From an uncultured Marivita sp. (GTDB taxonomy: Bacteria; Pseudomonadota; Alphaproteobacteria; Rhodobacterales; Rhodobacteraceae), in assembly GCA_947503115.1 (NCBI GenBank), contig CANNCS010000027.1, positions 1 to 38,411 on the forward strand: 38,411 nt of DNA. The letters run 5' to 3'. The translations under genes were made by a program, and so were the position numbers. Each line of letters starts with the position of its first letter. Within the stretch, counting starts at the first letter, position 1. Below are positions 1 through 38,411 of this stretch, piece by piece. The notes under the pieces were generated by a model that saw nothing but the letters and a program-made list of their open reading frames with translations, was not told the origin of the DNA and did not search any database.

Positions 1-75
1 CTACCGGACGTCATCACGTCAATCGGAACCAGAGATTGGGCGAAAGTGGGTCAATGATCGCAGCCCTTGGTATTA
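1..75. mobile_element. Probable IS terminus at left edge
   Basis: Read on the minus strand, this segment starts with TAATACCAAGGGCTG (61-75) and then has TGACCCA about ten bases further in. The right edge of the window, read on the plus strand, starts with TAATACCAAAGGGGCTGG and then has TGACCCA. The two look like the inverted ends of one IS. The MFS frame loses sense exactly here. The IS family is not certain; repeated TGACCCA-type motifs near the ends fit IS21-like elements. The outer limit of the element lies outside the window. Confidence 0.55.
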
Positions 76-934
76 GACGGGCGGTTCCATATTTGTCCAA
101 AGCCCAACCTGCACTGATCATTACGATAACAGTCAGAGCCGTGAAAATCGGAAAGAAAGAAACAAATATCAGATGTTCGATGCCTTTTACTTGGGCAAAG
201 TGAACCTGATGAAAAAAGAACGCAGTGTTGAATGCGGACGGGCCGATGATGGCTGGGACCATGCACCAGAAGAGCGGGTGGCGAAGCGCGTTTGACCTCA
301 TCCAATGATTGCCGCGCATTCCCACCGAACTTTCGCTATTGGCCAACGATGCCGGGGTGCGTTCCTGTGAAAGAAGCCATGCAATGATCGGGGCCGACAA
401 CAGACTAATGCCTGCGGCGACCAGCCAAAGGTTTTGCCAAGCCGTCATGCTCATTGCGGCGACAACGGCCATGGGGAGGAATGCCTCACCAAACGCGAAA
501 CCGAATGACGCAATCGACAGAGCCTTGCCGCGTGTCGCAACGAACCATCGGGCCATGGCCACTACGGCGATATGGGTCATCATTCCCTGTCCGAAAAATC
601 GCAAAGCGAAGATCAGCACTGGCAAAGCCCAAACCCACTGATTGAAGGCCATTGCACCGCAGGTGATTGCCATTCCGGTCAGTACCATTGGGCCAAGCAC
701 TCTGACGCGATAGCGGTCTGTTAAGCTGCCCGCCCAGATCATCACGACAGCAGAGGCCATGGTGCCGAGCATGTATATACCGCCCCAAGCCCCATGGCTC
801 AGACCGAAGGCCACGCGAATCTCGCCAGCAAAGATCGAGATGAAATAAGTCTGCCCCGACGCCGACAGGAAAGTTAGCATCGCTCCTACGGTCAGAAAGG
901 GTGCGTTTTCTCGAAGATAATCTGTCAGACGCAT
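14..934 (-). pseudogene. MFS permease, 3' end cut off by IS DNA
   Basis: This is a major facilitator superfamily transporter of the inner membrane; the substrate cannot be told. The protein shows alternating hydrophobic segments and an MFS-like loop with GSLTDRYRVR between early membrane helices, then a second-half loop GWALDKYG that begins the repeat of the same motif. About 286 native residues are left, against roughly 400 for the family. After GTARL the frame runs into the IS end and stops about 20 residues later, so the last three or so helices are missing. The chosen start is the ATG at 934 (MRLTDYLRENAPF); an upstream TTG at 976 in frame is less likely. It lies upstream of, and on the same strand as, the IS boundary, so the break is at the 3' end. 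Function is probably lost, although a truncated product could be made. Confidence 0.75.
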
Positions 935-1012
935 TCTCAGGCCATGACGGCAAGATCGCTCCGTTGCAAGCAACAAACGTTTGGCCGCAAGCCATGGTCG
1001 CCACTTAACCCG

Positions 1013-1483
1013 TTAAGGAAGGACGCGCGCGTTTATTTCGTTGTGGATGTTCTGGATCTCTGTTGGCCATGTGCTCTTAATATAACCCAATACGCTGGCG
1101 ATCTCGTTGTCGCTCATCACATCCCCGAAGCCAATCATGTTCGACTTGTAGGTTCCGCCGACAATTGCTTCGGTGCCGTCGCGCACAATCCGCATCAACA
1201 GGTCATTATCATGATGCCAAGTATGGCCGGTTTCATCATGCGGCGGCGCAGGGAGGTAACCATCAGCATCGCGATCCTGCCAGTTGGGCTGCTGCCCTTC
1301 CAGATTGGCCCCATGACAGCTCGCGCAATAATCGGTGTAAAGGGCAGCGCCTTCCGCGACACGGACAGCATCGGTGTAAGGTAGACTTTGGCGCGCATCG
1401 TTTGCTGTCCAAGCAGGTGAAATCCAAGCCGTTCCAATCGCAATCGATGTCGCAGCCACACCTGTAATGATTGACTTTTCCAT
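1013..1483 (-). CDS. Class I c-type cytochrome, secreted
   Basis: The predicted product is a small periplasmic electron carrier with one covalently bound haem. The N-terminus (MEKSIITGVAATSIAIG...) is a signal peptide or membrane anchor. It is followed by a CASCH haem-binding motif inside YTDYCASCHGANLEG and a probable distal Met ligand in the SNMIGFGDVMSD segment, the usual class I arrangement. The mature domain of about 125 residues fits a mono-haem cytochrome c. I chose the ATG at 1483 because AAGGAG lies five bases upstream; the GTG two codons earlier overlaps this ribosome binding site. The gene stands alone between the broken MFS gene and the divergent ispH. Its redox partner cannot be inferred. 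Confidence 0.85.
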   Translation of the reverse strand: MEKSIITGVAATSIAIGTAWISPAWTANDARQSLPYTDAVRVAEGAALYTDYCASCHGANLEGQQPNWQDRDADGYLPAPPHDETGHTWHHDNDLLMRIVRDGTEAIVGGTYKSNMIGFGDVMSDNEIASVLGYIKSTWPTEIQNIHNEINARVLP

Positions 1484-1618
1484 GGGCACTCCTTGCGTTT
1501 GCTAATGTCTATCGCAGGCTTCCCGCGCTGGAAGGTCAACTCACACCTAAGTGAAAGACGCATAACACTGGAAACGTGGCTGCTGAGGCTTTAGGTTTTG
1601 GGCAAGACGGAGACCGAC

Positions 1619-2569
1619 ATGACCAAACCGCCCCTGACCCTTTATCTTGCTGCGCCGCGCGGATTTTGCGCCGGTGTGGATCGTGCCATTAAGATCGTCG
1701 AAATGGCGCTCGAGAAATGGGGTGCTCCGGTCTACGTGCGGCACGAGATCGTGCACAACAAATACGTGGTGGACGGGCTGCGCGATAAGGGAGCGGTGTT
1801 TGTCGAGGAACTGGAAGATTGCCCCGATGACAGGCCGGTGATCTTTTCAGCCCACGGCGTGCCCAAGGCCGTGCCCGCCGAGGCCGCCAAGCGCGAGATG
1901 ATCTACGTTGACGCGACGTGTCCGTTGGTGAGCAAGGTTCATATCGAAGCGGCCCGTCATCACGACAATGGTTTGCAGATGATCATGATTGGTCACGAAG
2001 GACACCCCGAAACGGTCGGCACAATGGGGCAACTGCCCGAAGGCGAAGTTTTGTTGGTGGAAACCGTCGAAGATGTGGCCACAGTGCAAGTGCGGGATCC
2101 TGAAAGTCTGGCCTTTGTCACGCAAACAACGCTGAGCGTGGATGACACGATCGACATTGTCGCAGCGCTTCATGCCCGCTTTCCCAAGATCGTTGGCCCG
2201 CACAAGGAAGACATCTGTTACGCCACGACCAACCGTCAGGAAGCGGTGAAAGCGATGGCCCCGAAATGCGACGCCATGCTGGTGGTTGGTGCGCCGAATT
2301 CGTCAAACTCAAAGCGGTTGGTTGAGGTAGGCAGCAAGGCGGGCTGTGCTTATTCGCAGCTTGTCCAACGGGCGCCCGATATAGACTGGCGCGCGCTGGA
2401 AGGAATTGAAAGCGTTGGCATCACCGCAGGCGCGAGCGCTCCGGAAGAGCTAATCACCGAGGTGATTGACGCGTTCCGGGGACGCTACGATGTCACTGTC
2501 GAATTGGTAGAGACCGCGGTTGAAAACGTAGAGTTCAAAGTCCCCCGCGTTTTGCGCATTCCTGCCTGA
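1619..2569 (+). CDS. ispH: 4-hydroxy-3-methylbut-2-enyl diphosphate reductase
   Basis: IspH catalyses the last step of the MEP isoprenoid pathway, reducing HMBPP to IPP and DMAPP with a [4Fe-4S] cluster in the cytoplasm. The three cluster cysteines are visible at C17 (PRGFCAGV), C101 (VDATCPLV) and C200 (KEDICYAT). Substrate-binding residues H46, H79 (SAHG) and H129-E131 (GHPETVG) are in place, and SNSKRL closes the active site. At 316 residues from the ATG at 1619 it has normal length; GGAG six bases upstream supports this start over the TTG at 1598. It is transcribed divergently from the cytochrome gene and ends at a strong hairpin facing the helicase gene. It is complete and probably the only route gene in this window. 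Confidence 0.97.
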
Positions 2570-2576
2570 CATGGGC

Positions 2577-2600
2577 GTCGGTTCCTTGGAAGGAACCGAC
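2577..2600 (+). terminator. Hairpin between ispH and helicase gene
   Basis: GTCGGTTCC and GGAACCGAC form a perfect 9-bp stem around TTGGAA (the pairing can extend inwards). It starts eight bases after the ispH stop codon and lies between two convergent genes, so it may end transcription from both sides. The T-rich tract (GATTTTT) on the plus strand follows only after about 15 bases, so termination is inferred mainly from the stem and its location. Confidence 0.6.
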
Positions 2601-2629
2601 AACAGTCTTTGAAGATTTTTCGCCTCGGC

Positions 2630-4870
2630 CTAGCGTTTGCCGCCCGGTTTACCGCCTCCGAATTTGCCTGAAGGTTTACCAGAGGGCTTCCCTCCGAACT
2701 TTCCAGCTGGCTTGCCTGCCCCTGCACGCGGTTTGCGCATACTTTTTGATGGATCGCCAGCATTGGCGCGGGCGATATTCTTTTTGCTATTGGGCTTGCC
2801 TTCAGGCGGCGGTGGGCCTTTCGGTTTGCCTTTGCCCTTGTAGGGCTGCGCCTGAAACTCGCTCTCGGAACGGCGTGGCGGGCGATCCCCACCTGGTTTG
2901 TCGCCGTAAGACTTGCGTTCGCGTGCCGGACCGTCGGATTTGCCTTGATACGGTTTGCGATCGCGTGCCGGGCCATCCGACTTGCCATAGGATTTGCCAG
3001 CAGGCTTGGAGCCCTTGCGGTCCGCCGGTTTCGGTTTGCGGACACGCGGCGTCGGCGCATCGTTCCAGTCGATGGGAGCTGACGTGTTTGGCGCTGGCTT
3101 CGCGGCCTCGTTCTGGTGGTCCTCCGTCGCCGGTTTTGCCCGCTCGGCGCGGGGTTCCGGCTTGGGGCGGTCATCGTAGGATTTGCGCTGGGGCTTGTCG
3201 CCATAGGGTTTGCGCTCGGGCTTTGGACCGCGATTTGCCGCAGGCCGTGCGCCGCGGTCGAAATCAGGTGCTTTGTCGAGCCGTGTGAGGGTGACACCCT
3301 TTTCCAGCTCCATATCGGGTCCAACCGCATTCAGAAAACGCGCGACCGAGGCTTCCTTGATTTGGACAAGCGAATGATCCTGTTGGATGCGGATCGCACC
3401 GATATCGTCCTTGTTCAGATCGCCGGCTCCGCAGACCATTGGAAGGATGCGGCGGGGTTCGGCTTCGGCAGCGCGGCCACCAGAGACGGCGAACCAGACA
3501 CTTGGGCCGAATTCTTGCCGCTTCTCGGGCTTTGCGTTCGGGTCCGACAGCTCCTCGGGCGCGGTATGCTGTTCGCGGAAGAGGCGCAAATAAGCGGCTG
3601 CAATCTGTTCGGGCGTCTTTTCAGCAACCAGCCGGGTAACAACCGTTTCTTCGGACTCGCCCACCGGAGTGTCCCATGCGGGATCGGCAAACATCCGGTC
3701 TTCGTCGCGTTCCAGCACTTCATCCGCTGATGGCGCAGCGCCCCATTCGGATTTCAGTTTGGCCATCCCAAGGATGCGTTCCGCTTTTTTGCGAACCTTC
3801 GGCGTCACGATTAGCGCAGACACCCCTTTGCGGCCCGCACGGCCAGTTCTGCCAGAGCGGTGCAGCAGTGTCTCATGGTTTGAGGGCAGTTCGGCATGTA
3901 CCACCAGATCGAGGTTTGGCAGGTCAATACCCCGCGCCGCCACATCCGTGGCCACACAGACCTGCGCGCGCCCGTCGCGCATCGCCTGCAATGCATGGGT
4001 GCGTTCTGTTTGGGACAATTCGCCGGACAGCGCCACAACCTGAAAACCACGGTTCGACAGACGTGTGGTCAGACGGTTCACCATCGCGCGGGTGTTGGCA
4101 AACACGATGGCGTTCGGCGCTTCGTAGTAACGCAGCGTATTGATCACCGCGTTGTCGGTGTCACGGTCGTTCACCATCATGGCGCGGTAGGCGATATCAG
4201 CATGTTGGCTGGTCTCGGATTTGGTCACAACGCGGATCGCATCGCGCTGATAGCTTTTCGCCAGCTTGGCGATCTGCGGCGGCACAGTGGCCGAGAATAG
4301 AAGCGTTTGGCGGTCTTCGGGCGCTTCGCCAAGAATAAACTCAAGGTCTTCGCGGAACCCGAGGTCCAGCATTTCGTCGGCCTCGTCCAGCACCACGGCG
4401 CGACATTGCGACAGATCGATTGAGCTGCGCATGATGTGGTCGCGCAGGCGGCCCGGTGTCGCAACCACGATGTGTGCGCCTCGTTCGAGCGCACGGCGTT
4501 CGTCGCGCATGTCCATGCCGCCAACGGTTGACGCCATCACCACACCAGCTTGCGCATAAAGCCACGCTAGTTCGCGTTTGACCTGCAATGCCAGTTCGCG
4601 GGTCGGCGCGATCACCAGCGCAAGCGGTGCGCCCGCCGGAGCGAAGGTTTCGTCCTCAAGGATGGTCGGAGCGATGGCAAGGCCGAAGCCCAGCGTCTTT
4701 CCCGATCCAGTCTGCGCCGAGACCAACAGGTCGGCTCCGACATATCCGGGATTGAGAACCGCCTCCTGAACAGGTGTCAGCGTGTCGTATCCACGGGCAT
4801 CAAGGGCGTCTTGCAGGGCTTTTTTCACGAGCGTCGTCTTTTTTGTAAGGTCAGCCCACCAGCGGGCCAA
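2630..4870 (-). CDS. DEAD-box RNA helicase with DbpA-like domain
   Basis: This is an ATP-dependent RNA helicase, probably acting in ribosome assembly or RNA turnover. The order of motifs is Q motif (GYDTLTPVQ), Walker A (AQTGSGKT), PTRELALQ, TPGRL, DEAD (VLDEADEMLD), FSAT, then the second RecA domain with ATDVAARGID and HRSGRTGRAG. A DbpA/CsdA-type RNA-binding domain follows at about residues 480-545. The last 200 residues are low-complexity, rich in Lys, Gly, Pro and Arg, with imperfect repeats such as KSDGPARDRKPY and KSDGPARERKSY, probably a disordered RNA-binding tail. The start is unclear: the open frame begins at a TTG (4870), and a GTG at 4828 before KKALQDALDARGY is a good alternative. 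The DbpA name would need proof of 23S rRNA specificity, so no symbol is given. Confidence 0.93.
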   Translation of the reverse strand: MARWWADLTKKTTLVKKALQDALDARGYDTLTPVQEAVLNPGYVGADLLVSAQTGSGKTLGFGLAIAPTILEDETFAPAGAPLALVIAPTRELALQVKRELAWLYAQAGVVMASTVGGMDMRDERRALERGAHIVVATPGRLRDHIMRSSIDLSQCRAVVLDEADEMLDLGFREDLEFILGEAPEDRQTLLFSATVPPQIAKLAKSYQRDAIRVVTKSETSQHADIAYRAMMVNDRDTDNAVINTLRYYEAPNAIVFANTRAMVNRLTTRLSNRGFQVVALSGELSQTERTHALQAMRDGRAQVCVATDVAARGIDLPNLDLVVHAELPSNHETLLHRSGRTGRAGRKGVSALIVTPKVRKKAERILGMAKLKSEWGAAPSADEVLERDEDRMFADPAWDTPVGESEETVVTRLVAEKTPEQIAAAYLRLFREQHTAPEELSDPNAKPEKRQEFGPSVWFAVSGGRAAEAEPRRILPMVCGAGDLNKDDIGAIRIQQDHSLVQIKEASVARFLNAVGPDMELEKGVTLTRLDKAPDFDRGARPAANRGPKPERKPYGDKPQRKSYDDRPKPEPRAERAKPATEDHQNEAAKPAPNTSAPIDWNDAPTPRVRKPKPADRKGSKPAGKSYGKSDGPARDRKPYQGKSDGPARERKSYGDKPGGDRPPRRSESEFQAQPYKGKGKPKGPPPPEGKPNSKKNIARANAGDPSKSMRKPRAGAGKPAGKFGGKPSGKPSGKFGGGKPGGKR

Positions 4871-4938
4871 AGCGCGCGTCTAGATCATTGGGCGGCAAAT
4901 GTATAGCCTCATCACAGTACACTCAGTGAGGACCCGCT

Positions 4939-5553
4939 ATGCTTTCCCTGCAATTCCTTCTTACGGCCTTTGTCGTGGTGATCGCACCTGGAACCGGCGT
5001 TATCTATACGCTCGCCATCGGCTTGGGGCAGGGGCGCTGGCCTTCGATCTGGGCGGCGTTTGGATGCACTGTTGGGATCGTGCCTCACCTGCTGGCGGCG
5101 ACGTTGGGTCTGGCGGCGGTTCTGCACACCTCGGCTGTCCTGTTCAACGTCGTGAAATTCGCCGGTGTCGCATACCTGCTATGGCTTGCTTACCAATCGT
5201 TGCGCTCGGGTGGCGCTTTGGCCGTTTCAGCGAACCGCAGCGCCGAAAGTGGAGTGCGTATTGCGCGGCGTGGAGCACTGATCAACATTTTGAACCCCAA
5301 GCTGTCAATCTTCTTTCTTGCGCTGTTGCCTCCCTTCCTAACCGGAAACCCGGCCACCGCGACGACGGAAATGGCGCTAATGGGCGGCGTTTTTATGGTG
5401 ATGACCTTTGCAGTTTTTGTCCTTTACGGCGTGTTTGCGGCGGCTGCGCGCACATGGCTCTTGGGCAGTGAACGTGTGATGCGTTGGCTTAACCGTTCCT
5501 TTGCGGGGCTCTTTGCTGCCCTCGCCGGACGGTTGGCGCTTGAACGCGCCTGA
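4939..5553 (+). CDS. LysE/RhtB-family exporter
   Basis: This is a six-helix inner-membrane protein of the LysE/RhtB family, which exports amino acids or related small molecules. The N-terminal APGTGVIYTLAIGLGQG corresponds to the family's conserved PGP region, and ALINILNPKLSIFFLALLPPF is the hallmark central helix with NPK. At 204 residues it has the usual length. It is divergent from the helicase gene, with about 70 bases between, and opens a plus-strand series running to the TRIC-like gene. The substrate is unknown; a homoserine, threonine or lysine role would be guesswork. Confidence 0.9.
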   Translation: MLSLQFLLTAFVVVIAPGTGVIYTLAIGLGQGRWPSIWAAFGCTVGIVPHLLAATLGLAAVLHTSAVLFNVVKFAGVAYLLWLAYQSLRSGGALAVSANRSAESGVRIARRGALINILNPKLSIFFLALLPPFLTGNPATATTEMALMGGVFMVMTFAVFVLYGVFAAAARTWLLGSERVMRWLNRSFAGLFAALAGRLALERA

Positions 5554-5590
5554 GCTATGTCGCGGGTCAACATATGACGATGGACCAACA

Positions 5591-6043
5591 ATGACCCAGA
5601 TACCCCGTTCCGCCCTTTTCCTTGGCCTTGCCGGAGTGATCCCCTTTGCATGGGGTGCGTTGACGCTGCTGTCGGGTTCGGCGGCGCAATGGGGGCTGGA
5701 TGTGCTGGGACCACGGTTCATAGGACCATACGTGCAACTCAGCTACGGGATGGTGATCCTCAGCTTCATGTCCGGAGTGCTGTGGGGCTTTGCCACCAAA
5801 GCCGAGGGTGGGCAGGCAGCAACAGGTTACGTTCTGTCGGTCATCCCGGCGCTTTGGGCGTTCTTCATGACCGGCGGCGGGCCAGTGTCTGCAGGAACAA
5901 ACCTGATCTTCGGGTTTCTGGGGCTTTTGGTGCTCGACTTTGCTTTCTGGAAATGGGGTCTTGCCCCGGTATGGTGGATGCAGCTGCGCGTCTTGTTATC
6001 CGGACTTGTTGTCTTGTCTCTCTCGATTGGAGTGTTGTTGTGA
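5591..6043 (+). CDS. DUF3429 membrane protein
   Basis: A 150-residue integral membrane protein with about five hydrophobic segments matches the DUF3429 pattern: an N-terminal RSALFLGLAGVIPF helix, YGMVILSFMSGVLWG in the middle, and an FWKWGLAPVWWMQLR segment near the end. No biochemical function is known to me. The ATG at 5591 gives the family-like N-terminus; the longer frame back to 5501 is not needed. Its stop overlaps the start of the methyltransferase gene (GTGA), so the two are translationally coupled. Confidence 0.85.
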   Translation: MTQIPRSALFLGLAGVIPFAWGALTLLSGSAAQWGLDVLGPRFIGPYVQLSYGMVILSFMSGVLWGFATKAEGGQAATGYVLSVIPALWAFFMTGGGPVSAGTNLIFGFLGLLVLDFAFWKWGLAPVWWMQLRVLLSGLVVLSLSIGVLL

Positions 6044-6630
6044 CCGACCATGAAACCATCGCCGTCTACGACACGCGCGCAGGCGACTACGCCAAGCTCG
6101 AACCGTCCGAGACACCAAGTGACACGCTTGCGGCGTTCATAAAGGCCTTGCCAGACGGCGCGCGTGTTCTTGACCTTGGCTGCGGGCCTGGCTCCTCTGC
6201 GCGGCACATGGTTCGGGCGGGATGTGTGGTCGACGCGCTTGATGCCTCGGCCGAAATGATCGAGCTGGCATCATCCATCGATGGCGTTACCGCACGTCAG
6301 GCGAGTTTTGACGACATTAGTGGCGCCGCGATCTATGATGGCGTCTGGGCGAATTTTAGCCTGCTTCACGCCGCGCGTACTGACATGCCAAGACATCTGG
6401 CGGCCATCCACACAGCACTGAAACCCGGTGGCCTGTTTCATATCGCGGTCAAGGAAGGGTCCGGCGAAGGCCGCGATAACCTTGGTCGACATTACACCTA
6501 TTACACCGAATTCGGTCTTACTGCGCTTTTGCAAACGGCTGGGTTTTCCGTTGGTCCCTATCGACGTGGGCGCGACAAAGGGCTAAGCGGCACCGACGAC
6601 AACTGGATATCTGTAACTGCCCATGCCTGA
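6040..6630 (+). CDS. Class I SAM-dependent methyltransferase
   Basis: A 196-residue Rossmann-fold methyltransferase. Motif I is [12 protein letters not shown] (about residues 43-54), followed by the acidic end of strand 2 in VDALDAS, the motif II/post II region [13 protein letters not shown], and the [13 protein letters not shown] turn. The target could be a small molecule or a macromolecule; nothing in the sequence decides. The GTG at 6040 overlaps the TGA of the DUF3429 gene, and the frame's upstream extension to 5650 is a shadow of that gene. The 3' end overlaps rnhA by eight bases. Confidence 0.88.
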
Positions 6631-7084
6631 CCTCTATGCCTATACAGACGGAGCTTGTTCCGGAAATCCCGGACCAGGCGGTTGGGGCGTGTTGCTACAG
6701 GCGAAAGACGGGGATGCGGTGGTCAAGGAACGCACCCTTTCGGGCGGTGAGGCGAACACCACCAACAACAGGATGGAACTGCTTGCAGCGATTCATGCGC
6801 TTGAAACCTTGGCGCGGCCCTCATCGCTGACCATTGTGACCGACAGCGCCTATGTAAAGAACGGTGTAACCGGCTGGATTCACGGCTGGAAACGGAATGG
6901 CTGGAAGACCGCGAACAGGAAGCCGGTCAAGAATGTCGAGCTCTGGCAACGTCTGGACGAGGCACAGCATCGTCATGAGGTGGCGTGGGAATGGGTCAAG
7001 GGCCATGCAGGCCATCCCGAGAACGAACGGGCCGATGAACTGGCGCGCGAAGGTATGAAGCCGTTCAAAAAAGGCGCGGCGTGA
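6623..7084 (+). CDS. rnhA: Ribonuclease HI
   Basis: RNase HI cuts the RNA strand of RNA-DNA hybrids, removing R-loops and primers. The catalytic carboxylates are at D9 ([14 protein letters not shown]), E52 (NNRMELLAA), D74 (VTDSAYV) and D138 (ERADELA), and the basic handle region GWKRNGWKT is present, as in the E. coli enzyme. The length of 153 residues is standard. It overlaps the methyltransferase gene upstream and the channel gene downstream (GTGA), so it belongs to a coupled operon. Confidence 0.97.
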
Positions 7085-7704
7085 CCCTGATTTCGTGGAT
7101 CGATCACGCGGCTGTCTTGGTCTTTGCGCTGACAGGCGCGTTGGTCGCCAGCCGCGCGCAGCTTGATATCATCGGCTTTGCCTTCTTAGCGATCCTTACG
7201 GGGGTTGGCGGCGGAACCGTTCGAGATGTGCTGCTTGACCGGAACCCGGTGTTTTGGATGACGGATCCAACCTATCTGGGGGTAGCTGTTATCGCGGTTT
7301 TTGTTGTCTTCTTCACAGCGCACCTGTTCGAAAGCAGGTACAAAGCGATCCTGTGGCTCGACGCGGCGGCGCTGGCCTTTGCCGTCGCGGCGGGGGCTAA
7401 CATTGCAACCAGCTTGGGGCAAAGCGCAGCCATTGTAGTAGTCATGGGCACAGTCACCGGATGCCTTGGCGGCCTGATGCGTGACGTGGTTGCCAACGAA
7501 GTGCCGCTCGTTCTGAAGCAGGGCGAGCTTTACGTCACCTGCGCGGTCGCCGGGGCGGCTGTGGTGGCGCTGGCACCGTTCTTTGGTCTTGGTCAAACGC
7601 TGACAGTTCTTGCCGCCGCTGGGATCACGTTCGGGCTGCGGGCAGGTTCCATCGCATTTGGATGGCGCCTGCCGGTCTACAAATCCCGACCACCGCGCTA
7701 TTGA
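7081..7704 (+). CDS. TRIC/YadS-like (UPF0126) membrane protein
   Basis: A seven-helix inner-membrane protein made of two repeated halves. The signature glycine-rich turns are [17 protein letters not shown] in the first half and [21 protein letters not shown] in the second, each followed by a conserved aspartate and proline. Bacterial members are related to trimeric intracellular cation channels and to YadS/YicG; some have been linked to amino-acid uptake. The role here is unknown. The GTG at 7081 overlaps the rnhA stop. It converges on the aminotransferase gene with only two bases between them. Confidence 0.9.
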
Positions 7705-7706
7705 CC

Positions 7707-8885
7707 TTATTGCAGGTCGCCAAAAGCCGCTTGAAGCCGCTTGGCCGCTTCTTCGATACGGTAGGTTTGCGTCGCAAGGTTGAAGCGTAGGAATGTTTCG
7801 CCTCCCGGACCGAACTCGGGGCCGGGGCTCGGCGCGATACGGGCGTCTTTGCGAACCCGGCGGCTGATCTCTTCGAAATCCATACCGGTGCCCGAGAAAT
7901 CTACCCACGCCAGATAGGTTGATGCCAAAGGCAATGAATGCACTCCGGGGATCGCATTTATTGCATCATCAAAAATGCGACGGTTTTCGATCAGATGTTC
8001 GATCTGCGCGTCGACCCACTCTGCACCCTCAGGGGTATACGCAGCCGTCACCATCTCAAGACCCATGCGGTTCGGGGAATAGTCCAGCGATCGAAGCCGC
8101 TTCGCCATGGCTTCGCGCAATTTGGCGTCGGGAATGATGATGTTCCCCGTCTTTAGACCCGCGATGTTGAACGTCTTGGATGACGCGGTCAGAATCACGG
8201 ACCTATCGCGCGCATCTGCTGCTGCGACGTCGTATGGCACGAATGTGTGGCCCGGATAGATGAAGTCGTGGTGAATCTCATCAGCCACAACAATCAGATC
8301 GTTTCTCGCGGCAAACGCGGCGACCTGCCGCAATTCCTCGGTAGTCCAGATACGGCCTGACGGGTTCTGCGGAGAACAGAAGATGATGAGCTTTTCGCTA
8401 CCGTCGAGCCGTGCCTCGGCTTCTTCAAAATCAAGATGATAGGTGTCGCCGTCGCGCTTCAGCGGACATTGAACGGGAACACGGCCAGACTTTCGAATCT
8501 TGAACTCGAATTCATGATAGACTGGGTTAAAGGTAACAATCCGATCTCCCGGTTCCGACCAGACGTCGATACACAGCGCAATCGCGTTGCCCAAACCTTG
8601 GGTTGTCATGATCCAGTCGGTGTCGATGTCCCAGCCATGCCGTGTCTTCATCCACCACTGGATTGCGGCGTGATACTCGGTGTTGTCGCTCCAGTACCCG
8701 AACGCCCCATGATCTACGGCTGCCTGCATGGCGCGCAACACGCAGGGTGCTGTGGGGTAATCGCTGTCCGCCGTCCACATCGCGATCCCGTCGGCGCTCG
8801 GCACATCGAACTTGCTTTCCAGAACATCCCATTTGGAACAATGAGTCCCGCGTCGGTCGTTGGGTTTGTTGAAAAGATCGCGCAT
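7707..8885 (-). CDS. MalY/PatB-type PLP aminotransferase (C-S lyase)
   Basis: A fold-type I pyridoxal-phosphate enzyme. MalY/PatB proteins cleave cystathionine or cysteine S-conjugates, or act as aminotransferases. The PLP lysine is in TASSKTFNIAGLKTG; PQNPSGR and VVADEIHHDFIY carry the cofactor-binding Asn and Asp/His, and FLRFNLAT holds the substrate-carboxylate Arg. The start is placed at the ATG at 8885 because GGAG lies six bases upstream and MRDLFNKP resembles the family N-terminus; the open frame reaches further only by chance. At 392 residues the length is normal. It is divergent from the deformylase cluster. Confidence 0.93.
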   Translation of the reverse strand: MRDLFNKPNDRRGTHCSKWDVLESKFDVPSADGIAMWTADSDYPTAPCVLRAMQAAVDHGAFGYWSDNTEYHAAIQWWMKTRHGWDIDTDWIMTTQGLGNAIALCIDVWSEPGDRIVTFNPVYHEFEFKIRKSGRVPVQCPLKRDGDTYHLDFEEAEARLDGSEKLIIFCSPQNPSGRIWTTEELRQVAAFAARNDLIVVADEIHHDFIYPGHTFVPYDVAAADARDRSVILTASSKTFNIAGLKTGNIIIPDAKLREAMAKRLRSLDYSPNRMGLEMVTAAYTPEGAEWVDAQIEHLIENRRIFDDAINAIPGVHSLPLASTYLAWVDFSGTGMDFEEISRRVRKDARIAPSPGPEFGPGGETFLRFNLATQTYRIEEAAKRLQAAFGDLQ

Positions 8886-8981
8886 GTACCACTCCAATCG
8901 GCTCAGATTTTTTGCGACGCTACCCCAGTGAACGGCAGGTGCAAGAGCCGGTGACTTGCCCTTGCGACATGGATTGCCTAA

Positions 8982-9509
8982 ATGCCTGCCATGAAATTGC
9001 CGATCCTCATCCACCCGGACCCGCGTCTGAAAAAGGTCTGTGACCCTGTGCCCGATCTTTCGGACGATCTGCGCGTGTTGGCCAAGGACATGCTGGACAC
9101 CATGTACGACGCGCCGGGCATCGGTCTTGCCGCGCCGCAGGTGGGAGTGTTGTCGCGTCTGATTGTTTTGGATTGCGTCAACAATGAGGAAACGTCTCCG
9201 CGTCCGCTTGTTATGTTCAACCCAGAAATCGTGGCGTCTTCAGATGATCTAAACGTCTATGAAGAAGGTTGCCTGTCGATCCCGGATCAGTTCGCAGACG
9301 TGACCCGTCCCGAAGCTGTTAAGGTTGCGTGGATCGACGAAAATGGCAATCCGAAAGAGGAAGAGTTTGACGGGCTATGGGCGACCTGCGTTCAGCACGA
9401 GATCGACCACCTGAACGGCAAATTGTTTATCGACTACCTTAAGCCGCTCAAGCGTCAGATGATCACCCGCAAGATGGTCAAGCTTAAGCGTGAGTTGGCA
9501 CGGGCATGA
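8982..9509 (+). CDS. def: Peptide deformylase, first paralogue
   Basis: Peptide deformylase removes the formyl group from nascent N-terminal methionine at the ribosome exit. All three motifs are intact: GIGLAAPQ (46-53), EGCLS with metal ligand C97 (95-99), and HEIDH (139-143) with two metal-binding His and the catalytic Glu. The basic C-terminal helix KRQMITRKMVKLKRELARA resembles the ribosome-binding helix of bacterial enzymes. The start may instead be the ATG at 8991 (MKLPILIHP), which looks more like the family; no strong ribosome binding site separates the two. This is the best candidate for the housekeeping enzyme of the three. Confidence 0.96.
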   Translation: MPAMKLPILIHPDPRLKKVCDPVPDLSDDLRVLAKDMLDTMYDAPGIGLAAPQVGVLSRLIVLDCVNNEETSPRPLVMFNPEIVASSDDLNVYEEGCLSIPDQFADVTRPEAVKVAWIDENGNPKEEEFDGLWATCVQHEIDHLNGKLFIDYLKPLKRQMITRKMVKLKRELARA

Positions 9510-10003
9510 GTGTCCGGCCGATTGTCACATGGCCTGACCCCCGACTGTCCGAGGTCTGCGCACCCGTTGATGACCTGACTGATCTCGCCGATCTGGTCCG
9601 GGATATGTTCGACACAATGTATGACGCACCGGGGCGCGGCCTCGCCGCGCCTCAGATTGGCGTGATGCAAAGGGTTTTCGTGATGGACCCCACGTGGAAA
9701 ACGGGCGACCGCACACCTTTCGTATGCATCAATCCAGAGATCCTTTCCTCAGGGGGGGGCACCGCCGACGCGACCGAAGCCTGCCTTTCCATTCCGGGTG
9801 TCTCGGTTGATGTGAGCCGGCCAACGGATATCACCTTTGGATTCACCGATCTGGATGGTGTCCGGCATGAAACGCGCCTAACCGGATTTGCTGCGATCTG
9901 TGCACAGCACGAACTGGATCATCTGAACGGCGTGGTGATCTTTGACCGCCTGACGCCTGAGATGCGGGCGCAAGTCGAAGCCAATTATGCGGTGCTTGTA
10001 TGA
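9506..10003 (+). CDS. def: Peptide deformylase, second paralogue
   Basis: A second deformylase with all catalytic residues present but altered motif edges: GRGLAAPQ (43-50) with Arg in place of the usual Ile/Val, EACLS with C93 (91-95), and HELDH (135-139). It lacks the long basic C-terminal helix of the first copy, ending soon after EMRAQVEANYAVLV, so ribosome docking may differ. It overlaps the first gene by four bases (ATGA) and the third by four, so all three are probably translated from one message. It is probably an active enzyme with another substrate range, but this is inference. Confidence 0.94.
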   Translation: MSVRPIVTWPDPRLSEVCAPVDDLTDLADLVRDMFDTMYDAPGRGLAAPQIGVMQRVFVMDPTWKTGDRTPFVCINPEILSSGGGTADATEACLSIPGVSVDVSRPTDITFGFTDLDGVRHETRLTGFAAICAQHELDHLNGVVIFDRLTPEMRAQVEANYAVLV

Positions 10004-10497
10004 CGACGCGCCTTTGCCTGCCTTGGCCGAATAGATGCCTGCGCACACCTGCCGAACCAGTGGACGACATCTCTGATGAGATCCGAGCGATCTGGAATGA
10101 CATGATCGACACGATGGAGGCGATGCCCGGTGTTGGTCTTGCCGCTAACCAGATCGGTATTTTGAAACGGCTTGCTGTGGTGGATGCGTCCGAGGAACGG
10201 GGCCGGGCGGTGCGGATGGCAAACCCGGAAATCCTGCACGCCTCGGTGCAGCTTCGGTCGCACGAAGAGGCAAGCCCGAACCTGCCCGGAGTGTTTGCCA
10301 AGATTGAACGCCCGCGCGCGGTGACCGTGCGGTTCATGGGAGACGATGGTACGGTTCGTGAACAGGACTTCGTTGGCCTCTGGGCGACGTCGGTGCAGCA
10401 CCAAATCGATCATCTGAACGGCAAGATGTATTTCGACCATTTGAGCAAGACCAAGCGCGACATGCTTTTGCGGCGGGCAAATAAGCTGAAAGGCTAG
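10000..10497 (+). CDS. Peptide-deformylase-like protein, active site degenerate
   Basis: This has the deformylase fold but not the catalytic set. Motif I is GVGLAANQ (44-51), close to normal. Motif II, normally EGCLS, reads EASPN, so the metal-ligand Cys is Ser at position 92. Motif III, normally HExxH, reads HQIDH (134-138), so the general acid/base Glu is Gln at 135; both His remain. A basic C-terminal helix (TKRDMLLRRANKLKG) like that of the first copy is kept. The frame is open, overlaps its neighbours tightly and shows no decay, which suggests a maintained non-hydrolytic role, such as binding to the ribosome or to formylated peptides. Family membership is clear; the role is inferred. Confidence 0.92.
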   Translation: MTTRLCLPWPNRCLRTPAEPVDDISDEIRAIWNDMIDTMEAMPGVGLAANQIGILKRLAVVDASEERGRAVRMANPEILHASVQLRSHEEASPNLPGVFAKIERPRAVTVRFMGDDGTVREQDFVGLWATSVQHQIDHLNGKMYFDHLSKTKRDMLLRRANKLKG

Positions 10498-10500
10498 GAC

Positions 10501-11412
10501 ATGCGGATCATCTTCATGGGAACGCCCGATTTCTCGGTTCCGGTGCTCGACGCTCTGGTCGAGGCCGGGCACGAGATCGCCGCCGTCTATTGCCAGCCGC
10601 CGCGTCCGGCGGGGCGGGGCAAGAAAGACCGTCCGACCCCTGTGCACGCACGGGCAGAAGCTTTGGGCCTTGAGGTGCGACATCCGACTTCGTTGCGCAA
10701 TGACGAGGCGCAGCAGAACTTCGCAGCGCTGGGCGCGGATGTCGCTGTTGTGGTTGCTTATGGTTTGATCCTGCCACAAGCCGTTCTGGATGCGCCGACA
10801 CATGGCTGCCTGAACATTCATGCCTCACTCCTACCACGCTGGCGCGGGGCGGCGCCCATTCATCGCGCGATCATGGCTGGGGATGCCGAGACGGGGATCT
10901 GTATTATGCAGATGGAGGCCGGGCTGGACACGGGGCCGGTGCTTCTGCGCGAGGCGACAGAGATTGCCACGACCGAAACCACAGGCGAATTACATGACCG
11001 CCTAAGCCAAATGGGTGCGGACCTTATTGTGCAGGCCTTGCAGCAGATCGGCACATTGACGCCAGAGAGCCAACCGGACGAGGGCGTAACCTACGCCCAA
11101 AAGATCGACAAAGCCGAGGCGCAGATCGACTGGACCCGACCCGCCGTTGAACTGGACCGCCAGATCCGGGGGCTCGCGCCGTTTCCCGGGGCGTGGACAA
11201 TGATTGGCGCGGAACGTGTCAAACTGCTGGGCAGTCGTCTGTCAGATCAGCGCGGAGCTGCCGGGATGGCCTTGGATGATGCCTTCACCATTGCCTGTGG
11301 CTCAGGAGCCGTTACCATCACTCGTGCGCAGCGTGCAGGAAAAGGCGCGCAGGATACCGAGACATTTCTGCGCGGCATGGCGGTTCCTTCGGGAACCCGT
11401 TTAGGAGACTAG
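10501..11412 (+). CDS. fmt: Methionyl-tRNA formyltransferase
   Basis: Fmt formylates the methionyl group of initiator tRNA using 10-formyl-tetrahydrofolate. The N-terminal catalytic domain begins [16 protein letters not shown] and has the formyl-transfer core [21 protein letters not shown], with catalytic Asn, His and later Asp in METGLDTG-like [11 protein letters not shown]. The OB-like C-terminal tRNA-binding domain starts near residue 205. At 303 residues it is complete. It follows the third deformylase by three bases, with GGAC just before the ATG. Pairing with def is the standard formylation/deformylation operon. Confidence 0.97.
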
Positions 11413-11414
11413 GC

Positions 11415-11675
11415 ATGTTCATGGTGCTGATGGGGACCGTCGTTATCGCAGGGATCGTCGGCTATATCTGCGAGCGTTCAGGCTTTACCAACAACGGCAT
11501 TTTGCAAAGTATCATCATCTGCATCGGTGGGGCGTTTCTGGCTTATTTTGTGCGGATCATGTTCGGCATCGGGTTTAGTTCCCCGGGGATCAACGCAGTT
11601 GCGTCGTCGTTAGGGGCACTGATCATTATTCCGACGCACTGGCGCAGCACTGTGCGTGACCGACGTCGGAGATAA
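11415..11675 (+). CDS. Small membrane protein, GlsB/YeaQ/YmgE-like
   Basis: An 86-residue protein with three hydrophobic helices (about 2-16, 31-50, 60-73) and a basic end (HWRSTVRDRRRR). Gly-rich helices and a pattern of glycine spacing suggest the GlsB/YeaQ/YmgE (transglycosylase-associated) group, but the match is loose. It begins three bases after fmt, so it is probably part of that transcript. No function can be assigned. Confidence 0.7.
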   Translation: MFMVLMGTVVIAGIVGYICERSGFTNNGILQSIIICIGGAFLAYFVRIMFGIGFSSPGINAVASSLGALIIIPTHWRSTVRDRRRR

Positions 11676-11680
11676 ACGCC

Positions 11681-11914
11681 ATGCCAGTCCTGTTTCTGTT
11701 GATCATCGGAGCTGCGGCCGGATTTCTGGCCACCCGTTTTATGCGCGTTGAAATGAGCACGCTGGCAACGATCATGGTCGGTATAGCCGGCGCTTTGATC
11801 GGCGGAATGGTGATCCGCCTGTTGCTGGCCGCGACCGGCGCCGTTGCCGGGCTGGTCGGGGCTGTGTTGGGCGCGATGGTCGTGATCTGGGTGGTGCAGC
11901 GCCTGCGGTCCTGA
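11681..11914 (+). CDS. Small membrane protein, GlsB/YeaQ/YmgE-like
   Basis: A 77-residue, very hydrophobic protein with three glycine- and alanine-rich helices. Segments like IMVGIAGALIGGMVIRLLL and GAVAGLVGAVLGAMVVIWVV are typical of the GlsB/YeaQ/YmgE family of stress-linked small membrane proteins. It lies five bases after the previous small gene, to which it is similar in design, and almost touches the convergent stress-protein gene. No function can be assigned. Confidence 0.72.
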   Translation: MPVLFLLIIGAAAGFLATRFMRVEMSTLATIMVGIAGALIGGMVIRLLLAATGAVAGLVGAVLGAMVVIWVVQRLRS

Positions 11915-11915
11915 C

Positions 11916-12773
11916 CTAGCGCATGATCAGAACAGGCACTTTGCACGAGCGGAGCATCTCGGTCGTCGTTGACCCAATGATAAAGCTGCGCACCCGACTG
12001 TGGCCATAAGCCCCCATCACAAGCAACTCATGCTCGCCGTTCGATGTGATTTGGGCCAGAACTTTTTCAGGTTCTCCGCTTTCGATGACGGTCTTGGCGT
12101 CGAAGCCACCGGCTTTGAGCGTTGCTGTGGCGTCGGACAGCGATTTCTGGATCGCAGGTGTTTCTTTGCCCGCAAAAACCAATGTCACCGACAACCCTGC
12201 AAACATCGGGCTGCGTGCGATGTAGTCGATCGCCTTGAGCGAAGACGCTCCACCGTCAAAAGCGACCAATACGGAGGTGATCGGCTTAAAGGCGCGGTTG
12301 GCGATAAACACGGGCCTATGGCTCGCACGGACAATCCGTTCGAGGTTGGAGCCAAGATGCTCCATTGCTAGCCCGGCAGCCTCGCCACGCTTGCCGATGA
12401 CGATCATGTCGCCGGTTTCTTCCTTGTCGGTCACGGTCTCGACCAGATCGCCCTGACGCAGGCGGGTTTCGACAGTGATGTCCGCGCCCTTCGTGATGAT
12501 TGCCTTGGCGTCTTCCAGAATGGCGCGGCCATGCTCATGGGCGAGCTTGGCACGGGTCGCATCCAGTTCGGACAATTGCTCTAAAAGCGCGGAGCGTGCG
12601 CCAAGTCGGATCGCGCCGGACAAGTCCTGTTTTTCGACCGCGTCGCGGCGGCCCATCACGTGATACAGTTTGACTTTCCAGTCGTTGCGTCCAGCGATCC
12701 ATGCCGCGTGATGGCAGACGCTTTCGGCATAGGCGGACGCGTCCACAAGGGCGATGAGGGTATTCGTGGTCAT
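11916..12773 (-). CDS. Universal stress protein, two Usp domains
   Basis: A cytoplasmic protein of 285 residues built from two tandem UspA domains. The second half keeps the ATP-binding signature (MGAYGHSRVRSFIIGSTT); the first has a related but weaker form (IGKRGEAAGLAMEHLGSN). Tandem Usp proteins act in stress survival, usually by nucleotide binding. The gene sits 11 bases after the SulP gene on the same strand, so the two are probably cotranscribed, and the protein may regulate or respond to the transporter. That pairing is seen with SulP genes in other bacteria; a direct interaction is inference. Confidence 0.92.
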   Translation of the reverse strand: MTTNTLIALVDASAYAESVCHHAAWIAGRNDWKVKLYHVMGRRDAVEKQDLSGAIRLGARSALLEQLSELDATRAKLAHEHGRAILEDAKAIITKGADITVETRLRQGDLVETVTDKEETGDMIVIGKRGEAAGLAMEHLGSNLERIVRASHRPVFIANRAFKPITSVLVAFDGGASSLKAIDYIARSPMFAGLSVTLVFAGKETPAIQKSLSDATATLKAGGFDAKTVIESGEPEKVLAQITSNGEHELLVMGAYGHSRVRSFIIGSTTTEMLRSCKVPVLIMR

Positions 12774-12784
12774 GGTGTGCCTCC

Positions 12785-14275
12785 CTAGTGGCCGAGCAAT
12801 TCGTCCATCGCACCGGGCTTGTCGTGGATAGCAAGCTTGTCGACGATGGTATCGGACGCCTCATTGAGGCCGATCAATTCAACCTCTGCGCCTTCGCGCC
12901 GGAATTTGAGCACAGCCATGTCCAGCGCCGCAACCGACGAGATGTCCCAGATATGTGCGCGGCTCAGGTCGATGGTCACGCGGGCCGGGGCTTCGCGAAA
13001 ATCGAACGCCTTCATGAAATCTTCAGACGAGGCGAAGAACAGCTGCCCTTCGATGGTATACGTCCGGTGCGATCCGTCCGGTGTGATCGTGCTGCGCACG
13101 CGAAACAGTTGCGAAATTTTCCAGGCAAAGAAAATGCCGGAGAGCAGCACGCCAACCAACACACCGATGGCTAGGTTGTGGGTGTAGATGACGAAAAACA
13201 CCGTCGCCAGCATCACGATTGACGAGGATTTAGGGTGATCGCGCAGGTTCTTGATCGACGACCACGAGAATGTCCCGATGGACACCATGATCATGATCGC
13301 CACCAGTGCGGCCATAGGAATGATTGCCACGATATCGCCCAACACGACCACGAGGATCAGCAGGAACAGACCGGCGACGAAGCTGGACAAACGTCCGCGC
13401 CCGCCGGATTTCACGTTGATGATCGACTGGCCAATCATGGCGCAGCCCGCCATGCCGCCGATAAATCCGGTGGCCGTGTTCGCCAGACCTTGACCGATAC
13501 ATTCTTGATTGCGGTTCGAACTGGTGTCGGTGAGGTCATCGACGATCTGCTGAGTCATCAGGCTTTCCAGCAGGCCTACAACGGCCACGGCAACCGAGTA
13601 GGGAAAGATGATCTGGAGCGTTTCAAAAGTCAGCGGAATGTCCGGGATCAGGAACACAGGCAGCGTGTCAGGCAATTCGCCCATGTCGCCGACGGTGCGG
13701 ACATCCCATCCCATGAACACGACAACGGCGGTCAGCACGATGATCGTCACCAGTGGGGACGGGATCGCCTTTGTCAGCATCGGGAACAGATAGATGATCA
13801 AAAGCCCCGACGCGACAAGGGCATAAGTCATCATGGGAACGCGACTTGGATCAAGCTCGGGCAACTGCGCCATGAAAATAAGGATCGCCAGCGCGTTCAC
13901 GAAGCCCGTCATTACGGATTTCGACACGAAACGCATGACGTAACCCAATTTCAAAAGCCCTGCGCCGATTTGCAAGAGGCCCGCCAGAACCGTGGCGGCA
14001 AGTAGGTATTGCAGACCATGATCCTTGACCAGCGTGACCATCAGCACCGCCGTGGCCGCGGTTGCCGCAGAAATCATGCCCGGGCGACCGCCCGTGATTG
14101 CGGTGATGACGGCGATCGAGAACGATGCGTAAAGACCGACCTTGGGATCAACTCCGGCGATGATCGAGAACGCAATCGCTTCGGGGATCAGAGCAAGTGC
14201 GACCACCAGCCCGGACAACAGATCGCCGCGGATGTTGTGTGTCCATTGTCGTTTGTACTGTGCGATTGAGATCAT
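12785..14275 (-). CDS. SulP-family anion transporter with STAS domain
   Basis: An inner-membrane transporter of the SLC26/SulP family, moving sulfate, bicarbonate or other anions. The N-terminal part has the family's gate motif region ([21 protein letters not shown]) and about 12 helices; [17 protein letters not shown] and [20 protein letters not shown] are characteristic. A cytoplasmic STAS domain occupies about residues 405-490 ([20 protein letters not shown]). The length of 496 residues fits a BicA-like subgroup, so bicarbonate is as possible as sulfate. It is preceded by a structured leader and followed by the stress-protein gene. No strong ribosome binding site is seen before the ATG at 14275. 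Confidence 0.93.
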
Positions 14276-14335
14276 GAAAGATTATGCCCATAGGCCGCAG
14301 ACAGGTCTCGCGGTCTTTGTCGGTGTCGTCGTGGT

Positions 14336-14458
14336 GTAGGGGTTCCAGCGGAGAACCGGCCCTTCGGCCAGTGCGGGGTGTCACCCGATCAAATTTGTGG
14401 TCCCCATACCTCGGCATGGCCAAGATGCCAAGTTGAACGGTGCCCCACCTTGCCGCTT
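14336..14458 (-). ncRNA. Structured leader of SulP gene, candidate sul1 RNA
   Basis: On the minus strand, 60-180 bases upstream of the SulP start, several hairpins follow each other: CAAG..CTTG enclosing GGTG-GGG-CACC, GGCAT..ATGCC, CGGG..CCCG (14374-14387), and a 7-bp stem closed by a GAAG tetraloop (14355-14372), which overlaps an alternative GGTTC..GAACC stem (14341-14357). The sul1 motif is known to me as an alphaproteobacterial cis-regulatory RNA with frequent stable tetraloops, found upstream of predicted sulfate/SulP transporter genes. Location and style match. The consensus itself was not compared, so the name is tentative. Confidence 0.5.
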
Positions 14459-14637
14459 TCGGGATATTGTCACGAAGGCTGTCGGCAAAGCACGCATATC
14501 GGGCAGATTTGGGTCTTGATGAAAGGGCGCTTCGCCGTTCTGTGCGGTTATCCGTGATAGTCTGCGCGAAGGTGAGTGTTTTGTGAAACTGTGCAGAGCC
14601 CTAAGTGTTGGCCTGACAGAGACAAGAGGAGCGCGGA

Positions 14638-15627
14638 ATGGGACATCTGGTTGACGGCGTTTGGAAAGACCAATGGTACGACACCAAAAGCACGGGTGGA
14701 GCGTTTAAGCGCAGCACGTCAGGGTATCGGAACTGGATCACCGCCGATGGCAGCGCTGGCCCTACTGGCGAGAGCGGTTTTAAGGCCGAGTCGGGTCGTT
14801 ATCACCTCTATGTCAGCCTTGCCTGTCCATGGGCTCATCGCACGCTCATTTTTCGCGCCGTAAAAGGGCTGACGGATCATATCGGTGTGTCGGTTGTGCA
14901 TCCTGACATGTTGACGGATGGCTGGACGTTTGATCCCGATTTCCCAGGCGCCACCGGAGACACGCTCTACGGGTTGCCTTTCGCACGCGACATCTATCTC
15001 AAGGCCGATCCCCAGGCATCGGGGCGTGTGACGGTGCCCATCCTATGGGACACTCAGCGCGAGACCATCGTTTCCAACGAGAGTTCCGAAATTATTCGGA
15101 TGCTGAACTCGGCGTTCGATGGCTTGACCGGCAATTCCGACGATTTCTGGCCCCTCGCCCTGCGAGACGAAATCGAAGCAGTCAATGAACGGGTCTATGA
15201 CACGGTGAACAACGGTGTCTACAAATCCGGCTTTGCAACCACGCAAGACGCTTATGACGCGGCTGTCGGGCCTCTGTTTGATAGCCTCGATTGGCTTGAA
15301 GACAGGCTTTCACGACAACGCTATCTGGTCGGCGACAAGATCACCGAGGCCGATTGGCGTCTGTTCACAACGTTGGTTCGATTCGATTCGGTGTACCACT
15401 TGCATTTCAAATGCAATCGCCACCGGATCATCGACTACCCGAACCTCTGGGCTTACACACGCGAACTGTATCAATGGCCGGGTGTGGCCGAGACCGTCAA
15501 TCTCGAACATATCGTGCGGCACTATCACTACAGCCATGAAACCATCAATCCGAACCGGATCATCCCGATTAACCCGGTTCTTGATTTTGACGCACCGCAC
15601 GGGCGCAACAGGCGCGTCGCTGCCTAA
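14638..15627 (+). CDS. Glutathionyl-hydroquinone reductase (YqjG/ECM4 type)
   Basis: A Xi-class glutathione transferase that reduces glutathionyl-hydroquinones, with the catalytic cysteine C63 in VSLACPWAHRT. The family hallmarks are WITADGS, NESSEIIRMLN (glutathione-binding Glu-Ser), a VGDKITEADWRLFTTLVRFD helix in the C-terminal domain, and the HYHYSHETINPNRIIP tail. The length of 329 residues is normal. The ATG at 14638 has AGGAG shortly upstream. The promoter must lie in 14471-14637, shared with the divergent SulP leader. The gene ends overlapping the convergent receiver gene by four bases. Confidence 0.94.
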   Translation: MGHLVDGVWKDQWYDTKSTGGAFKRSTSGYRNWITADGSAGPTGESGFKAESGRYHLYVSLACPWAHRTLIFRAVKGLTDHIGVSVVHPDMLTDGWTFDPDFPGATGDTLYGLPFARDIYLKADPQASGRVTVPILWDTQRETIVSNESSEIIRMLNSAFDGLTGNSDDFWPLALRDEIEAVNERVYDTVNNGVYKSGFATTQDAYDAAVGPLFDSLDWLEDRLSRQRYLVGDKITEADWRLFTTLVRFDSVYHLHFKCNRHRIIDYPNLWAYTRELYQWPGVAETVNLEHIVRHYHYSHETINPNRIIPINPVLDFDAPHGRNRRVAA

Positions 15628-15986
15628 ACTGATTTGGCGTAGTGTTCGACTATCGCCGCCAAGTCTTCGGGCTGGGTGGCGCTGGGTACAAAGGCACAGG
15701 CGTTTGCGCAAAGCTGGAAAATGGACCCGTCCGAGAAAAAGCTCGTGTTGGTGACAAAGATCACGCGAGCATCAGGATGCCGAAAACTCGCGTAGTCAGC
15801 GACGGCAATTGCACTGCCGCCGTCCAGTACAACATCTAGGATGATGATCGGGTAGCAACTCTGCTGCAACAGATCAATTGCGCTGTCTTGATCCAGCGCG
15901 ACATCCACGATGTGGTCGTGCCGTTGTAGATGGCGTTGCCATATATAGCCAAGTTTGGCGTCGTTTTGAACGATCAGCACATTCAT
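15624..15986 (-). CDS. Stand-alone receiver protein lacking the conserved Lys
   Basis: A 120-residue CheY-like receiver with no output domain. The phosphoacceptor is D51 in IIILDVVLDGG, T79 follows the fourth strand (VIFVTNT), and D9 represents the acidic pocket, where its partner is N8. The usual Lys-Pro after strand 5 is absent: the segment reads CAFVPSATQPEDL, putting Ser near position 102. Phosphorylation may therefore occur but switching should differ, or the domain may bind partners without phosphorylation. No kinase or regulator gene is adjacent. Confidence 0.87.
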   Translation of the reverse strand: MNVLIVQNDAKLGYIWQRHLQRHDHIVDVALDQDSAIDLLQQSCYPIIILDVVLDGGSAIAVADYASFRHPDARVIFVTNTSFFSDGSIFQLCANACAFVPSATQPEDLAAIVEHYAKSV

Positions 15987-16185
15987 TCGGACAATGGATC
16001 TTTCGAAATGGGTGGACTCGTTTTGACGAGAGTCAGCCCTGATTAGATAATAAACGGTTAATTAACGAGTAACGAATGTCTTCAATTGGTTAAAATGAGC
16101 GAAACATGGCCGATCTTTTCGGCTCCGTTCTAGCATTATTTTTATTGCCGATTGCAATTCAGTTCCGCCCAATCAGGCACAAAGA
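15987..16185. other. AT-richer intergenic region
   Basis: About 200 bases between two minus-strand genes, clearly richer in A and T than the surroundings (for example around 16040-16070 and 16130-16150). It should hold the promoter of the receiver gene on the minus strand and the end of the transcript of the secreted-protein gene. No clear open frame, RNA gene or terminator hairpin was recognised. Confidence 0.5.
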
Positions 16186-16542
16186 TCACTGTCGTGTCGG
16201 GAACCGATCTCCTGTCGCAGTGATAACGATCAATCGTCCCACTTCATCGCTGACATAAAGGTCACATCTGGATGATCCCGTGACGAACTCGATGCAGACC
16301 GTGCTGTCTTCCATCACGGTGAAGTAGCCATATCCGGTGCCACCGTTATTTGCATAAGAATACGTATAACGGCCATCTTCGAAAAACTTGGACTGCCCTT
16401 CATCAAAGAAGGTGATCGTTGAACCGCGCAAAAGCGCGTCGAGCCTTGCTTGGTCGAACAATTCGTCGCTCGTGCGTGGCTCCCATTGCTGTGCAAACAG
16501 GGCGATGGGTAAAACAATGAGGGCAAAAACATCTCGGATCAT
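16186..16542 (-). CDS. Small secreted protein of unknown function
   Basis: A 118-residue protein with a short signal peptide (MIRDVFALIVLPIALFAQQ) and a periplasmic domain of about 95 residues. The domain has a run of beta-like segments, glycine turns (YANNGGTGYGYFTV) and two cysteines (TVCIEF and SSRCDLYV) twelve residues apart, which could form a disulfide. Similar Phe-Asp / Cys...RCd patterns occur in small exported proteins of Rhodobacterales, but no function is known to me. It lies 42 bases downstream of smc on the same strand. Confidence 0.75.
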   Translation of the reverse strand: MIRDVFALIVLPIALFAQQWEPRTSDELFDQARLDALLRGSTITFFDEGQSKFFEDGRYTYSYANNGGTGYGYFTVMEDSTVCIEFVTGSSRCDLYVSDEVGRLIVITATGDRFPTRQ

Positions 16543-16584
16543 TCGGTAAGCTTAGCCGTAAACATGACCACAGCGCAGACACGT

Positions 16585-19500
16585 TTACGCTACCAGTCGT
16601 TCCGCTTTTTTGAGGTCAACCGAAACAAGCTGGCTGACACCCTGTTCCTGCATCGTCACGCCGAACAGGCGATCCATGCGGGCCATCGTAACCGCATGGT
16701 GTGTGATGATGAGAAAGCGGGTCTCTGTGCGGCGGCACATTTCGTCGAGAAGGTCACAAAAACGCGTCACGTTGGCATCATCGAGCGGCGCGTCCACCTC
16801 ATCGAGAACACAGATCGGGGCAGGGTTCGCAAGGAAGACTGCAAAGATCAGGGCAAGCGCGGTCAACGTCTGTTCGCCGCCCGACAGCAGTGACAGCGTC
16901 GACAGTTTCTTGCCCGGCGGTTGGCACATAATTTCAAGTCCGGCATCCAGCGGGTCATCGCTTTCGACCATGACAAGGTTTGCTTCGCCCCCACCGAAAA
17001 GATGAGTGAACAGCAGGGCAAAGTTGCTGTTCACCTGTTCAAAGGCGGTCAACAGACGTTCGCGTCCTTCACGGTTGAGGCTGGCAATGCCCGACCGCAA
17101 TGTTTTGATCGCCTCTTCCAGATCCAGCTTTTCCGTCAGGAGCGTGTCGTGCTCTTCTTGCACTTCGCGGGCGTCTTCCTCAGCGCGTAGGTTCACAGCA
17201 CCCAAGGCATCGCGCTGCCGCTTGAGCCGATTCACATCGGCATCAATGGCTTCGGCGCGGGGCAGGTTGTCGGGATCGGCGCCAAGCTTCTGCAAAAGAT
17301 TCGTCGGACTTGTTTCCTGGTCCTCTGCGATCCGCTCGGCTGCTGCGTTGACCGCATCGCGCGCGGCCTCGGCGCGGGCTTCTGATCTTGCACGGGCCTC
17401 ACGGGCCTCGGACGCTTTGCGTTCAGCTTCTCGTTCCGCGTGATCCGCGCTTCTCAGCGACGCTTCACCCGTAGACAGATTGTCGTCCGATGCTGCCTTT
17501 CGGGCCTCTGCCTGTGAAATCTCGTGGCCCAAAGTATCACGTTGCGCGGCCAATTCTGCCGGAAGGCCCGATGCATCTTCAAGCTCCGTTTGCGCCGCCG
17601 AACGCCGTTCTGCCAATTCGGCGCTTCGCTTTTCGGCGGTCTCCAAACGGTGCCGCCATCCACTGAGCTCCTTGCTGACCTGTTGCGAGCGTCCCTTGCG
17701 GGCATCACCCTCGCGGCGCAACTCGTCTTGTGCGGACCGGCGCGACATCATGGTCATGCGAGCCGCTTCGACCGTCATCTTGAGGTCTTCCACTTCGGCG
17801 CGGGCCGAGTCGAGGTCTTCAAGATCGGCAACGGCGCGTTGTGCCTCGACCAGTTGCGCCCGCGCAGTTGTGGCCTCGTCCTCGTGGCGTTTGACAGCCA
17901 GAGACAGGCTTTCCAGCTTGCCTTCAGCCATGTCGCGATCCGCTTCGGCACGGCTCAGCTTGCGGGCTGCGTCGGTCACTGACGCGTCGGCATCCCGGCG
18001 TGCCTGACGGGCGGCTTTTTCTGCCATGGCGAGGTCGGCCAAACGCTGTGTGAGGCTGTCATGCGCCGCGCGCGCGCCATCGGCTCGGGCTGACGCTCGG
18101 GCGGTTTCCTGCTTCAACGCTTCCAGCCGGTTCAACTGTTCCAGACGCAGTGCCGCAGCAGACGGGGCATCCTCAGCCCAAGCGCGGTAACCATCCCAGC
18201 GCCAGAGGTCGCCTTCAAGGCTGACCAAACGCTGCCCCGGTTTCAGAAGCGGTTGCAGGCGGGTGGCGTCCTCCGGGTCTGCGAGACCGATCTGCGCCAT
18301 GCGCCGTTCCAGCACTTCGGGCACTGACACATGGTTGGTGAGCGGTGTGATCCCTGTCGGCAAAGGCTGATCAGCGTCGTAGCGCGGCAACGCCGTCCAG
18401 CCGGTAGGGCCATCGCCGTCTACCTCGGGAGCGCGCAAGTCGTCGGCCAGTGCGGCACCAAGTGCCTTTTCAAACCCCTGCTCCACTTGAAGCCGGTCGA
18501 GTATCTGACCTCCCTCGGCCGTGTCCCGATCCAAAAGGCGCGCCAAAGCGGTGGTTTCTGCGCTCAGCGCATTCATCTCGCCTTCGGCTTCAGACCGTTC
18601 AGCGCGGGCATCGGCTTCGCGCGACTGGGTTTCGGCGCGCGCCGCTTCGGCCTCGGTCAGAACTTGATCCGCGCGTTCGGCCAAATCGCGTGCCGCATTC
18701 TGTTCGGCGTCTGCCACCACGGCAGAGTCTTTCGCATCCGCGAGGGATTGTTTCGCCGCCGCGACCGCATCGCGGGCGCGCACGGCATCTGCCTCGTTCC
18801 GGTCGAGTGTCTTCTGACTGTCTGACAGCAAGCGGTGCGCCGACTGGTGACGCGCGGCGAGGCGGGCCACGTCTTCAGTCTTTTGGCTCAGATCAGCCTC
18901 GCGGGCTTGCAAAACAGCACCTGCCTCCTGCGCGGCCTCAATAGCTGCAGCAAGCTTGTCGTCATGCCCCTCGGCTGCCTTGGCCAGTTCGCGCGCTTCC
19001 CATTCCAGTTGCTGGATGGTTTCGCCTGCATCCCGGTTCAGCCCGCTTTCCCGCTCCATGTCCTTGGTCATCTGGTCGATGCGACGGGTCAGCGTTTCGA
19101 TGGTTTCAGCAGCGCGTCGCTCCTGTTCGTTCAACGTGTCACGCTGGAGCGACAGGCGTTGTACAATCGCCGCTGCAATGGCCGCTTCCTCGCGCAAGGG
19201 GGGAAGGGCGGCATCTGCGGCTTCACGCGCCTTGGTGGCCTCCCGCGCAGCGGATTCGGCCTTTGCAGCCTCGGTTGTTCGTTCCCGCAACTGCGCATCG
19301 GCCTCGGCACGGGCAACGTCGGCGTCTTTCCAACGGCGATACAGCAGCAAGCCCTCAGCGTGTCGAAGTTCTTCCCCGATGGCGCGGTAGCGCGCCGCCT
19401 GACGTGCCTGCCGGGCCAATTGTGCAAGCTGCGCAGCCAATTGTTCGATCACGTCGTCAACGCGCAGCAGGTTCGCTTCGGTGTTCTTGAGCTTCAGTTC

Positions 19501-20040
19501 GGCTTCGTGACGACGCTGGTAAAGGCCAGAAATACCTGCGGCTTCTTCAAGGATGCGGCGGCGGTTCTTTGGCTTGGCGTTGATCAATTCGCTGATTTGC
19601 CCCTGCCGCACCAGCGCGGGTGAATGCGCTCCGGTCGAGGCATCCGCGAAAAGCATCTGAACATCGCGTGCGCGCACATCCTTGCCGTTGACCTTGTAGG
19701 CGCTGCCCACGTCGCGGGTGATGCGGCGAACAATGTCGATCTGGTCCTGATCGTTGAAGCCAGCGGGCGCGAGGCGGTCGCTGTTTTCAATTTGGATCGA
19801 CACTTCGGCAAAGTTACGTGCTGGACGGGTGGCGGCACCAGCGAAGATCACGTCTTCCATCCCACCGCCGCGCATCGCGGTTGGGCGGTTTTCGCCCATC
19901 ACCCAGCGCAACGCTTCAAGAAGGTTGGATTTCCCGCAGCCGTTCGGCCCCACAACGCCGGTCAGACCATCCGCGATGATCAGATCGGTGGGGTCAACGA
20001 AGCTTTTAAAGCCCGTCAGACGGAGTTTGGAAAAGCGCAC
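16585..20040 (-). CDS. smc: Chromosome segregation protein SMC
   Basis: SMC is the ATPase of the condensin complex that compacts and segregates chromosomes with ScpA and ScpB. Walker A is GPNGCGKSNL (31-40), the ABC signature is LSLLSGGEQTLTALAL near residue 1045, and Walker B is ICVLDEVDAPLDDAN near 1075. Between them are two long coiled coils, extremely rich in Ala, Arg and Glu, flanking a globular hinge at about residues 500-640. The length of 1151 residues is normal. The first codon reads MRFSKLRLTGFKSF. The stop codon lies within an imperfect stem (16558-16588), which might limit readthrough. scpA and scpB are not in the window. Confidence 0.97.
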   Translation of the reverse strand: MRFSKLRLTGFKSFVDPTDLIIADGLTGVVGPNGCGKSNLLEALRWVMGENRPTAMRGGGMEDVIFAGAATRPARNFAEVSIQIENSDRLAPAGFNDQDQIDIVRRITRDVGSAYKVNGKDVRARDVQMLFADASTGAHSPALVRQGQISELINAKPKNRRRILEEAAGISGLYQRRHEAELKLKNTEANLLRVDDVIEQLAAQLAQLARQARQAARYRAIGEELRHAEGLLLYRRWKDADVARAEADAQLRERTTEAAKAESAAREATKAREAADAALPPLREEAAIAAAIVQRLSLQRDTLNEQERRAAETIETLTRRIDQMTKDMERESGLNRDAGETIQQLEWEARELAKAAEGHDDKLAAAIEAAQEAGAVLQAREADLSQKTEDVARLAARHQSAHRLLSDSQKTLDRNEADAVRARDAVAAAKQSLADAKDSAVVADAEQNAARDLAERADQVLTEAEAARAETQSREADARAERSEAEGEMNALSAETTALARLLDRDTAEGGQILDRLQVEQGFEKALGAALADDLRAPEVDGDGPTGWTALPRYDADQPLPTGITPLTNHVSVPEVLERRMAQIGLADPEDATRLQPLLKPGQRLVSLEGDLWRWDGYRAWAEDAPSAAALRLEQLNRLEALKQETARASARADGARAAHDSLTQRLADLAMAEKAARQARRDADASVTDAARKLSRAEADRDMAEGKLESLSLAVKRHEDEATTARAQLVEAQRAVADLEDLDSARAEVEDLKMTVEAARMTMMSRRSAQDELRREGDARKGRSQQVSKELSGWRHRLETAEKRSAELAERRSAAQTELEDASGLPAELAAQRDTLGHEISQAEARKAASDDNLSTGEASLRSADHAEREAERKASEAREARARSEARAEAARDAVNAAAERIAEDQETSPTNLLQKLGADPDNLPRAEAIDADVNRLKRQRDALGAVNLRAEEDAREVQEEHDTLLTEKLDLEEAIKTLRSGIASLNREGRERLLTAFEQVNSNFALLFTHLFGGGEANLVMVESDDPLDAGLEIMCQPPGKKLSTLSLLSGGEQTLTALALIFAVFLANPAPICVLDEVDAPLDDANVTRFCDLLDEMCRRTETRFLIITHHAVTMARMDRLFGVTMQEQGVSQLVSVDLKKAERLVA

Positions 20041-20225
20041 CTATTAAGCCTGCCTGATTCCCGATGTGGTGGACAGTCTGTCGCGGGCTTTGGCTTTGAG
20101 TCAACGATTTGGTTCCGCATGTGGTGAGTCTGCGCTTCTTATCCACAAGATATTGCGGTTTTGCTGAGTAATTTTCGGGCTGAAATCTCTTCGAGGTCAG
20201 ACAGGGAAGACAATGAGGACTTTAC

Positions 20226-20265
20226 ATTCCGAATTTGGAATGTAAATATATTCCAAATTCGGAAT
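20226..20265 (+). promoter_or_regulatory. Paired palindromic operator upstream of membrane gene
   Basis: ATTCCGAATTTGGAAT (20226-20241) and ATTCCAAATTCGGAAT (20250-20265) are exact reverse complements of each other, eight bases apart. Each is also nearly palindromic on its own (ATTCC-N6-GGAAT). Centre-to-centre spacing is 24 bases, just over two helical turns. The pair ends 15 bases before the ATG at 20281 and overlaps the likely promoter (TTTACA at 20221-20226 and AT-rich sequence about 17 bases later). Binding by a dimeric repressor at two sites is the natural reading. The regulator is not encoded nearby. The array could alternatively fold as a long hairpin in the mRNA leader. Confidence 0.75.
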
Positions 20266-20280
20266 ACAAGGAGACTCGCC

Positions 20281-21498
20281 ATGGGCAATTCCGTATCCAG
20301 ACCCGCAGACACCTATTCGCCGATCTACTTTCTGGCCTCTCTCGGGGCAGGGGGGATCGCGGTCACGTTCTTCATGTTCCTGATGTTCTGGGTGCCGCAT
20401 CCCGGACAGCCGGTCCCGGTCTTCGAAGACATCGCATCCGCCTTCGCGACAGGCGGTGTTCAGATGCAGTTCGCAATCGCCGCAGCGATGATCGGGATCG
20501 CCGTTTTCGCCGTTCTCAACATCAAGTCGCTGATCTGGAACCTTCAATCCCTGGCAGCCTTCAAGAAAACCGATGCCTACGCCAAGCTGCGTGAAACCAA
20601 TGCCGAAGCGACGCTTCTGGCAATGCCTCTTGCGCTCGCAATGAGCGTGAACGCGATGTTCATCGTTGGTCTGGTCTTCGTGCCGCAGCTTTGGAGTGTT
20701 GTGGAATATCTGTTCCCGATGGCTCTGATCGCCTTTGGTGCCATCGGTGTGCTGGCGCTTCGTATGATCGGCGCGTTCCTTGGCCGTGTTCTGTCAAGCG
20801 GGGGCGTGTTTGATGTGACCGCGCACAACTCGTTTGCGCAGCTTCTGCCTGCCTTTAGCATCGCGATGATCGGCGTTGGTTTTGCCGCCCCCGCCGCGAT
20901 GAGCACCTCAGCCACAACCGTGGCTGTCGCCCTGATGCTGTCGACCTTCTTTGGCATCGCCGCAATCCTTTATACCGTGATTGCCGCCACCACAGCCTTT
21001 GCGTCGATGCTCCAGCACGGGACTGCACGCGAAGCGGGTCCGACCTTGATGATCATCGTGCCGATCGTGACGGTTCTTGGCATCCTCTTCTTGCGCCAGA
21101 GCCACGGCCTGCAAGTTGCATTCGACACCCACGCGCAAACAGGTGAGGCCATGGTCTTCCTCGCACGGCTTCTGTCGATCCAGATCGTGTTCCTGCTGCT
21201 GGGCGCCGTTGTGATGATGCGCCAAGGCTACTTCAACGACTTCGTCATGGGCTCAAAGACGTCGCCCGGGTCGTACGCTTTGGTTTGCCCCGCCGTTGCG
21301 CTTTCGGTGATGATCCACTTCTTCGTCAACAAGGGCCTTGTCGCTGCCGGTGCTATCGAAAAGTTCGGTGTGGCCTATTGGAGCGTAACCGGCATCGCAA
21401 TCGTGGCCCAGATCGTGGCCATCGCGTTGGTCCTGCGCCTGAACCGTCAGCACTTTGCACGCCGTTCCGCCCCGGCAAATGCGGTTCCTGCGGAATAA
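20281..21498 (+). CDS. Multi-pass membrane protein, possibly TsoY-like
   Basis: A 405-residue inner-membrane protein with about ten hydrophobic helices. It opens with RPADTYSPIYFLASLGAGGIAVTFFMFLM and contains short cytoplasmic loops such as AFKKTDAYAKLRETNAEATL. There is one cysteine, C336, in SYALVCPAVALS. From memory, its style and N-terminus recall proteins annotated as TsoY family, some of whose members are selenoproteins, but I cannot confirm the match, and here the codon is TGC. The ATG at 20281 is preceded by AAGGAG at seven bases, clearly better than the TTG at 20161. It is a single-gene unit, with the double operator in front and a strong terminator behind. The substrate is unknown. 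Confidence 0.85.
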   Translation: MGNSVSRPADTYSPIYFLASLGAGGIAVTFFMFLMFWVPHPGQPVPVFEDIASAFATGGVQMQFAIAAAMIGIAVFAVLNIKSLIWNLQSLAAFKKTDAYAKLRETNAEATLLAMPLALAMSVNAMFIVGLVFVPQLWSVVEYLFPMALIAFGAIGVLALRMIGAFLGRVLSSGGVFDVTAHNSFAQLLPAFSIAMIGVGFAAPAAMSTSATTVAVALMLSTFFGIAAILYTVIAATTAFASMLQHGTAREAGPTLMIIVPIVTVLGILFLRQSHGLQVAFDTHAQTGEAMVFLARLLSIQIVFLLLGAVVMMRQGYFNDFVMGSKTSPGSYALVCPAVALSVMIHFFVNKGLVAAGAIEKFGVAYWSVTGIAIVAQIVAIALVLRLNRQHFARRSAPANAVPAE

Positions 21499-21520
21499 GC
21501 CGAAAACACAGCGAAACTGC

Positions 21521-21550
21521 GAAAGCCCGGATCAGATGGTCCGGGCTTTC
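21521..21550 (+). terminator. Strong hairpin, shared 3' ends
   Basis: GAAAGCCCGGA and TCCGGGCTTTC form a perfect 11-bp stem around an 8-base loop, ending in T-rich sequence on either strand (GGGCTTTC and the mirror). It lies 22 bases after the stop of the multi-pass membrane gene. On the other strand the same bases encode the last residues of the aldolase (WKARTI) and its stop. It therefore probably terminates the plus-strand gene, and perhaps the minus-strand operon as well. Confidence 0.75.
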
Positions 21551-22308
21551 CACGTTGTCACAAGCCCGCGCATGGCATCGGCCAACAACAGCACATCGGC
21601 TCCCAAAGCGATAAAATTTGCACCAGCGTCGATGTCCTGTTGGATAAGTGTTGGGTCGCCATCGATGATGCCCGCCGCTTTGCCGGTAGCGCGGATGCGG
21701 CGCAGACCGTCTTGCACAGCAGCGCGGACTTCGGGATGGGTGGTTTCGGGCAGAAGCCCCATATCGGCGCAAAGATCGGCCGGGCCGATGAACACGCCAT
21801 CCACACCATCGACCGCGCAGATCTCTTCCAATGCATCCATCGCGGCAACACTTTCAGCCTGAACGATAAGACAAATCTGATTTTCAGCGTTTTCCAAATA
21901 ATCGGGAATGCCGTTAAACGCTGACGCGCGTCCCAGCATGTGGCCGACACCGCGGATGCCGCGTGGCGGATACCGGGTGGCGGCCACGATGGCGCGCGCT
22001 TCTTCGGCGGAATTGACCATTGGGCAAAGCAAGGATTGCGCGCCAAGGTCAAGCACCTGTTTGATCAGCGCTGGATCGTTGTGCGGGATGCGGACGACGG
22101 GTGATACCTCGTGACCGGACAACGCCATCAGTTGCTCATGCAGCGTCACCAGATCGTTGGGGGCGTGTTCGCCGTCTATGAGCAGCCAGTCGAATCCGGC
22201 CGAGGCAGCGATTTCTGCCACATATCCAGTTCCCAGTGCCAACCAGAGACCCAGCGATGGGGAGTCTGATGTCAAAGCGGCTTTGAAACGGTTGAGGGGG
22301 GCTGGCAT
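21532..22308 (-). CDS. HpaI/HpcH-type class II aldolase
   Basis: A metal-dependent pyruvate aldolase of the HpcH/HpaI family (258 residues), splitting 2-keto-3-deoxy or 4-hydroxy-2-oxo acids to pyruvate and an aldehyde. Catalytic and metal residues are visible: D45 and H48 (LLIDGEHAPND), R73 (VVRIPHND), E152 (VQAES) and D178 (FIGPADLCADMG). The true substrate (4-hydroxy-2-oxoheptanedioate, 2-keto-3-deoxy-glucarate or another) cannot be told from sequence alone. It is the last gene of the long minus-strand run, 50 bases after a small membrane gene, with no catabolic partners. Confidence 0.92.
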   Translation of the reverse strand: MPAPLNRFKAALTSDSPSLGLWLALGTGYVAEIAASAGFDWLLIDGEHAPNDLVTLHEQLMALSGHEVSPVVRIPHNDPALIKQVLDLGAQSLLCPMVNSAEEARAIVAATRYPPRGIRGVGHMLGRASAFNGIPDYLENAENQICLIVQAESVAAMDALEEICAVDGVDGVFIGPADLCADMGLLPETTHPEVRAAVQDGLRRIRATGKAAGIIDGDPTLIQQDIDAGANFIALGADVLLLADAMRGLVTTWKARTI

Positions 22309-22360
22309 GGATCACGCTCCTTTTTTAAGGATCAGACACCAGCGCCTTGGGCAAGGCAAG

Positions 22361-22558
22361 TCAGTCTCGGTGGCGTAACAGTTTCAGCGTGGACCAGATC
22401 GCGGTGCCCCCGAAGAATGCACCTGCGATGCCTACGACCTCGACCAGAGCGGCAGAGTTCGAAATGCCGCGCACCATCACTGCAACAACCAAGAGCGCCA
22501 ATCCGCCGAGGCTGAATGTCAGGCGAAACCAAAGTTCGTTTCGTGTAGGTCCGGTCAC
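22361..22558 (-). CDS. Small two-helix membrane protein
   Basis: A 65-residue protein with two hydrophobic segments (about 12-28 and 40-57) separated by a short polar turn, and a basic tail (LLRHRD). The GTG start has a GGGAGAGG sequence three bases before it, perhaps too close, so the start is uncertain. It fills the gap between mipZ and the aldolase gene on the same strand. No family was recognised. It could be a real small gene or an open frame by chance; the clear helices and its fit in the gap favour a gene. Confidence 0.55.
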   Translation of the reverse strand: MTGPTRNELWFRLTFSLGGLALLVVAVMVRGISNSAALVEVVGIAGAFFGGTAIWSTLKLLRHRD

Positions 22559-22616
22559 GCGCCTCTCCCGAGTACTCGAGGTAAAGATAGGCGAAGCGGA
22601 GCGGGCGACCAGTGTC

Positions 22617-23426
22617 TTAGAACGTGACTGACACGCCGGGCAGATTCAGTGCCTTGATCAGATCGCGCAATTCCTGACGGGCCGCGATGTTTGAAATATT
22701 CAGCTGCTTGACGCCCACGTCCTTAAGATCGAGCAGGGTCATGCCACGCGGGAACAATTCGCGGAAGATCACGCGTTCATTGAAACCCGGTGCCACGCGA
22801 AAGCCGATACGCTTGGACAGACGGTCCAGCGCCTTTTCCATTTTGGCCTTATTGACCATCTGCTGCGCCCCGAGGCGGTTCCGTAGGACCACCCAGTCGA
22901 TGGGAGGCAGACCGGCCTGTGCCCGAAGCTGACGGGCGTTCCAGACCATTTCGGAATAAACCGAAGGCCCTTCGATTTTTTCACCGTTCGCATCGGTATG
23001 GGCCAGCAGATCGAAATCCACGAAGCTGTCATTCAGGGGCGTGACAAGCGTGTCCGCCAGCGAATGGGCAACTTGGCTGAGTCGGGTGTGTGAGCCGGGG
23101 CAGTCGATTAGGATGAAATCGCTGCCCGGTTCGAGTTCGGCCACAGCAGCGGACAGCCGGTGATCATAGATGTTTTCACCCGGTTGCAGCGTATCGGGGT
23201 CGATTTCCGGCAATTCAAGATACCGCGGAGTGGGTAGATCCAGATCTTCGGTTTCGAGCGTCTTCATCCGGTTGGTGATGTAGCGCCCCATCGTTTTCTG
23301 GCGCAGATCGAGATCCAACGCACCGATCCGATGGCCCATGCGTGCAAGTGCCGTTGCCACGTGCATCGAGACGGTGGATTTGCCCGCACCGCCCTTTTCG
23401 TTTCCGACAACAATGATGTGTGCCAT
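22617..23426 (-). CDS. mipZ: Division-site regulator MipZ, ParA-like ATPase
   Basis: MipZ forms a gradient from the ParB-bound origin at the poles and blocks FtsZ polymerisation there, placing division at midcell in alphaproteobacteria. The deviant Walker A NEKGGAGKST (9-18) has both lysines, ALDLDLRQKTMGRY carries the switch I region, FILIDCPG is Walker B, and TPLNDSFVDFDLL, DWVVLRNRL and FRELFPRGMTLLDL are typical MipZ segments. The start is the ATG at 23426 (MAHIIVVGNEKGG); the open frame before it is noncoding. The length of 269 residues is normal. It follows the rpmE terminator on the same strand, so it probably has its own promoter. Confidence 0.94.
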   Translation of the reverse strand: MAHIIVVGNEKGGAGKSTVSMHVATALARMGHRIGALDLDLRQKTMGRYITNRMKTLETEDLDLPTPRYLELPEIDPDTLQPGENIYDHRLSAAVAELEPGSDFILIDCPGSHTRLSQVAHSLADTLVTPLNDSFVDFDLLAHTDANGEKIEGPSVYSEMVWNARQLRAQAGLPPIDWVVLRNRLGAQQMVNKAKMEKALDRLSKRIGFRVAPGFNERVIFRELFPRGMTLLDLKDVGVKQLNISNIAARQELRDLIKALNLPGVSVTF

Positions 23427-23560
23427 CTGTTCGATTACCCCGAGTTTGCAAAACCTATGACCTGATTGCACGGGATGTTGCAACGGGGTCCAAAGCGATT
23501 TGCCCGACATTGCGGCGATGGGGGCTCAGGTGACGAGTGGGCAAGCCGGCTGTGGCAACG

Positions 23561-23595
23561 AAAAAGGCCGCCCGGTAAGGGGCGGCCTGATTTTT
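23561..23595 (-). terminator. Rho-independent terminator after rpmE
   Basis: On the minus strand GGCCGCCC and GGGCGGCC make an 8-bp GC stem around a six-base loop, followed by CTTTTT. It begins about 20 bases after the rpmE stop codon. This is a textbook intrinsic terminator and probably closes the ffh-to-rpmE transcription run. The plus strand also ends in a T-run (GATTTTT). Confidence 0.88.
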
Positions 23596-23611
23596 ACCAA
23601 CAGGTAAAATA

Positions 23612-23833
23612 TTAGAAGCCGAGGCCTTCGTACTTCTTCTTGAACTTCGACACGCGGCCGCCGGCGTCCAGCAGGCGCGAGGTGCCGCCGGTCCAAGCCG
23701 GGTGCACGGTCGGGTCGATGTCGAGAGCGAGAGTATCGCCTTCGCTGCCCCAGCACGAACGCATCTCGAGCATCGTGCCATCGGTCATCTTGACGTTGAT
23801 GACGTGGTATTCGGGATGGATGTCTTTTTTCAT
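23612..23833 (-). CDS. rpmE: 50S ribosomal protein L31
   Basis: L31 bridges the two ribosomal subunits. The 73-residue product begins [14 protein letters not shown] and ends with the typical HPAWTGG...[15 protein letters not shown]. Only one cysteine (RSCWGSEGD) is present, so this is the zinc-free-type (C-minus) form without the CxxC pairs. It lies 11 bases after rplS and is followed by a clear terminator. Confidence 0.96.
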
Positions 23834-23844
23834 CTCGGCACTCC

Positions 23845-24228
23845 TTACGCGTCTGCGCCCTTGGCGGGCTTGTAGTTTGCATCTTCCGCGATACGGGCCG
23901 ATTTGCCGCGACGCGAGCGGAGGTAGTACAGCTTGGCGCGACGGACGCGACCTCGGCGGACAACCTCGATGCTGTCGATGTTGGTGGAATAGAGCGGGAA
24001 CACACGTTCCACACCTTCACCGAACGAAATCTTGCGAACTGTGAACGAACCGGCAATGCCAGAACCCTGACGGCGGCTGATGCAGACGCCTTCGTAGTTC
24101 TGCACACGGGTGCGGGTGCCTTCGGTCACTTTGTAGCCGACACGGATTGTGTCGCCGGCTTTGAAATCGGGAATGGTCTTCCCGAGGGCGGCAATTTGTT
24201 CCGCCTCCAACTGAGCGATAAGATCCAT
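23845..24228 (-). CDS. rplS: 50S ribosomal protein L19
   Basis: L19 lies at the 30S-50S interface. The 127-residue sequence shows the usual core: [54 protein letters not shown] and [24 protein letters not shown] short Lys/Ala tail is present. AGGAGAG lies six bases before the ATG. The neighbouring trmD-rplS order is conserved in most bacteria, although here an EthD-like gene lies between them. Confidence 0.97.
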
Positions 24229-24530
24229 CGCTTCTCTCCTAATACTGCTTGCGGTTGCTCCGCAAAGGTGTGCGCGTCCTCAGAGCTCTTGGTCTTCGTC
24301 CGGGTCCGCCATATCCGAATGCTCGGAGCGCCCGCCAGAGATCAGGTCGTCTTTGTCTTGTCGTTGTTCGGGAGGGGTACAGTTGGACCTTATGCGAAGA
24401 ACACACGGAATCACCATACCGGGCTGACACCCAGAACACGCGCCGTAAACCAGAAGCGCCGCAGTAAATCAAGGGTCGTTTGAGTGTTCGGCCTATACGA
24501 CTTATCGGGTGTGATTATCCCGGCAAGAGA
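24229..24530 (-). promoter_or_regulatory. Long rplS leader region, noncoding
   Basis: About 300 bases separate the EthD-like gene from rplS. On the minus strand a TTGATT ... TTTACG pair about 17 bases apart (around 24440-24480) could be a promoter, giving a leader of about 190 bases. Near its end TTGCGG-AGCAA-CCGCAA (24249-24265) forms a perfect 6-bp stem-loop a little upstream of the rplS ribosome binding site. This could be an autoregulatory site for ribosomal protein L19, but no known leader consensus was recognised. The short open frames here look accidental. No tRNA was seen. Confidence 0.4.
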
Positions 24531-24839
24531 TCAGGCGATCACCTCTCCGATCAGCATTTGCGGTTGAGTGTTGGTGAATTTCGGAATGTCAGCGATCACC
24601 GGGCCAGCTGCGCTCAGTGCCGCATCAAGCGCGGATTTATCGGCAAATGTCATGGTGGCTACAGCATAGCTTTGCGGCGGGGCATCGGGGCCGCTCGCGA
24701 GTCCTTTGGTCACCAGTACGGAAGCGATATGCGCGCCCATGTGTTCGCCGACCATCGGTATGTGCGTGCCAATATAGTAGTCGTAATCGAAATGGGTCTC
24801 GTCCGTGATTGGGTAAATCACTTGTAGGGAAAGTGCCAT
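24531..24839 (-). CDS. EthD-like dimeric alpha/beta-barrel protein
   Basis: A 102-residue protein of the EthD family, small ferredoxin-like-fold proteins that dimerise. The start LQVIYPITDETHFDYDYYIGTHIPMVGEHMG shows the family pattern of a first strand, an aromatic-rich stretch and the H-I-P loop, and TNTQPQMLIGEVI is the last strand. EthD itself is needed for ether-fuel degradation, but most relatives have no known job. GGAGG lies seven bases before the ATG. It sits between trmD and rplS, an unusual guest in that conserved pair. Confidence 0.85.
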   Translation of the reverse strand: MALSLQVIYPITDETHFDYDYYIGTHIPMVGEHMGAHIASVLVTKGLASGPDAPPQSYAVATMTFADKSALDAALSAAGPVIADIPKFTNTQPQMLIGEVIA

Positions 24840-24901
24840 TGGTATCTCCTCCGAGTTGTCAATGACACTTGCTTAGCACGAAACGTCCCCGGACCGATTG
24901 A

Positions 24902-25717
24902 TCAATCGTCTTTTCCATTCCGGGCGCACCACTCGGCCCAGAGATCCGGACGTCGGGTGCGGGTCAGATCTTCTGATAGCGCACGCCGCCATTTAGCGAT
25001 TTCGCCGTGATGACCCGACATCAGAACCGGTGGAATCTCGAGATCACGCCACGCCGCAGGGCGGGTGTATTGTGGATGTTCCAGCAGTCCGTCGGAAAAG
25101 CTTTCCTCTTCGGTGGACGCTTCATTGCCGAGGACACCAGGCAAAAGGCGTACGGTCGAGTCGATCAAGGCCTGAGCCGCAATTTCCCCCCCGGTCAGAA
25201 CAAAGTCACCAAGGCTGACTTCGATCATGTTGTAATGGTCGATCACGCGTTGGTCCAAACCCTCGAAGCGGCCACAAATCAGTGTCATGCCCGGCCCTGC
25301 GGCAAGTCGCTGTGCCATAGCCTGTGTCATCGGTTTGCCACGCGGGCTGAGATAGATCAGCGGCGCACGCGGTTCCATACGTTGGCGCGCATGATCAATC
25401 GCCGATGCCATCACATCAGCCCGCAACACCATGCCCGCGCCGCCACCTGCCGGTGTGTCATCGACGTTACGGTGTTTGCCTTCGCCGAACTGCCGCAGTG
25501 GAATGGCCTCCAGTTGCCACAACCCGTCATGAAGCGCGCGACCGGTCAGGGACTGGCCCAATAGTCCTGGAAATGCGTCAGGCAAAAGGGTGATTACTTG
25601 CGCTTTCCACACGCGAGCCAATTCCGGCGATTCTGCCATTAGGTCGCGTGGAACCAATGTCGGTCGCATCGTCTTGCGACCATGAGATCTTTGCGAAGGG
25701 GATTTGGGCTCGTCCAT
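24902..25717 (-). CDS. trmD: tRNA (guanine37-N1)-methyltransferase
   Basis: TrmD methylates G37 next to the anticodon in tRNAs reading CNN codons, preventing +1 frameshifts. The SPOUT trefoil-knot core is visible in IYLSPRGKPMTQ, ICGRFEGLDQRVIDHY and EVSLGDFVLTGGEIAAQALID, with LLPGVLGNEASTEEESF carrying the flexible loop after it. The C-terminal tRNA-binding domain ends in WAEWCARNGKDD. A 35-residue N-terminal extension (SHGRKTMRPTLVPRDLM...) precedes the usual start region; such extensions are common in Rhodobacterales, so the ATG at 25717, with AAGG upstream, is accepted. It forms part of the ribosomal run. Confidence 0.96.
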   Translation of the reverse strand: MDEPKSPSQRSHGRKTMRPTLVPRDLMAESPELARVWKAQVITLLPDAFPGLLGQSLTGRALHDGLWQLEAIPLRQFGEGKHRNVDDTPAGGGAGMVLRADVMASAIDHARQRMEPRAPLIYLSPRGKPMTQAMAQRLAAGPGMTLICGRFEGLDQRVIDHYNMIEVSLGDFVLTGGEIAAQALIDSTVRLLPGVLGNEASTEEESFSDGLLEHPQYTRPAAWRDLEIPPVLMSGHHGEIAKWRRALSEDLTRTRRPDLWAEWCARNGKDD

Positions 25718-25777
25718 CTGCGTTGCCTTTCGGTGACGAGGATGGCTTTAGTTGCTTGCTGCCTAAAAGACCACAGG

Positions 25778-26326
25778 TCAGGCTGTTACGGGTGCGGCAA
25801 GGACATCTCGCATGGCGAGCATCGCATTCGGTGCCGCAAAATAGCGTGATAGTGCCCCGGCTTCGGCCGGGCTTGCGCGCATCAGGCGTTCAACGAGCCA
25901 AATCTCCCTGATTTGGTCATCGCTAAGGTGCGATAGCTCGACTGCGTCCCAACGCGCGAGAATTTGCGAGAGTACCATCGCAATCTGTTCGTCTTCTGTG
26001 ACGAAACCCGGCGTTTTTAGCGTGGGCGCCATAACCGTATGAAGCGCTGCGCGGATCGCCACAGGTTCGGGTGACATATCTTTGAGACTGTTGAGAGCGG
26101 ACGACACCAGAAGCGATGGATATGGCCGCTTTGCCAAACCCTGAGACAACGAATTCGGACCGACTTGAGGAAAGACAGCAATGGTTGCCGCCGCCAGACT
26201 GATAGCGCCAAAAACACCCAACACCATGAAGGCAAGCGAGACTGCAAATTCCTGCAACGTGATGGTCACCACACCCGGAGAGAGTGCGGCCATAACCAAC
26301 AACAATCGTCTTTTCACGCGATCCAC
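25778..26326 (-). CDS. Membrane-anchored protein of unknown function
   Basis: About 182 residues: one or two membrane helices at the N-terminus (VKRRLLLVMAALSPGV and SLAFMVLGVFGAISLAAATIAVF), then a soluble alpha-helical domain (EDEQIAMVLSQILARWDAVELSHLSDDQIREIWLVERLM). No family was recognised. The start is uncertain: GTG codons at 26326 and three codons later, or the TTG at 26347, are possible; GGAG is ten bases before the first GTG. It lies between trmD and a sulfotransferase-like gene on the same strand, an insertion in the ribosomal run. Confidence 0.65.
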   Translation of the reverse strand: MDRVKRRLLLVMAALSPGVVTITLQEFAVSLAFMVLGVFGAISLAAATIAVFPQVGPNSLSQGLAKRPYPSLLVSSALNSLKDMSPEPVAIRAALHTVMAPTLKTPGFVTEDEQIAMVLSQILARWDAVELSHLSDDQIREIWLVERLMRASPAEAGALSRYFAAPNAMLAMRDVLAAPVTA

Positions 26327-26434
26327 AGTGGACTGTCTCCAGAGCAACCACAGACACCTATCCGAACCGAGTGGCGGCTTGTTGCCTAAACTACGGCAAA
26401 TACGTGACCATATTGCGGTAGCATTGCGGCGGCG

Positions 26435-27235
26435 TCAGGGATCGAGTCGTCGGGCCATTTTACGCACCACGCGTTTGGCCTCTTGCACGTCCTTTTCCGG
26501 TAGCGCGCTTTTATTAAGAGCGAGGAACACGGCGTCGATGCCAAGATCGGGTTGCACGTTCTCTGGGGGCAAGACCCGCAAAGCTGAACGGTCGAGATCA
26601 GTCAGTTCCAGCAAGGTGAGTAGCGGATCAAGCGGCCCCAGCGGCAGGTCTGCGGCCTCTTCGAGTTGGAAAGAGGTTACACGGGCAGGTGCTATATCAA
26701 CCGCGATTTCTTCGAGGATATCGTCGAGGCTGCGAGCGGCGTCGAATTGACTGACATAGGTTTCGAAATCGTCGGTCAGGCGGGTGCTTCGGAGATTTTG
26801 CCACCATGTGCTTCGCAGCCAAGGCTCGGGCGACCGCGTCGAAAAATAGAACGTCACATCGGTGTCGGGGCCAAAGTGGCGGAAAGCTGCGTCGCTGAGA
26901 CACTTCATTACCAGTCCGGCACTGTCATAGCATTCCAGCCCATGCCGGCCGGGCATATGTCCAGACAGGTCTTCGGACGACATCAGGATCGGGCGAGGGT
27001 CGTCGCGGGCGACTTGGTCAAAGAATGCGACCGCGGCACGCGCGACGGTGGTCAACGTCCGCTTCTTCGGGTCGATTGAAAAGGCGCGTGCGCGTTCGGT
27101 TAGATCTTCAAAGGCCTCCTTTAGAAACACGCGGACATGTGGATCAAGTATCGCGGAATTCTCGCGCAGCATGGACTGGGCGCTTGTCGTTCCGGTTTTA
27201 TGAAAGCCCGCGTGAATGACGATCCGAGTCGTCAC
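26435..27235 (-). CDS. Sulfotransferase-fold protein
   Basis: A 266-residue protein whose N-terminus, [15 protein letters not shown], is the P-loop-like 5' phosphosulfate-binding motif that binds PAPS in sulfotransferases. The family's 3' phosphate-binding element is plausible around [18 protein letters not shown] (Arg and Ser after a beta strand). Such enzymes add sulfate to sugars, lipids or peptides; the acceptor is unknown. It overlaps the rimM stop by four bases (ATGA), so it is translated with rimM, which is odd for a sulfate-transfer enzyme and might point to a cell-surface or RNA-linked substrate. Confidence 0.82.
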
Positions 27236-27756
27236 GAGAACAGGCCGTCGGGGGGATCGGCCACAATGCGGCCCTGTGTGAGATCGACGGTAGGTACCAC
27301 CGCTTTTGTGAAGGGCAACAACACTGTTTGTTTCTGGCCTGGGGCGCTTAGTTCAAGGAGGTCGTCGGAGCCATTGTTGATTACGCTCAGAACCTTACCA
27401 AGAGGCGCGCCGCCCGTGTCGGTCACTTCAAGGCCGATCAGGTCGGCGTGGTAGAACTCGTCATCAGGTAGCGATGGCAGCCTGTCGCGTGGCACATAAA
27501 GCTGAGTGCCGCGCAGGGCGTCGGCCTCTTCCTTGTTTGATACACCGGACAGGCGTGCCGACAGACCGTTCTTGATCTGTCGGGTGATCTTGACCGTAAA
27601 GCTACGGCTCCCGTCTTCGGTTTCCAGTGGCGTGTACCGGGCGATGTCCTCGGGGATCGAGGTAAAGCTTTTCAGACGTACTTCGCCCCTTACCCCGAAG
27701 GCCCCGGCAATTGCGCCAACGCAGACTTTTTCACTCACGGATGTGCTCCCGGTCAT
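27232..27756 (-). CDS. rimM: Ribosome maturation factor RimM
   Basis: RimM binds S19 and helps fold the head of the 30S subunit. The N-terminal beta-barrel domain reads [22 protein letters not shown], and the C-terminal PRC-barrel has [16 protein letters not shown] and the typical [12 protein letters not shown]...[10 protein letters not shown] ending. The length of 174 residues is normal. It lies in the rpsP-rimM-trmD order but separated from rpsP by the OmpV-like gene and from trmD by two guest genes. Confidence 0.96.
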
Positions 27757-27807
27757 TTCGACGGTCTGGATAGACCAGACTGCACTGCCGAAGCAATTGC
27801 CAGTCTG

Positions 27808-28629
27808 TCAGCCGCCGATACTGAACACGCGGGTCACGCCAAAGCGGACACCCCACTGTTCGTCGGACCCTTGTTCGACGATCGGGCTGTCTGCGGCGTC
27901 GTCGGTGAACTTTTCCCACGTGACCGCCCCCTCAAGACCCCAGAGATCGTTGATCTGGTAGCGCGCGCCGAACTCTACACCGGCTGAAACCATCCCGCCG
28001 TCGGGATCATATGCGGGCAGCGCCGCACTGGATTCGGCGTGGGTTATTCCGAAATAGGTGTCGCTGTAGGCGTCATCGCCGAAGAAGAGACGCGGACCCA
28101 CCGAAAGGCGCAAGCGGTCTGTAGGTCGCAGGATCGCGTCTGCTCCAACTTCACCAACCCAGCCTTCATGTCCTCCAAAGCCGCGGCGGACTTCGCCAAA
28201 CGCTGCGAAGTGCTCGGTGCCGTAACGCATGGACACACCCAATTCGACTGCTGCGTCGATATCATCAAGACCGGCAAGTTCGTCGAAATCGTCAGTTTTC
28301 CGTTCCTGAATGAACCGGAACGACCCACCAAAGGTCAAACCCATGCTGTCGGCCCACGGGTCCGAGTTGCCAAAGGTGCGCCCATTGCGCAGCGACAGGT
28401 AGTTGAACGAGAACCCAAGATCAGGACCAACTACATTCTCGTCAGAGCCGAAATATTCGGGCGATGTCGCCACGCCGCCGCGCCACGTGAACATCAATTG
28501 CGGTTTGGACGGTGTTTGAGCCGGTACCATCACGTCAGGTTGAGTTGCTGTCTGCGCGGGGCCGGCTGCATAGGCTGGCAGAGCAAGTCCAAGGGCGAGG
28601 CTGGAAACAGTGGCAAGACGTGCAAGCAT
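27808..28629 (-). CDS. MipA/OmpV-family outer-membrane protein
   Basis: A 273-residue beta-barrel outer-membrane protein of the MipA/OmpV family. A signal peptide (LARLATVSSLALGLALPAYA, cut before AGPAQ) is followed by a linker and alternating-strand sequence (GGVATSPEYFGSDENVVGPDLGFSF, SVGPRLFFGDDAYSDTYFGIT) ending in RFGVTRVFSIGG with a near-terminal Phe, usual for outer-membrane proteins. AGGAG lies nine bases before the ATG at 28629; the longer frame reaching 28683 is not needed. MipA was linked to murein synthesis in E. coli; here the role is unknown. It interrupts rpsP-rimM. Confidence 0.9.
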   Translation of the reverse strand: MLARLATVSSLALGLALPAYAAGPAQTATQPDVMVPAQTPSKPQLMFTWRGGVATSPEYFGSDENVVGPDLGFSFNYLSLRNGRTFGNSDPWADSMGLTFGGSFRFIQERKTDDFDELAGLDDIDAAVELGVSMRYGTEHFAAFGEVRRGFGGHEGWVGEVGADAILRPTDRLRLSVGPRLFFGDDAYSDTYFGITHAESSAALPAYDPDGGMVSAGVEFGARYQINDLWGLEGAVTWEKFTDDAADSPIVEQGSDEQWGVRFGVTRVFSIGG

Positions 28630-28812
28630 GGCGATTGGCTCCTGTAGGGCTGCATGCGGTTGTCTCTTCACATGGCGCGGCATGCGTGCAGCGTCAAGCG
28701 ATGCTCTACCGTATTACGCGAAATACCACGCCTCTCTTGCGCGCCTGTGGCACTCGCAACGCGGTCTGATTTGAAGGGGGGATAGGAAGTCCCTGCTACA
28801 AGCAGGTGGGGT

Positions 28813-28841
28813 GCAGATGACCGGGTGGGCCGGCCATCTGC
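28813..28841 (-). terminator. Stem-loop after rpsP, possible terminator
   Basis: GCAGATG and CATCTGC pair, and after one mismatch CCGG pairs with CCGG, leaving a five-base loop. It lies 15 bases downstream of the rpsP stop on the minus strand. There is no T-run, so it may instead stabilise the 3' end or attenuate reading into the OmpV-like gene. Confidence 0.45.
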
Positions 28842-28856
28842 GAAGGCAGTCCGCGA

Positions 28857-29246
28857 TTACTCTGCAGTTGCCTCTTCTGCGGCCGGAGCGGCAGCGGCTT
28901 CGGCAGCGTCTGCTGCTTTGGCGGCTTTTGCTTCGGCGCGTTCGGTCGCTGCTTTGCCCGGTACGGCTTTCTTCGGGTTGTTGCGCTCTTTCTTATCGAC
29001 AACGCCAGCGGCTTCGAGGAAGCGCGACACGCGGTCTGTGGTCTGGGCGCCTTGGCTCATCCAGTACTGGATGCGCTCAACGTCCATTTTCACGCGCTCT
29101 TCGCTGTCTTTCGGCAGGAGCGGGTTGTAGGTGCCCAGCTTTTCGATGAAGCGACCATCACGCGGCATGCGGCTGTCGGCGGCAACGATGCGGTAGAAGG
29201 GGCGCTTTTTGGAGCCGCCACGGGCGAGACGAATTTTGATAGCCAT
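28857..29246 (-). CDS. rpsP: 30S ribosomal protein S16
   Basis: S16 stabilises the 30S body and is needed for assembly. The first 80 residues are the standard domain: [41 protein letters not shown] and [24 protein letters not shown]. The remaining 45 residues form an Ala/Glu/Lys-rich tail ([13 protein letters not shown] at the end), a common extension in Rhodobacterales. The gene follows the chorismate mutase gene, 40 bases apart, on the same strand. Confidence 0.97.
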
Positions 29247-29286
29247 TTGGTATTCTCCTAAGGTTTTCGATCGACGGGATAGCCCG

Positions 29287-29595
29287 TCAGGATTGCTTTT
29301 GTTTGTGGTGCTGGATGACTTCCTGAATGATGAAGTTCAGGAATTTCTTGGCGAACTCAGGGTCAAGGTCTGCCTGGGTCGCAAGCTCTTCGAGCCGCGC
29401 GATCTGTTTTTCTTCGCGCGCGGGGTCTGAGGGCGGGAGGTCGTGCTGTGCCTTGAGCACACCGACGGCCTGTGTGTGTTTGAACCGTTCGGCCAGCGTG
29501 AACACGAGGATCGCGTCCAGACGGTCGATGCTTTCGCGGTGACCCTTGAGCAGCTCACCGGCACGGGTCACGAGATCAGTGTTAATGTCAGTCAA
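29287..29595 (-). CDS. Chorismate mutase, AroQ type
   Basis: Chorismate mutase converts chorismate to prephenate in phenylalanine/tyrosine synthesis. The 102-residue all-helical product has the AroQ pattern: an Arg-containing first helix with [20 protein letters not shown], the second motif [10 protein letters not shown] with the catalytic Lys, and the third helix [19 protein letters not shown] with the Glu/Gln pair. A TTG start at 29595 overlaps the previous gene by eight bases; the frame extends much further upstream but that part shadows the acetyltransferase gene. It sits between the acetyltransferases and rpsP, as in relatives. Confidence 0.92.
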
Positions 29596-30193
29596 TGGCC
29601 CAGCCTTTCGGTTTGAACAGAGGGTCTTGGTAGTGGGCGATTTCCATATCGATGCCGTGTGACAATTGCGAGCTACGCAACGCGTCAGGGCTGGGGTGAC
29701 GGTAGACCACGTCGCTGCCGTCAACAGTGGGCGCATCCTGGTCTTTTTTAGCGCCAAGGCGCTCGGCAAGACGGATGCTATCGAGGTTCTTGGGGTCAAG
29801 ATAACTGACAGCGGTGTCCCAGCCTTTTTCGTCGTAGAAATAGCGGCGCACACGATGAGTTGCTTCAAGTGCGAAGCCCTTACCAGCGCGATCGGGCCAG
29901 ATGATCCAAGCGATTTCACGCTCGGGCCATTTCGCCGGCGACCAGCCTCCGGCCATTCCGACTGTTTCGTCGGTGTCCTTAAGGTGCACCATCCACATAC
30001 CAAAGCCGCGGATTTCCCAATGGCCGATCTCGGCGGCGTAAAGCATCCACGCCTCGTAACCATTGAGCGGCCCTCCCATGAAACGGGATCGGTACGATGC
30101 AAAGGTCGCCTTGAAGTCGGGGTAATCCTCGGCCTTGGGGCTGCGCAGAGACAGGCGCTTGGTTTCGAGAACGGGGATGTCGCGGTGGCCCAT
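29588..30193 (-). CDS. RimJ/RimL-type GNAT acetyltransferase, copy 4 of 4
   Basis: A 201-residue GNAT protein of the Acetyltransf_3 group, to which the ribosomal-protein acetylases RimJ and RimL belong. It opens with VLETKRLSLRSPKAEDY, the coenzyme-A pyrophosphate loop is PDRAGKGFALEATHRVRR, and DPKNLDSIRLAERLGA is the motif B helix. The shared ending SDVVYRHP is followed here by a longer C-terminal tail (about 35 residues) than in the three paralogues. The start codon shares one base with the stop of copy 3. The substrate could be a protein N-terminus or a small molecule. Confidence 0.9.
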   Translation of the reverse strand: MGHRDIPVLETKRLSLRSPKAEDYPDFKATFASYRSRFMGGPLNGYEAWMLYAAEIGHWEIRGFGMWMVHLKDTDETVGMAGGWSPAKWPEREIAWIIWPDRAGKGFALEATHRVRRYFYDEKGWDTAVSYLDPKNLDSIRLAERLGAKKDQDAPTVDGSDVVYRHPSPDALRSSQLSHGIDMEIAHYQDPLFKPKGWAID

Positions 30194-30708
30194 CAGAGCA
30201 CCTCCGTCTTGGGGTGCCGATAAACAGTCGCTGTCTTATCCCGCAACGTGATGTCCGGCTCTCTGACCGCGCCCATGCGCAGCGCCAGCGCTTGCGAGCG
30301 CGTGTTGTCGGGCGCAATGAAACTGGGCAAAGCGTTGAGGTTCAAATGGTGTTTGGCAGCTTTACGCGCCGCCATAGCCGCTTCAAAGGCAATACCTTTG
30401 CCTTCGTGCTCGGCTGCGATGCCATAACCCAATTCCGGCTCCGGCCAGTCATATGGATGGAAAATGCCGGCAAAGCCGATGGCGGTTTCGTCGTCTTTAA
30501 GCGTTACAAACCACAGGCCGTAGCCACGTAGGGCCCAGCTGCCAGCAGCTGAAGTGATCATGCCTTCGACTTCACGCGGTCCAAGCGGTCCACCGTTCCA
30601 TTTGCTGCGCGGTTCGGCGAAATAAGCGCAAAAGGCCGGGTGATCTGACAGGCGTGGCGCGCGCAGGATCAGGCGGTCGGTTTCGATCACGGGGACATCA
30701 AGCGTCAT
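30193..30708 (-). CDS. RimJ/RimL-type GNAT acetyltransferase, copy 3 of 4
   Basis: A 171-residue GNAT protein, paralogous to its neighbours. Its marks are VIETDRLILRAPRLSDH at the start, EPELGYGIAAEHEGKGIAFEAAM with the acyl-CoA loop, PDNTRSQALALRMGA and the TVYRHP ending. It overlaps copy 2 by four bases and copy 4 by one, so the four are coupled in translation. Confidence 0.9.
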   Translation of the reverse strand: MTLDVPVIETDRLILRAPRLSDHPAFCAYFAEPRSKWNGGPLGPREVEGMITSAAGSWALRGYGLWFVTLKDDETAIGFAGIFHPYDWPEPELGYGIAAEHEGKGIAFEAAMAARKAAKHHLNLNALPSFIAPDNTRSQALALRMGAVREPDITLRDKTATVYRHPKTEVL

Positions 30709-31232
30709 GCCAGCGCCTCCGGTCCCGGATGGCGATAGAGCATGTCTTCGCCCATGTTCGGGTTGTGGTAGGTGCGCTCGTAGGTGGCGCCCATGCGTTC
30801 AGCGAGACGGATGGACCGGGTGTTGCCCGGCACGATGTTCGACGTCAGCGTGGTGAAGCCAAGGTCGTTATAGGCCCATTCGCGGGCGCGGGTTGCGGCC
30901 TCAAAGGCGATTCCTTTGCCTTCGAACCCGTCGAACACGACCCAGCCCACTTCGGGTTCGGGCCAACCGTCGGGATTCCATATGCCGGTGATACCCGCCG
31001 GTTCGCCGGTGGCTTTGTCTTGAATCGTGAAATAGCCATAGCCGTGCCAGTGCCAGTGGCCGACGTTCAGGGTGAACCAACGCCACGCGTCAGAGCGATG
31101 GGCGTATCCGCCAAATCCATGGGAACGACCCTCGTCCATCAGAAAGGCGATCATCGCTTCGGCGTCGGCTTTTTCAGGGCCGCGCAAAATCAGGCGATCG
31201 GTTTCAAGCGAAGGCGCGTTGGTGAGGCTCAT
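30705..31232 (-). CDS. RimJ/RimL-type GNAT acetyltransferase, copy 2 of 4
   Basis: A 175-residue GNAT protein with SLETDRLILRGPEKADAEAM, the acyl-CoA loop in FDGFEGKGIAFEAATRAREW, and PGNTRSIRLAERMGA followed by MLYRHP. Its central strand region is unusually rich in Trp and His (WRWFTLNVGHWHWHGYGYF), a part near the acceptor pocket, so this paralogue may use a different substrate. It overlaps copies 1 and 3 by four bases each. Confidence 0.9.
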   Translation of the reverse strand: MSLTNAPSLETDRLILRGPEKADAEAMIAFLMDEGRSHGFGGYAHRSDAWRWFTLNVGHWHWHGYGYFTIQDKATGEPAGITGIWNPDGWPEPEVGWVVFDGFEGKGIAFEAATRAREWAYNDLGFTTLTSNIVPGNTRSIRLAERMGATYERTYHNPNMGEDMLYRHPGPEALA

Positions 31233-31765
31233 GCGTAAGCCTCCGGGCTTCCGTCGCTGTCCGGGCTGTGGCGGTAGACGATGGTTTCTTCCGGTGTTTC
31301 GCCTTCCGGCAATGGTGCGTCCGTGTCATGCAGCGCGCCCAGCCGTTCCGCGAGTGCGATGGATCGCGAATTGGCGGGGTCGATATAGGACACAAGGGTT
31401 TTGATACCTTGGTCCCACGCCCAGAGCATCGCGCCCATGGCCGCCTCGAACGCATAGCCCTTGCCTTCGGCCTGCTCGAGCAGCGTCCAGCCTAATTCGA
31501 TCTCTGGAAAGTGCGGGGGTTTGAGCAAACCGACCTGACCGATGAATTCGCCCTCGGTCGTCTCAATACCCCACGCGCCGTGGCCCATCAGGTCCCACAT
31601 GGCAACTTCAGACGCCATCCACCGCCACGCCTGCTTGCGCGGGATCGGGCCGCCCATATGCACAGCTCGATCCGTCTCGAACAGATCGCACAACTGTTCG
31701 AGATCGGCCGACGTGTGACCGCGCAGGCGCAGACGCGCCGTGTTTATGATCGGGGCGGTCGTCAC
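31229..31765 (-). CDS. RimJ/RimL-type GNAT acetyltransferase, copy 1 of 4
   Basis: A 178-residue GNAT protein directly after ffh. It has IINTARLRLRGHTSADLEQL, the CoA loop LLEQAEGKGYAFEAAMGA, and DPANSRSIALAERLGA with the ending IVYRHS. The GTG start at 31765 touches the ffh stop codon without a gap, implying coupled translation with SRP54. Its substrates are not known. Confidence 0.9.
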   Translation of the reverse strand: MTTAPIINTARLRLRGHTSADLEQLCDLFETDRAVHMGGPIPRKQAWRWMASEVAMWDLMGHGAWGIETTEGEFIGQVGLLKPPHFPEIELGWTLLEQAEGKGYAFEAAMGAMLWAWDQGIKTLVSYIDPANSRSIALAERLGALHDTDAPLPEGETPEETIVYRHSPDSDGSPEAYA

Positions 31766-33268
31766 TTACTTCTTCTTGCCGAAACCGCTCAGGCCCGGTG
31801 GCAAACCACCCATGCCGCCCATGCCGGGCAACCCGCCTTTGCCACCCATCGCCTTGGCCGCCTGTTCCAGAGCCTTCGGGTCCATCTGGCCCATCATCTC
31901 TTCCGGGCTGCCGCCGCCCTTGCCCATCATACCTTTCATGGCCTGTTTCAGCATGCCGCCTTTGCCCATCTTGCCCATCTTCTTCATCATGTCGCCCATC
32001 TGGCGCTGCATCTTGAGAAGCTTGTTAAGCTCGGACACTTCCATGCCCGCACCTTTGGCGATGCGTTTCTTGCGGCTGGCCTGTAGGAGCTGCGGGTTGG
32101 CGCGTTCCTTTTTGGTCATGGAGTTGATCAGCGCGATCTGCTGACGCAACATGCGGTCGTCGATACCTGCGCCATCCATTTGCTTTTGCATCTTCTGGGC
32201 GCCGGGCATCATGGCCAGCATGCCTTCCATGCCGCCCATCTTCATCATCTGTTCCAGCTGCATCTTAAGGTCGTTCATGTTGAACATCCCCTTTTGGAAG
32301 CGCTTCATCATCCGCTCGGCCTGTTCGACCTCGAGCGTCTGCTGCGCCTTTTCCACAAGGGCCACGATATCGCCCATGCCAAGGATGCGGCCCGCGATCC
32401 GGTCCGGCTCGAAGGTTTCGAGCGCGTCCATCTTTTCGCCAAGGCCAACGAAGCGGATCGGCTTGCCAGTCACTGCGCGCATCGACAGCGCGGCACCGCC
32501 GCGTCCGTCACCATCCATCCGGGTCAGGACCACACCGGTGATGCCGATGCGTTCGTCAAAATTCTCTGCGGTGTGCACGGCATCTTGGCCGGTCAGGCCG
32601 TCGACAACCAGCAGCGTCTCACGCGGGTTGGCGACATCGCGCACCGCTTCAACCTGTGCCATCAATTCTTCGTCGATGGAGAGACGGCCCGCAGTGTCAA
32701 GCATGTAAACGTCATAGCCACCAAGACTTGCCTGTGTCTTGGCGCGCTTGGCGATAGCGACAGGGTCTTCGCCTTTGATAATGGGCAGAGTGTCGACACC
32801 GATCTGGTTGCCGAGGATCTGCAACTGCTCCATCGCCGCTGGGCGGTTCACGTCGAGCGACGCCATCAGCACGCGCTTGCCCTCACGCTCTTTCAGGCGT
32901 TTGGCGATCTTGGCTGTGGTGGTGGTCTTACCGCCACCCTGCAAACCGACCATCAGGATGGGTGCAGGCGGATTGTCGATCTTTAGCGCGCTGGGGTCTT
33001 CGTCGCCTGTCAGGACGTGCTTGAGTTCGTCATGGACGATCTTAACGACTTGTTGGCCGGGCGTGATCGATTTGGTGACCGCTTGACCCGTTGCTTTTTC
33101 CTGCACCGCCTTAATGAAGTCGCGAGCGACTGGCAGCGAAACGTCGGCTTCGAGCAGGGCAACGCGGACTTCGCGCAACGCGGTCTTGACGTCATCCTCG
33201 GACAACGCGCCCTGTTTGGTGAGCCGATCAAAGACGCCTGATAGGCGGTCGGACAGATTTTCAAACAT
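31766..33268 (-). CDS. ffh: Signal recognition particle protein Ffh
   Basis: Ffh is the SRP54 GTPase that binds signal sequences and SRP RNA and targets ribosomes to FtsY at the inner membrane. The N domain (MFENLSDRLSGVFDRLTKQGALSEDD) is followed by the G domain with G1 GLQGGGKTTTTAK (108-120), DVNRPAAMEQL, DTAGRL and TRMDGDGRGGAALS, and a Met-rich M domain (about 330-500; ending PGMGGMGGLPPGLSGFGKKK). The ATG at 33268 has AAAGGAGG nine bases upstream; the frame extends 21 codons further but lacks a better start. No SRP RNA gene was found in the window. Confidence 0.97.
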   Translation of the reverse strand: MFENLSDRLSGVFDRLTKQGALSEDDVKTALREVRVALLEADVSLPVARDFIKAVQEKATGQAVTKSITPGQQVVKIVHDELKHVLTGDEDPSALKIDNPPAPILMVGLQGGGKTTTTAKIAKRLKEREGKRVLMASLDVNRPAAMEQLQILGNQIGVDTLPIIKGEDPVAIAKRAKTQASLGGYDVYMLDTAGRLSIDEELMAQVEAVRDVANPRETLLVVDGLTGQDAVHTAENFDERIGITGVVLTRMDGDGRGGAALSMRAVTGKPIRFVGLGEKMDALETFEPDRIAGRILGMGDIVALVEKAQQTLEVEQAERMMKRFQKGMFNMNDLKMQLEQMMKMGGMEGMLAMMPGAQKMQKQMDGAGIDDRMLRQQIALINSMTKKERANPQLLQASRKKRIAKGAGMEVSELNKLLKMQRQMGDMMKKMGKMGKGGMLKQAMKGMMGKGGGSPEEMMGQMDPKALEQAAKAMGGKGGLPGMGGMGGLPPGLSGFGKKK

Positions 33269-33339
33269 GGGCTCTCGCCTCCTTTGCCGCTGGTTTGGTC
33301 CTGATGTAAGGGCCAGCAGCGCATTTACCAAACGTCAAA

Positions 33340-33440
33340 CGCCCCCACGGGCGTAACACGCTGGTGGGGGGCGATCCCGGACTTAGTCCAAGGGACCGGA
33401 AAGTCAGACTTCCCGGAGTTGGGAGGCGTTTAGGGTAAAA
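33340..33440 (-). promoter_or_regulatory. Structured leader of ffh
   Basis: On the minus strand a possible promoter (TTGACT, then CTAAAC 17 bases later, about 33430-33455) would give a leader of about 160 bases before ffh. It contains three hairpins: GGAAGTC/GACTTTCC-like, GGAC-TAA-GTCC, and a strong GC stem at about 33339-33374 made of CGCCCCCAC and GTGGGGGGCG with an inner GCGT-AAC-ACGC. The leader has no open frame of note and lacks the conserved GGAAGGAAGCA of SRP RNA. It could be a cis-regulatory element controlling ffh and the genes behind it. No known motif was recognised. Confidence 0.45.
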
Positions 33441-33473
33441 TGGCGCGCAGAGTCAACCCGCGCGCCTGTTTGC

Positions 33474-34055
33474 TTAGGCCGCAAGAGCCTGAAGCGCGGC
33501 GTCGGCCTTGGCGTGTGACGCGTCCGCGTCGACCGCCAGCTGGTCTGCCGCAACGAATTGAACGTCCGTAATTCCGACAAAGCCCAGAACATGGCGCAGA
33601 TAGCCGCTGGCAAAGTCAATGTCGGACCCGACCTGTGTGCCGCCAGACGTGATGGCGATGATCGCGCGTTTCCCGGTCATCAAACCCTGCGGGCCGGATT
33701 CGGAATACTTGAATGTGATTCCCGCACGCGCAATCTGGTCGACCCAAGTCTTGAGGGTGGCCGGAATCCCGAAATTGTAGATTGGCGCTCCAATCACGAT
33801 TGTATCTGCCGATTTGACTTCTTGGATCAGCGTGTCGGACAGCGCTAAGCTTTCGCGTTGGGCATCACTGCGCTGGTCCTCGGGCGTCCAGTTGGCATTC
33901 AGCCATTCCGCGTCTATGGCGGGCAGAGATGCCGCCAAGTCACGGTTGATGACCTCATCCGGAGCAAGCCGGTCAAGGATGCGTTGGGTCAGTGCACGGC
34001 TTTCAGAACCGTCGTGGCGGGCGGATGCGTCGATGCGCAATATTGTTTTTGTCAT
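33474..34055 (-). CDS. azoR: FMN-dependent NADH-azoreductase
   Basis: A flavodoxin-fold quinone/azo reductase of 193 residues. ILRIDASARHDGSESRALT binds the FMN phosphate; APIYNFGIPATLKTWVDQIARAGITFKYSESGPQGL is the family core; AIIAITSGG forms the isoalloxazine pocket. It reduces quinones and azo compounds with NADH. The gene is transcribed away from a LysR regulator gene, 113 bases apart, so the regulator probably controls it. It lies upstream of ffh, on the same strand, with the ffh leader between. Confidence 0.93.
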   Translation of the reverse strand: MTKTILRIDASARHDGSESRALTQRILDRLAPDEVINRDLAASLPAIDAEWLNANWTPEDQRSDAQRESLALSDTLIQEVKSADTIVIGAPIYNFGIPATLKTWVDQIARAGITFKYSESGPQGLMTGKRAIIAITSGGTQVGSDIDFASGYLRHVLGFVGITDVQFVAADQLAVDADASHAKADAALQALAA

Positions 34056-34168
34056 GGGACCCTCCAGTCGCGGGGTTGTTTATCTGTGACCGCTATTTAT
34101 GTCTTGCCGCAGCGCACGAAATGGGAAGAAATGCGCATCACGTGTGAGCAAGTGCACAGGGGGCAATC

Positions 34169-35056
34169 ATGGAACATTGGGACGAGGTGCGCACAGCGTA
34201 CCAAGTTGCGAGGCAAGGCACAGTGAGTGGGGCCGCCGAGGTATTGGGCGTACACCACGCCACGGTCATCCGGCATATCGACGCGCTCGAGGCGCGGTTG
34301 GGGGTGAAGTTGTTCCAACGACATGCCCGCGGCTATACCCCTACGGAGTCCGGCGAAGATTTGGCGCGTGTCGCTCAGACAACCGAAGATCAGCTACAGC
34401 AATTGGTCGGCCGTATTCGTGGGCGCGGGGCCGATGTGAGTGGCGACCTGATGGTGACGTCAATTGTAGAGCTATCGGATTTCCTTGTCCCAGTTCTGTC
34501 GGATTTCAAGGAAGGTTACCCGGATGTCGTGGTGCGCTATCTGACGGACGCCCGTGTGTTCAGGTTGGAATATGGCGAAGCGCATGTGGCGATCCGCGCG
34601 GGGTCCGTACCCGATGAGCCTGACAACGTTGTGCAGCCTCTCACGAAGCTCAAGATCGGGCTTTATGCCTCGAAACGGTACATCGAAAAGCATGGGTTGC
34701 CCAAAGATGAAGAGGATCTGCCCAATCATGTTTTTGTCGGCAATGACAATCCCGACGGACGCGCCCCGTTTCAGCAATGGTTGCGCTCCAAGGTGTCCTA
34801 TGACCGCGTGGTGTTCCGGGCGACTGACACCTACAGCATGATCACAGCCGTGCGGAGCGGCGCTGGGATCGGGTTCATGCCGGTTGCGCAAGGAACTGTA
34901 GACCCAGAACTGGTCGAAGTGATGCCGTCGAAAGAGGAATGGGCCGCCCCGTTGTGGCTTGTGACGCACGTCGATCTCCACAGGACGGCCAAGGTTCAGG
35001 CATTGTTGGCGTACCTCAAGGAGGCCGTCCGGGTCTTTGATGCGTCTGATACCTGA
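34169..35056 (+). CDS. LysR-family transcriptional regulator
   Basis: A 295-residue LysR-type regulator. The N-terminal winged helix-turn-helix has AYQVARQGTVSGAAEVLGVHHATVIRHIDALEARLGVKLFQRHARGYTPTESG, and the effector-binding domain begins at about residue 88 (VSGDLMVTSIVEL). The chosen ATG at 34169 gives the family start. It is divergent from azoR, the likely target, and two bases before the EamA gene, so both may be controlled. Quinone or aldehyde stress sensing is a guess from context. Confidence 0.92.
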   Translation: MEHWDEVRTAYQVARQGTVSGAAEVLGVHHATVIRHIDALEARLGVKLFQRHARGYTPTESGEDLARVAQTTEDQLQQLVGRIRGRGADVSGDLMVTSIVELSDFLVPVLSDFKEGYPDVVVRYLTDARVFRLEYGEAHVAIRAGSVPDEPDNVVQPLTKLKIGLYASKRYIEKHGLPKDEEDLPNHVFVGNDNPDGRAPFQQWLRSKVSYDRVVFRATDTYSMITAVRSGAGIGFMPVAQGTVDPELVEVMPSKEEWAAPLWLVTHVDLHRTAKVQALLAYLKEAVRVFDASDT

Positions 35057-35057
35057 C

Positions 35058-35969
35058 ATGACCCAAGCACATCGAGGCCACTTTGCCATGTTGGCTTTTT
35101 CGGCTTTGGTTGCGGGGTCGTTTTCGCTTGGGTCGATGGCGGCACCGCATATCGCACCCGAAGCGTTGAATGCCGTTCGCTTTGTGGTGGCCTCGGTCAT
35201 TCTGGCGGTTCTTGTCTTTTCGACCGGAGGCGTCGGCCGCGACGCGTTGCGTGCGCCGTGGCGCTATCTTGTGTTGGCGGTTTTCCTCGTCGCGTATTTC
35301 GTTTTGATGTTCGAAGGACTGAAGACTGGCGCGCCGGTGTCGATGGCGGCGGTGTTCACGCTAACGCCCATGATCGCGGCTGGGTTCGGTTGGGTGCTGC
35401 TGCGGCAAGTGATGACCGGGCGGATGGCGGTCGCATTGGCGATTGGAGGGATCGGCGCGCTTTGGGTTATTTTTCGCGCAGACCTTAACGCCTTGCTGGC
35501 GTTCGGGATTGGTCGGGGCGAGATGGTTTACTTCGTCGGCTGTGTCGCCCATGCCGTCTATGCCCCACTTGTGCCGAAACTGAATCGAGGCGAGCGGCCT
35601 GCAGTTTTCACCTTTGGCGTTTTGGTTGCCGGGGCAGTTTTGTTGATGATCTTCGGCTATCCATCGCTCATGGCTACCGACTGGGCCGCACTCCCGCCGG
35701 TGGTTTGGGTGACAATCCTTTACACGTCGGTCTTTGCCAGTGCTTTGACCTTCCTGCTGTTGCAATACGCCAGCCTGCGGCTGCCATCGGCCAAGGTCAT
35801 GGCCTACACCTACCTGACACCAAGCTGGGTGATCCTGTGGGAAATGGCGCTGGGCCGACCGCTTCCCCCTGTGCTGATCCTCGTGGGGGTCGCGTTGACA
35901 GTGATTGCGCTTGGTCTGCTTCTGAAGGACGACAGTCAGGTGCGTGGGCGCGATACGTCAGAAAGGTAG
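35058..35969 (+). CDS. EamA/DMT-family transporter
   Basis: A drug/metabolite transporter of about ten helices in two EamA repeats, 303 residues. The typical SMAAPHIAPEALNAVRFVVA and SMAAVFTLTPMIAAGFGWVLL (repeat 1) and the matching FASALTFLLLQYASLRLPSAKVMAYTYLTPSWVILWE (repeat 2) are seen. The ATG at 35058 is one base after the LysR stop; the earlier ATG at 35040 lies inside the regulator gene. It may export a metabolite under the regulator's control. The end overlaps the TraB/GumN gene by 12 bases, convergently. Confidence 0.9.
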   Translation: MTQAHRGHFAMLAFSALVAGSFSLGSMAAPHIAPEALNAVRFVVASVILAVLVFSTGGVGRDALRAPWRYLVLAVFLVAYFVLMFEGLKTGAPVSMAAVFTLTPMIAAGFGWVLLRQVMTGRMAVALAIGGIGALWVIFRADLNALLAFGIGRGEMVYFVGCVAHAVYAPLVPKLNRGERPAVFTFGVLVAGAVLLMIFGYPSLMATDWAALPPVVWVTILYTSVFASALTFLLLQYASLRLPSAKVMAYTYLTPSWVILWEMALGRPLPPVLILVGVALTVIALGLLLKDDSQVRGRDTSER

Positions 35970-36947
35970 ACGTTCCAGCGTGAACCCTTCGGCCTGAAGC
36001 AGAGCTAGGACGCCGTCCTTTCCCGGTAAATGGGCCGCACCGAACGCAGCGACCACGGTGTCGTGCGTTTCGGTCGCCTCAATCAGCACGGGAATCCAAG
36101 CGCGGTTTCGGTCGATTAGAAGCGCCTGCTCCATCGTCGCGAAAATTGCGGCTGCGGCGTCGGATGTGACAGGGCTGTAGCGTTCGGCAAGGATGGTGGA
36201 CATGGCCCAGCCTTCGGCGGGGGCTTCGTCAAAATAGCTGGCGAGCATTGTTGCGAACAAATCCTCGTTGATGGCCGGATCGACCAACGAGGACAGCATC
36301 ATGTCAATCTGCGTCTGCCTCGGTTGATCGGAAAAGGCTGCGAAGATTGTCTCTACATCTTCCAGAGCCGCGCTGGGGATACCATTGGTTTTGGCGATCT
36401 CTTCGATCCGCGCATCCAAACCACCGCCCGCCAGATCGTCTTGTGAAGCACAGGGCGGGATTGCGAGAAGGATCGAAACGTACCATGGCTGAAACCGCGC
36501 AGCCATGAACGGTGGTACTCCACGCGCGTTCAAAGCTTCGGTCATCTGATCCCATTGCGTGTCACTCAGGAGCTCGGGCAGTGTAGTGTCCGCCATAAGC
36601 AGCAGGCTTGGGTCGGTCGTCAAACGGCTTTGCAATGCTAGTTCGTCTTCACTCGTCATTTCGAGTAAGAGCAAATCTGCGCTTTCTACAGTCGGCCTGA
36701 GCCTTCTCACCGGGGCGTCGAGACGCGGATCAGCAAGGTGCATCGTGCCGATCAAATGCAGCGTGGCGTGCCCGCGTGTCGCCTTCCAGTGGTTTCCGTC
36801 GGCAAACGGAGCATTTGCCAACGCCGCGTCAAGGCTTGCTCGTTCGTCGGGTCCCAGCGTTGGGCGCAGATCATTGCCCGAACATGTCGCAAAGGCCGGC
36901 TGCGTCAAAGCCAGAAAGCACAAGAGTGACAATATGCGGGCAATCAT
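35958..36947 (-). CDS. TraB/GumN-family secreted protein
   Basis: A 329-residue exported protein: signal peptide MIARILSLLCFLALTQPAFA, then the TraB/GumN (Tiki-like) domain with the paired motifs TLHLIGTMHLADPR near the start and VVAAFGAAHLPGKDGVLALL near the end, in which GxxH residues may bind metal as in Tiki proteases. An internal ARFQPWYVSILLAIPPC follows the family pattern. Substrate is unknown; some homologues have been linked to plasmid or polysaccharide functions by name only. It is divergent from the DUF2161 gene. Confidence 0.9.
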   Translation of the reverse strand: MIARILSLLCFLALTQPAFATCSGNDLRPTLGPDERASLDAALANAPFADGNHWKATRGHATLHLIGTMHLADPRLDAPVRRLRPTVESADLLLLEMTSEDELALQSRLTTDPSLLLMADTTLPELLSDTQWDQMTEALNARGVPPFMAARFQPWYVSILLAIPPCASQDDLAGGGLDARIEEIAKTNGIPSAALEDVETIFAAFSDQPRQTQIDMMLSSLVDPAINEDLFATMLASYFDEAPAEGWAMSTILAERYSPVTSDAAAAIFATMEQALLIDRNRAWIPVLIEATETHDTVVAAFGAAHLPGKDGVLALLQAEGFTLERLPF

Positions 36948-37028
36948 TTTGGCATCCTTTTCCCTTTACTGCATCAGAAGCTAGGCGCTGTGCTTGCCAG
37001 CGGCAAGGCGGTCGCGCATTGATGGGAC

Positions 37029-37694
37029 ATGGAGCGAGAAGCCGATCTTTATCCGTTCGTGAAAGCCTTTCTCGAGGCCCAGGGCTATTCCGTGAAAGGC
37101 GAAATCGGCGCGGTCGATCTTGTTGCGCTCCGTGGCGATGAAGACCCGATTGTAGTCGAACTCAAACTGCGCTTGAACCTCACGCTGTACCATCAGGCGG
37201 TGACACGGCTGCGATTAACGGACCTAGTCTATATCGCAGTGCCAAAACCTTCGGGTCGAAAGGCGCGCCGTGCTTTGCGCGAAAACACGATCATGTGCCG
37301 CCGACTTTCTCTTGGGTTTCTAACCGTCCGAAAAGATGGAATTGTTGAAGCTCAGTGTGACCCCGGCCCATACCTCCCGCGCCGCAATAAAGCGAAACGC
37401 GAAAAGCTGCTGCGCGAGTTTCATCGGTTGGAAGGTGATCCCAATTCAGGTGGTGCGACGCGGCACGGGATCGTCACGGCCTACAGGCAAGACGCGGTGC
37501 GTTGCGCGATGTATCTGGCAGAAACGGGCGCCGAGAAGGGGGCCATTGTGGCCAAGGCAACTGGGGTTGCAAATGCAACGACCCTTATGCGCGATAACCA
37601 CTATGGATGGTTTTGCAGGGTCGAAACGGGAGTCTATGACCTGACGCCGGAAGGGCGTCAGGGGTTGGTTGATTGGGGCGAAAGCCTTGGATAA
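37029..37694 (+). CDS. DUF2161 protein, PD-(D/E)XK nuclease-like fold
   Basis: A 221-residue protein of the DUF2161 group, which is thought to be PD-(D/E)XK phosphodiesterase-like. The active-site pattern is visible: E10-type N-terminal helix residue, IGAVDLVALRGDEDPIVVELKLRLN with Asp after the second strand and the E-x-K core. The C-terminal half has basic stretches and a winged-helix-like end (VAKATGVANATTLMRDNHYGWF). Substrate is unknown, DNA or RNA being likely. The ATG at 37029 has weak Shine-Dalgarno sequence. It stands alone, with no restriction-modification or toxin partners in view. Confidence 0.82.
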   Translation: MEREADLYPFVKAFLEAQGYSVKGEIGAVDLVALRGDEDPIVVELKLRLNLTLYHQAVTRLRLTDLVYIAVPKPSGRKARRALRENTIMCRRLSLGFLTVRKDGIVEAQCDPGPYLPRRNKAKREKLLREFHRLEGDPNSGGATRHGIVTAYRQDAVRCAMYLAETGAEKGAIVAKATGVANATTLMRDNHYGWFCRVETGVYDLTPEGRQGLVDWGESLG

Positions 37695-37706
37695 CCGCGA
37701 CCGCGC

Positions 37707-38307
37707 TTATTCGATCTTGATGGTTGCGGATGCGATGCTTTTCCGATCCTGACGGATGAAATACTGCACGACATAGTCGCCCGGAGTGTCCGGTAGGGTA
37801 ATCGTCGCTGGGTTACCGCTGCGGGTATAGGCCCAGCCTTGCCATTGCGCCGCGCCCGTTGCCCCTGTTGGGCCAACGCCGATGTAGTCTTCGGCATAGT
37901 CGGGCCCTGTCCAACCAATTTGGACAGTTGCACCCGGAGCCGCTGTTGCTGGCGCGATCAGGGTCGCGTCGACTGGTGTCACCGTGATCGCGGTTTCCGC
38001 AATGGCTGACCGGTCCTGCCTGACGAAGTAGCGAATGACGTAGTCGCCCGGTGTTGCCGGGATCAACAGCTTGGCGGGCACACCGTCCCGCGTGTAGGCC
38101 CAGTTTTCCCACTGGTTCGCGCCATTCGCGCCAATGCGACCGATCCCAAGGTAATCCTCGTCGTAGTTCGGTCCTGTCCATGCAACGTCGATGGTCGACC
38201 CGGCAGGTGCGTTGGCCGGAGCCTGAAGTGACGCCTCGACGGGTTTGAGCGAAATCGGCACAGACGTCAGGGGGGTGCGGTCCTGACGTTGGAAATAAGT
38301 GATCAGG
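37707..38307 (-). pseudogene. Repeat protein, N-terminal part cut off by IS DNA
   Basis: About 200 residues of C-terminal sequence made of roughly 90-residue repeats: APAxAxPGxTVxxxWTGPxYxEDYxGxGxxGAxGAxQWxxWAYT...GDYVxxYFxRQDR. Two full repeats are present, and the end of a third remains in frame upstream (LITYFQRQDRTPLTS, 38262-38306), where the IS boundary begins. The repeats look like beta-sandwich domains, as in the C-terminal parts of Roseobacter surface or von Willebrand-type proteins, but the N-terminal part is unseen. A GTG at 38261 could start a fragment, but this is not the native start. Confidence 0.75.
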
Positions 38308-38411
38308 TAATACCAAAGGGGCTGGCTTCTGACCCATTAGGGATTTCTGAGGTTCCCAGCTCGCCCGCGCTCTGATTCCATGGCCGGCAAAGGAGTTTCC
38401 GATGCCTGCCA
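38308..38411 (+). mobile_element. Left end of an IS element with transposase start
   Basis: TAATACCAAAGGGGCTGG (38308-38325) is the inverse of the sequence at the left edge of the window, and TGACCCA follows at 38330-38336, as on the other side. It disrupts the repeat protein. At 38402 an ATG preceded by AAAGGAG at a spacing of six bases starts a frame beginning MPA, cut by the window edge. MPA is a common transposase N-terminus, including IstA of IS21-like elements, but three residues cannot settle the family. Confidence 0.6.
38402..38411 (+). CDS. Transposase, first codons only
   Basis: Only the start codon and two codons (Met-Pro-Ala) are in the window, with a strong ribosome binding site (AAAGGAG) before them. 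Its place just inside an IS end suggests a transposase gene. The rest lies beyond the window, so family and integrity are unknown. Confidence 0.4.

Follow-up and report, generated by a model that had tools for sequence, protein, structure and literature searches.

An invariantly altered, inactive-looking peptide deformylase paralogue in the deformylase clusters of Rhodobacteraceae

Canonical type 1B peptide deformylases (PDFs), such as E. coli Def, are described as holding their metal through the Cys of motif II, both His of motif III, and water (PMC5591237). Deformylase is also described as docking through its C-terminal helix on ribosomal protein L22 at the tunnel exit, where it competes for docking with the aminopeptidase MAP (PMC8712518). 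Type 3 PDFs are reported from archaea and trypanosomatids, and the second PDF of both S. aureus and S. pneumoniae is counted among them (PMC12690207, PMC5591237). Clustered PDFs are found in 98.1% of Rhodobacterales reference species, with three PDFs in 62.5% of these, and the rationale for the clusters was called elusive (Lamberioux et al. 2025, PMC12690207). As far as the available portions of that paper describe them, its clusters are the same loci as those treated here; those portions contained no mention of a cluster member lacking catalytic residues, and a literature search of open-licence papers gave, among the matches listed, no report of a fixed pseudoenzyme in a Rhodobacterales PDF cluster. 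Rhodobacterales PDF clusters and inactive type 3 PDFs have already been published; what appears to be new, as far as was found, is a fixed, inactive-looking cluster member.

In the window analyzed here (the whole stretch of 38,411 nucleotides from an uncultured Marivita sp.), three forward ORFs predicted to encode PDFs stand in tandem with 4 nt shared between neighbors, and these three are the only PF01327 matches in the assembly. The first (PDF1, positions 8982 to 9509, forward strand) has a Pfam match and encodes a canonical peptide deformylase with GIGLAAPQ, EEGCLS, and QHEIDH motifs and a basic tail. The second paralogue (PDF2, 9506 to 10003, forward strand) carries GRGLAAPQ, TEACLS, and QHELDH without a basic tail and is optional in orthologous loci. 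The third (PDF3, 10000 to 10497, forward strand) is an undamaged frame of 165 codons encoding an inactive-looking PDF paralogue of 165 amino acids. The methionyl-tRNA formyltransferase (FMT) gene fmt (10501 to 11412, forward strand), named by sequence and position without a family-library scan, starts 3 nt past the PDF3 stop. PDF3 passes the deformylase profiles (PF01327, 135.4 bits; TIGR00079, 128.3 bits versus a cutoff of 103.95), and because TIGR00079 is an NCBI curated family, automatic annotation will probably label PDF3 a peptide deformylase. Annotating it as active would mislead counts of active PDFs and of inhibitor targets.

Like type 1B PDFs (E. coli Def), PDF3 belongs to the PDF fold family and contains a PDF domain, motif I with its Gln, the metal-binding His pair, and a basic tail after motif III. 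Motif I, GVGLAANQ (residues 44 to 51, positions 10129 to 10152, forward strand), is retained. The basic C-terminal tail (residues 149 to 165, positions 10444 to 10494, forward strand; SKTKRDMLLRRANKLKG) is the counterpart of the ribosome-docking helix, and the median net charge past motif III is +7 for PDF3, +8 for PDF1, and −1 for PDF2. Unlike type 1B PDFs, PDF3 lacks the ligand Cys of motif II (EASPN) and the catalytic Glu of motif III (HQIDH). The altered motif II, HEEASPNLPG (residues 88 to 97, positions 10261 to 10290, forward strand), stands where PDF1 has YEEGCLSIPD and includes the replacements Cys92 to Ser (10273 to 10275), Leu93 to Pro, and Ser94 to Asn. The altered motif III, SVQHQIDH (residues 131 to 138, positions 10390 to 10413, forward strand), contains QHQIDH against QHEIDH in PDF1, with Cys131 replaced by Ser and Glu135 by Gln (codon CAA, 10402 to 10404). 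With Ser92 one metal ligand is therefore missing, and with Gln135 the catalytic Glu is missing; at the Leu93 position it is presumably the backbone NH that helps to bind or stabilize the formyl oxygen. From these replacements we infer that PDF3 has lost deformylase activity. The initial annotation had reported the three overlapping deformylases ahead of fmt and, in the third, Ser92 for the ligand Cys, Gln135 for the HExxH Glu, both His, GVGLAANQ, a basic C-terminal tail, and an undamaged frame, all of which the present analysis confirmed. That first reading had missed the replacement of Leu93 by Pro and the oddness of PDF2 in its GRGLAAPQ and TEACLS motifs and its tail.

PDF3 resembles type 3 PDFs as these are described in PMC12690207 and PMC5591237, namely, as motif-altered paralogues that are weakly active or inactive and occur beside an active PDF. 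The type 3 descriptions place the substitutions in motifs I and II, whereas PDF3 keeps motif I unchanged and carries a single fixed set of alterations in motifs II and III; the two are set apart here by motif description.

A search for PDF3 in 198 genomes of the family (one genome per genus) and in a set of named genomes produced 170 aligned loci, read on both strands, which contained 161 distinct PDF3 proteins, some of the loci coming from identical or very closely related species. The closest named relatives were Marivita species (96% for M. cryptomonadis). All 170 PDF3s were identical at Gln51, Glu90, Ser92, Pro93, Arg104, Ser131, His134, Gln135, Asp137, His138, and Arg153, and Ala91 (158/170) and Asn94 (163/170) were less strict. 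Cys92, Leu93, Cys131, and Glu135 were present in 169 of 169 rows classed as PDF1, although two of these rows clustered with the PDF2s when a tree of 89 PDFs was built. The combination of E[AG]SP and HQ[ILV]DH was found in 182/182 loci fetched for PDF3 (the 170 aligned, ten divergent PDF3s with 48 to 62% identity, and two from the class sample), and no PDF3 among them had the intact EGCLS or HExxH that the initial annotation had named as a sign of a decaying copy. Being fixed in all of the aligned orthologues, the substitutions appear to be more than chance.

Mean column conservation was 0.80 for PDF3 versus 0.79 for PDF1. Twenty-two positions were invariant in PDF3, including Gln51, Glu90, Ser92, Pro93, His134, Gln135, Asp137, and His138, and because these include pocket residues, selection acts on the pocket itself. 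Twelve positions showed one residue at or close to fixation in PDF3 and a different one in PDF1; eight belong to motifs II and III or adjoin them (88, 91 to 95, 131, and 135), and the other four are Trp9, Trp32, Met42, and Leu156.

Both serine codon boxes were used among the 170 copies, at Ser92 (AGY in 141, TCN in 29) and at Ser131 (AGY in 78, TCN in 92), so that Ser persisted across a codon-box switch requiring two base substitutions. Among the ten pairs whose PDF3 dS was lowest (0.16 to 0.24), dN/dS was 0.013 to 0.142 for PDF3 and 0.037 to 0.121 for PDF1. Across 5,979 nonindependent pairs (PDF3 dS, 0.05 to 1.2), median dN/dS was 0.265 for PDF3, 0.237 for PDF1, and 0.436 for PDF2, by a simple method that is weak for distant pairs. 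Single values reached 0.83 in distant pairs, still not near 1, and the higher values there probably reflect inflation by saturation and GC bias. On this evidence, PDF3 is under purifying selection and not decaying, and the relaxed selection that the initial annotation had proposed checking for was not seen in the ten lowest-dS pairs. The combination of lost catalytic residues and purifying selection that marks a pseudoenzyme was found in PDF3. The earlier claim of a dead copy kept by selection holds as far as sequence reaches, the loss of activity being the part that is deduced.

PDF1 was found upstream of PDF3 in 168/170 loci, with PDF2 between them in about half. The gene orders were PDF1-PDF2-PDF3 (93 loci), PDF1-PDF3 (73 loci), PDF1-PDF1-PDF3 (2 loci), and others (2 loci), and in 121 of 169 loci PDF3 shared 4 nt with the PDF before it, with start codons chosen by rule. 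The fmt start motif was within 60 nt past PDF3 in 106/170 loci, farther away in 38, and either undetected or cut in 26; by these counts, PDF3 is tied less closely to fmt than to PDF1. The proposal that PDF3 is kept in a formylation operon was thus upheld for PDF1 and weakened for fmt. FMT residues Ser12 and Ala140 were common in loci with PDF3 and rarer in those without (L216 to L236 versus other family loci), an association for which well-supported branches supplied five independent pairs, a number that cannot give a significant result. A role for PDF3 as a spacer for fmt coupling was considered and rejected: its amino acid sequence is conserved, and among the 20 PDF3-less loci read, 15 run from PDF1 to fmt with no intervening PDF match.

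Within the family sample, a PDF3 match below an E value of 1e-60, in a scan with 30 aligned PDF3s, was present in 162/198 genomes, and the motif was read in 100 of these 162. The remaining genomes had only PDF1- or PDF2-level matches (30/198) or no match (6/198). Twenty of the 30 loci without a strong PDF3 match were read. Apart from the 15 mentioned above, they comprised one contig ending in a PDF3 fragment, one locus with stop-bearing fragments, two whose second PDF lacked the PDF3 motif, and one with no fmt match. Since family lineages without PDF3 exist, no essential step depends on it, and it is dispensable. At one locus (L222, in genome G157, which is 80% complete), stop-bearing PDF2- and PDF3-like fragments lie behind an intact PDF1 and represent either a decaying cluster or assembly errors.

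PDF3 was found in 0 of 371 alphaproteobacteria outside the family (376 alphaproteobacterial genomes in all, with at most nine candidates per genome scored), where the best score, 189.5 bits, was at the level of canonical PDFs, PDF3s scoring at least 220 bits. Among the best 25 outside-family loci, all 24 with motifs printed had EGCLS and HExDH. In 349 genomes of the phylum, the pattern QHQxDH occurred in 23/23 family genomes (10 of these 23 places coincided with PDF3 genes located independently, and 13 were left unread). Outside the family, it occurred at 26 places in 25/326 genomes, all of which were read and none of which lay in a PDF frame, as was also the case for one further place read in the window's own genome. 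A strict motif pattern matched only 2/385 class genomes and missed 3/5 family genomes, and it was therefore not used for absence. A viral search returned no relative.

In the tree of 89 PDFs, all 24 PDF3s grouped together as a single clade (SH-aLRT, 100), whose stem measured 1.29 changes per column. This quick tree tentatively placed PDF3 among the PDFs of other alphaproteobacteria and not with PDF1, and long-branch attraction is possible for a placement on so long a branch. These results point to a single origin of PDF3 within the family, after which it would have been frozen. The presence and absence of PDF3 required 11 changes on a PDF1-plus-FMT tree of 200 loci, at least five of them forced by well-supported branches; the rooted tree, whose rows were chosen by PDF3 presence, suggests an early gain followed by repeated loss.

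Taken at the level of sequence, PDF3 probably assists or regulates deformylation as a partner and is neither an enzyme nor a decaying copy. Its basic tail, together with a pocket that does not vary, favors a ribosome-exit pseudodeformylase whose old active site serves as a binding pocket and which tunes PDF1, and this reading is tentatively preferred here. The same two features fit the earlier suggestion that PDF3 could bind the ribosome or act as a decoy for formyl-peptides or for a docking site. PDF3 would use its C-terminal helix to dock at the tunnel exit, at the L22 site, and would not deformylate. Its former active site may still hold a ligand, whether a nascent N terminus, a formyl-peptide, or a noncatalyzing metal, and the exchange of Glu for Gln would preserve the shape of the site and take away the base. 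PDF3 could hold the docking site or pass it on and so set the speed or the chain choice of PDF1 and of the competing aminopeptidase. The more detailed version, that a Glu-to-Gln pseudoenzyme made in overlap with PDF1 docks on L22 and holds N termini uncut, so timing or selecting deformylation, is possible and more doubtful. Two points count against parts of this scheme: the basic tail could be inherited and unused, and Pro93, should it abolish the backbone NH, would together with the lost Cys ligand argue against tight binding of formyl-peptide or metal.

If the tunnel-exit reading is true, PDF3 would represent a layer of control on N-terminal processing that is undescribed for bacteria among the papers found, and if PDF3 binds the ribosome, it would offer a simple handle on the control of cotranslational processing in a large marine bacterial family. 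PDF3 is also a concrete lead on why Rhodobacterales keep clustered deformylases, one member of the cluster probably not being an enzyme. A parallel in action only is provided by Ebp1 and Arx1, which resemble the N-terminal processing enzyme MetAP and occupy the tunnel exit of eukaryotic ribosomes (PMC7005732). These factors have a MetAP fold, are eukaryotic, and are unrelated to PDF, and PDF3, which has a PDF domain, falls outside that group. Ebp1 is not known to have peptidase activity.

The main rival of the tunnel-exit reading is that PDF3 is a noncatalytic subunit that would stabilize or steer PDF1 and pair with it as TldE, the inactive partner in TldD/TldE, pairs with TldD. This is unlikely, canonical PDFs being generally active alone and PDF1 working without PDF3 in the lineages that lost PDF3. 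PDF3 does always adjoin PDF1 where the locus is complete, with translational overlap in most, and the fixed Trp9, Trp32, and Met42 off the active site could build an interface; both Trp residues may instead be buried, and no PDF1 residue tracking PDF3 could be supported by an independent-pairs test, for which the five usable pairs lie below the reach of significance. TldD/TldE is described as a heterodimeric metalloprotease (PMC5810440).

New or altered chemistry, with another metal or without metal through Ser92, His134, Gln135, and His138, comes next and is quite unlikely. An invariant pocket that includes both His and Gln51 would suit it, as would the description in PMC12690207 of motif-altered type 3 PDFs that may work under special conditions. 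The general base and one metal ligand have been lost, Pro93 changes the oxyanion side, no fresh catalytic residue is apparent, and no substrate gene is consistently adjacent. It is very unlikely that PDF3 is a deformylase of low activity. Departures from the motif need not kill PDFs: in PMC12690207, 7.1% of reference genomes are given as having no PDF that matches the exact updated motifs, and the type 3 PDF of T. brucei as active despite motif mutations. Against this, the ligand Cys, the catalytic Glu, and Leu93 are all lost together in PDF3, and an intact PDF lies upstream in every PDF3 genome read where the locus is complete. Loss of PDF3 in several lineages (the at least five forced changes) and the stop-containing fragments at L222 would suit a decaying duplicate, which is refuted as a general explanation and extremely improbable given the identical fixed residues in 170/170 copies, the low dN/dS in the ten lowest-dS pairs, the open frames of the aligned copies, and the single origin of PDF3.

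PDF2 is another odd member of the cluster. Its motif I carries Arg (GRG), with Arg45 in 94/94 aligned PDF2s, EAC often replaces EGC, its evolution is faster than that of PDF1 or PDF3, and many loci lack it. With the median tail charge of −1 given above, it is perhaps an active deformylase without ribosome docking. In two Pelagimonas-like loci with identical PDF2s (L097 and L013), the ligand Cys of PDF2 is gone (ENALS), as are the His and Glu of HExxH (QQVMDH), so that by its motifs a further cluster member has lost catalytic residues separately.
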